This document shows, piece after piece, positions 1-48,092 of a stretch of DNA of 48,092 bases (position 1 is its first letter; each line of letters opens with the position of its first letter). The translations under genes were made by a program, and so were the position numbers. The notes below the pieces were generated by a model that saw only the letters and a program-made list of their open reading frames with translations, did not search any database and was not told where the DNA came from. The stretch covers positions 77,564 to 125,655 of the forward strand of contig DAIDHL010000002.1 in assembly GCA_027459745.1 (NCBI GenBank). The letters run 5' to 3'. Source of the DNA: Candidatus Levyibacteriota bacterium. GTDB lineage: Bacteria; Patescibacteriota; Microgenomatia; Levybacterales; UBA12049.

Positions 1-47
1 GGAGCGCAGTCAAACGTTTAGTAAAATGTTTACTGGTACAAAATCTT

Positions 48-260
48 ATGATGATTTTTAAACAAATCGCCGTGGGATTGGTGATTTTTTACCAATCAGT
101 AATTGCGGTGATATTACAAGCATTAGGCTTAAAAACAGAGTGTAGGTACGAGCAGACTTGCTCTGAGTATACCAAACATGCTATCCTTAAACACGGCGTT
201 TTAAAGGGTTCACTGCTTGGAATAAAACGAATTCTTTCTTGTCAGCCGTATTTTAAATAA
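48..260 (+). CDS. yidD: YidD, membrane protein insertion efficiency factor
   Basis: Short protein with YQSVIAVI...[19 protein letters not shown]...[10 protein letters not shown]; directly upstream of yidC. Confidence 0.93.
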
Positions 261-1102
261 TGGGTAATCTTTTTCAAGTATTATTAGTTCAACCAATTTT
301 AAACATCCTCGTTGCTGTTTATGATTTACTTGTCTTCTTGCATGTTTCGTATGCCCTGGGATTTTCCATTATCGGTTTGACTATCATCATTCGCTTAATT
401 CTTTACCCTCTTACTACCTCACAGTTGAAAACTTCCAAAAAGATGCAGGAACTGACGCCACACCTAAATCGTTTAAAAGAACAGCACAAGAGTGATGCCA
501 AACGCTTACAAGCTGAAACGATGGCATTATACAAGGAGCATGGAGTAAATCCGGCTGCTGGCTGCTTACCTGTTTTAATCCAGTTACCTGTTATTTGGGG
601 TTTATATTATGTTTTGCAGCATGCGATCGTTTTTAAATTAGCTGATGTAAACAAATTAGTTTACCTTCCGGCTTTGCGCTTGCATCAAATGTGGACAACT
701 GATTTTTTTGGGTTATCTCTCGCACATAGTCCTTCCCAGATAATTACACATACCGGTTATTTAATTTTGTTAATCCCGGTTTTTACAGGCGTGTTTCAAT
801 TTATCCAATCCAAGATGATCATGCCCACTCGTCAACCGACTGGCACAGTAAAGAGTGGTCAGGATGACTTCACCGCCGCCTTTCAAGCTCAAACAACCTT
901 CTTGGTTCCTTTGATGATTGGATACTTTTCTTTCTCTTTCCCCATTGGTTTATCTTTGTACTGGAATACTTTGACGATTTTTGGTATCATACAGCAGTAC
1001 CAAATACATGGACTAGGTGGTTTGAAGGATTTCTTACCAGGTCAACAAGCAAAGATGGCTATCCTTCCTCCTTCTACTCCAAGTAAAAAAAAGAAAAAAT
1101 AA
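260..1102 (+). CDS. yidC: YidC/Oxa1 family membrane protein insertase
   Basis: SIIGLTIIIRLILYPLTTSQLKTSKKMQELTPHLNRLKEQ; GCLPVLIQLPVIWGLYYVL; multiple TM segments. Confidence 0.95.
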   Translation: MGNLFQVLLVQPILNILVAVYDLLVFLHVSYALGFSIIGLTIIIRLILYPLTTSQLKTSKKMQELTPHLNRLKEQHKSDAKRLQAETMALYKEHGVNPAAGCLPVLIQLPVIWGLYYVLQHAIVFKLADVNKLVYLPALRLHQMWTTDFFGLSLAHSPSQIITHTGYLILLIPVFTGVFQFIQSKMIMPTRQPTGTVKSGQDDFTAAFQAQTTFLVPLMIGYFSFSFPIGLSLYWNTLTIFGIIQQYQIHGLGGLKDFLPGQQAKMAILPPSTPSKKKKK

Positions 1103-1103
1103 T

Positions 1104-1583
1104 ATGGAAGATAAACAAGTTTTAAATTTAACTACAGAACAAGAGCAAGTCATCAACGATTTGATTACGGACTTTTTTCAACATCTGGATATCAATGGTG
1201 AATTTGATTTGATGATAAATGAAGGAAGTGTTGATGTTGTTCTCGACACTCCTGATACAGGAATTGTTATCGGTTATCATGGAGAGATCCTGGATAGTTT
1301 ACAATTACTTCTCTCAATGATGATTTCAAAGAAGCTTGGGCAATTTGTTCGCTTATCCTTGGAAGTTGGAGACTACAAAAAGAATAGAGCTGCTTATCTG
1401 GAAGATTTAGCCGAACAAATTAAGTCTAAAGTTTTAAGTGAAAATCGCGAATATACTCTTCCCTCTCTAAAGCCCTGGGAAAGAAGAATTGTCCATTTAC
1501 ACCTACAAAATGATGACAGTGTGAGTACTGAATCAATTGGCGATGGAAAAGAACGCACTTTGGTTATTCGTCCGAAGGCTTAA
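1104..1583 (+). CDS. khpB: Jag/KhpB-type KH-R3H RNA-binding protein
   Basis: GIVIGYHGEILDSLQLLLSMM (KH) and LKPWERRIVHLHLQND.SVSTESIGDGKERTLVI (R3H); yidC-jag synteny. Confidence 0.92.
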   Translation: MEDKQVLNLTTEQEQVINDLITDFFQHLDINGEFDLMINEGSVDVVLDTPDTGIVIGYHGEILDSLQLLLSMMISKKLGQFVRLSLEVGDYKKNRAAYLEDLAEQIKSKVLSENREYTLPSLKPWERRIVHLHLQNDDSVSTESIGDGKERTLVIRPKA

Positions 1584-2847
1584 TCTAGAATCTGTATTGT
1601 TCTATCTTTTACTGCTGTTTCTCCCGACACAACTTGGTAAACATTTTTGGCCTAATTTCAGTTACGTTTTAGGCATTCGTTCTGACTTTCTGGCCCCAAC
1701 GATTTATCTGACCGATGTCTTTGTTGCAGTGCTTTTCATCGTCATTTTTTTAAAAAATATTAGGGTATTTAGAATCTACATTATACTTTTATTGATAGTC
1801 CTTAGTTTTTTACTTTTATCTTTTATTTTTTGGCCAGGCAGCAAACTGCTGGAATTATATAGCATAGCAAAGTTGTTAGAGATAACATTGCTAGGATGGT
1901 ATGTAAGTAAAAGCTTATACCCAAAATATAATTTATTGACAGTAGTATACCTATTGTCTGCATCTACAATCGTCGAATGCATATTAGCCATTCTACAATT
2001 TGTAAATCAACATTCAATGGATGGATTATGGTATTGGTTGGGAGAAAGACATTTTACTCCCCAAACAATAGATATTGCCAACATGTCTTTAAATGGCATA
2101 TTAATTCTTCGTCCGTACGCCACTTTTTCTCATCCCAATGAACTGTCAGGATTTTTGCTAATTGTCTCCACCTTGTTTTTATATATGTTTTTAAAATTAA
2201 AAAACAGAAATAAGCTTTATTTCCTCTTTACTTATCTTTTATCTTCTTTAACGCTTTTTTTAACCTATGGTCGGTCTGCGATTGTAGCGTGGGTAGTGGC
2301 ACTCTTATTTATGATCTGGCAAAATACTCATGTTAAACATAACAAAACCACGCTGGCTATAGTGATTACTGCGGCATTGTTAGTTGGAGGACTTCTACTT
2401 TTGACGGGAAATATTTGGAGATTTTTGTCTTTAAGTTGGACTAATGAAACTGTTAGCGAAAGACTTGGATTGTTGTCTGCCAGTTTTTATTTGTTAAGCA
2501 AGTATCCTCTATTTGGAGTAGGATGGGGCAACTTTTTGCCTAGTTTATCTATGTTAAGAAATTATGAAATTAATTTTTATTCTTTGCAGCCCGTGCATAA
2601 TATTTTTGTTTTATCGCTAGTTCAATCTGGAGTGGTAGGTTTTGGGATTTTTATGTCCTTGTTTTTAAAAACCGTAAAACATCTAGCTGACAGTTTTAAA
2701 AATAATAAATACTCAGCACTTTTTTTACTGTTATTAATTGAAATTGCTTGGACGGGAAGCATAGATCACTACTGGTTGACATTACAACAAGGACAGTTAA
2801 TCTTTGCTATTATTTGGGGTAGTTGTTGGTCAAAATACACCAGTTGA
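1537..2847 (+). CDS. O-antigen ligase / Wzy-like polytopic membrane protein
   Basis: About 10 hydrophobic segments; RPYATFSHPNELSGFLL and FGVGWGNFLPSL...PVHNIFVLSLVQSGVVGF are Wzy/WaaL-like. Start is uncertain (the track ORF starts with TTG and overlaps khpB). Confidence 0.8.
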   Translation: MAMEKNALWLFVRRLNLESVLFYLLLLFLPTQLGKHFWPNFSYVLGIRSDFLAPTIYLTDVFVAVLFIVIFLKNIRVFRIYIILLLIVLSFLLLSFIFWPGSKLLELYSIAKLLEITLLGWYVSKSLYPKYNLLTVVYLLSASTIVECILAILQFVNQHSMDGLWYWLGERHFTPQTIDIANMSLNGILILRPYATFSHPNELSGFLLIVSTLFLYMFLKLKNRNKLYFLFTYLLSSLTLFLTYGRSAIVAWVVALLFMIWQNTHVKHNKTTLAIVITAALLVGGLLLLTGNIWRFLSLSWTNETVSERLGLLSASFYLLSKYPLFGVGWGNFLPSLSMLRNYEINFYSLQPVHNIFVLSLVQSGVVGFGIFMSLFLKTVKHLADSFKNNKYSALFLLLLIEIAWTGSIDHYWLTLQQGQLIFAIIWGSCWSKYTS

Positions 2848-2925
2848 GTTAGCTTGATTTGATAGTCTTTCCAAGACCAATCGGATAAAAAAATACGTAA
2901 TACTTTTTTTGGTGAAAATTTCTTT

Positions 2926-2979
2926 ATGAAAATTCTGCGAACAGGAGTTGAAATACATCCAAGCCTGGGCTATGATTGA
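2926..2979 (+). pseudogene. 17-codon ORF (MKILRTGVEIHPSLGYD*) resembling the N-terminus of a glycosyltransferase; remnant or leader peptide
   Basis: ATG at 2926, TGA at 2977; ends just before the DUF4012 gene. Confidence 0.35.
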
Positions 2980-2987
2980 GGTGTAGT

Positions 2988-5624
2988 ATGGCCCAATCTA
3001 CTTTTAATTACCATCGTCCCCTGTTAATTATTGATAGATATGGAACACTCGGTTCTTTAATTATTAATAATTTGCCCCAAAAGCAAGTCGTGATTTTTGT
3101 TACTAATAAAAACTTTTCTCCAGAAAAAAATGTAGTAGTCCTTCCCTACGGCCCGAGTGTTCCGCGTATTCCAGACAACACATTCTCAACCATTCTGGCT
3201 ATTGATTTTATTGACAGGGAAATTAAAGATTATTCGCCTGCACTTTTGGAGAAGGCCAAGAAAGACAATAGCAAGCTCTATTTTATGAATAATGTTTATG
3301 AGGTATCCATGAATTTTTTAAATGTATATAAAAAATGCATGTCACATGCATCTCTTATTTTGTATGCCGATATAATTTCTGAGAATATTCCCTTTGCTAA
3401 TCGAGCTGAATTGTTGTTAACCTCTGCTTATAAACACAATAAAATTATTTTGTTTAATAGTGGCATTGATATTATTTATCCTGTTCTAGAAAAAGACATA
3501 AGCACTTGGATGATAGAAATTTTGCTAGAAGATAAACCTCCGCGTATATTGTGTCTATTTACACCACAAGGGGTAACAGAGTTAACTTTTGCTCGCTATA
3601 TAAAAGAAAAACTAGAAGATCTGATTGTGGTATTAAAAGACAATAATAATGAAAACAAACAGCTGCTATTACCCAAAAATTGTATTTTCATCCCCCCGAA
3701 TAATTACTCTATAGAGCAGTTTATAAGTAAGATTAATAGTAAAAAAATTGAGCAAATAAAAACTGTTAAAGTAAAAAAGACAATTATCAAAAATAAAAAT
3801 GAAAATAAACACCTATTAATAATTGCGGGAGTTTTATTGGTAATATTTCTTCTTATCGCTGCTCCTTTATTTTTTATGTTACTAGGCAGATTGTCTTTGC
3901 AAAGTAGTATTGGTCAGCTAGGATCTAATCAAATAGCTAACTCATCTTCATTGGCACAAGCTGCAGTAGATAATTTTTCCTTAGCTAAAAAAACCGATAT
4001 GCCACTACTTTTTGTTTGTTCATTAGTCGGAATTAGAACTTCCTGCAATCAGCTTGTAGATGATATGGACGCTGGTATGGGCTTGGGACAAGCAATGATA
4101 TATGTTTCTGCTGCAGTTAATGATTTTCAACAATCTAAAAGCAACAGCAATAGAGTCAATGATGGAATTGCCAATATTCGTTATGCCTTGACGATTGTTA
4201 ATCAACTTCAGGCAGAAAATAAACTAGCAGGATTGCCAACTAACTATCAAAAAGAAATCCAACTATCTTCCAATCTGGCATCTCAAGTGTTAACAATTTT
4301 ACCTGATTTGTTTGGTTACTCAGGAAGTAGACGATATTTGTTGTTATTTTTAAACAATAATGAATTGCGCCCCGGAGGTGGGTTTATTGGGTCTTATGCA
4401 GACTTATCGGTTAAAAATGGCATGATTAGTAAACCAGAAGTGCATGATGTTTATGAAGCTGATGGTCAACTACAAGGTCATGTTGATCCGCCAGTGCCGT
4501 TACAAAAATATTTAGGGCTCACCAATTGGTTTTTACGCGATAGTAATTTCTCTGTTGATTCCTATCAAAACGCTAAAACAGAAAGTTATTTTTATAAACT
4601 AGAAACAAATAACAACGCAGATGGCGTAGTAACTATTGATTCAACTTTAATACAGGATTTATTGACATTAACTGGACCGATTGCTGTTAATAACTATAAT
4701 CAAACAGTAACGTCTAATAACTTTTTTCAACTTACAGAAAATCATGCTGAACAAAAATTCTTTCCGGGCTCACATGCTAAGAAGGATTTTTTGTCATCTT
4801 TCGGTGCTGCCCTCAGTCAGCAATTGTCCGAGCATCCATTGTCGGTTAGACAGTTGATGGATTTTGTATTTAATGAATTGCAACAAAAGCATTTATCGTT
4901 TTATGTCAATAATGACTTAGTAGAAAAAGCTTTAATGCAGACAGTGTTTGGCCAGGACGAAAACAATTTGCAAACAGCGGTTAATCATATAGGAATCAAC
5001 GACTTTTTCGCCGATAACGAAGCAAATGTGGGAGCTAATAAGGATAATCATTATCTCAAACGAACATTTAGCCATGAGGTAGTAGTTAATGCTGATGGGA
5101 GCATCACTCATACGGTGAATATAACATTAAATAATCCAGTACAAAATGGTAATATTTATGCGGGAGATTACAAGGTGTTCATGCGTTTGCTTATCCCCCA
5201 GTCTGCTGCCATCAATCAGCTTTCGATTAATAAGCAAATACAAAATATTGTTTCTCCTGATCAATCTACCAATCCTCTTTATAAGGGGCATCAGATTTTA
5301 TCTCAAACTGGCTTGCCGGTTTTTCAGGAGAATGTTTATGGCAACACCTCTTATGGTTTTTACTTAGATGTTAAATCTGGTACTACATCCACTATTTCAC
5401 TGACTTATTTGTTGGGAGAGAAGTTGACCGGGACAGATAGTTATTCCTTGATGCTTTATAAACAACCAGGTACCAATAACGATATCACTCAGTTTAGTAT
5501 TCAAGCGGATTCTGCTTGGAAAATAAATACTACTGACAATCAAGGTATTGTAACCAATAGCTCCCTGACTGAACAATTTCCGCTAGCTTCTGATAAAATG
5601 ATCCACGTAAGTTTGAATAAATAA
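2988..5624 (+). CDS. DUF4012 domain protein with an N-terminal degenerate SDR/epimerase-like domain
   Basis: Residual Rossmann pattern RYGTLGSLIINNL, then a TM segment, then DUF4012-like NNNELRPGGGFIGSYADLSVKNG...GPIAVNNYNQTVTSNNF. ATG at 2988 preferred over TTG at 2976. Confidence 0.82.
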   Translation: MAQSTFNYHRPLLIIDRYGTLGSLIINNLPQKQVVIFVTNKNFSPEKNVVVLPYGPSVPRIPDNTFSTILAIDFIDREIKDYSPALLEKAKKDNSKLYFMNNVYEVSMNFLNVYKKCMSHASLILYADIISENIPFANRAELLLTSAYKHNKIILFNSGIDIIYPVLEKDISTWMIEILLEDKPPRILCLFTPQGVTELTFARYIKEKLEDLIVVLKDNNNENKQLLLPKNCIFIPPNNYSIEQFISKINSKKIEQIKTVKVKKTIIKNKNENKHLLIIAGVLLVIFLLIAAPLFFMLLGRLSLQSSIGQLGSNQIANSSSLAQAAVDNFSLAKKTDMPLLFVCSLVGIRTSCNQLVDDMDAGMGLGQAMIYVSAAVNDFQQSKSNSNRVNDGIANIRYALTIVNQLQAENKLAGLPTNYQKEIQLSSNLASQVLTILPDLFGYSGSRRYLLLFLNNNELRPGGGFIGSYADLSVKNGMISKPEVHDVYEADGQLQGHVDPPVPLQKYLGLTNWFLRDSNFSVDSYQNAKTESYFYKLETNNNADGVVTIDSTLIQDLLTLTGPIAVNNYNQTVTSNNFFQLTENHAEQKFFPGSHAKKDFLSSFGAALSQQLSEHPLSVRQLMDFVFNELQQKHLSFYVNNDLVEKALMQTVFGQDENNLQTAVNHIGINDFFADNEANVGANKDNHYLKRTFSHEVVVNADGSITHTVNITLNNPVQNGNIYAGDYKVFMRLLIPQSAAINQLSINKQIQNIVSPDQSTNPLYKGHQILSQTGLPVFQENVYGNTSYGFYLDVKSGTTSTISLTYLLGEKLTGTDSYSLMLYKQPGTNNDITQFSIQADSAWKINTTDNQGIVTNSSLTEQFPLASDKMIHVSLNK

Positions 5625-5637
5625 AATTAACTATCCT

Positions 5638-6540
5638 ATGCTAAATATTCTAATTACTATATTGGGGCTGTGTATCTTTGAAATTATTAGTAGTGTAGAT
5701 AATGCTATCGTTAATGCAAGTTTTCTGACCAAAATGAGTGCAAAAGCTCGTAGGTGGTTTTTAATCTGGGGTGTTTTAGTAGCTGTTTTTGTAGTTAGAG
5801 GATTACTACCCTGGTTGATTCTCTATCTTGTTTATCCACAAGCTGGATTAGTAGGGTCGTTTTTGGCAGTATTTAACGGAGACACTCATTTACAACAAGC
5901 TATCACTTTGGCATCTCCCCGCTTGTTTTTAGCAGGAGGCGTTTTCCTGTTATTTCTTTTTTTACACTGGATATTTTTAGAAGAGAATAATAACCTTTTT
6001 AAAATAGAACGATATATCCATCGACAAGGTGTTTGGTTTTTTGCCGTGGTATCGTTTTCTTTAAGTATAATTGTTTGGTTTGCTTTACATAGCGATCCTT
6101 TGTTGGCATTTGCAGCGGTGATTGGTTCTAGTGGATATTTTATTGTGCATGGATTTCGTGAACAAGCCGAGAAAAGCGAAAGTGCTATTCGTACGGCAAG
6201 TACGACTAGTGAAATAAGTAAATTGCTGTACTTAATCATCATTGATGCCACTTTCTCTCTGGATGGAGTGCTAGGTGCATTTGCTTTTACATTGTCGGTC
6301 CCCTTAATTTTAATTGGTAATGGAGTTGGAGCGACTGTAATAGCCTGGTTGACAGTTAATAAAGCTGAACAATTAAAGAAGCTACATTATTTAAAAGATG
6401 GAGCCATGTATTCTATTGGAACATTGGGCTTAATAATGTGTTGGGAGGGTTTTGGTTACCATTTCCCCGATTGGTTATCCCCACTTTTGACAATCGTGAT
6501 TATTGGTTATTTTCTTTGGCGTTCCCTAAATACTAAATAG
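5638..6540 (+). CDS. DUF475/TerC-like integral membrane protein
   Basis: FEIISSVDNAIVNASFL...IIIDATFSLDGVLGAFAFT, paired acidic TM motifs of the TerC/DUF475 superfamily. Confidence 0.85.
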   Translation: MLNILITILGLCIFEIISSVDNAIVNASFLTKMSAKARRWFLIWGVLVAVFVVRGLLPWLILYLVYPQAGLVGSFLAVFNGDTHLQQAITLASPRLFLAGGVFLLFLFLHWIFLEENNNLFKIERYIHRQGVWFFAVVSFSLSIIVWFALHSDPLLAFAAVIGSSGYFIVHGFREQAEKSESAIRTASTTSEISKLLYLIIIDATFSLDGVLGAFAFTLSVPLILIGNGVGATVIAWLTVNKAEQLKKLHYLKDGAMYSIGTLGLIMCWEGFGYHFPDWLSPLLTIVIIGYFLWRSLNTK

Positions 6541-6552
6541 CTTATTACTTCC

Positions 6553-7713
6553 CTACTCTTTCAATGCTTCAATTCCCGGCAGTGTTCCCTTTTCAATATA
6601 TTCCAACATGGCTCCCCCGCCCGTGGAGACATGAGTTATTTTATCTAAAAAGTCTTTATGGTTAATGGCTGCCAGTGTATCCCCTCCCCCAACAATAGAT
6701 ATAGCATCTGAATTTTGTGTAATGGCATAGTAGATATATTCTGTGCCCCGATTAAAACGACTATCCTCAAACATACCAACTGGTCCATTCCATACAATAG
6801 TTTTGGCCAGATTAATTTGTCTGCCAAACAGAGCTTGAGTTTCTGAGCCGATGTCTCTGATAGAGTCATGCTTTTTTACGTTTTTAACCGAGGTTTCATG
6901 ATCTGGGTGATCTTCCACGATGGCATCTACGGGTAAAATCATTTTTTTTCTTGCTCTTCGCGCATCACACATCAACTGATATGCATATTTGACTTCATCT
7001 TTTTCCACCAAACTCTCCCCTACTGCATAGTTTTCCGCCAGCAAAAAAGTATTGGCCATCCCCCCACCAATTAAAATTGCATCAGCTAAATCAATCAATT
7101 TTTTAATTAATTTTATTTTAGAAGATATTTTACTACCCCCTATAATGGCAATTAAAGGCCTCTGGGGCTGGTGAATTACCTTATCAAGCATTGTTAGTTC
7201 CTTTTCCATTAATAACCCCGCATAGGCCGGTAAAAGTTTGGGTAATTGTGTGACTGAAGCATTATTACGATGACTTACGCCAAAGGCATCATTTACGTAG
7301 ATCTCCCCTAGTGCCGCTAGTTGTTTAGCAAAGTCTAGATCATTGGCTTGCTCACCAGGATAAAACCGAATGTTTTCCAGCATTAAAATCTCGTGCTGAG
7401 GTTGTTTAGTAAAAGCTTCCCTCTCCTTCTCAAAATCATCGACTAACTTAATATGATACGCCGGCAGATATTTAGCTAAATCTTTAACCACTCCTTGTAA
7501 AGAAAACTTTTTATCTCGCTTAGTAGGTTCTCCTAAATGTGAAATCAAAATAAGTTTGTTTTGTTCTTTAAGCAGTCTTTTTATAGTTGGTAATGCTTGT
7601 TGTATTCGCGTGTCATCTGAAATTTTATGCTCGTTGTTAAATGAGACGTTAAAATCTACGCGCAATAAGACGGTTTTGTGACTAAAAGAATGCTTGGACA
7701 GAAAAGGAATCAT
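6553..7713 (-). CDS. pgk: Phosphoglycerate kinase
   Basis: KTVLLRVDFNVSF, LILISHLGEPT, LENIRFYPGE, NDAFGVSHRNNAS, GGSKISSKI, VSTGGGAMLEYIEKGTLPGIEAL. Confidence 0.98.
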   Translation of the reverse strand: MIPFLSKHSFSHKTVLLRVDFNVSFNNEHKISDDTRIQQALPTIKRLLKEQNKLILISHLGEPTKRDKKFSLQGVVKDLAKYLPAYHIKLVDDFEKEREAFTKQPQHEILMLENIRFYPGEQANDLDFAKQLAALGEIYVNDAFGVSHRNNASVTQLPKLLPAYAGLLMEKELTMLDKVIHQPQRPLIAIIGGSKISSKIKLIKKLIDLADAILIGGGMANTFLLAENYAVGESLVEKDEVKYAYQLMCDARRARKKMILPVDAIVEDHPDHETSVKNVKKHDSIRDIGSETQALFGRQINLAKTIVWNGPVGMFEDSRFNRGTEYIYYAITQNSDAISIVGGGDTLAAINHKDFLDKITHVSTGGGAMLEYIEKGTLPGIEALKE

Positions 7714-7754
7714 GCTATATTTATAGTAGCATAATTAAGTTGTTCGGTAATCCA

Positions 7755-7774
7755 TCGGAAAATCCTCGGGAATT
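7755..7774 (+). repeat. 20-bp direct repeat copy 1 (TCGGAAAATCCTCGGGAATT), upstream of valS
   Basis: Exact match to 10133-10152. Confidence 0.95.
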
Positions 7775-7881
7775 GAATCTTCTCATTTGATCGGAGTGAA
7801 ACAGAATAAAACTAGCTTGGGTTTAAGGGAAAAGGCATAGCTTCGTTGCGAGCGTAGGTTTACTCTGATACAATTAGGCTT

Positions 7882-10131
7882 ATGGATAAGGTCTATAACC
7901 ACCAAGACGTAGAAGAAAAGATTTATGAGCAGTGGGAAAAGGCAGGAACTTTTCAACCAGAGATAAATCCGCAAGGTAAGCCTTATACCATTATTTTGCC
8001 TCCGCCAAATGCCAATGGTGATCTTCATTTTGGGCATGCCATGTTTGTAGTCGAAGATATTCTGATTCGTTATCATCGGATGTTGGGTGATAGCGCTTTA
8101 TGGCTACCAGGCACAGATCATGCGGGGACAGAGACGCAATTTGTGTTTGAGAAAAAGTTACAAGAACAGGGGAAATCTCGTTTTGATTTTACTCGCGAAG
8201 ATTTATACCACAAAATCTGGGATTATGTACAAGAAAATAGGGGAGGCATTGAAAAACAATTACGCAGATTGGGCTTTTCTTTGGATTGGTCTAGACAAAA
8301 ATTCACCTTAGATGCGGATATTGTGAGTTTAGTCAAACAATCATTTAAAAAGATGTATGAGGATGGACTGATTTATCGAGATTATCGCTTGGTGAATTAT
8401 TGTACCCGAGATGGAACTTCATTCTCGGATTTAGAAACCATCAGCGAAGAAAAAGAAGGCATTTTATATCACATTAAATATCCCATTAAAGAAGGTGGAT
8501 TTATTACGGTAGCTACGACCAGACCGGAAACGATGTTTGGTGATGTGGCGGTAATGGTCCATCCGGAAGATGCCAGATATAAACAATTAATTGGTAAGAC
8601 CGTGGTTTTACCTTTAACAAATCGAGAAATACCTATTATTGCTGATGAAACAGTCGATAAGGAATTTGGTACTGGTGCAGTTAAAGTTACACCTTCACAC
8701 GATTTTACTGATTATGAAGTGGGTAGGAAACATGAATTAACTTTCCCGCCAGTAATAGGTTGGAGTGGTAAATTTGAAAAGACCGGGGTGGTGGATGGAT
8801 TTTATGTTAAACAAGCTAGACAAAAAACATTGGAGTTATTAAAAGAACAAAACTTATTAGAAAAAGAAGAGCCGCATAAAATGGTAGTTAAAATTTGCTA
8901 CAAATGCAAAACCGTACTTGAGCCGTTGCCTTTGGAACAATGGTATATCAAAGTTAAACCATTAGTGGCTAAGGCCTTAGAGTCAATCGAAAAACAAGAA
9001 ATTGAGATTTTTCCCAAGAATTTTGCTCAGACCTTAAATTTTTGGTACAACAACTTAAAAGATTGGAATATTTCCCGACAAAATGTGTGGGGGATACAAA
9101 TTCCCGTGTGGTATGAGGTAACAGATGAAAATTTATTTGCCGTGTCTTTTATTGATAAACAAGGAAATCTAAAACAGGGAATTTTGGCCGATTTACTTAA
9201 AGAGGGAAGTGAGTGGGAAGAAATTTTAGCAGGTCTACAAAGAGTTATTGCGCGCATGGAAGCCAAAGTGGTGTTTGAAGACAATAAAATTGAAGATAAA
9301 AAATATTTACCCGAAACAGACACTTTTGATACCTGGTTTTCTTCGGGGCAGTGGCCTTATGTGACTTTAAAAACGACCAAAGCAGGCGACTTTGAAAAGT
9401 TTTATCCTACCTCAGTTATGGAAACAGGTAGGGATATTTTATTTTTCTGGGTTTCAAGGATGATTATGTTGGGTATGTATTTGACGAATGGGCAAGTGCC
9501 ATTCAAAAATGTAGTTTTACATGGTTTAGTTAATGATCCACTGGGTAAGAAAATGAGTAAGTCCAAAGGGAATGTAGTGAATCCTCTTGAGGTGGCTGAC
9601 CAATATGGGGCTGATGCATTGCGTTTCGCTTTGGTATACGGCAATGCCTTGGGTAATGATCAAGCTATGTCTTATCCCAAACTGGAAGCTATGCGTAAAT
9701 TTACTAATAAACTATGGAATATGGCCAGATTTATTGAATTTCAAGCTAGAAACTTATATCCACAAATAGATTTGAATCAAATTGAACGTAAGGTTGTGGA
9801 AGTTAATAATTTGCATGCCAATGATCAAGAATGGTTGAAGAAATTAGATGTCCTGAGCCAAGAGATTAGTAATTATATTGATGCTTATCAGTTTAACTTG
9901 GCGGCAGAGCATCTGTATGATTTCATCTGGCATGAGTTTGCCGATAAGTATATTGAGGATGTGAAGACGCGTAATGATGAGGATTCGTTTGGAGCGTTGT
10001 GTCAGATGTTTGAAGTTCAACTCAAGTTGTTGCATCCTTTTATGCCGTTTGTGACTGAGGAGATTTACCAAAAAATGCCTGGGCATCAAGGACTATTAAT
10101 CACGGCCAGATGGCCAGGCGTTCGGGAATAG
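7882..10131 (+). CDS. valS: Valyl-tRNA synthetase
   Basis: PPPNANGDLHFGHAM (HIGH-type), WLPGTDHAGTETQ, GKKMSKSKGNVVNPL (KMSKS). Confidence 0.97.
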   Translation: MDKVYNHQDVEEKIYEQWEKAGTFQPEINPQGKPYTIILPPPNANGDLHFGHAMFVVEDILIRYHRMLGDSALWLPGTDHAGTETQFVFEKKLQEQGKSRFDFTREDLYHKIWDYVQENRGGIEKQLRRLGFSLDWSRQKFTLDADIVSLVKQSFKKMYEDGLIYRDYRLVNYCTRDGTSFSDLETISEEKEGILYHIKYPIKEGGFITVATTRPETMFGDVAVMVHPEDARYKQLIGKTVVLPLTNREIPIIADETVDKEFGTGAVKVTPSHDFTDYEVGRKHELTFPPVIGWSGKFEKTGVVDGFYVKQARQKTLELLKEQNLLEKEEPHKMVVKICYKCKTVLEPLPLEQWYIKVKPLVAKALESIEKQEIEIFPKNFAQTLNFWYNNLKDWNISRQNVWGIQIPVWYEVTDENLFAVSFIDKQGNLKQGILADLLKEGSEWEEILAGLQRVIARMEAKVVFEDNKIEDKKYLPETDTFDTWFSSGQWPYVTLKTTKAGDFEKFYPTSVMETGRDILFFWVSRMIMLGMYLTNGQVPFKNVVLHGLVNDPLGKKMSKSKGNVVNPLEVADQYGADALRFALVYGNALGNDQAMSYPKLEAMRKFTNKLWNMARFIEFQARNLYPQIDLNQIERKVVEVNNLHANDQEWLKKLDVLSQEISNYIDAYQFNLAAEHLYDFIWHEFADKYIEDVKTRNDEDSFGALCQMFEVQLKLLHPFMPFVTEEIYQKMPGHQGLLITARWPGVRE

Positions 10132-10132
10132 G

Positions 10133-10152
10133 TCGGAAAATCCTCGGGAATT
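10133..10152 (+). repeat. 20-bp direct repeat copy 2, downstream of valS
   Basis: Exact match to 7755-7774. Confidence 0.95.
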
Positions 10153-10157
10153 AATTT

Positions 10158-10817
10158 ATGACTAAATCTGGCTGGAAACCAGCATTACCACCCTTTAGAA
10201 AATACAAAAAAGACATGTATACCAAGCATGGTTTGACCTCAAGTTTTGTCTATCAACTAGGGGAAGGTGACATGATCAGACGCCAGAGTAGAGAAGTGCC
10301 CCCGAGTGAGATTCTAACTTCCGATACGCAAGCCAAGATTAAATACCTAAAAAAGTGTTTGTTAAAATATCGCAGATTAACGGGCATGGGGCGGGGGATA
10401 GCGGCGGTGCAGGTGGGGATTCCCGAGAGATTTGCCGTGATTTATTTACCAGAAGAAAATAGGAAATTATTGGTGATTATTAACCCCCAAATTATTAATA
10501 GGGCAGGGGAGAGTTTAAAATTTCCTGAAGGGTGTATGAGTGAAGGACCGTTATTTGCTCCAGTGGTTAGACCAGCTTGGACCGAATTTAGCTATCTGGA
10601 TGAGCAGGGGAGAGAGCAGATGTGGACAGAAAAAGATGATACTCTACCCCATCGTATAGCCAATCGTGTTTTCCAACATGAAATTGATCATATGGATGGT
10701 ATAATCTTTTTAGACAGAGCAATCTTGAGCGAATTAACGCTAGATTCTGATCCAACCTTTTATGAAAAAGCCAGCTTCGAAGAAGTTCTTCCACAAAAAA
10801 CCAGCACAAAAAAGTAA
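10158..10817 (+). CDS. def: Peptide deformylase
   Basis: GRGIAAVQVGIP, PEGCMSEG, QHEIDHMDGIIFLDR: three deformylase motifs. Confidence 0.93.
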   Translation: MTKSGWKPALPPFRKYKKDMYTKHGLTSSFVYQLGEGDMIRRQSREVPPSEILTSDTQAKIKYLKKCLLKYRRLTGMGRGIAAVQVGIPERFAVIYLPEENRKLLVIINPQIINRAGESLKFPEGCMSEGPLFAPVVRPAWTEFSYLDEQGREQMWTEKDDTLPHRIANRVFQHEIDHMDGIIFLDRAILSELTLDSDPTFYEKASFEEVLPQKTSTKK

Positions 10818-11235
10818 TAAAAACGAGAAATATAAGTTTCCTGTCCTGATTAAAACTAAAGAAAAAAAAGACCAGTCTAAAAAACAGATAATGCAGGGTG
10901 AGAATAAATGGCCTCTTTATGTTTATGTTTTTGCTATCTGCTTCATCTGCGGGATTGTCTTGATGGGCATGCTATTAGTAGAGAGATCGATTGCGCAAAA
11001 TTATAATCAATTGCAAACTGCTAAGGCAGCAAGAGCTTCAATTGAAAAACAAGTTATACAATGGAAAACTATAATTCAAAAATATTCCGATTATCGGGAT
11101 GGATATTATCATTTAGCCATTCTTGAATATGAATTGGGAAATAAAATGGATGCACAAAAGTACAATAAACAGGCTTTGATTATTGACCCCAACTTTATCC
11201 TAGCCCGAGAGCTAGAGAATAAATTAAATAACTAG
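10762..11235 (+). CDS. Membrane-anchored TPR-like hypothetical protein
   Basis: One TM segment followed by YRDGYYHLAILEYELGNKMDAQKYNKQALIIDPNF (TPR-like). Overlaps the def 3' end. Confidence 0.65.
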   Translation: MKKPASKKFFHKKPAQKSNKNEKYKFPVLIKTKEKKDQSKKQIMQGENKWPLYVYVFAICFICGIVLMGMLLVERSIAQNYNQLQTAKAARASIEKQVIQWKTIIQKYSDYRDGYYHLAILEYELGNKMDAQKYNKQALIIDPNFILARELENKLNN

Positions 11236-11377
11236 ATTTTATTCTCTCCGTTTAGAGAAGAGGAAACACAAGTAAGACATACAACCTGAGACTTTATTGG
11301 AAGCTGAAATAAATTCTTAAATTTTAAGGTTTAAGATTTAGATATGGTTTTGGTTAGCCAAACGAAGTGAGACGCAT

Positions 11378-11407
11378 CCAGAATCTGTGAATCACTCTCG
11401 ATTCTGG
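11378..11407 (-). terminator. Inverted repeat downstream of rplY, possible terminator or degenerate repeat
   Basis: CCAGAATC - 14 nt - GATTCTGG (8-bp stem). Confidence 0.4.
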
Positions 11408-11435
11408 ACAATCCAGAATCATACTGGGGGAAATA

Positions 11436-12110
11436 TTATTTCTCTTCTGTAGTAGCGACTGGTTCAGCAGCACCTTCGGCAGGAGCTTCTCCTTCAGTTG
11501 GTGTGGCAACTTCTCCTTCAGCAGCGGTAACTACGGGTTCTGGCTCCTTCTCTTCTTTGACTAGCTCAGAGACTTGTGCAACATTCTCTTCGCTCGGAGT
11601 TAGAATCGTTACACCTTCAGGAACTTTAATATCGCCTACTTCTAGGATATCGCCGATTTCTTCCAAACTTGATGCGTCTGCTTCAATAAAATCTGGAATT
11701 GATTCTGGAAGAGCTTCAATTTCTAATTCGTTTAATAACTGCATTAATAAACCTTGATGGTCAGTTACAGGAGCTGGCTCACCTACTACCTTAACAGGAA
11801 CGAAAGTTTTAATTTTCTCTTTCAGATTAACTTGATAGAAATCAACATGAATAGGATGTGCACTGTTGAAGTGCATTTGTGGGTTTTTAATCAATACCGG
11901 AAGAGTTTTTCCATTTACTTCCAAGTCAATAATACCTGTTTCTCCGACTTCAGTATATACTGGAACAAAGTCCGCATAATTTACTTCTACCGCTAGGCTG
12001 GTAATGCCTTTACCATAAACATTGGCTGGCATTTTACCTTCACGACGCAATTGCTTGACCTTTTTACCGTTTATTTCACGTTTGTTAGCGACTAATTTTG
12101 TATGTTGCAT
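11436..12110 (-). CDS. rplY: 50S ribosomal protein L25/TL5 (Ctc family) with acidic/Ala-rich C-terminal tail
   Basis: REINGKKVKQLRREGKMPANVYGKG; HVDFYQVNLKEKI; L25 C-terminal beta domain; low-complexity tail. Confidence 0.93.
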   Translation of the reverse strand: MQHTKLVANKREINGKKVKQLRREGKMPANVYGKGITSLAVEVNYADFVPVYTEVGETGIIDLEVNGKTLPVLIKNPQMHFNSAHPIHVDFYQVNLKEKIKTFVPVKVVGEPAPVTDHQGLLMQLLNELEIEALPESIPDFIEADASSLEEIGDILEVGDIKVPEGVTILTPSEENVAQVSELVKEEKEPEPVVTAAEGEVATPTEGEAPAEGAAEPVATTEEK

Positions 12111-12237
12111 GAAGGTAATTATAACAAATTTAGTTTTTAGAAGCTAGTAGTTAGTAGTTAAGGCAATTTCTTACTACTGTTTACTAACTATCCACTAGGC
12201 CGTTGCATTAATCCCTTCTTCTTGCCATACTGCTTGC

Positions 12238-12729
12238 ATGATAATTTTGGGCATTGATCCGGGTATTGGACGCACGGGCTGGGGTGTGATTGAAGTTCAA
12301 AGTTCAAAATTCAAAGTTCAAAGTTTTGGGTGCATAGAAACGGAACCTAATAGCCCGCTTATAGATCGATTAATCATACTTTATGAACAGCTTAGTAAGA
12401 TTATTAAGGAAGAAAAACCAGATGAGATGGGAGTTGAGCAATTATTTTTTAATACTAATGCCAAAACAGCTTTGATGGTAGGACATGCCAGAGGGGTTGT
12501 TTTGCTTGTGGCTGGACTACAACAAATTCCCTTGAATGAATACACTCCTCTGCAGGTAAAAATGGCTTTGACTGGATATGGCAGGGCAGAAAAACCGCAA
12601 ATTGGGCAGATGGTCAAGACAATTTTAAAGCTGGAATCAATTCCCAAACCAGATGACACAGCCGACGCATTGGCCATAGCTTTAACCCATGCTTTCACTC
12701 GTAAATTAAATAATAAAAAAATAGTTTAG
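12238..12729 (+). CDS. ruvC: Holliday junction resolvase RuvC
   Basis: MIILGIDPGIGRTGWGVIE; VEQLFFNTNAKTALMVGHARGV; DDTADALAIALTH. Confidence 0.97.
   Translation: MIILGIDPGIGRTGWGVIEVQSSKFKVQSFGCIETEPNSPLIDRLIILYEQLSKIIKEEKPDEMGVEQLFFNTNAKTALMVGHARGVVLLVAGLQQIPLNEYTPLQVKMALTGYGRAEKPQIGQMVKTILKLESIPKPDDTADALAIALTHAFTRKLNNKKIV
12295..12322 (+). repeat. Four tandem copies of a 7-bp unit (GTTCAAA GTTCAAA ATTCAAA GTTCAAA) inside ruvC
   Basis: Read directly from sequence. Confidence 0.95.
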
Positions 12730-12775
12730 CAAGCTCGCATTGAGTAGTTTTTTGTGCTATATTCTTTGTGCTTCT

Positions 12776-13354
12776 ATGATTGGTCTACTAACCGGTAAGG
12801 TTGCCTATAAATCAGATCCTTTTGTTATCATTGATGTCCATGGAGTTGGCTATAAAGTAGCAGTCAGTAGTACTACTTTATCTGACTTAAATTTAAAAAC
12901 TGGAGATGTAGCCGTATTTACACATACTCACGTGCGTGAAGATACCTTAGAGCTTTACGGCTTCCTTGACCCGGCAGATTTAAGATTATTTGAATATTTA
13001 ATTGGCGTGTCGGGTGTAGGTTGTAAGACAGCGTTGGGAATTTTCTCGATTGGTAAACGAGAGGATATTTTAAATGCCATTTTACGTGCTGATGCTGATT
13101 TCTTTACGGCTGTTCCACGGTTAGGTAAAAAAAATGCCCAGAAAATTATTATCGAGTTAAAATCTAAATTAGGCAGTACGGTTGATCTTGATTTATCCGA
13201 AGGTGGAAGCGATAATGCCACCGTGATAGAGGCCTTGAGACAATTTGGCTATTCAGGTAGTGAAATTAGTTCGGCTTTGAAATCACTGAAGGATAAAGAT
13301 ATCAGTGAAAATGAAAAAATACGTTTAGCCTTGAAATATTTGGGGAGGACCTAG
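12776..13354 (+). CDS. ruvA: Holliday junction DNA helicase RuvA
   Basis: MIGLLTGKVAYKSDPFVIIDVHGVGYKV is the canonical N-terminus, so ATG 12776 is preferred over the track start 12740; GVSGVGCKTALGI HhH motif. Confidence 0.96.
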   Translation: MIGLLTGKVAYKSDPFVIIDVHGVGYKVAVSSTTLSDLNLKTGDVAVFTHTHVREDTLELYGFLDPADLRLFEYLIGVSGVGCKTALGIFSIGKREDILNAILRADADFFTAVPRLGKKNAQKIIIELKSKLGSTVDLDLSEGGSDNATVIEALRQFGYSGSEISSALKSLKDKDISENEKIRLALKYLGRT

Positions 13355-13357
13355 TCA

Positions 13358-13456
13358 TCCTGACCAAGTGAAACGCGTCGAGGGATCTCGCACGTTATGT
13401 GCGATATTTCTCGAACGAGTCGAGAGATTCCTCGACTCACTCCGTTCGTTCGAGAT
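13358..13456. repeat. Intergenic repeat copy A (GTCATCCTGACC...GAGATTCCTCGACTCACTCCGTTCGTTCGAGATAAC)
   Basis: Shares the order and sequence of its ends with 18198-18309. Confidence 0.7.
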
Positions 13457-13467
13457 AACAAGATAAT

Positions 13468-14514
13468 ATGGATAACAATAAACAAAAGACTATTATTAAA
13501 GACGAAAAAACAGAGCCGGAAGAAGAGCAATTAATTACCTCGGTGAGAGCGGCTGACTGGGGAGAATTCCTGGGACAGGAAAATATTAAACAAAGTATCT
13601 CTGTGGCTATTCAGGCAGCCAAAAAACGTAAGGAAGCGCTCGAACACGTCTTACTTTATGGGCCTCCGGGTTTGGGTAAAACTACTCTGTCACATATTAT
13701 TGCCAAAGAAATGGGGAGTAATATTCGCGTGACTTCTGGTCCTGCCATTGAAAGAGCTGGGGACTTGGCTTCCATTCTAACAAATTTAGAAAAAGGCGAT
13801 GTTTTATTTATTGATGAGATTCATCGTTTAAATAAAGTCGTGGAGGAAACGCTCTATCCTGCTATGGAAGATTATGCTTTAGATATTGTGGTGGGTAAAG
13901 GACCTTCGGCTCGAACTTTACGTTTAGATCTACCTCCATTTACCATTGTGGGTGCTACTACCAGAGTTGGTTTGTTATCCGCTCCCTTGCGTGATCGTTT
14001 TGGGGTTATTCACCGCTTAAATTTTTATGAACCAAAAGAATTACAAATTATTATTAAAAATGCCGCCAAAAAACTTAAAGTCGAGATTGATGATAAAAGT
14101 TTAGTTATTATTGCTTTGCGCAGTCGTGGTACGCCCAGAATTGCCTTAAAACTTTTGAAAAGAGTAAGAGATTATAGTCAGGTGCATGGAGATGGAATTA
14201 TCACGCTAGAATATACTAACAAAGCTCTAGATATGTTGGAAGTGGATCATATGGGTTTGGATACCTTAGATTTAAGATATTTAGAAGCCATTATAAAAAA
14301 ACACAGTGGGGGGCCGGTGGGTGTAGAAACAATTGGTTCTACGATCTCGGAAGATATTGGAACACTGGAAGATATGGTAGAGCCCTATTTATTACAAATT
14401 GGATTTATCCGCCGCACTTCACGTGGCAGAGTTGCTACTCAGCATGCATATAAACATCTGGGGATAATTTATCCTGCTTCTCAAGAAGCAGCAGATCAAC
14501 AGAAACTATTGTAG
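13468..14514 (+). CDS. ruvB: Holliday junction DNA helicase RuvB
   Basis: [50 protein letters not shown]. Confidence 0.98.
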
Positions 14515-14550
14515 TAGAAATTAACTTCTGGAAATATTATTCACAAATTT

Positions 14551-16080
14551 CTAACTTTGTTCTTCCATTCTAGGTCTGTATTGCAATGCTTCTGCGATAT
14601 GTTCGGGTTTTATGTTTTCACTACCAGCTAAATCTGCAATAGTTCGGCTAATTTTTATCACCCTATGATAAGACCGGCCAGAAAGATGAAATTTGTCTAT
14701 GGCAGTTTTAAGAAGGCTTAAGCAATTGTCAGCTAACTGACAGTAATCACGAATCATTTTATTGGTCATTTCTGCGTTGGAAGTAATATTAGTATTTTTA
14801 AATCTAGTGGTCTGTTTATCGCGTGCAGCTTGTACTCTACTACGGATAATTGCTGAAGACTCGGCTTTAATAGTATCTCTTTCTGTAAGTTTCTCCACTT
14901 TAACTGCTGGTACGTCTAAATGAATATCTATACGGTCAAGCAAGGGACCGGAAATCTTTTTTTGATAACGCATGATTTGTGCAGGTATACACCGGCAATT
15001 GTGATCGGGATCGCCCAAGTAGCCACAGGGACAAGGATTTTGTGCGGCGACCAACATGCATTTAGCAGGAAAAGTTATTTTAGCCGTAGCGCGTGAGATA
15101 GTAACAATGCCGTCTTCGATGGGTTGTCTCAGTGCCTCGAGAACTTGGCGGGGATATTCAGGAAATTCATCCAAAAATAATACTCCCCGATGAGCGAGCG
15201 TAATTTCTCCCGGACGTGGATTACTGGAGCCTCCGATTAGGCCTACAAGAGAGGTGGTGTGATGAGGACTGCGGAAGGGACGTGTCCTAACGATAGGTTT
15301 ACCCTGTAACATACCGGAAATACTATAAATTTTAGTTACTTCAATCGATTCTGCAAAAGTTAGTTTGGGTAAAATGGAAGGTAAAGTTCTGGCGAGTAAA
15401 GTTTTTCCCGCGCCTGGTGGGCCTTTGAGCAAAATATTATGACCGCCAGCGGCGGCAATTTCCAAAGCACGTTTGGCTTGATGTTGGCCTTTGACATCGG
15501 CCATATCTAGGTCGTACTCTTTTTCAACTTCTTCATTAAGATTTTCATTGAAAAGGGGACTAGTTAATTGTTGATTAGTTAAATGATTAAACAGCGAAAG
15601 CAAATCTTTAACCGGATAGATTTTAATATCTTGAATGATGGAGGCCTCATGGGCATTCTCTTGGGGGACAAAAATTCCCTCTAGCTTTTTATCTTTGGCC
15701 AATAATGTTTGAGGTAAAATACCGTTGGTCGGTCTGACGCGGCCGTCTAAAGATAATTCGCCCGTAAAAAGAAATTTGCTGATGTCGGTTTGGAGCTGTC
15801 CAGAAGCCAAGAGAATGCCCAAGGCAATGGGTAAATCATAATAAGGCCCTTCTTTAGGTAAATCAGCAGGTGCAAGGTTGACAGTGATGCGTTTAGCTGG
15901 GAAATCAGCTCCCGAATTTCTGATAGCTGATCTGACTCTTTCTTTAGCTTCTTCAACGGCTTTGTCTGGTAAGCCAACCATAAAAAAATTGGGTAAACCT
16001 TGAGAGGCAATATCAATTTCTACTTCTATCGGAACAGCATCTAATCCTACGAGTGCTGCCGATAATACTTTAGCCAACAT
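14551..16080 (-). CDS. comM: YifB/ComM family Mg-chelatase-like AAA+ ATPase
   Basis: MLAKVLSAALVGLDAVPIEVEIDIASQGLPNFFMVGLPDKAVEEAKERVRSAI; LLKGPPGAGKTLLARTLP. Start placed at ATG 16080; the track ORF upstream of it runs into a repeat. Confidence 0.95.
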   Translation of the reverse strand: MLAKVLSAALVGLDAVPIEVEIDIASQGLPNFFMVGLPDKAVEEAKERVRSAIRNSGADFPAKRITVNLAPADLPKEGPYYDLPIALGILLASGQLQTDISKFLFTGELSLDGRVRPTNGILPQTLLAKDKKLEGIFVPQENAHEASIIQDIKIYPVKDLLSLFNHLTNQQLTSPLFNENLNEEVEKEYDLDMADVKGQHQAKRALEIAAAGGHNILLKGPPGAGKTLLARTLPSILPKLTFAESIEVTKIYSISGMLQGKPIVRTRPFRSPHHTTSLVGLIGGSSNPRPGEITLAHRGVLFLDEFPEYPRQVLEALRQPIEDGIVTISRATAKITFPAKCMLVAAQNPCPCGYLGDPDHNCRCIPAQIMRYQKKISGPLLDRIDIHLDVPAVKVEKLTERDTIKAESSAIIRSRVQAARDKQTTRFKNTNITSNAEMTNKMIRDYCQLADNCLSLLKTAIDKFHLSGRSYHRVIKISRTIADLAGSENIKPEHIAEALQYRPRMEEQS

Positions 16081-16158
16081 AGAGCCATCATAGCACAGCA
16101 GTATTGGCCTGGAAAGAGGGGGGGGGTTAAGAGATATTGAGATCAAGGGAAAAGAGAT

Positions 16159-16222
16159 TGTCATTCCCGCGAAAGCGGGAATCCAGAAATGTCCTAGGTC
16201 CCAGATCAAGTCCGGGATGACA
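16159..16222. repeat. REP/MITE-like palindromic repeat of the widespread 'CATTCCCGCGAAAGCGGGAATCC' type
   Basis: Inner hairpin ATTCCCGC-GAAA-GCGGGAAT (16163-16182); outer arms TGTCATTCCCG / CGGGATGACA. Confidence 0.85.
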
Positions 16223-16282
16223 GGAAAAGTTGAAAATTGTACTTTTTCTGTCAACTAAAGTTCTCTTACTACAGCCTACTAA

Positions 16283-16822
16283 CTACTTACTGCTCTCCAG
16301 ATATTCCCTCAGCTTATGCAGTGCCAGGCCGCGCATAGAGATTTTATTTTTTTCTTCAATTGACATCTCGCCAAAAGTTTTGTTCATCCCTTTAGGTTGG
16401 AAAATAGCATTAAAACCAAAACTCCTATCTCCTTTAGGTTGGACTAAATTTCCTTCAATAGTTCCTTCAAAGAATATAATATGTTCGGCATTTTTAGCAT
16501 AACCGATTATAGTGGTACAGCGGGCTTTGGTGTCACCCAGTTTTTCACAGATATCTACTAGTTTCTGATCGCCTAAAACTTTCTCAAACCATTTCCCTAA
16601 CGGACCAGGTAAACCATTAAGACAGGATAGATAAAGTGAGGTATCTTCAATCATAAAGGGTCCAGAATGATGTTTAAGTGCTTCCTGGAGTTTGGTTTGA
16701 ATAATCTTTTTGGCATCTACTTCCTGGATCTCGGGTAAATCAATAGCTAATTGTTCTATTTCGGGAAAGAAATGTTTTACCTCTTTAAATTTGAATTGAT
16801 TACCAGTGATGAAGTAAAGCAT
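16283..16822 (-). CDS. rdgB: Non-canonical purine NTP pyrophosphatase (RdgB/HAM1 family)
   Basis: LYFITGNQFKFKEV; MIEDTSLYLSCLNGLPGPLGKWF; SMRGLALHKL. Confidence 0.93.
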   Translation of the reverse strand: MLYFITGNQFKFKEVKHFFPEIEQLAIDLPEIQEVDAKKIIQTKLQEALKHHSGPFMIEDTSLYLSCLNGLPGPLGKWFEKVLGDQKLVDICEKLGDTKARCTTIIGYAKNAEHIIFFEGTIEGNLVQPKGDRSFGFNAIFQPKGMNKTFGEMSIEEKNKISMRGLALHKLREYLESSK

Positions 16823-16983
16823 AAAGTGGTTTATTTATAACACAATGAGATTAAATTTAAAATTTACAATTACTAATTCTCAATGGATCAAGGTTTCATT
16901 ATAAATTGATTGAAAATTGGAAACTAAAAATCGAAAATTAACACCGGCGTTGACAAAGTTTTGCCCAAACTGTAAAGTAAATT

Positions 16984-18129
16984 ATGGACAGTGTAAATTC
17001 TTCTTTTCCTCTAGGTTTAACATTCGATGATATTCTTCTGGTGCCTGATTATGCTGGTTTTTCCCGCGCCGATGTCTCCTTGGCTACTCATATTACCAAG
17101 AAAATAAAACTGGATTTACCTTTTATCTCCTCACCGATGGATACGGTTACGGAAAGCAAATTAGCCGTGGCTCTGGCGCGTAAAGGGGGATTGGGAATTA
17201 TTCATCGCAATTTGTCAGTGAGTAAGCAAGCGACTGAAGTAGCTAAAGTGAAAAGAGAAAATTTACTCGTAGGTGCGGCTATCGGGGCCAGCAAGGGTTT
17301 TGAGGAAAGAGTAGAAGCCTTAGTGAAGGCAGGAGCTGATGTGTTACTAGTTGATTCGGCCCATGGGTATACTAAATCAGTCATTGAAGCGATAAAACTA
17401 ATCAAGAGGCTTTATCCGCAGCAACAAGTCTTGGCGGGTAATGTGGCTACTTATGCTGGGGCGGCTGCTTTAATTGCAGCAGGGGCAGATGGGATTCGTG
17501 TGGGTATGGGGCCGGGGGCAATTTGCACAACAAGAGTTATATCCGGTATGGGTGTGCCGCAAGTTACGGCTCTGCAAGAAACTGTCAGGGCAGCTAAGAA
17601 AACTAAAACTCCCATTATTGCTGATGGAGGAATTAAATATTCTGGTGATATGATCAAAGCCTTGGCTTTGGGAGCCAGTGCCGTGATGATGGGTAGTTTT
17701 TTTGCCAGTGCTGTAGAGGCGCCGGGTGAGACAGTTGAATTGGATAAAGCGCATGTGCCGCATCGTTTTCAGAGCATTTTTACCAAAGGTCGGCAGACTT
17801 TCTTGTTTAAGCAGTATCGTGGCATGGGCTCTATTGGCGCTATGCAGACAGGGGCTAAAGTGAAAGCTGAAGATGAATATCATGGGAAGTCATACAAGGA
17901 TAGAGTTTTGATTGCAGAAGGGGTTGAGGGTTTGGTGCCGGTCAAAGGAGATGTTGCCCAATTAGTCGACCAAGCATTCGGGGGTATTCAGTCGGGCATG
18001 TATTATGTGGGAGCTCAAACTATTCCTGAACTTTGGCAAAAAGCGAAGTTTTTACAAATTACCCAAGCCTCTTTGACTGAAAGTCATCCGCATGATGTGT
18101 TAATTACCAATCCAGGAGAAAATTATTAA
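16984..18129 (+). CDS. guaB: IMP dehydrogenase lacking the CBS (Bateman) insertion
   Basis: [43 protein letters not shown]; the expected CBS region between VAKVKREN and LLVGAAIGA is absent. Confidence 0.93.
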
Positions 18130-18197
18130 ATAGTGAACAGTTTTTGCTCGAGATATAAATTTATTCTTGGTTCCGTGATTATTTCACTAAATAGTTT

Positions 18198-18309
18198 GTC
18201 ATTCTGACCGACAGAGTTTACGAAGGAATGGAAGAATCTCTCGCGAATGTGAGAAAGTTTCCCACATTCGTGGGAGATCCCTCGATTCACTATGTTCGCT
18301 CGGGATGAC
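18198..18309. repeat. Intergenic repeat copy B (GTCATTCTGACC...GAGATCCCTCGATTCACTATGTTCGCTCGGGATGAC)
   Basis: Related to copy A at 13358-13456; internal CGAATGTGAGAAA..CCCACATTCG inverted segment. Confidence 0.7.
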
Positions 18310-18317
18310 GATTACTT

Positions 18318-19835
18318 ATGATACTTATTATTGATTTTGGCTCACAAACCACCCATCTCATTGGGCGCCGATTAAAAGATATGGGTATTAGCATGCAAAT
18401 TATTGATCCAGACCACGCAATAGGTGTTATCAAAACACAACCACCGGCGGGGATCATTTTGTCGGGTGGTCCAGCGTCTGTCTATGAGCCAGGAGCTCCT
18501 AGTATTGATAAGCAAATCTTCAAAATGGGAATTCCCATTCTAGGTATTTGTTATGGTTGGCAATTGATGGCTCAATTATTAGGCGGCAAAGTAGAATCAG
18601 GCAAAAAAGAATATGGGCCCACTAATTTGGTTACGAAGGATTTCCATGATCTTTTTTATGGCTCACCCAAAAGGTCTGTAGTTTTTGAATCTCACGGAGA
18701 TTCAGTCATGAAATTACCTACTGGTTTTATTGTTCTGGCTTCCACCCCCTCAGTAGAATATGCAGCTGTGGGGTTTCCAATCCCAAAAATGTATGGTGTA
18801 CAGTTCCATCCCGAAGTTCACCATACGCGTTTTGGCAAACAATTATTGGAGAATTTCTCCACGCGTATTTGTGGGTTGGCCGTTAAGCCAGTGAGATTAG
18901 ATTTACAGGCGATGATTAGTGAAATTAAGGAAAAAGTAGGCAGTAAGAAAGTTATAGGTGCATTTTCTGGTGGAACAGACTCTTCCGTGGCTGGTGTATT
19001 GGTCGCCAGAGCTATTGGTAAGCAATTTATACCAGTTTATATCGATAGTGGTTTAATGCGTGATGAAACACTGCAAAGAATTAAAAATACCTTTCCTAAA
19101 TTACTGGGCACATCAGTCAGAATTATTCATGCACGTGAACAGTTTTTACAAACACTAAAAGGTGTTACTGATCCAGAACAAAAGCGTAAAGTAATCGGGA
19201 AATTATATATTGACCTGTTTCAAGCCGAAGCATCCAAACATCAAGACGTTGAGTTCTTATTACAAGGTACTACCTATGCTGATTTTATTCACTCTCAAGG
19301 CACCAAAAGATCAGCTCATATTAAGAGTCACCATAACGTAGGTGGTTTGCCGAAAGACTTAAAATTCAAATTACTCGAACCTTTGCGTTATTTTTATACA
19401 GATGAGGTGCGTAAAATAGGATTAAAACTGGGTTTAGCTAAAGAAGTGGTTTTCCAACAACCATTTCCTGGTCCAGGGCATGCCGTAAGAATTATGGGTG
19501 AAGTGACGGCTGAGAGATTGGCCAAACAAGTATTAGCTGATTCAATTGTGGTAGAAGAAATGCAAAAATCAGGTCAATATGCCAAGATTTTTCAGTGTTG
19601 GTCAATTATGACGGGAGCCAATAGTACAGCCGTAAAAGGTGACGGAAGATTTTACGGCGAAGTCATTGCAATCAGAATCGTTAAAAGTAAAGATCGTATG
19701 ACGGCTGATTGGGCAAGAGTGCCGTATAAGGTTTTAGCTAAGTTATCTACTCGCTTGGTTAATGAAGTTCCAGGCATTTCTCGTGTGGTTTATGATATTA
19801 CCACCAAACCACCCGCCACGATGGAATGGGAATGA
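18318..19835 (+). CDS. guaA: GMP synthase (glutamine-hydrolysing)
   Basis: ILIIDFGSQTTHLIGRR, ILGICYGWQLMAQLLGG, GAFSGGTDSSVAGVL, C-terminal VYDITTKPPATMEWE. Confidence 0.97.
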   Translation: MILIIDFGSQTTHLIGRRLKDMGISMQIIDPDHAIGVIKTQPPAGIILSGGPASVYEPGAPSIDKQIFKMGIPILGICYGWQLMAQLLGGKVESGKKEYGPTNLVTKDFHDLFYGSPKRSVVFESHGDSVMKLPTGFIVLASTPSVEYAAVGFPIPKMYGVQFHPEVHHTRFGKQLLENFSTRICGLAVKPVRLDLQAMISEIKEKVGSKKVIGAFSGGTDSSVAGVLVARAIGKQFIPVYIDSGLMRDETLQRIKNTFPKLLGTSVRIIHAREQFLQTLKGVTDPEQKRKVIGKLYIDLFQAEASKHQDVEFLLQGTTYADFIHSQGTKRSAHIKSHHNVGGLPKDLKFKLLEPLRYFYTDEVRKIGLKLGLAKEVVFQQPFPGPGHAVRIMGEVTAERLAKQVLADSIVVEEMQKSGQYAKIFQCWSIMTGANSTAVKGDGRFYGEVIAIRIVKSKDRMTADWARVPYKVLAKLSTRLVNEVPGISRVVYDITTKPPATMEWE

Positions 19836-19983
19836 AGTTATAAAGCTTAAAGTTACAAGTTTATAACATTACAAACCTTATGGATTTTATAGACTTTTTA
19901 CTCTGTTTGTTTCTTCTGCTACAATGGCGCTGTAATTAATATAATATTTTTGTTTTTAGTTCGTAGTAGATGTTCTATTGTTT

Positions 19984-21768
19984 AATGGTATGGATGATGT
20001 AGCTTTGGTCAGAGAAAAACTAGATTTAGTAGCTTTGATTGGTGAGACAGTGGGTCTGAAAAGAGCTGGCAAAAACTTCAAAGGACTTTGTCCTTTCCAC
20101 TCTGAGAAATCGCCTTCATTTATGGTTTCGCCGGAGAGGCAGATCTGGCATTGTTTTGGCTGCCAAAAAGGTGGTGATTGTTTTAGTTTCGTCATGGAAC
20201 AAGAGCATATCGAATTTGTAGAAGCTTTACGTTTTTTGGCCAAGCGAGCTGGGGTAGAATTGCAACAATCGCCTATTGCTACAGGAATTGCAGCAAAAAA
20301 AGACAGATTATATGAGGCTAACAAACTAGCAGTAGAGTTTTATCATTATTTATTGCTAGAACACAAGAGTGGAGCAAAAGCTAGAGATTACTTAAACGAA
20401 AGGAAAATGGGTGATAAGATATGGCAGACTTTTAAACTTGGCTTTGCGCCAGATCAGCGAGAAGCACTTACCAACTACCTTATTAAACGCAAGCATTTTA
20501 AGTTAGAAGAATTATTAGATGCTGGTCTTTCTACTAGTACACGAACTGGAGTAATAGATTTCTTCTGGAATCGTTTAATGTTCCCGTTATATGATCATCG
20601 TGACAATGTGGTTGGCTTTGCAGGACGTTTATTAACTGCGTCTGATAGCGGGCCTAAATATATCAACACTAAAGAAACCTTGATTTATCACAAAGGGCAA
20701 ACTTTTTTTGCTATTCAAGCTACTAAGGATAATTTACGCAAAGCTAATCAGGCAATTTTAGTGGAAGGGGAGTTTGATGCCTTGACTTGTTTCCAGGCTG
20801 GAATTACTAATGTTTTAGCGGTAAAAGGCACAGCGCTGACTGAATTACAAGTGACTTTACTTGGTCGATATGTTAACAAAGTCACCATGTGTTTTGATGG
20901 AGATAGGGCTGGGCAGGAAGCTATCAAACGCAGTATACCTCTGTTAGAAAAGAAAAACGTGCAGACAACCGTAGTAATCATTCCTGAAGGGAAAGATCCA
21001 GATGAGGCTATTAAGAATAACGAATCAGGTTTTAAACAAGCGCTCAAGCATGATATTCCTGCTTACGACTATCTGTTCGAGCAATCCTTAGCTGGACAAG
21101 ACATTTCTAGCGCACTAGGCAAAAAAAACGTAGTTGATAGCTTCTTGCCCGTCGCTGCAGCTATAGAAAATCTGGTGGTACGAGAGCATTATTTAAAGAA
21201 ATTGAGCAATGCTCTAAATACATCATATGATAACTTGACTCGAGAAATTGAGCGAATAAGCAGACATCAGCAGACCCAAGAAGGTGTTCTGGCCAAATCT
21301 GCTAAACCAAGTCGACAGGAAGTATTAGAAGAGTATCTAGTTTCACTTATAGTTCAGCATGAAGATCCAAAAACAGCTATCGAGCAGGTTGCAGATGCAT
21401 TGAGCTCTGCTTTAGATAAAGATAGAGCTTACCAGAAAATAATATTTCATTTATTAGAGTTTATTAATACTATTCAGCGGGGAGTATTTGATCATAAAAC
21501 ATTTTTACACCATCTGCCGGAAGAATTGACGCTGGTTTACAACAAATCTTTACTTTTTCCATTACCTAAACTCACGCCCGAAGCTTACTTAGCTGAGATT
21601 CATAAAACAGCCACTCAACTTAAGGAGATGTATTTGAGAGAAAGAATTCAACAACTAGGCAAGCAAATAAAACTAAAAGAAATTGCCAATGAAATTGAAG
21701 AAGTTGAGAAACTTGAAGCTGAAAGTGGGGCATTGGCAAAACAGCTACAAGGTATAAGTAGTAAGTAG
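19984..21768 (+). CDS. dnaG: DNA primase
   Basis: CPFHSEKSPSFMVSPERQIWHCFGCQKGGDCFSFV (CHC2 zinc finger), VEGEFDALTCFQAG Toprim. The track start is TTG 19978; ATGs at 19984 and 19990 also fit. Confidence 0.96.
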   Translation, partial: NGMDDVALVREKLDLVALIGETVGLKRAGKNFKGLCPFHSEKSPSFMVSPERQIWHCFGCQKGGDCFSFVMEQEHIEFVEALRFLAKRAGVELQQSPIATGIAAKKDRLYEANKLAVEFYHYLLLEHKSGAKARDYLNERKMGDKIWQTFKLGFAPDQREALTNYLIKRKHFKLEELLDAGLSTSTRTGVIDFFWNRLMFPLYDHRDNVVGFAGRLLTASDSGPKYINTKETLIYHKGQTFFAIQATKDNLRKANQAILVEGEFDALTCFQAGITNVLAVKGTALTELQVTLLGRYVNKVTMCFDGDRAGQEAIKRSIPLLEKKNVQTTVVIIPEGKDPDEAIKNNESGFKQALKHDIPAYDYLFEQSLAGQDISSALGKKNVVDSFLPVAAAIENLVVREHYLKKLSNALNTSYDNLTREIERISRHQQTQEGVLAKSAKPSRQEVLEEYLVSLIVQHEDPKTAIEQVADALSSALDKDRAYQKIIFHLLEFINTIQRGVFDHKTFLHHLPEELTLVYNKSLLFPLPKLTPEAYLAEIHKTATQLKEMYLRERIQQLGKQIKLKEIANEIEEVEKLEAESGALAKQLQGISSK

Positions 21769-21801
21769 ACCTTACTAATCCATTACCCCTTTCTCGGCTG
21801 C

Positions 21802-21829
21802 TTGCATTCTAGGATAAAGATGCTATACT
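21802..21829 (+). promoter_or_regulatory. Predicted rpoD promoter: TTGCAT - 16 bp - TATACT
   Basis: -35 at 21802-21807, -10 at 21824-21829, immediately upstream of a perfect hairpin. Confidence 0.6.
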
Positions 21830-21840
21830 GAACCTATCTT

Positions 21841-21869
21841 AATAAACCTGGTAGCTGTCCAGGTTTATT
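21841..21869 (+). promoter_or_regulatory. 5' leader hairpin of rpoD mRNA (AATAAACCTGG - TAGCTGT - CCAGGTTTATT)
   Basis: 11-bp perfect inverted repeat with 7-nt loop, 14 nt upstream of ATG 21884. Confidence 0.75.
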
Positions 21870-21883
21870 GTGTTGTAGAACTT

Positions 21884-22972
21884 ATGACTAAACAGGTAAA
21901 ACTTCCCAGTATCATGACAGACATTGTAGCAAATGCTAAAAAGCGTGGATATATTACTCAGGATGAAATTATGGGTATTTTTTCTCGTCCAGAAGAACAC
22001 ATTTTGGAATTAGATACTTTATATGATAAATTATTGCGCCAAAATACTGATGTTTATGAAAATATGGCGCAAGAACCAGATGAACAAAAACCAATTGCTG
22101 ATTTGGAAAAAGAACTCGAAGCTTTAACTGTGTTAGCTGAAGGCACAGTATCTGATCCAGTCAGAATGTATCTCAAAGAAATCGGACGTATTCCCCTGTT
22201 GACATTTAATCAAGAAATTGAACTAGCCAAAAAGGTAGAAAAAGGTGACAAAAAAGCTAAACAGACATTGATTAATTCAAATTTGCGTTTAGTAGTTTCC
22301 ATTGCCAAAAAATATATTGGCCGTGGTTTATCTCTCTTGGATTTAATTCAAGAAGGTAATCAGGGTTTGATCCGTGCAGTGGAGAAATATGACTGGAGAA
22401 GAGGCTACAAGTTTTCCACTTATGCAACTTGGTGGATTCGTCAATCAGTTACGCGTGCGATTGCCGATCAAGCTAGAACTATCCGTATTCCTGTGCACAT
22501 GGTGGAAAATATTAATCGTTTCTTGCGTACATCACGTAAATTGATGCAGGAATTAGGACGCGAGCCAACTCCGGAAGAAGTAGCCAAGACATTGGGTATT
22601 GAACCGGATAAAGCTCTAGAAATCATCAAAATCTCTCAGAATCCAGCCAGTTTGGAGTCTCCTGTCGGTGATGAAGAAGACTCACGCTTGGGAGACTTTA
22701 TTCATGATAGTTCAGCTCCTACATTGTTTGATTCTGCTTCCCGTGAATTATTGAAAGAGCAGGTCGAGCAAGTGCTTGGTACTTTGTCTGATCGTGAAAG
22801 AAGAGTCTTGGAAGAAAGATTTGGTTTGAAAGATGGACGTCCAAAGACTTTGGAAGAGGTTGGTCGTATGTTTGCCGTTACTCGTGAGCGTATTCGTCAG
22901 ATTGAAGCTAAAGCCTTGCGCAAATTGCGTCATCCCTCTCGAGGCAACAAGCTCAAAGATTACCTTATCTAG
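21884..22972 (+). CDS. rpoD: Primary RNA polymerase sigma factor (sigma-70/SigA)
   Basis: [101 protein letters not shown]. Confidence 0.98.
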
Positions 22973-22976
22973 CTTG

Positions 22977-23360
22977 TTAATATCTAATTCTACCTGAAGG
23001 GTAGGTAGCAAACCCATATCTCTCTAAGATTTGTCTTTTTTGTGATGAAGGCAGTCTGGTTTTAGGAGACTTACCATTATCTTGGGAGAGTTTATGCTTG
23101 TAGAGATAGTCCATCGCCATATCATACGCATGACTATAAGGTCCTTCACCTATCCCACAGGCATGATTTATAACCCTAGGGTCTGTGACTCCCATATTTT
23201 GGGCTTCTCGATAAATATCTTTATCATGACAGTATGAACGAGGATTTTCAGGCATAAAGATAATAATAACAAAAAAGAACAATAACGTCAATCCTATAGG
23301 ACTGAGCTTTTGTTTAACTGGAGTAAGGAAGAGGCAAATAATATAATACAAATTGACCAA
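22977..23360 (-). CDS. Hypothetical membrane-anchored or secreted small protein
   Basis: ORF with N-terminal hydrophobic segment; convergent with rpoD. Start uncertain. Confidence 0.55.
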   Translation of the reverse strand: MVNLYYIICLFLTPVKQKLSPIGLTLLFFFVIIIFMPENPRSYCHDKDIYREAQNMGVTDPRVINHACGIGEGPYSHAYDMAMDYLYKHKLSQDNGKSPKTRLPSSQKRQILERYGFATYPSGRIRY

Positions 23361-23381
23361 TAACTATAGGACTGATATAAT
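23353..23381 (+). promoter_or_regulatory. Promoter TTGACC - 17 bp - TATAAT, 6 nt before ATG 23388 (leaderless geometry)
   Basis: Read directly from sequence. Confidence 0.75.
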
Positions 23382-23387
23382 ATAGCC

Positions 23388-24308
23388 ATGTTTAGGGAGA
23401 TAGAACATCCTCAATTTAAGCACGCTTTGGTTACCGGAGGCACCAAAGGTATAGGACGTGAAATCGCCATGGGACTTGCAGCAGCTGGTACTCATGTCAT
23501 CATTGTGGGAAGAAATGCTGAAACAGGCAGAGAGGCTCAGAAAATTGTTATTGATCAGACTGGTAATCCACACGTAATCTTTTTGGCACACAACATCTCT
23601 TCCGCAGCTGGCCGTCGAGAACTAGCCAGCAAAGTAAGAGAAATAACACCTGGTGGGCTAGATTTACTCGTCAATAATGCCGGTTTCACATCTACCAAAC
23701 TACTGGGTAGAGAGTTTACGGCTGATGGACATGACCTTATCGTTGCGACAAATCTTTTTGGACCGATGGATTTAACTAGACAATTGCATGGTAACCTGGA
23801 TGAAGCCAGTCAAAGAACTGGCGAGCGAGCGCATGTCTTGGGAATCAGTTCTACTGCGGCCAATCATGCAGAGATAACCACAGCAAGTTTAGAAGATCCA
23901 GACTTCCATGGTTTACTAAATAGGTTTTTTGCTAATAAGAGAATTTATGGTTGGTCAAAACGGGCATATAATTTGGCTATAGCAAAACATGCAGAACTTT
24001 ATCCGGACATTCAGATTAATAATCTTAATCCAGGCGTCACAGACACTACATTTAATCAAGGAGCTGGAGGATTAGTCGGTTTGATCAATAAAAGATTTAA
24101 TCGAACTATTTCTCGACTTAGAAATGCAGTCCCACCAGAAGTTGTCGCAAACACTCTATTGGCATTAGCAGCAACCCCCGATTTACCAAATGGAGCCTCA
24201 TTTAATATGGATCTGACTCTCTGGGAACCTAGAGGTAGAGATATAGCAGATCCTCTCTTAAGGCAGGAGTTATGGAGAGTTATATTGCGCACGTCAGGAG
24301 TTCACTAA
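23388..24308 (+). CDS. Short-chain dehydrogenase/reductase
   Basis: ALVTGGTKGIGREIAMGLA, LLVNNAGFTS, YGWSKRAYNLAIAK. Confidence 0.93.
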   Translation: MFREIEHPQFKHALVTGGTKGIGREIAMGLAAAGTHVIIVGRNAETGREAQKIVIDQTGNPHVIFLAHNISSAAGRRELASKVREITPGGLDLLVNNAGFTSTKLLGREFTADGHDLIVATNLFGPMDLTRQLHGNLDEASQRTGERAHVLGISSTAANHAEITTASLEDPDFHGLLNRFFANKRIYGWSKRAYNLAIAKHAELYPDIQINNLNPGVTDTTFNQGAGGLVGLINKRFNRTISRLRNAVPPEVVANTLLALAATPDLPNGASFNMDLTLWEPRGRDIADPLLRQELWRVILRTSGVH

Positions 24309-24344
24309 ATCCTAAGCAGCCGTGGCATGAGATAATAAAATTTA

Positions 24345-24911
24345 TCAGACTAGCTTCTTGGTATAGGAAACCACTGTTTTTCGAAAAATGAAATAAATGC
24401 AGCTACAAACTATCCCCAATAACACTGCCAAACCTAATAAATTAATTGAAGTAACAATATGCATAGCTGCGAAGAAAACTTTTAGTGGATTTGTAAGTAC
24501 TATATAGGAATTGGTATATCCAGTTCTTCCTAGTACTATGCCAAACCCAATAAAAAAGTTTAAGATAATTATTGCAACAATCTGTGATTTATTAGCAATA
24601 TGCCAGGTTTTAAATATGTTTTCCAGCGGAAGCATAGCTAAAAGAAATGAAACAAGACCAATCAGTTCCAGAACAAGATATTGCAGTATTAATACACTCT
24701 GCATAAATACGTTTAACGAATTCCAGTGAAGAAATATGCGTTCTATGTCAATAAAAATATAAGCACTATTTGGGAGAAGTAGTAACCATAAAATCCCAAA
24801 GATTACTTTTAGGTAAATCGATTTTTGCTTTAAGTAAATAAGACCGACTATTACTGCGATTATAGCGGGGGCAATGTGAACCCAAGGAACTCCATGCAGG
24901 AATGAATACAT
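24345..24911 (-). CDS. DUF1361-like integral membrane protein
   Basis: Polytopic; LLLPNSAYIFIDIERI, ILNFFIGFGIVLGR. Start moved to ATG 24911, which has TATAAT 6 nt upstream and removes the overlap with the neighbouring ORF. Confidence 0.78.
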   Translation of the reverse strand: MYSFLHGVPWVHIAPAIIAVIVGLIYLKQKSIYLKVIFGILWLLLLPNSAYIFIDIERIFLHWNSLNVFMQSVLILQYLVLELIGLVSFLLAMLPLENIFKTWHIANKSQIVAIIILNFFIGFGIVLGRTGYTNSYIVLTNPLKVFFAAMHIVTSINLLGLAVLLGIVCSCIYFIFRKTVVSYTKKLV

Positions 24912-24924
24912 AGTATTATTATAA

Positions 24925-25281
24925 CTATTTCTTTTCCGATGTCTCATTCCACTTCATGCGGGCTATTATAAGCTTTTTGATTAGTGAAACTGGTAAGGGT
25001 TGATCCAAGCGTAAATGAATAGCAGATTTTGTAGTGGTGTACCCTTGCAAATCTGTCTTGAGCTGTTCAATAATGGGTGGGGGAATATAGAGACCAAGAT
25101 GGTTTTTCATGGGCGCAAAATATATTAAGCGGCCTTTATAGTGATAATACGGCATGCCATAGCTAATTTTTTCTTCAGCCTCAGGTGCAGTTGATTTGAT
25201 AATTTTTCGCAGTTCTTGCAGCTTTTCTTGTAATTCTTTGGGACACTTGGCAATATAGAGATCAACGTCATTAGTTGTCAT
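24925..25281 (-). CDS. DUF1801/YdhG-like protein
   Basis: AKCPKELQEKLQELRKIIKSTAPEAEEKISYGMPYYHYKGRLIYFAPMKNHLGLY. Confidence 0.88.
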   Translation of the reverse strand: MTTNDVDLYIAKCPKELQEKLQELRKIIKSTAPEAEEKISYGMPYYHYKGRLIYFAPMKNHLGLYIPPPIIEQLKTDLQGYTTTKSAIHLRLDQPLPVSLIKKLIIARMKWNETSEKK

Positions 25282-25454
25282 ATAGTTAGTATAACAAAGT
25301 CCGTGTTCTAGTGAAGCTGTGCAAGATTTGAAGCTAGGAGAAAGTAATCTCTGAAACTAAGTTTTTTTCTCCGCGACATTCGTGCACCACGAACGCATTT
25401 TATGGAGACAAATAACAACTATAACTCTTCTATTTTTATTTCAGATTAATATTC

Positions 25455-26273
25455 TTACTGTGTTTCTTGCTGAGGGAGAATAATTCGATGATTAGCAAGG
25501 TAAAGTTTTCCTGCATATCGACGACTGAGATGAATAGGAGGGAAGAATTGTTCTATAGATTCTCTTCCGTAATCATAATATTTATCATGAGGTGCAGGAG
25601 GTAATGTTTTTGATCTTGTTGGGGGATTTATTAGTAATGTATTTACGGCATCCTTAAACCATTTGAACCCAGCACCTAATTCAAGTGTTGCTTTTATCAA
25701 ATCATTTGAATCATGAAGTGTGGATAGAAGATTTTCAACTCCAAATTTCCCAAGCAGAAAAGTGGGAACGCCTATAATAGCTATTATTGCATCTGCGACA
25801 AGACTTGCTTCAAGTTGTATGGCTTTTTCACCTGTAAGAATTTGATCTAGTCCTTTTTTCACTGAGCGATCTAATAGAGATAAATAAACGTTTTTATCAA
25901 TACGATTATTAGTCTTATCCATCATTTGTTGTGTCAAACCATTATCATCGATAAAAATATCACCAGTACCTCTGGCAAAGTTAGTGGTGACTATAACATT
26001 ATCAGATACTTGATCCTTTCTTGCCATAGAATTTATATCACCTGCATTTACAAAAGCTAATGTGTCTCCTATTGGAGTAGCGTGTCCTCTCATGTTAACT
26101 CTACCATCAGAGATTGAAATCTGGGTACGCAATTGAGTAAGGCGACTAAACTGTTCTAACGCAGGTATGTTTAAATGCACGTCTCCATAAAAATTGCCAT
26201 TATAAGCCCACTGTATATTATGAGGCCTTTTTTTAGGTTCTTCTTGTTGCGGTGAAGATTCGGGAAGTGCCAT
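25455..26273 (-). CDS. Hypothetical protein
   Basis: Long ORF with a strong promoter (TTGACA-17-TATACT) 6 nt before ATG; no family recognised. Confidence 0.65.
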   Translation of the reverse strand: MALPESSPQQEEPKKRPHNIQWAYNGNFYGDVHLNIPALEQFSRLTQLRTQISISDGRVNMRGHATPIGDTLAFVNAGDINSMARKDQVSDNVIVTTNFARGTGDIFIDDNGLTQQMMDKTNNRIDKNVYLSLLDRSVKKGLDQILTGEKAIQLEASLVADAIIAIIGVPTFLLGKFGVENLLSTLHDSNDLIKATLELGAGFKWFKDAVNTLLINPPTRSKTLPPAPHDKYYDYGRESIEQFFPPIHLSRRYAGKLYLANHRIILPQQETQ

Positions 26274-26279
26274 TTATGA

Positions 26280-26308
26280 AGTATAGCGAAATAGCCTCAA
26301 CGTGTCAA
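26280..26308 (-). promoter_or_regulatory. Promoter TTGACA - 17 bp - TATACT for the 25455-26273 gene
   Basis: -35 at 26308-26303 and -10 at 26285-26280 (minus strand). Confidence 0.8.
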
Positions 26309-26609
26309 ACTATAGGGCTATATTCTGTAATTAATTTCTAAAGGGGGAGGCTCGTTTAACTCGCGAGAAGATTCTTGCTAATGCAGAATGCTCTTCTTGA
26401 AAAGTCATAAAAAAAGCTGGGATTTGACCTAACTTTTTTATGAACTCCCTCGACTTAGAATCTTTATAAGTCTAGATTTTGAACCTATCATTCAGACAAT
26501 GCAGGATTTGCGATATATCGGAGAGCTCAGGCAGAGATAGATATAAATTCAAAGGCTGAAATATAATCATCAACAAAAACTCCTGCTATAATTAGTTAAC
26601 GTAAAACCT

Positions 26610-27023
26610 ATGAAGTCAGTTTTTATCCTCATTTTACTAATTGTAATTGCAGCATCTGCGTTTGTGGGATACAAGGTTTATCACAGACTTCAGGTACGGC
26701 ATAGTTTGGGACGCAGTGCTGGTGGGCAATCTAGTGGCTTAGGTAATAAACAAGAAGGAACAGTCCCCCAAAGTGGCGATCTTTGTGGGGGCACTGGTGG
26801 CAACGGAGAAATTGTGAGCCTGGAAAACAATGCATTTACTCTCAAGCTAAATAACGGCAATAATAGAACTATTCACCTTACAACTCAAGCAACCATCAAA
26901 ATTTCAGGAGGTTCTTCTTCTGCATCTGAGTCAGATTTGAAAGTTGGTGACAGGGTAACTTTAATGGGTGGATCAAATCCCGATGGCAGTTTTACCGCAA
27001 ATGGCGTATATGTTTGCAAATAA
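26610..27023 (+). CDS. Hypothetical TM-anchored protein with DUF5666-like small beta domain
   Basis: N-terminal TM; GEIVSLENNAFTLKLNNGNNRTIHLTTQATIKISGG...DLKVGDRVTLMGGSNPDGSFTANGVYV. Confidence 0.65.
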   Translation: MKSVFILILLIVIAASAFVGYKVYHRLQVRHSLGRSAGGQSSGLGNKQEGTVPQSGDLCGGTGGNGEIVSLENNAFTLKLNNGNNRTIHLTTQATIKISGGSSSASESDLKVGDRVTLMGGSNPDGSFTANGVYVCK

Positions 27024-27027
27024 TAGT

Positions 27028-27657
27028 ATGAAAAAATCTCTTTTCATCCTCTCAATTCTTGTTGTAGTTGCCCTCCTTTCCTATGTCGCATTGGTATTTT
27101 ATGTTGGCAATGTGGCAAAGCAAGATACAAAAATAAAATCAGATGTTATTGTCGTTTTGGGTGAGGGAGCAATTGGAGGTACTTCCTGCTTTGGTCCAAT
27201 ATGCAAACAAAAAGGCTTTATGCCACATCCTCAATACAACCCCTGCTTAGTTGCACGAATAGATCACGCTGTTGATCTTTACAATAACCACTACGCTTCA
27301 AAAATTCTCATGTCTGGTGGAACAGACAAGGAAGATAACAAAAATGAAGCAGAAACGATGAAAACAATTGCTATAGCAAAGGGTATCCCAGAAAAGCACA
27401 TCTTACTGGAAAAAGCATCAACTTCAACCTATGAAAATCTTGCGTTCTCTCAAAAAATACTTGATAAAGCTCACCTTAAGTCAGCAATCATTGTTACTGA
27501 TCCTGCTGCGAACGCTAGAGCTGGACTTGTGGCTTCAAAATTACATTATCAATACTCTCTGTCTCCTGATATGAATACCCCCTGCTCGCATAGAAGTGAT
27601 TATGTTGTAAGAGAACCCTTAGCAATAATTGCCTATTTCCTCACTGGCAAAATATAA
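27028..27657 (+). CDS. YdcF/SanA (DUF218) family protein
   Basis: SDVIVVLGEGA...ARIDHAVDLYNNHYASKILMSGGTDKEDNKNEAETMKTIAIAKGIPEKHILLEKASTSTYENLAFS. Start at ATG 27028. Confidence 0.87.
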   Translation: MKKSLFILSILVVVALLSYVALVFYVGNVAKQDTKIKSDVIVVLGEGAIGGTSCFGPICKQKGFMPHPQYNPCLVARIDHAVDLYNNHYASKILMSGGTDKEDNKNEAETMKTIAIAKGIPEKHILLEKASTSTYENLAFSQKILDKAHLKSAIIVTDPAANARAGLVASKLHYQYSLSPDMNTPCSHRSDYVVREPLAIIAYFLTGKI

Positions 27658-27782
27658 GTGACTAAAAGTATTGCAAACTAAAATGAAGTTATAATAAACC
27701 TCTACCCATTACACTCTGAGGCTCTAAATCTAACCTTTCTCCCTCTAGTTGAATATGTAGAGAACTATTTTTTACTCTTGGA

Positions 27783-28172
27783 TCATACGACAATATGATC
27801 TTCTTTTGTCCATCCAGGTTCTGAGTATAGTTCTACTAGACATTCATCATCACTCGTAGCCCAATGAACATCCCCAGGATAGATAGTATATTTATCTCCT
27901 GTCTTTAGTGTTATTGTTTTCTCTCCAATATGAAGTTCCATAGTCCCAGAGATTACTGTATACTTCTGTGTCATTTTCAAATGCTTATGTGGTTTACTTT
28001 GTATAATTACTTCAATGGCGCGATCATATTCAGGATGGTCAGAAACTGGTTCCAGTTCACAAACAAAATGCATACCCCTTCCATCGAGATCATATGCGGC
28101 TTTCCCTGGATATTTACTATTGAGTAGTTTAAGAATACGTGAAGAGCGCTGTTGCGGAGTTTCTTGTTTCAT
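27783..28172 (-). CDS. Cupin-domain protein
   Basis: KMTQKYTVISGTMELHIGEKTITLKTGDKYTIYPGDVHWATSDDECLVELYSEP. Start moved to ATG 28172 with TATAAT 7 nt upstream. Confidence 0.82.
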   Translation of the reverse strand: MKQETPQQRSSRILKLLNSKYPGKAAYDLDGRGMHFVCELEPVSDHPEYDRAIEVIIQSKPHKHLKMTQKYTVISGTMELHIGEKTITLKTGDKYTIYPGDVHWATSDDECLVELYSEPGWTKEDHIVV

Positions 28173-28365
28173 TAGTGTGATTATATCACCAGGTCTAATC
28201 CTACTGTGAATAATTTTCAATTGAGACCAAGATACTACGAGTACTGGGGATAAGTTTTTGCTCCCATCAATTAGCGTATTTAGAACGAGCTTTCTGGAAT
28301 CAGAGGAAGTATATCAACCAACTTTTGTTTAAGTAGTAACTAAAGCTTATGCGATATATAATAAA

Positions 28366-29124
28366 ATGGCTATGCCACTAGATTACATAAAATCAGCAGA
28401 AAGATGGCAAAGATATGGCGAAACATATCATGACGAGGCAAGAGTATATTACTCAGATATAAATAAGGCTTGTTTAACAATTGCTACATTTTTAATTGGA
28501 TTTATAGGCGTCTTCCTACAACTTAAACCTATTAACACAGACTTACTTATTAATAAAATAATCATTTTAATTGCCTTCATTAGTCTTGTAGCTTCTATTG
28601 GTTTTGGCATCTACTTAATTTATCGATCCAACAAATTCCTAAATCGTGCAGGAGATTACTATGAAACGCTCTCTGAAAGACTACATTTATGGATAAGCTC
28701 TCACAATCAACATACAGGAATGGAATATCCAAAAGAGATATATAAAGGAATTACCCTTAACGAAGGACTAAATGCTACATTATCCTATGTGCAAATAGGA
28801 TTTCTTGCATTCGGGTTTTTATGTATCTTCTTTTACCTATTTTTACGAATGCTTAGCATAGAGCCTACCGTTGCTACATATCAAGGAAAAACAGCGCAAG
28901 AATGGTCAAATCTTTACACATCCACTAGTAGGAAGCTTAATACCACTCTGCTCTGCTTTAATCAGCCTAATGAAAAGAGTTGCAGCAAATACGAAACACC
29001 AGGATGGACATGGGGGTATGGAGGTAAACAAAGTTGTGACAGGAGTAAAGTAACAACTGTTGGAGATATTATCTGGTATTGCAATAACTGTAGCATTCCA
29101 ATACCAACGATTAAATCGCAGTAG
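28366..29124 (+). CDS. Hypothetical membrane protein with Cys-rich C-terminus
   Basis: Three probable TM segments; C-terminal CSKYETPGWTWGYGGKQSC...WYCNNCS. ATG 28366 or 28372. Confidence 0.6.
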   Translation: MAMPLDYIKSAERWQRYGETYHDEARVYYSDINKACLTIATFLIGFIGVFLQLKPINTDLLINKIIILIAFISLVASIGFGIYLIYRSNKFLNRAGDYYETLSERLHLWISSHNQHTGMEYPKEIYKGITLNEGLNATLSYVQIGFLAFGFLCIFFYLFLRMLSIEPTVATYQGKTAQEWSNLYTSTSRKLNTTLLCFNQPNEKSCSKYETPGWTWGYGGKQSCDRSKVTTVGDIIWYCNNCSIPIPTIKSQ

Positions 29125-29144
29125 AAGAAATACTATTCAAAATT

Positions 29145-29714
29145 GTGAATGATAATAATGAAATCTTAACGCACAAGGGTAAGCAATATAACTTTCTTCT
29201 TGATACAAGCGCTATTATCTATTTTGAAAAGATGTGGCAACAATGCGGAGCAAGTATTTTTACTGCACTTAACGAACTTTCAGATGTCAATTTTTTTGTC
29301 TGCAACATGGTTCTTTCTGAATTTATAAGTGGACCAAATAGATTTGATCCTACCCAACTTACCATCTTCTTTGATCATGTACTCAATGCTGAATCAGCAA
29401 TGAATCCTGATATGAAAGAGAATCGATTTATTGTTGAGGAAGATGGAGAACTAAAATATATTGTACTTAACAGAATTTCCCCAACTGATTACGCTCAAAT
29501 TTTACTTTGCCAAAATCACCCACAACTCACGCTTGTTACAAATGATCGAAGAATGTTAAGAAGTGGAGCGCATGTAATTCCTGGAAGAATAATAGGAATA
29601 CCTGCCTTACTTAATCGACTTCTCTCTGTTTATCCAGAAAACCAAAGATTGTTAACATTAAGGGATACTGCAGATCGAATTTTTGACAAAAAACGTGCAA
29701 TCAAGATTACTTAA
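29145..29714 (+). CDS. PIN-domain-like nuclease
   Basis: FLLDTSAIIYFE, FFVCNMVLSEFISG, ISPTDYAQILLCQNHPQLTLVTNDRRMLR: PIN-type acidic residue layout. GTG start. Confidence 0.72.
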   Translation: MNDNNEILTHKGKQYNFLLDTSAIIYFEKMWQQCGASIFTALNELSDVNFFVCNMVLSEFISGPNRFDPTQLTIFFDHVLNAESAMNPDMKENRFIVEEDGELKYIVLNRISPTDYAQILLCQNHPQLTLVTNDRRMLRSGAHVIPGRIIGIPALLNRLLSVYPENQRLLTLRDTADRIFDKKRAIKIT

Positions 29715-30568
29715 TTCCAACCTTTATAAACTTCAAATAAATCCACGAAAACTTCTACGACAACTGAAATTGTGAGCAAATCCTGTAAAGCTACCTCTTT
29801 GCGAATTATATTATTCTGGATATTCTCAAAATCAACGATAGGATCTGTATAATGAATGGTAGGATTTTTTATAACTTCATATACACTTTGTAACTCAGCA
29901 TCATTCTTAGGAAAAAGTGGGGGTTTTTTTATTTCTTGTAAAACATCAACATAGTAATCCTTCTTATACTTCTCTTTACTGAATTCTTCTACGAAATAGT
30001 CCAATAAGGCTAGCAATGTCTGCATTGCTTCTCGCAATCTTTTGTTGTTCTTCCCATCAATAACCCTTTTGTCAGCGTACAGGAAAAACTTATAACAAAG
30101 TCCTGTTAATTTACCCGTATCATCCTGGCTGAGATTTAATACATATTGCAGATTCTTAACGCCACTTTGAGATTTATTTGTTGCTGTTGTTAAACTTTTG
30201 ACAATTTGGTCATATACCTCCTGAGAGCTAAACAAGGCTATGAGAACCTTTTCATCATCAGCAAACATTTTCTTATACTTTGGTGGCAAAGGGTCAAGAT
30301 GCTTGTTAATGGCGGAAGTATATACTTGCTTTGCTATATCAATATGTCGTTGCCCTTTATAGAGAAGCCGTGAGCGATCAATTGTTTTACCATGTGTATA
30401 TTCACTCCTTATCTTATAAAACTCAACAAACCATTCTTTGAGTTTCACCTTTTCACTCTCGCTAGCAAATTTGAAATGCGCATGTCTGGAAAGATTACAT
30501 CTATGGGCAATAAGACTCCTGACGAGATATTTGAGGAATATAAAATGAAGAAGGAAGTAGAACGCCAA
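29711..30568 (-). CDS. ApeA-like HEPN-domain protein, apparently N-terminally truncated or rearranged
   Basis: VEFYKIRSEYTHGK (Rx4H HEPN motif). The first ~30 codons are antisense to a recombinase fragment. Confidence 0.6.
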   Translation of the reverse strand: MAFYFLLHFIFLKYLVRSLIAHRCNLSRHAHFKFASESEKVKLKEWFVEFYKIRSEYTHGKTIDRSRLLYKGQRHIDIAKQVYTSAINKHLDPLPPKYKKMFADDEKVLIALFSSQEVYDQIVKSLTTATNKSQSGVKNLQYVLNLSQDDTGKLTGLCYKFFLYADKRVIDGKNNKRLREAMQTLLALLDYFVEEFSKEKYKKDYYVDVLQEIKKPPLFPKNDAELQSVYEVIKNPTIHYTDPIVDFENIQNNIIRKEVALQDLLTISVVVEVFVDLFEVYKGWN

Positions 30569-30820
30569 AAGCTACTAGAAGCGCAAAAGAAAATAGAAGG
30601 AGGCAGCAGGGACTGGAGGGAGAAAGCTTCGAACTTCTTTTTACTTTGTTGTGATGCGACAAACAAGTTTTTGAGAGCTACAGAAGAACAACAATACCAT
30701 TTTTTACGAGCTGTATCTTCAGACCTGTTTTTGGATAACAAAAAGGTTGTCGTTACGCACCAATTTCCATTTTCGGAGCTGTTAAAAAAGCATGATCATC
30801 CTGGTATGCTCCGCGACTAG
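30479..30820 (+). pseudogene. C-terminal remnant of a large serine recombinase
   Basis: TPDEIFEEYKMKKEVERQKLLEAQKKIEGGSRDWREKASNFFLLCCDATNKFLRATEEQQYHFLRAVSSDLFLDNKKVVVTHQFPFSELL: coiled coil plus C-terminal region typical of large serine recombinases; no catalytic domain. Stop codon lies within tRNA-Asn. Confidence 0.65.
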
Positions 30821-30880
30821 GATTCGAACCTAGAACCTTGAAGTTAACAGCTTCCTGCTCTACCGTTGAGCTATCGCGGA
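30809..30880 (-). tRNA. tRNA-Asn (GTT)
   Basis: Reverse complement folds: TCCGCGA/TCGCGGA acceptor, GCTC/GAGC D-stem, anticodon loop CTGTTAA, CTAGG-TTCGAAT-CCTAG T-arm; CCA not encoded. Confidence 0.95.
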
Positions 30881-31003
30881 ATATTAATTGTTAAACATCA
30901 GCCTCGTTGTCAATGGCTGAATGTGTGGTTATTTTATCATCAAAGATCGTGGAAATCTACTCCGAGTAATTTATTTTCACGATAATAGAACAATATCCAT
31001 AAA

Positions 31004-31366
31004 TTATTTACCAGAACGTAGAGCAAGAATAAAGCTAAATACAAAATAGAGTAAAAGCAGCTGCCAAAAAATAATAGAAAAAAGTACAGTTCCCAGGATG
31101 ACAGAGATCATTTCTCTATGCCAACCAGATGGAGAAACAAAAAGGGCGGCTACCCTGCCTGAAATAAAAAGAATTATTAGCCCAAGAAAGGGTGTAAAAA
31201 TAACCGGTAAAAGAACTGGTCGTCTTACAATGGTGCGTGAAGAGATAAAAGGATTAAAAGTTAATCCCAACAAGGTTTTTGTCCAAACATAACTTATAAA
31301 GATAAAAAAAATGCTTTTTCTCATAAAGTTAAGATTATTAATAAAAGTGCATGAGTCCCAAGCCAC
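31004..31366 (-). CDS. Hypothetical membrane protein downstream of ECF sigma gene
   Basis: Hydrophobic ORF co-directional with and overlapping the next gene. Confidence 0.5.
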   Translation of the reverse strand: MAWDSCTFINNLNFMRKSIFFIFISYVWTKTLLGLTFNPFISSRTIVRRPVLLPVIFTPFLGLIILFISGRVAALFVSPSGWHREMISVILGTVLFSIIFWQLLLLYFVFSFILALRSGK

Positions 31367-31583
31367 CGAAAATCTTCAAGATACTGTCGTCATAAGATTT
31401 GCCAAACACAAATTGAAGAATTAACGAGAGCAAAAAAGCCAAGGGAATAAGGATTCTATAGGGACTCTCTCCCAAAGCACTTGCTATCCAGGAGAAGAAA
31501 TCTGGGAAGGGGACACGCTGCATCAATTGCTCTTGTTCATGTGCTCGCTTTTGCAGCTTTTGTAAAAAATCAGACTCGTTCAT
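31338..31583 (-). CDS. Small one- or two-TM protein, candidate anti-sigma factor
   Basis: 81 aa, cytoplasmic N-terminus plus TM; start overlaps the ECF sigma stop. Confidence 0.55.
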   Translation of the reverse strand: MNESDFLQKLQKRAHEQEQLMQRVPFPDFFSWIASALGESPYRILIPLAFLLSLILQFVFGKSYDDSILKIFGGLGLMHFY

Positions 31584-32103
31584 AATGTTTTATAAATTGC
31601 TGTCTTGCCCGGTAAAGCAGAGATTCTGTTGCTTTGTGAGATAAATCAAATTCAATTGCCAATTTTTTTACTGGCACGTGATCTTCATAGTGTAACTTCA
31701 GAATTTTCTGGTGCTTATATGACAAGCATCGTAATGTAGCTTCGATATTATCACGTAGCTTATTTTTTTCGAACTGAAAATCCGGACTATAAATTTCTTC
31801 AGCAACTAATTCTAATAAAGGAATCTGTGATAGTAAAAATGTTTTAATTCTTTTTTTACGATAGAAATCAGCTACTTTATGGTGCGCAATTTGAAATAAC
31901 CAGGCACTCAGCTTTTTTTCATCCTTAAGCATAATTATGGAGTCAATTGCTTCGAAAAAAATGTCATTTGTGATATCCTGAATATCTTCTTCACGACCGA
32001 GTTTAGTTCGGAGAAAACGTGCTATTTTAGGTGCGTAAGTATTATGAAAAGTTGTTATAGCTTGGAAATTACCTTGCTTTAAGTTCTCTACTAACGATTT
32101 CAT
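31570..32103 (-). CDS. ECF-family RNA polymerase sigma factor
   Basis: REEDIQDITNDIFFEAIDSI..KLSAWLFQIAHHKVADFYRKKRI (region 2) and LSYKHQKILKLHYEDHVPVKKLAIEFDLSHKATESLLYRARQQF (region 4). Confidence 0.9.
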   Translation of the reverse strand: MKSLVENLKQGNFQAITTFHNTYAPKIARFLRTKLGREEDIQDITNDIFFEAIDSIIMLKDEKKLSAWLFQIAHHKVADFYRKKRIKTFLLSQIPLLELVAEEIYSPDFQFEKNKLRDNIEATLRCLSYKHQKILKLHYEDHVPVKKLAIEFDLSHKATESLLYRARQQFIKHYERV

Positions 32104-32136
32104 GCTGGAAGTAGTATAGCAAAGATAGACAAATAA

Positions 32137-32529
32137 TTACCGCAGAGTGATGATTAGTTCTCGATTCCTAGGACCATCTAGCTCAATTAAGACGATGCGC
32201 TGCCATGTTCCCAAAAGCAGTTGAGTATTTTCTACAGGTATATTTACTGAGGGTCCAATCATTGATGACATAATATGATCTGGTGCATGTTCAGGATCAT
32301 GAGGATGACGATAGTTTAATGTAGGTGCTATAGCTTCTAAAGCCTCAAGTAAATCCAAATCAGTGCCCGGATCCAGATCTGCTGTAGTTATACTCGCAGT
32401 GGTATGCAGGACAAAGATGGAACAGATTCCAGTTTGGAAGTTATTTTGCGTGAGGAATGTTTGTAGATGGTCAGTGATGTCGATTACTTGTTTTTTCTTT
32501 TGTGAGCTAACCTTTAATTTCAAATGCAT
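32137..32529 (-). CDS. YjbQ/UPF0047 family protein
   Basis: GICSIFVLHTTASITTADLDPGTDLDLLEAL...YRHPHDPEHAPDHIMSSMIGPSVNIPVENTQLLLGTWQRIVLIELDGPRNRELII. Confidence 0.94.
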   Translation of the reverse strand: MHLKLKVSSQKKKQVIDITDHLQTFLTQNNFQTGICSIFVLHTTASITTADLDPGTDLDLLEALEAIAPTLNYRHPHDPEHAPDHIMSSMIGPSVNIPVENTQLLLGTWQRIVLIELDGPRNRELIITLR

Positions 32530-32577
32530 AAAATCATTCTAAGACTAGAATGTTACTTTTATGTAAGATTTATTGAG

Positions 32578-32949
32578 TTATCTGGAATTAATTTTCCTTT
32601 GTGCAGATCTTTTTAATCCCGCTTGCTCTGGCCTGCTATAAGGAGTTCTCTTAATACTTAGCTGAAATAATCGTCCAGTTCTTGTACTAGCTTTTTTGTC
32701 AATATATGGGTTAAGTTTGTCTGCATTGTTTGAATTGTCATTATTACCATTGGAGGTGATTTTACCTGCTTGATCTTCTAGTTTCACACCTTCTGGGGTT
32801 AACGCCTGATACATTCCACTGCTATAAATTCTAGCTGGAAGAGGGATTCTAGTATCTGCTGCTGCTCCACTAGCCGTCACAATTGCAGCCGCAGCTAATG
32901 GGCGTACAACTTCTCCGACTCTACGAATAGTTTCTCCTAATACAGCCAT
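32578..32949 (-). CDS. Hypothetical protein
   Basis: ORF only. Confidence 0.4.
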   Translation of the reverse strand: MAVLGETIRRVGEVVRPLAAAAIVTASGAAADTRIPLPARIYSSGMYQALTPEGVKLEDQAGKITSNGNNDNSNNADKLNPYIDKKASTRTGRLFQLSIKRTPYSRPEQAGLKRSAQRKINSR

Positions 32950-33089
32950 AATAAGCTGAATAATACCACCGCTTATAATCTTTTACAATAGAGTAAAACA
33001 TGGAAGACATAAGCTTCATAATGCTTGAACAATGTAAAGAACCTAACCTGAGGTATCTTAAGTATCGTATTTTATGAAGTTGTAAAATA

Positions 33090-33437
33090 TTACTTACGTA
33101 AATTACTTTTTATTGCTTGCGGTAAGTCCCATAGGCGAGAGGCAACGTATTTGGTGCGAAATTTAGCCTCTCCAATGCCGATTCTAGGAATTCTGGTAGC
33201 CTCAGAAAATATCATGTTTGGAAAACGTGTAATAACTCTGATTACTAAGTCACTACCTCCTCTTGGAAAGCTTCCTCCCCAAACTTCCTTTATATGCTCC
33301 AGTTCACGTGTTTTTCTGCGTTCTTTAAATAATTTATGTCTTTTAATCCTAGGAGTACCTTTTATTAAGTCTATCCATTCTTTGTCCGACATTGGTTGAT
33401 AGTCAAAACTATATAGATCTCTTTCTGCTCCATTCAT
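33090..33437 (-). CDS. Hypothetical basic protein
   Basis: ORF with coherent charged composition; no family recognised. Confidence 0.5.
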   Translation of the reverse strand: MNGAERDLYSFDYQPMSDKEWIDLIKGTPRIKRHKLFKERRKTRELEHIKEVWGGSFPRGGSDLVIRVITRFPNMIFSEATRIPRIGIGEAKFRTKYVASRLWDLPQAIKSNLRK

Positions 33438-33550
33438 ACGCAGAGACTATAGTATTAGCTGAATTATTTGTCAAGTAAGTGGGCGATTACATACAAGATG
33501 TAGAACTCTGATTGGTAGTTTTTGATCTATTTTGTCTGACTTGACATACG

Positions 33551-33742
33551 GATGAGCCGACAGCCAATTTAGATACTATTTATTCCCAAGAGGTCTTGGA
33601 CATTTTTCTAAAACTAAACAAGAATGGACAGACAATCATCATGGTCACTCATGAACCGGAGTATGCCAAACTTGCGCACAGAAGAATCGAGCTATCAGAT
33701 GGTAAGATAATTTCAGACAAATTGTTGAGAAGTAGTAACTAA
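33551..33742 (+). pseudogene. 3' remnant of an ABC transporter ATP-binding protein gene
   Basis: DEPTANLDTIYSQEVLDIFLKLNKNGQTIIMVTHEPEYAKLAHRRIELSDGKIISDKLLRSSN*: Walker B onward only; in-frame TGA just upstream and no Walker A. Confidence 0.88.
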
Positions 33743-33782
33743 TAGACAAAGAATCCGATGTTTAAGATTTAATTAACGTATA

Positions 33783-34262
33783 TTAATGCAGAATTAAGTT
33801 AAGTCTATTTACTTTCCAATATAAATAAGCATTTCTGGTGACGAGTAGTATAAATACCGGTAACAAAATTTCTACCTGACTGACATTTTGAGCTTTAGTT
33901 TCCCCCAAGAGGATTGCAATAATAGCTTTGATAATAAAAGCTACAAGCCACCACAAAAAATAGGTCAGGTTACCTTTAGCCATGGCTTTACCGCTGGAAC
34001 CTTTATAAACATGCAATTGTCGACAGGCAAATAAACCTAAAACAGCGCTAATGATGCTCGTGATTACGATTTCCATAAGTTTGGTGGAGTCAGGATGAAA
34101 TGAAGTTATAGATTGTAAAATGAAGAATAAAATAATTAACGGAAAGATAATAAGACCTTTTAAACTTAGTTTGCGTGGCCGGAGTTGTCGATAAATCAAG
34201 AAACAGAGTAGTATTAGTACCAATAATATGGGTACAAGTGAGTTCTGTAGAATATTCAACAT
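33783..34262 (-). CDS. Hypothetical polytopic membrane protein
   Basis: Four hydrophobic segments. Confidence 0.55.
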   Translation of the reverse strand: MLNILQNSLVPILLVLILLCFLIYRQLRPRKLSLKGLIIFPLIILFFILQSITSFHPDSTKLMEIVITSIISAVLGLFACRQLHVYKGSSGKAMAKGNLTYFLWWLVAFIIKAIIAILLGETKAQNVSQVEILLPVFILLVTRNAYLYWKVNRLNLILH

Positions 34263-34311
34263 GATGATTCTAATATTAACAAGTTTTATTTTAGAAAGGC
34301 AAGCTGATGGC

Positions 34312-34644
34312 TTATTCCGGTTTTTTGGTTTTTTTCGATCTAGTTTTACTATAGTTTAGAGCATCCATAATAAATGGTTCAATTCGGGGTAAATCATCTT
34401 CTCCATTGATTTCAGTTTCTACCCACGTTTGGCCGAATTCAAATTTAGTGAATTCTTTCTCGATTGAGTCTTTGAACTTGTCAGGTGACAAAATTAAAAA
34501 TATCAACATTATATTGTCATCAACCACTTTATATCCGCCAATCATCCTTTTATCCACATAAATACATTTCCAACCAAAAGAATGGGAAAATCTAATAAGA
34601 GCAAGACTATTGAGGTGATCTATCAAAGTTTCTTCTAGGTTCAT
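34312..34644 (-). CDS. Hypothetical protein
   Basis: ORF with TAGAAT about 8 nt before ATG. Confidence 0.5.
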   Translation of the reverse strand: MNLEETLIDHLNSLALIRFSHSFGWKCIYVDKRMIGGYKVVDDNIMLIFLILSPDKFKDSIEKEFTKFEFGQTWVETEINGEDDLPRIEPFIMDALNYSKTRSKKTKKPE

Positions 34645-34733
34645 ACAAACTCATTCTAGCAAAGTAATGCTACATTTTAACTGGAGCATTTTACTACCCT
34701 ATATTAAAAAGACATGATATAATAAGACATATT

Positions 34734-35207
34734 ATGAGTCAGGAGTTTTATCATCATAATCCTCTATATGACCTAATGGGTAGAGCCGTTATGGTAAGAA
34801 GGTTAGTAGAACGGAGCAAGAGCTATAAAGGAGTTAATAGATCATTGGGTGTATTAAATAAATCCTTATTGAGCGGTACAGGTAACGTCTCTCTAACAAC
34901 TGGACTCGATATAAGTAGGCATACAGTTTTAGGATTGAGCTGGGTTGGAGAAAGAACTGGGAAGATTGTAAGTGAGTATACCGTTGGTGAGACAAGAATG
35001 CATACCTCTACTGATCCTTTCTATTTACGGGTAGGCATAATTGTTAATCCAGAAAATGATCAGACAGTGTATCAGGTTAAGGCAAAATATGATGTTAATG
35101 AATCCGAAGGACATACGGTGGGTGAAACAAGTACACTTAGTTTACGCGAGCTACATCGTATTCTACGTTTAGAAGTCCAGAATATTTCTATCAGCAGAAC
35201 AAGATAA
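34734..35207 (+). CDS. Hypothetical protein
   Basis: ORF with TATAAT 10 nt before ATG. Confidence 0.5.
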   Translation: MSQEFYHHNPLYDLMGRAVMVRRLVERSKSYKGVNRSLGVLNKSLLSGTGNVSLTTGLDISRHTVLGLSWVGERTGKIVSEYTVGETRMHTSTDPFYLRVGIIVNPENDQTVYQVKAKYDVNESEGHTVGETSTLSLRELHRILRLEVQNISISRTR

Positions 35208-35243
35208 TTGTTTTTTAGTACCTGGGAATGATATAATAGCGCC

Positions 35244-35369
35244 ATGGCTAAAAGAAATACCGGGCTCAGCAGTCGTCACACTTCACACTCTCACAAAACC
35301 AAAAAACGTTTGGAGAAAAAACGCCAACATTTGGCGCAGTTAGCTGCCAAACGCCGCCACAGCCGCTGA
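35244..35369 (+). CDS. Small highly basic 41-aa protein, absent from the ORF track
   Basis: MAKRNTGLSSRHTSHSHKTKKRLEKKRQHLAQLAAKRRHSR*; TATAAT at 35232-35237 exactly 6 nt before ATG. Confidence 0.65.
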   Translation: MAKRNTGLSSRHTSHSHKTKKRLEKKRQHLAQLAAKRRHSR

Positions 35370-35387
35370 TTTAATCTAAATTAGATT

Positions 35388-35876
35388 GTGTGTGCTAAAA
35401 AATTACATATGTCGGACAAAATTATACCGGGAGAAAAACATTTTACCGCCTCAGTTTGGATTGTCGCCAAGACTAATCCCAAGAAAATATTGTTAGTTCA
35501 CCACAAAAAATTAGGGAAGTGGCTGCAGCCGGGTGGTCATGTCGAACAATTTGAAAATCCACTTGAGGCCGCTATTCGGGAAGTGAGAGAAGAAACAGGG
35601 TTGGATATTAGCTTTTTGTCTAAAGAAGCACAGGATATCGACAGCGAATCTAGTATGTTGCCTCTACCTACGTTTTTACTTGAGCAAAAAGTTTCGTCCT
35701 ACCAAGATCAGCCTGAACATTTTCATATAGATATAAATTATGTACTAGAGGTTGCAGAACAACCACTAAAACATCAAATAGAAGAGTCTCATGGTATAGG
35801 TTGGTTTAGTAAAGATGAAGCCTTAAATCTACCAATTCATGGAGATACTCGCGTTATCCTCCAGCAACTCCTTTGA
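35388..35876 (+). CDS. NUDIX hydrolase
   Basis: Nudix box-like GGHVEQFENPLEAAIREVREETGLDI. Start may be ATG 35409 instead of GTG 35388. Confidence 0.93.
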   Translation: MCAKKLHMSDKIIPGEKHFTASVWIVAKTNPKKILLVHHKKLGKWLQPGGHVEQFENPLEAAIREVREETGLDISFLSKEAQDIDSESSMLPLPTFLLEQKVSSYQDQPEHFHIDINYVLEVAEQPLKHQIEESHGIGWFSKDEALNLPIHGDTRVILQQLL

Positions 35877-35954
35877 TTCTTTTATTTCTCTTAAGTGACA
35901 TTAAAGTATATTAACAATGAAGTGATAGTTTAATATCTCAAGGAGGAAGTTTTT

Positions 35955-36112
35955 ATGCCAGATCCAGCGAGTTTGAAAAGCGAAATAGAATAAAAAAGTC
36001 TGATAAAGAGCTCAATGAAAGCTACGAAAAAGACTACAAGAGCAACGAAGAGGAGTACGAAGAATACAAAAAGGAAAAGAAGATAGTGGGAGCCAAAGAG
36101 GAAGTCAGTTGA
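35955..36112 (+). pseudogene. Frameshifted small charged ORF with consensus SD
   Basis: AAGGAGG upstream of ATG 35955 (MPDPASLKSEIE*); another frame reads ...EFEKRNRIKKSDKELNESYEKDYKSNEEEYEEYKKEKKIVGAKEEVS*. Confidence 0.45.
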
Positions 36113-36189
36113 AAATAGAGGTTTTTAATTATATAAACGCTTTTTAATTGTCTTTTACGTTTACGTATGTTACAAACAAGTGGTAGTCT

Positions 36190-36840
36190 ATGCAGAGAAC
36201 ATATCTATTAATTGTATCTTTATTAATTATCGTTCTCTGTGTGGCAGGTTTTGAATACTTTTCCAAACATTTCAACTCACCCCAATCTTCTAGTATTAGG
36301 ACAAAGCAAAAGGCTAGTTCGGGTAAAATAAGTAATTTGGAGGAAACATTAAAGAGTTTGTTAATGTCCAACAAGGCGGAGAAATGTACTTATTCCACTT
36401 CAGCTGATGCTACTCCAATCACTGGTACAGTATACGTGGCCAATCGTAGGATGAAAGGAGATTTTTCTCTTGGTGGTCAACAAATGCATATAAATGGGCA
36501 TATGCTAGTAAATAAACAATTTGCCTATATGTGGACGGATTTAACTAAACAAGGTTTTAAGTTATCACTGGACGAATTTAGTGCTAGCAATTCTGCCCAA
36601 AATAGCAATTCTCAAGCCGTAGATTTAAATCAAAAAATTACTTATGCCTGCAACAACTGGACAGCTGATAATACTATTTTTGCCGTACCAACGGGTATTA
36701 CATTCTCTCCTTTGACAATACCAACCAGGGTAGTTAGCGGAATACCAAGTGTAAATACTTCTAATACCTCGGCCTGCAGTGCATGTGCTACTTTGCCAAC
36801 TTCAGCTCAAAATATTTGTCGTACAAAATTTCACTGTTAA
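36190..36840 (+). CDS. Hypothetical TM-anchored extracytoplasmic protein with Cys-rich C-terminus
   Basis: N-terminal TM; GTVYVANRRMKGDFSLGGQQMHINGHMLVNKQFAYMW; C-terminal CSACATLPTSAQNICRTKFHC. Confidence 0.6.
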   Translation: MQRTYLLIVSLLIIVLCVAGFEYFSKHFNSPQSSSIRTKQKASSGKISNLEETLKSLLMSNKAEKCTYSTSADATPITGTVYVANRRMKGDFSLGGQQMHINGHMLVNKQFAYMWTDLTKQGFKLSLDEFSASNSAQNSNSQAVDLNQKITYACNNWTADNTIFAVPTGITFSPLTIPTRVVSGIPSVNTSNTSACSACATLPTSAQNICRTKFHC

Positions 36841-36864
36841 TAAGATAAAAGTCAAAGTAAAGGT

Positions 36865-37029
36865 TTAGTCTCTGTTTTGTCTCAACAACACTTCCATCAT
36901 ACCTTCAAGCTTGCCTACTTTTTCTCTGAGTTCCAATAATTCTTTCATAATATGTGGCGGGACTTCATGTGGCCCTGGTTTGGGTGGTGGCGGATGTCCT
37001 GGTTCATGTTCTGGCTTTGGTTCTGGCAT
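36865..37029 (-). CDS. Small 54-aa protein with Pro/His-rich N-terminus and helical C-terminus, absent from the ORF track
   Basis: MPEPKPEHEPGHPPPPKPGPHEVPPHIMKELLELREKVGKLEGMMEVLLRQNRD*; consensus SD AAAGGAGGAATTTATG. Confidence 0.7.
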   Translation of the reverse strand: MPEPKPEHEPGHPPPPKPGPHEVPPHIMKELLELREKVGKLEGMMEVLLRQNRD

Positions 37030-37133
37030 AAATTCCTCCTTTCTGATGCTTATCTTAACGTTTAAACGTGAGAATCAGGCAAGAATTGGATGTTAGTATA
37101 TTAAGATAAACAAAGCGGTCATGGTCTTATAGT

Positions 37134-37162
37134 TTGACAGATAACCTCAAATATTATATAAT
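37134..37162 (+). promoter_or_regulatory. Promoter TTGACA - 17 bp - TATAAT, 6 nt before ATG 37169
   Basis: Read directly from sequence. Confidence 0.8.
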
Positions 37163-37168
37163 ATCACG

Positions 37169-37501
37169 ATGTTAAAACAGGAAACAGGACTCGATTTTTA
37201 TAAACCTAAAGCCAGATATTTTACTAATCATCCTCAAGCTATTACTCTCATCCAAACTGGAGATAAAATTAGTAGTACTAGAGTTTCTAGTCGTCCCTAT
37301 ACTGATATAAGTGTCAGCAATAAAGGGCAACAGATTTGGTATAAACATGTTCGATCTTATATAAAACTGTTTGGCAGTGATATTAGTTTTCCTTTATACA
37401 AACTTAGAGTGAGAAAAGCCAAGCATAGAGCAGATACAATTGCTGATAGAATGAATTATAGAAATCCAAACTTTTATCCACAACCAAGAATAAGTAAATA
37501 A
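37169..37501 (+). CDS. Hypothetical basic protein
   Basis: ORF with consensus leaderless promoter. Confidence 0.55.
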   Translation: MLKQETGLDFYKPKARYFTNHPQAITLIQTGDKISSTRVSSRPYTDISVSNKGQQIWYKHVRSYIKLFGSDISFPLYKLRVRKAKHRADTIADRMNYRNPNFYPQPRISK

Positions 37502-37517
37502 TATTTTCCTCTAGAAG

Positions 37518-38870
37518 TTAATTCTCTGCGAAGGGGCTGTAGCGTTTTAGCAGCATAATCACTAAGTTAAGTAGTACCGCGCAAAATGTCCCCGAACCGA
37601 TAGCATCCAATTGCACAAAACCAAATTGCAAAGTAGTGGGCAATTGTACAGCGTGGGGTAAGGCCGCATTGATAGCACCATTGGCATTAAAAACTGCTAC
37701 TAAAGCAGCACACACCGCCACACTGACTCCAAATACTCCAAAGGTATCAATTCCGCTCCAATCAGATTTAGCAGAAGAGATCACTTTAGTCGAAGCACCG
37801 GCTATCATGCCAAACAACACTAAGGTAATTCCACCCATGACCGGAGCAGGAATACTTTGTACTAAAGCGCCAAACTTGGGTACAAACCCTAATACAATAG
37901 CCGTTCCGGCAGCGAATTGCAGGGGATATTTAGAGAATACTTTGGTTAATGACATCACTCCAATATTCTCTGCATAAGTAGTAGTACCTGTGCCGCCTCC
38001 CAGAGCTGCGACCATGGTGGCGAGCGCATCGCCGATAAATGCCCAGCCCATCATATGGTCTAAATCGCGATTCATATAAGCAGAAATTGCTTTAACGTGC
38101 CCTACATTTTCTGCGACTAGCATGATAACTACGGGGACAATTAGTGAGATGGCAGTCCAATTAAAAGTTGGAGTAATGAAATGCGGGAAGCCGATCCATC
38201 CGGCATTGTTTACTATCGTAAAATCTACCTTACCCATGAATGCAGCTACTAAATATCCCACCACTACAGCAATTAAGACAGGAATTAATTTAGTAAATCC
38301 TCTAGTGCCTACGGCGACAATTATTGCTACGTCTAAAGTTATAAAAGCTAAAGTCCAATCTTTGGAGGCGCTACCCCAAGCTACTGGTGCCAAACCAATA
38401 CCGATAATGCAAATTACCGCAGCAGTTACTTGTGGCGGCATCAATAAGGAAATAACTTTAGTACCAATATTAGTTTTAGCTAATAGTCCAACTAATAAAT
38501 AGACAATGCCCGCAGCTAAAATTCCACCCAAAGCTCCAGATACTCCCGCAACTGCTTCTGCGGCAAGGACTGGTCCAATGAAAGCAAAAGAACTACCTAG
38601 ATAACTGGGTATTTTGCCTTTTACAGCCAGCATAAAAATTATTGTTCCTATGCCGGAGAAAAATATAGCCAGGTTAGGATCAAAATGCATAAGCACTGGT
38701 CCCAGCACTGTAGCACCGAACATGGCTAAAACGTGTTGGATGCCAAGGCCAAATGTTTTAGCTACAGGTAAAGTTTGTTCTGGATAGATGACACCACTGG
38801 AAGTCGTGACAATGGCAACTGGTTTATGGTAACGCGTACGGGTAGTTAGAACTCTTTTTGTCTTTTTCAT
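37518..38870 (-). CDS. uraA: Uracil/xanthine permease (NCS2/UraA family)
   Basis: LGIQHVLAMFGATVLGPVLM, YLGSSFAFIGP, GGGTGTTTYAENIGVMSLTKV. Confidence 0.94.
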   Translation of the reverse strand: MKKTKRVLTTRTRYHKPVAIVTTSSGVIYPEQTLPVAKTFGLGIQHVLAMFGATVLGPVLMHFDPNLAIFFSGIGTIIFMLAVKGKIPSYLGSSFAFIGPVLAAEAVAGVSGALGGILAAGIVYLLVGLLAKTNIGTKVISLLMPPQVTAAVICIIGIGLAPVAWGSASKDWTLAFITLDVAIIVAVGTRGFTKLIPVLIAVVVGYLVAAFMGKVDFTIVNNAGWIGFPHFITPTFNWTAISLIVPVVIMLVAENVGHVKAISAYMNRDLDHMMGWAFIGDALATMVAALGGGTGTTTYAENIGVMSLTKVFSKYPLQFAAGTAIVLGFVPKFGALVQSIPAPVMGGITLVLFGMIAGASTKVISSAKSDWSGIDTFGVFGVSVAVCAALVAVFNANGAINAALPHAVQLPTTLQFGFVQLDAIGSGTFCAVLLNLVIMLLKRYSPFAEN

Positions 38871-39027
38871 GCCAGAAAGTTATATGCTTCCTGGAAATAT
38901 AGTCTATGGTAGATCTTATTTGTTGTCGATGATGTAGATCACAGTTTTTAATAATTTTTTAAGTAAGATAAACCATAGTGATAAACTAACCATGATTAAA
39001 TATAAATAGTGGAGATATAATATATGC

Positions 39028-39750
39028 ATGTCAAACCATAAACTAAATACTAAATCCTTAAAAGTTGATGTAATTTCCAGTCCCATTGTGGCTTATTGGT
39101 TATCGATTTTACGCGATGTAGAAACAGGCTTAGATGAGTTCAAAAAGAATGCTGACGCTATATCTTTTGCGGTGGGAATTCATTTAGCAGACAGACTTCC
39201 AACCCTAACCAGAGAAATTCAGACACCAGTAGGTAAGACAGAAGGTGTTTTTGTCGATTCAAGTAAAGTTTTATTGATCTCAATTTTACGCTCCGGTTAT
39301 CCTATGTGTAAAGGTATTCATGAGGCGATGCCTCAGGCACACCTGGCTTTACTTGATGTCAAACGAGATGAAGCGACAGCGCAGCCGCATTTATATTATG
39401 ATGGTTTGCCGCATTCATTGGCAGAATTTGAAGAGGTTATTATTCCTGACCCCATGTTGGCCACTGGTGGGTCGGCGGCTTTAGTCATAGAATTGTTGCG
39501 TGAGCGAAAGGCCAAAAAGATTCATTTGGTATCCATAGTTTCCGCCCCAGAAGGAATAGCACGTCTTAAACGGGATTATCCAGAAATAGAAATTACTACT
39601 TGTGCCATTGATCAAGGTCTCAATGAAATGAAATATATTGTGCCGGGTTTGGGTGATTTTGGTGATCGTTACTTTGGCAGCGGTGCACTATTGATTACTG
39701 ATTCAAATGGAACTAACCTGTCGTATCGCAATGGTAAACTTGCCAAGTAA
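39028..39750 (+). CDS. upp: Uracil phosphoribosyltransferase
   Basis: LISILRSGYPMCKGIHEAMP; VIIPDPMLATGGSAALVIELL; YIVPGLGDFGDRYFG. Confidence 0.93.
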   Translation: MSNHKLNTKSLKVDVISSPIVAYWLSILRDVETGLDEFKKNADAISFAVGIHLADRLPTLTREIQTPVGKTEGVFVDSSKVLLISILRSGYPMCKGIHEAMPQAHLALLDVKRDEATAQPHLYYDGLPHSLAEFEEVIIPDPMLATGGSAALVIELLRERKAKKIHLVSIVSAPEGIARLKRDYPEIEITTCAIDQGLNEMKYIVPGLGDFGDRYFGSGALLITDSNGTNLSYRNGKLAK

Positions 39751-39807
39751 AACATCATTTTTACTGGCTGACTCATTATTAAATTTGTGTTATATTAAAC
39801 ACGTTTT

Positions 39808-40719
39808 ATGCAGAAGATTAAATTAAACAGCGGTTACGAGATCCCCGTTCTCGGTTTGGGGACCTGGCAAGCAGAGCCTCACGTAGTGGGAAATGCTGTA
39901 GAAGTGGCCTTAACCCAGGCGAATTATCGTCATATTGATTGTGCGGCTATTTATGGTAACGAGCAGGAAATCGGTGCAGTTTTCTCTAAAGTTTTTAAAA
40001 GTATCAAACGTGAAGAAGTATTTATTACCAGTAAATTATGGAATACCAATCATCGTCCAGATCATGTAGAAGAAGCTTGTAGAAAAACTTTGGCCGATTT
40101 ACAACTCGATTATTTAGATCTATATCTTATGCATTGGGGTATTGCGCAAGATCATGATAGTAAAAAGGATAAGGATGGTAAATTGTTAATTGATAAGGTT
40201 TCGACTCAAACAACCTGGCGAGCGATGGAAGGATTGGTTAAGAAAGGATTAGTGCTTTCGATTGGAGTAGCTAATTTTAATGCAGTACAAATCTTAGATT
40301 TGCTTAGTTATGCTGATATTAAACCCGCTATGGATCAAATAGAATTGCATCCGCACAATGCACAACCAGCGCTAATTGATTATTTACATAAAAATGATAT
40401 TGCCGTTACAGCTTATTCTCCATTAGGTCGACAGGGAGTGAAAGATATTACCACAGAAAAACGTTTGTTTGATGAGGAAGTGGTAAAGTCTATTGCCCAA
40501 ACTCATAAGAAATCTATTGGACAAGTTTTACTTCGCTGGGCAATACAGCGTGGTACGATAGCTATTCCCAAAAGTACTTCTCCTGATAGAATTAAAGAAA
40601 ATATTGATATTTTTGACTTTGAATTAACTACCGACGAGATGGGACAAATCAATGCATTAAATAAAAACCTGCGTTTAGTTGATCCAGGTGAATCTTGGGG
40701 TTTTCCTTATTTTGCCTGA
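39808..40719 (+). CDS. Aldo/keto reductase
   Basis: IPVLGLGTWQAEP, HIDCAAIYGNEQEIG, LYLMHWGI, SIGVANFNAVQ, IPKSTSPDRIKEN. Confidence 0.96.
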   Translation: MQKIKLNSGYEIPVLGLGTWQAEPHVVGNAVEVALTQANYRHIDCAAIYGNEQEIGAVFSKVFKSIKREEVFITSKLWNTNHRPDHVEEACRKTLADLQLDYLDLYLMHWGIAQDHDSKKDKDGKLLIDKVSTQTTWRAMEGLVKKGLVLSIGVANFNAVQILDLLSYADIKPAMDQIELHPHNAQPALIDYLHKNDIAVTAYSPLGRQGVKDITTEKRLFDEEVVKSIAQTHKKSIGQVLLRWAIQRGTIAIPKSTSPDRIKENIDIFDFELTTDEMGQINALNKNLRLVDPGESWGFPYFA

Positions 40720-40808
40720 GTTTTGTTACAAATTCAGCATATTTTCAGATAGCCACGCACGACCTCTCATGCAATTCTCATTTTTATTCAGTATAGTTAA
40801 GTCTCAAT

Positions 40809-41246
40809 ATGAAAAAGACCTTAATCGCATTGGCAGCTGTAGTTGTTATTGGGGGATATGTCCTATATCAAAATCAGGGTAGGTTTTTCTTGATTTTACT
40901 TGCTCAGCATCGGTTATCTAACCCCTTTCAATCTAGCGGAAATACAGCTCCTGCTACGAATATAAGTTATAAAAACGGTACTTATACAGGTTCGGTAGAA
41001 GATGCATTCTATGGCAACGTCCAGGTACAAGCGACTATTACTGGGGGCAAAATAACGGATGTACAATTTTTACAGTATCCTCATGATGCCTTAAGATCGC
41101 AAGCTATTAATTCACTTGCCATGCCAAATCTTAGGCAAGAAGCCATTACTGCTCAGATTGCCCAGGTTGATGTCGTTTCAGGTGCCACTGACACGAGTAA
41201 TGCTTTTGTCCAGTCTTTACAAACAGCACTTTCACAAGCCAAATAA
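40809..41246 (+). CDS. TM-anchored FMN-binding (FMN_bind) domain protein
   Basis: YKNGTYTGSVEDAFYGNVQVQATITGGKITDVQFLQYP...VDVVSGATDTSNAF, SGATxTS flavinylation motif. Confidence 0.92.
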   Translation: MKKTLIALAAVVVIGGYVLYQNQGRFFLILLAQHRLSNPFQSSGNTAPATNISYKNGTYTGSVEDAFYGNVQVQATITGGKITDVQFLQYPHDALRSQAINSLAMPNLRQEAITAQIAQVDVVSGATDTSNAFVQSLQTALSQAK

Positions 41247-41251
41247 TTAAT

Positions 41252-42037
41252 ATGAAACAAACAAGATTAATGATGGGAATGCCTATTACGGTAGAGATAG
41301 TGAATTGTAAAGTAAAGCTATTTCATTTTCAGGAAATATTCAACTATTTTCAATATATTGATGATACTTTCAGTACATATAAAGAAAATAGTGAGATCAG
41401 TAAAATTAATCGTGGCTTATTGACCAAAAGCCAATATAGCCGAGATATGCAGACTATTTTAGATTTAGCTGAAAGAACCAGGCAGGATACACAAGGATAT
41501 TTTGATATTCATAGGGGAGATAAAATTGACCCCTCAGGTATAGTTAAAGGTTGGGCAATTTATCAGGCAGCCCTTAGCCTAAAACAAAAAGGTTTTACAG
41601 ATTATTATGTTGATGCAGGTGGAGATATTCAAGTTTCAGGTTTGAATAGTCATCACCAGCCTTGGATTGTGGGTATACGTAATCCATTTAACCGGGAAGA
41701 GATTGTCAAAGTCGTATCCTTAAAGGGTAAAGGGATAGCGACTTCGGGCACTTATATTCGGGGTGCTCATATTTATAATCCTCAGGATAAAACTGACAAT
41801 CTAGCAGAGGTCATCAGTTTTACGGTTATTGGCCCCAATGTTTATGAAGCAGACAGGTTTGCTACCGCTGCTTTTGCTATGGGCAAAAAAGGCATTGAAT
41901 TCATAGAAAAGTTATCAGGTTTTGAAGGATATATGATAGATAAAAAAAGTATAGCTACTATGACTAGCAAGTTTAGTGAATATGTAGTGAAATCTGTTGA
42001 AGAATCAGAAAAAAAAGATCTTAAATCTATACAATAA
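41252..42037 (+). CDS. apbE: ApbE family FAD:protein FMN transferase
   Basis: LMMGMPITVEI; DPSGIVKGWAIYQA; DAGGDIQVSG; GIATSGTYIRG; ADRFATAAFAMG. Confidence 0.93.
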   Translation: MKQTRLMMGMPITVEIVNCKVKLFHFQEIFNYFQYIDDTFSTYKENSEISKINRGLLTKSQYSRDMQTILDLAERTRQDTQGYFDIHRGDKIDPSGIVKGWAIYQAALSLKQKGFTDYYVDAGGDIQVSGLNSHHQPWIVGIRNPFNREEIVKVVSLKGKGIATSGTYIRGAHIYNPQDKTDNLAEVISFTVIGPNVYEADRFATAAFAMGKKGIEFIEKLSGFEGYMIDKKSIATMTSKFSEYVVKSVEESEKKDLKSIQ

Positions 42038-42042
42038 AATAT

Positions 42043-42609
42043 ATGGATACAAAAAAAATTGCTCTTTCATCAATAGTAATAGTTAGTTTTTTAGGCTATT
42101 CATTTTATGTCAAGGCAGAAGGTATTAATCAAATGCCAGCTCTTGCTCCAGTCGGTAATAACAATAGGCAGGCGATGATGAATTCGATACCTACGAATAC
42201 TCCAACTGTGACACTCTTTCCCAGTGCTACTCCCAGTCCAACATCAGCTGGTAGTTCAATTGTTTCGACTCCTACAGCAGTTCTTCCAACTTCAATTCCT
42301 ACACCAACCCCTAAACCAAATTCGCAATATAAAGATGGTACATATACGGGCTCGGTGGCTGATGCATTTTATGGGAATATTCAAGTGCAGGCAACTATTT
42401 CCGGGGGCAAGATAAGCAATATCCAGTTTCTACAAGCCCCAAATGACCGTGGTACATCAATTTATATTAATTCTCAAGCAGATCCCATGTTAGCTCAAGA
42501 AGCAATTCAAGCACAAAGCGCGAATGTAAACATTGTGTCCGGTGCGACTGATTCCAGTCAGGCCTTCATGCAATCTCTGCAAGCTGCTCTAGATCAAGCT
42601 AAAAGTTAG
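42043..42609 (+). CDS. FMN_bind domain protein with Pro/Thr/Ser-rich linker
   Basis: N-terminal hydrophobic segment, PTNTPTVTLFPSATPSPTS... linker, then YKDGTYTGSVADAFYGNIQVQATISGGKIS...VNIVSGATDSSQAF. Confidence 0.92.
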   Translation: MDTKKIALSSIVIVSFLGYSFYVKAEGINQMPALAPVGNNNRQAMMNSIPTNTPTVTLFPSATPSPTSAGSSIVSTPTAVLPTSIPTPTPKPNSQYKDGTYTGSVADAFYGNIQVQATISGGKISNIQFLQAPNDRGTSIYINSQADPMLAQEAIQAQSANVNIVSGATDSSQAFMQSLQAALDQAKS

Positions 42610-42614
42610 AACCT

Positions 42615-44129
42615 ATGGAAATGATTGATAACTTTTTGGATAAGATAACCATGTATCGTCTGGTACTGTATTATTTAATTTTATTGCTAGTAATTGCTTT
42701 GATTTATACCTTTTTAGGCGTTTTGCCTTTTTCCCCACTCTCTCTAATTATTTCTACTCTTTTTATTGTGGCTGTGTCGTGGGTAACAAATAAGATTTTT
42801 GCTATAACGTTTAGAGTGTCGACTAACTTTGAATCTGTCTATATCTCCGCACTTATTTTAGCTTTAATAGCTTCTCCGGCAAAAACGTTTACAGATTATG
42901 CTTTCCTTTTTTGGGCGGCTGTATTAGCAATGGCTTCTAAGTATATTTTAGCTATCAATAAAAAGCATTTATTTAACCCGGTGGCAGTGGCGGTGGCAAT
43001 TACCGCTTTGGCTTCGATTGGTTCAGCCAGTTGGTGGGTAGGAACTGGTTCCATGTTACCGTTTCTACTATTGGGGTTTTTAATTGTACGCAAAATAAGG
43101 AGGTTTGATCTTGTATATTATTTCTTTTTAGCGGTATTATTGACCATGTTTGGCTTTACTATTCTGCAAGGAGGAAATCTAGTTAGTTCGCTTAGAGATG
43201 TTTTGCTCTCGTCTTCATTGTTTTTCTTTGCTTTTGTCATGCTTACGGAGCCTTTGACAACGCCACCTACCAAAAAACTACAAACTATTTATGGTCTTTT
43301 AGTGGGAATAATGTTTGTTCCGCAGTTTCATATTGGGGCTTTTTACACAACTCCAGAATTAGCATTGGTTGTGGGAAATCTTTATGCTTATATTGTCAGT
43401 CCAAAATATAAAATTATGACTACCTTAAAACAAAAACTCCAGGTGGCACCCGATATGATTGACTTTCTTTTTGTAACAGGTAAAAACTTCAATTTTGCAC
43501 CAGGGCAATATATGGAATGGACAGTTCCCCATGCTCATCCGGATAGTCGGGGGAATCGACGCTATTTTACATTAGCCTCCTCACCTACGGAAAATATACA
43601 GAGATTAGGTATTAGATTTTATCCCAATGGTAGCAGTTTCAAAAAAGCTATGTTATCTATGGACGTTAGTACCCCTCTGATTGGTTCTCAGTTGAGTGGA
43701 GATTTTACTCTACCCGACAATGTAAATACAAAACTTGTGTTTATGGCGGGGGGTATTGGTATTACGCCATTTCGTAGTATGCTTAAATACCTGGTTGATA
43801 TGAAGCAAAAAAGACCTATTGTGATGTTTTATAGCAATAAGGTTTATAACGAGATTATTTATACGGATGTTTTCAATGATGCGTATACTCAGTTAGGTAT
43901 TAAAACGGTTTACACTTTGACTGATAAGAATAAATTGCCTGCAAATTGGAAAGGTAAAGTGGGTAGAATTGACGCAGATATGATTGCCCAGGAAGTACCC
44001 GATTATAAAGAGCGCACATTTTATTTGTCAGGTCCACATTCTATGGTGGTAGGGTATGAAGAAGTGTTGAAGGGTATGGGTATTCCCGAAAAACAAATTA
44101 AGAAAGACTTTTTCCCAGGTTTTGCCTAA
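42615..44129 (+). CDS. Fusion of RnfD/NqrB-like membrane domain with FAD/NAD(P)-binding ferredoxin-reductase-like domain
   Basis: About 9 TM segments including KKHLFNPVAVAVAITAL; C-terminal FAPGQYMEW, RRYFTLASSP, FMAGGIGITPFRSMLKYL, FYLSGPHSMV. Confidence 0.9.
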   Translation: MEMIDNFLDKITMYRLVLYYLILLLVIALIYTFLGVLPFSPLSLIISTLFIVAVSWVTNKIFAITFRVSTNFESVYISALILALIASPAKTFTDYAFLFWAAVLAMASKYILAINKKHLFNPVAVAVAITALASIGSASWWVGTGSMLPFLLLGFLIVRKIRRFDLVYYFFLAVLLTMFGFTILQGGNLVSSLRDVLLSSSLFFFAFVMLTEPLTTPPTKKLQTIYGLLVGIMFVPQFHIGAFYTTPELALVVGNLYAYIVSPKYKIMTTLKQKLQVAPDMIDFLFVTGKNFNFAPGQYMEWTVPHAHPDSRGNRRYFTLASSPTENIQRLGIRFYPNGSSFKKAMLSMDVSTPLIGSQLSGDFTLPDNVNTKLVFMAGGIGITPFRSMLKYLVDMKQKRPIVMFYSNKVYNEIIYTDVFNDAYTQLGIKTVYTLTDKNKLPANWKGKVGRIDADMIAQEVPDYKERTFYLSGPHSMVVGYEEVLKGMGIPEKQIKKDFFPGFA

Positions 44130-45099
44130 TTGGCAGAGAGATTAGAACTTTTGTTTCTTTGCCTTCTATTGAATTAAGGGTTATTTTACCATGGTGTAAG
44201 TCAACTATTTGCTTAGCAATTGATAACCCTAACCCAGAGCCTTTTTCCGAACGAGAAGGGTCAAGTCGATAAAAGCGATCGAAGACTTTGGCTATCTCAT
44301 CTGGGGGGATACCCGGGCCACTATTAATGATTATAATATTAGCTTGATTAGTGTCATAATTCACACTGATTTGGATATGGCCTTTTGCAGGACTATATTT
44401 AATAGCATTATCGAGCAAATTAGAGAATAGCCTAGTTAATAAATGACTATTTCCTTGAATTAAAATATTTTCTGTTGGAGGTTTGAAAGTAATGGCTTGT
44501 TGCTTTATTTTTGCTCTTTTTTGTAATAAAGAGATACGGCCATTTAGTAAGTCGATCAAATCAATGCTTTCCTGTAAAGCTGTTGACTGTTGGTCTTCTC
44601 GGTTTATAAAAAGCAGGTTTTCTACCAGGGAAATTAAATCATCTACTTCCTCTTTATTGCTTTTTAAAGTTTTTTCATAGTCAGCCAAAGTTCTTTTTTT
44701 GCGTAAGGCAAGCTCTATATCTGCACTGATTATAGATAAAGGAGTTCGTAAATCATGGGATGCATCGGTGAGGAATTGTTTTTCTCTATTGTGGGCTGCC
44801 TGTATCGGTGCAAGTGTGCGTCCTGTCAAGAACCAAGTAATTAAAGGAACGCCCGCAAGCAAGCCAAGATCGATTAATAGTATGATATTTTTTAACTCAT
44901 CCAAAATAATATCCATTGGTGGTTCTCGTTTAGCACACTCTAGATCGAATGATGGTTGATAACTAGAGTCTCGTCTAAAAGAACTATCACCAAAGAACTG
45001 ATTCATCCAAAAATATATACCTCCACTTAGACTCCAGAATAAAACCAAAAAGATAAGTGAATATAAAACTGTTAATTTGATTCTGGCGGTATGAAACAT
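44098..45099 (-). CDS. Sensor histidine kinase
   Basis: FLTDASHDLRTPLSIISADIELAL H-box; LFSNLLDNAIKYSP; DRFYRLDPSRSEKGSGLGLSIAKQI. Confidence 0.96.
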   Translation of the reverse strand: MFHTARIKLTVLYSLIFLVLFWSLSGGIYFWMNQFFGDSSFRRDSSYQPSFDLECAKREPPMDIILDELKNIILLIDLGLLAGVPLITWFLTGRTLAPIQAAHNREKQFLTDASHDLRTPLSIISADIELALRKKRTLADYEKTLKSNKEEVDDLISLVENLLFINREDQQSTALQESIDLIDLLNGRISLLQKRAKIKQQAITFKPPTENILIQGNSHLLTRLFSNLLDNAIKYSPAKGHIQISVNYDTNQANIIIINSGPGIPPDEIAKVFDRFYRLDPSRSEKGSGLGLSIAKQIVDLHHGKITLNSIEGKETKVLISLPIRQNLGKSLS

Positions 45100-45113
45100 A
45101 ATGATTAGCTAAA

Positions 45114-45794
45114 TTAACTGGATTTTGAATTTAAAATATAACCTAATCCTCGTACAGTATGGATAAGATCCGAGGACTTATTATTGATTTTTAGTTTCTG
45201 TCGTACGTATTTAATATATGTTTCCACAATATTGGATAGTCCCTCATATTGATAATCCCAAACATGCTCTAATAATTGAGTCTTCGATAAAACCGTATTG
45301 GGATTACGCATAAAATATTCCAGTAATGCATATTCTCTAGCCGTCAAAATAATCTTTTTATTGTCTCTAGTAACTTCTTTAGTAGCGGGATTTAGTATTA
45401 AATCTGCAATTTGCAAAATAACCGGATCTGTTTTATTGCCACGGCGCAAAAGAGCTCTGATACGAGCCGAAATTTCCGCAAAAGAAAAAGGTTTGGTAAC
45501 ATAATCATCAGCTCCGGTGTCCAGGCCTTCGATTTTATCATCAATCGCATCTCTGGCGGTAAGCATCAGCACAGGAGTGTGAATGTTTTGAGTACGAATT
45601 TTCTTACAAAGTGTAAAACCATCTATTTTTGGTAGCATGAGGTCCATAATGATGATATCGTAAGTGTTAATCATGATTTTTTCCCAACCTTCCTCCCCAT
45701 CTCTGGCAATATCAACACTATATGAATCTTCCATTAGCCCTTGGCGTAGAATGTTGGCAATCTTAACTTCGTCTTCGATTATCAGAATTTGCAT
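45114..45794 (-). CDS. OmpR/PhoB-family response regulator
   Basis: ILIIEDEVKIANIL, DIIIMDLMLPKIDGF, GADDYVTKPFSFAEISARI; winged-helix C-terminus. Confidence 0.96.
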   Translation of the reverse strand: MQILIIEDEVKIANILRQGLMEDSYSVDIARDGEEGWEKIMINTYDIIIMDLMLPKIDGFTLCKKIRTQNIHTPVLMLTARDAIDDKIEGLDTGADDYVTKPFSFAEISARIRALLRRGNKTDPVILQIADLILNPATKEVTRDNKKIILTAREYALLEYFMRNPNTVLSKTQLLEHVWDYQYEGLSNIVETYIKYVRQKLKINNKSSDLIHTVRGLGYILNSKSS

Positions 45795-45855
45795 AGCTCT
45801 ATTATAAGCTAAATATGGTCTTGGTTAAAGTTGTATAAGTTGATATAATTTAGCA

Positions 45856-46416
45856 GTGGAAAATAAACTTAAAATATTGGGTTTTGCCGGTAGTTTACGT
45901 GATGGGTCATTAAATAAGAAATTACTTCATGCTGCACAGGAGTTATCTCCTCAAGATGCAGAACTAGAAATATTCGATCTTAAAGATATACCCTTGTTTA
46001 ATGCTGATATAGAAGCTAAAGGAGATCCTCAGAGTGTTAAAGACTTCAAGATTAAGATTAGTGAAGCTGATGCTGTATTAATAGCAACACCTGAATATAA
46101 TCATTCGATTCCCGGAGTGCTTAAGAATGCGCTTGATTGGGCTAGTCGGTCACCTGAAAAAGTGTTAAACAAAAAGCCTGTGGCTATGATTGGTACTTCA
46201 GATGGGATTACCGGAGCAACACGTTCACAACAACATCTGATTCAAGTCTTAGCAACTATTAATGCTTATACTTTATATAAACCAGAGGTAATTGTGCCTA
46301 ATGGAGATAAAAAGTTTGATGAGCAGGGGAATTTAATTGATGATAAGACCAAAGCTAAAATAGCTACACTTTTAACAGAATTAATTAAATGGACGAAATT
46401 AGTATCAAGAAGTTAG
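45856..46416 (+). CDS. NAD(P)H-dependent FMN reductase family protein
   Basis: ILGFAGSLRDGSLNKKLL; IATPEYNHSIPGVLKNALDWASR. GTG start with TATAAT 6 nt upstream. Confidence 0.93.
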   Translation: MENKLKILGFAGSLRDGSLNKKLLHAAQELSPQDAELEIFDLKDIPLFNADIEAKGDPQSVKDFKIKISEADAVLIATPEYNHSIPGVLKNALDWASRSPEKVLNKKPVAMIGTSDGITGATRSQQHLIQVLATINAYTLYKPEVIVPNGDKKFDEQGNLIDDKTKAKIATLLTELIKWTKLVSRS

Positions 46417-46508
46417 AATTAAGAATTAAGGGAATTGCTTAATACAAAATACCTAATACTTATATCGTCTTGACACTTCTTTCTTAGGGGAGTAGAGTTA
46501 AAAATAAT

Positions 46509-46718
46509 ATGTGGTATTATCCGCACTATTTGTTTTGGTGGTTCCCCTTATTAATACCTTTGGTAGTAATTGATCTTATCTTAAAAGTAGTAGGAGGATG
46601 GAAAGCAGCTCGTAATAATCAACCATTTTGGTTCGTGGCCATTCTCATTATCAATACGGCTGGTATCTTGCCATTAGTTTATATACTTTTCTTCCAATAT
46701 AAAGCCAAGCATAAGTGA
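46509..46718 (+). CDS. Small two-TM protein (DUF5652-like)
   Basis: KVVGGWKAARNNQPFWFVAILIINTAGILPLVYILFF. Confidence 0.75.
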   Translation: MWYYPHYLFWWFPLLIPLVVIDLILKVVGGWKAARNNQPFWFVAILIINTAGILPLVYILFFQYKAKHK

Positions 46719-46815
46719 CGTAGGTCACATTTCTTACTTGACTCTTCTTACTCTCTTATCATACAATCATTACATTCTTATTACAAGAGATCTGTACTAT
46801 TAGCAAATAAATTTT

Positions 46816-47307
46816 ATGACCAAAAATATCATCATAATAATCTTATTAATTATTGCCGTTGCTGAAGCTGGTTATATTATTGATAAAAGAAATTCTCCCC
46901 AGGGAAGTATGGCCATGACTACTCATCCTAGTGTAACTGGAGCAATGCCTCCCGCCGGTCCAAATGCGAAAGGTAAAGGACCTGTAATTATTTCTAAAGG
47001 CATGAATTTGAAAAGCACACCTCTTTTTCAATATGCATATGAAATTTCTCCCAATGTGGCAAATGATGCTAAAGCTGCCATGGTTGGTTTTAGTATGACT
47101 TCTGAAAAACAAGCGGATGGTTCTATGATTGTAACATTGGCTCCAAAAGATTCTGATGATCAAAGCCAGCAATACATAGTGAAATCGGGACAAATACTAT
47201 ATTATATAGAACAGACACCATTTGATGACAAAAATGATCAGGATAAGGATTTAAACTATCGTGATGATTATGGCATTATTACAGACTCTAATGGTATTGT
47301 TCAATAA
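46816..47307 (+). CDS. Hypothetical TM-anchored extracytoplasmic protein
   Basis: N-terminal TM followed by a polar domain. Confidence 0.6.
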   Translation: MTKNIIIIILLIIAVAEAGYIIDKRNSPQGSMAMTTHPSVTGAMPPAGPNAKGKGPVIISKGMNLKSTPLFQYAYEISPNVANDAKAAMVGFSMTSEKQADGSMIVTLAPKDSDDQSQQYIVKSGQILYYIEQTPFDDKNDQDKDLNYRDDYGIITDSNGIVQ

Positions 47308-47319
47308 CCTCTGTAAATA

Positions 47320-48092
47320 TTAATGCCAAAATTTGCGTTCTCCAGTGACTAACATAACTATTCCAGCTTGATCTGCTGCTTCAATTGATAATTTATCATT
47401 GATTGATCCCCCTTGTTGTACTATAGCGCTAATTCCGTATTTCACAGCTAATTTTACTGTATCGTCAAAGGGGAAAAAGCTATCACTAGCCAAAATTGCT
47501 CCCTGGGCTAGTTTATCAGCTTGTTCCAGGGCAATTTGGGCAGCTCTAATACGTGATGTTTGACCGGACCCAATACCTCTAGTCATGGGTAAATTTTTAT
47601 CCACGACCAAAATAGTGTTAGATTTAATACGTCCGATAAATTGCCAGGCAATCTGCATTTGCTGTAGCTGCTTTTTAGTAGGATGCTTTTTGCTAACCAC
47701 TTTCCATTGTTTAAACTTTTTGTCTGAACTATCATCCCAGTCTTGCATTACAAATCCACCATCAAAGAATCTAGTATGCAGATTATTTGAACGTTGAGAT
47801 GGAATCTGCCCGAAGGTATATATGCCGGTACTTTTGCGTATAGTCTGAATAAACTGTTTGGCATCAGGGTTAATATCAGGCGCAGCTACGATATCCACCA
47901 ATATGCCATTTTCTTCTTTGAAATTGGCAAAAGTTTTGGCTGTTTTCAAATCTAATGATTTATTTAGAACAATAATTCCTCCGAATGCCGAAACAGGATC
48001 TGCTGCAACGGCACGTTTCAGGGCTTGAGCTGTGCTATTTCCTAATGCAATACCAGAAGGACTATTATGTTTAATTACCACTGCGGCTGGAG
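47320..48092 (-). CDS. purH: Bifunctional AICAR transformylase/IMP cyclohydrolase (PurH), C-terminal part; 5' end beyond the window
   Basis: PAAVVIKHNSPSGIALG...AVAADPVSAFGGIIVLN...GSGQTSRIRAAQIALEQA...LASDSFFPFDDTVKLAVKYGISAIVQQGGSI; reading frame open to the window edge. Confidence 0.93.
   Translation of the reverse strand, partial: PAAVVIKHNSPSGIALGNSTAQALKRAVAADPVSAFGGIIVLNKSLDLKTAKTFANFKEENGILVDIVAAPDINPDAKQFIQTIRKSTGIYTFGQIPSQRSNNLHTRFFDGGFVMQDWDDSSDKKFKQWKVVSKKHPTKKQLQQMQIAWQFIGRIKSNTILVVDKNLPMTRGIGSGQTSRIRAAQIALEQADKLAQGAILASDSFFPFDDTVKLAVKYGISAIVQQGGSINDKLSIEAADQAGIVMLVTGERKFWH

Follow-up and report, generated by a model that had tools for sequence, protein, structure and literature searches.

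A flavin cassette of the NQR/RNF-like type in a Candidatus Levyibacteriota genome, a probable compact route for exporting electrons from NAD(P)H

CPR bacteria have been described as largely without electron transport chains (PMC7507113). The locus analyzed here raises the question of whether four genes could carry electrons from NAD(P)H across the membrane of such a cell and, if so, what would receive them. It lies in a window of 48,092 nucleotides, the whole stretch of DNA that was analyzed, from the 1.37-Mb assembly of a Candidatus Levyibacteriota bacterium. That this is a CPR genome, as a first-pass annotation had proposed, was borne out, and it shares its genus with the Candidatus Levyibacteriota MAG G001. 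Positions 40809-44129 of the plus strand carry an FMN_bind gene, an ApbE gene, a second FMN_bind gene, and a gene that fuses an NqrB/RnfD-like membrane domain to an FNR-type reductase, with gaps of exactly 5 bp each (Table 1). The coordinates of the open reading frames and their Pfam domain identities agree with the order and spacing reported earlier, and the Pfam matches of all four exceed the curated cut-offs. A promoter and terminator scan gave nothing clear. Two features had been missed by the first-pass annotation: the ApbE lacks a signal peptide despite substrates predicted to lie outside the cell, and a two-component system follows directly downstream.

Table 1. Features of the locus in window coordinates, followed by blue-copper-like anchored proteins that stand beside fusions without an FMN_bind/ApbE neighbor (coordinates prefixed by locus).
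Feature	Coordinates	Strand	Evidence and remarks
FMN_bind protein 1, 145 aa	40809..41246	+	PF04205 5.9e-10; N-terminal membrane anchor, short linker, motif DVVSGATDTS
ApbE FAD:protein FMN transferase, short form, 261 aa	41252..42037	+	PF02424 8.7e-42; no signal peptide
FMN_bind protein 2, 188 aa	42043..42609	+	PF04205 1.2e-8; membrane anchor, Pro/Thr-rich linker, motif NIVSGATDSS
Fusion gene, whole	42615..44129	+	NQR2_RnfD_RnfE 1.3e-7 plus NAD_binding_1 5.1e-14 (Pfam)
NqrB/RnfD-like membrane domain, residues 1-262	42615..43400	+	PF03116; no covalent flavin site
FNR-type FAD/NAD(P) reductase domain, residues about 263-504	43401..44129	+	PF00175 5.1e-14
Sensor histidine kinase, convergent, two-component system	44098..45099	-	HisKA, HATPase_c
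OmpR-type response regulator, same two-component system	45114..45794	-	Response_reg, Trans_reg_C
Blue-copper-like anchored protein	L085:10599-11051		
Blue-copper-like anchored protein	L131:8257-8748		
Blue-copper-like anchored protein	L134:1806-2315		
Blue-copper-like anchored protein	L209:7869-8309		
Blue-copper-like anchored protein	L212:3444-3953		
Blue-copper-like anchored protein	L219:5032-5544		
Blue-copper-like anchored protein	L228:7320-7805		

The N-terminal part of the fusion scored 31.7 bits against PF03116 (cut-off 27.7) and the C-terminal part 53.3 bits against PF00175 (cut-off 22), and a profile search with the membrane domain matched RnfD (8ahx_D, 6.7e-5). A full-length model was built from a 27-row alignment; since its fold search was dominated by FNR matches, the membrane domain was modelled separately. 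Modelled alone, it reached a pLDDT of 87, its PDB fold matches at E below 0.001 were RnfD/NqrB chains only, and RnfD was the nearest fold (TM-score 0.69-0.73 by query). The FNR domain resembles NqrF and flavohemoglobin-type reductases by sequence and by fold. Structure prediction therefore agrees with the architecture first proposed, in which the membrane part has the RnfD/NqrB fold and the C-terminal half is an FNR-type reductase. The earlier statement that the membrane domain has no flavinylation motif also holds: no [ST]GA[ST] motif occurs anywhere in the fusion sequence, and no flavinylation motif is found in the conserved columns of alignment A1. The fusion gave no match to a 2Fe-2S domain.

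Family searches of the whole assembly found no second PF03116 gene, no third FMN_bind gene, and no second ApbE gene. PF02508, the family of RnfA/E and NqrD/E, had no match at E<=1 in this genome, which is 97% complete, and control searches were positive; the search for the rest of the complex used PF03116 and PF02508. The absence of other Nqr/Rnf membrane subunits, originally noted for the window, thus extends across the assembly. With Na+-NQR (NqrABCDEF) the locus shares domains resembling NqrB and NqrF and a flavoprotein resembling NqrC, but NqrD/E are missing, the NqrB and NqrF parts are fused, the membrane part has no covalent FMN site, and no 2Fe-2S domain is matched. The RNF complex is approached through the fold of the membrane domain and an RnfG-like FMN_bind protein, whereas RnfA/E are absent and NAD(P)H would be handled by the fused FNR domain. 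Flavin-based extracellular electron transfer in Listeria (PplA/FmnB) likewise combines an ApbE-type enzyme with FMN_bind proteins at the outer face; however, that system uses Ndh2, demethylmenaquinone, EetA/B, and an extracytosolic FmnB (PMC12153355, PMC9973259), in contrast to the fused NqrB/RnfD-FNR protein and signal-less ApbE found here.

The closest precedent is a published one. Meheust et al. 2021 (PMC8238504) define 127 ‘NQR/RNF-like’ clusters by this fusion, with Actinobacteria and CPR as the main sources, and propose that electrons pass one way, out from NAD(P)H; an AlphaFold study of 2024 (PMC11334425) reports that the membrane part of this system is without the flavinylation Thr. 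By those definitions the window belongs to the system, because it has the defining features of both accounts: an NqrB/RnfD-like domain with a C-terminal PF00175 domain, FMN_bind proteins that are extracytosolic if their anchors indicate export, clustered flavinylation genes, a membrane part that has no covalent flavin site, and a CPR host. It differs in having two FMN_bind genes that flank the ApbE gene. The earlier reading of the module consequently stands for its domain identities and for probable electron export from NAD(P)H to the outside, but not for its novelty; a wholly new kind of module was rejected, given that these papers already describe it, including from CPR. Signal-less ApbE, Chloroflexota members, and cupredoxin-neighbored members, which we describe below, are not discussed in the text passages on the system in either source.

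ApbE recognizes the motif D-x-x-[S/T]-G-A-[S/T] and attaches the flavin to its last residue (PMC12052999). The SGATD(T/S)S motifs ascribed to both FMN_bind proteins by the first-pass annotation are present, although only FMN_bind 1 (DVVSGAT) follows the full pattern; FMN_bind 2 (NIVSGAT) has Asn in place of the usual Asp. In one flavoprotein, changing the motif Asp to Ala was reported to have minor effects only (PMC12052999). Of 42 FMN_bind proteins examined, 41 have a hydrophobic anchor ahead of the domain, flanked on its N-terminal side by net positive charge; the exception is L018, where the scan chose another stretch. From these sequence features, the anchors are predicted to run N-in/C-out and the domains to sit outside. 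One could instead place ApbE and both FMN_bind domains in the cytosol, so that the module would relay electrons internally between NAD(P)H and flavin at the membrane; the signal-less ApbE lends itself to this reading. We regard it as very improbable: the positive-inside charge pattern places the FMN_bind domains outside in the homologues examined, Pro/Thr-rich tethers are a usual mark of exported proteins, NqrC and RnfG both lie outside the cytosol, and membrane-anchored cupredoxins occupy the same place in some relatives.

Two FMN_bind genes are found in the window, in a same-genus relative, in three other family members, and in two further loci. In a tree based on few columns, each window copy is closest to its counterpart in those relatives; because each copy groups with its own counterpart, the duplication is probably older than the window genome and these relatives.

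The window ApbE begins with MKQTRLMMGMP, straight at the domain, and its open frame of 278 aa leaves at most 17 in-frame residues upstream; neither an N-terminal signal peptide nor a lipoprotein peptide is present in it. The core motifs of the family, DPSGIVKGW, AGGDI, SGTYIRGAHI, and ADRFATA, are all found, as expected of an active flavin transferase. The short N terminus recurs in relatives. Fewer than 20 residues lie upstream of the domain in 58 of 76 stop-closed ApbE frames, and a convincing signal peptide was found in none of 77 module ApbEs, L229 being ambiguous. A hydrophobic 12-mer occurs within the first 45 residues of seven module ApbEs; by eye, all but that of L229 correspond to a strand near the start of the domain itself (IIMGMPITVEI or similar). 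Further ApbE-like proteins from the Chloroflexota genomes that carry the module served as a control, and they too are mostly without a signal peptide. The idea that lack of a signal peptide is unique to the module ApbE was rejected on this ground, as several other Chloroflexota ApbE-like proteins share the absence, which may be a lineage-wide rather than a module-specific trait.

Since seven residues suffice as a motif for ApbE (PMC12052999), flavinylation before export is feasible. Judged by these N termini, the enzyme probably stays inside the cell and FMN is probably attached to the FMN_bind proteins before they are exported. If ApbE does act inside the cell, the flavoproteins would mature before export, unlike in the lipoprotein-ApbE model. 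Tat export of folded holo-FMN_bind was considered and rejected; TatC is encoded in the genome, but the twin arginine is absent from the N termini of the window FMN_bind proteins. Another type of ApbE, longer at about 285-350 aa, stands beside more divergent fusions (L084:9961-11379, L133:2208-3074, and L229-L235), and in several of these loci FMN_bind-like proteins have SGSS, AGSS, or AGAS in place of SGAT.

Taken as a whole, the four-gene set is in our judgment very likely a compact device of the published NQR/RNF-like type that exports electrons across the membrane. Hydride from NAD(P)H would be taken up by FAD in the cytosolic FNR domain. Electrons would then cross the membrane by way of a non-covalently bound flavin in the NqrB/RnfD-like domain, and the covalent FMN of both membrane-anchored FMN_bind proteins would be reduced. 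The short-tethered FMN_bind protein would remain near the membrane and the long-tethered one would reach further, both handing electrons to an extracytosolic acceptor. ApbE, most probably cytosolic, would attach FMN before or during export, using cytosolic FAD. Points against the exporter reading are the Asn in the FMN_bind 2 motif, the eight of 60 survey loci (see below) that have neither type of carrier, and the signal-less ApbE-like proteins elsewhere in Chloroflexota.

The module is far from confined to this genome. The fusion was found in 41 GTDB loci of CPR and Chloroflexota, and by hand count 25 of 59 relatives have it at full length, as do 62 of the 380 CPR genomes that were evenly drawn; an electron-export route of this kind would thus be fairly common in CPR. 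FMN_bind-ApbE-fusion is the usual order. The same gene order as in the window, which the first-pass annotation had suggested looking for in other CPR genomes, is indeed found there: the same-genus genome (L002) has all four genes in the same order, with a fusion 85% identical, and the family members L075, L076, and L077 have two FMN_bind genes ahead of the fusion. Because this arrangement is kept, it is not a product of chance. Among 23 relatives with the fusion, FMN_bind passes the cut-off in 12, each of which encodes ApbE as well; nine are without both families, and two (G040 and G045) have ApbE with no FMN_bind match over the cut-off. On a FastTree tree of the fusion, for which no root was inferred, the proteins from Chloroflexota fall together as a single clade amid those from CPR, which suggests that the module was transferred between the two. 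Stand-alone NqrB/RnfD-like membrane proteins also occur in L142, L143, and L144 (open reading frames at 9848, 9094, and 3105, respectively), with a conserved gene order and a protein of 112-113 aa downstream.

Some genomes that lack FMN_bind encode a small, anchored cupredoxin next to the fusion. A cupredoxin profile was trained on the first six cases and then run on 60 loci from evenly drawn CPR genomes, fetched afterwards. Within two genes of the fusion, 46 of these loci had FMN_bind/ApbE, six had a cupredoxin, eight had neither, and none had both (Fisher p = 6e-5 for the exclusion, an optimistic value since loci share descent). Over all 122 loci, the corresponding counts were 95 with FMN_bind/ApbE, 10 with a cupredoxin (four of them from the training set of the profile), 17 with neither, and zero with both; among the 17, L012 and L017 do have FMN_bind/ApbE, hidden by antisense open reading frames. 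Beyond the two-gene neighborhood, the same profile found a cupredoxin in only one of 1079 genes. At least six changes are needed to place the FMN and cupredoxin labels on the fusion tree. In L131, L134, L212, and L219, the cupredoxin gene lies immediately beside the fusion gene on the same strand.

The eight cupredoxins that were scanned, all of the ten but L222 and L226, pass the Pfam cut-off of a cupredoxin family. The His, Cys, His pattern of type-1 copper was seen by eye in seven of the ten, and four of the six in the survey set have the ligands. The three without the Cys (L129, L222, and L226) were rejected as electron carriers. A cupredoxin beside the fusion fits an extracytosolic carrier slot, and the shared neighborhood suggests that the two proteins may work together. 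A literature search for cupredoxin with RnfD and FMN-binding found no paper. More tentatively, and with somewhat less than even confidence, we propose that the fusion is a general, single-polypeptide exporter of electrons from NAD(P)H to the outside whose carrier can be exchanged, being a covalently flavinylated FMN_bind protein in most lineages and a membrane-anchored blue-copper protein in others, and that a cytosolic ApbE acts before carrier export, with no need for extracytosolic FAD. If flavin and copper carriers do swap on the same exporter, the carrier slot could be tested directly by mixing parts. Cys-less cupredoxins also adjoin stand-alone NqrB/RnfD-like membrane proteins in L140 (9866-11875) and L141 (9522-10680); the membrane protein gene of L140 is flanked by a divergent, separate FNR gene.

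What the exported electrons would reduce is not named by any gene of the window. The genome itself is not devoid of electron transport. Oxygen reductases are rare in CPR (PMC7507113), and this genome has an apparently complete Cyo-type quinol oxidase operon, cyoABCDE (L069:10818-15634; G000:C16:162818-167634), in which COX1 was assigned by Pfam and subunits II, III, and IV and the heme o synthase by sequence reading. One could therefore envisage a reduced NADH:quinone reductase, with electrons returning via FMN_bind to a membrane quinone and on to the bo3-type oxidase. Heme-copper oxidase is moreover enriched in fusion genomes, COX1 being present in 17 of 62 against 13 of 318 others among the 380 CPR genomes (hand-tabulated; Fisher p 1e-7, uncontrolled for relatedness). 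However, NqrD/E-RnfA/E, the return path in Nqr and Rnf, are absent, 45 of the 62 fusion genomes are without COX1, and the association may stem from shared lineages and oxygen exposure. On balance, we consider this route improbable.

Export to a surface ferric (or other metal) reductase activity, serving iron uptake or extracellular electron transfer, is a better candidate, if still an unlikely one. PMC8238504 reports a VIT1 iron transporter in six NQR/RNF-like clusters, and flavin-based extracellular electron transfer has been proposed for acid mine drainage CPR (PMC12153355). Yet no iron transporter was recognized among the window flanking genes or the recurrent neighbor clusters examined, a comparison that rare ones could escape, and ferric reduction is in any case a choice of acceptor inside the exporter mechanism rather than a separate mechanism.

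The regulatory neighbors bear on a further role. Neighbor classes that recur near the fusion, named by sequence reading rather than family search, include relatives of the kinase (about 22 loci, of which 21 are FMN-type), relatives of the response regulator (about 18 loci, all FMN-type), and an ECF-sigma-like gene (16 loci). The two-component system is probably associated with the module in a regulatory role. Two-component or ECF sigma/anti-sigma genes that recur beside FMN-type modules would suit a response to outside stress, as expected of an envelope redox-repair or redox-stress system feeding reducing power to exported enzymes, and an MsrA-like gene adjoins the fusion in one fusion-only genome (L088). 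No exported repair enzyme was seen recurring beside the module, though, and the MsrA case concerns fusion-only genomes; we rate this role as doubtful, slightly more so than metal reduction. Just past the two-component system, the window encodes an NADPH-dependent FMN reductase (PF03358) without a signal peptide at 45856-46416. An anchored protein of 163 aa at 46816-47307, without a Pfam or NCBIfam match, has relatives near FMN-type modules in L002, L193, and L201.
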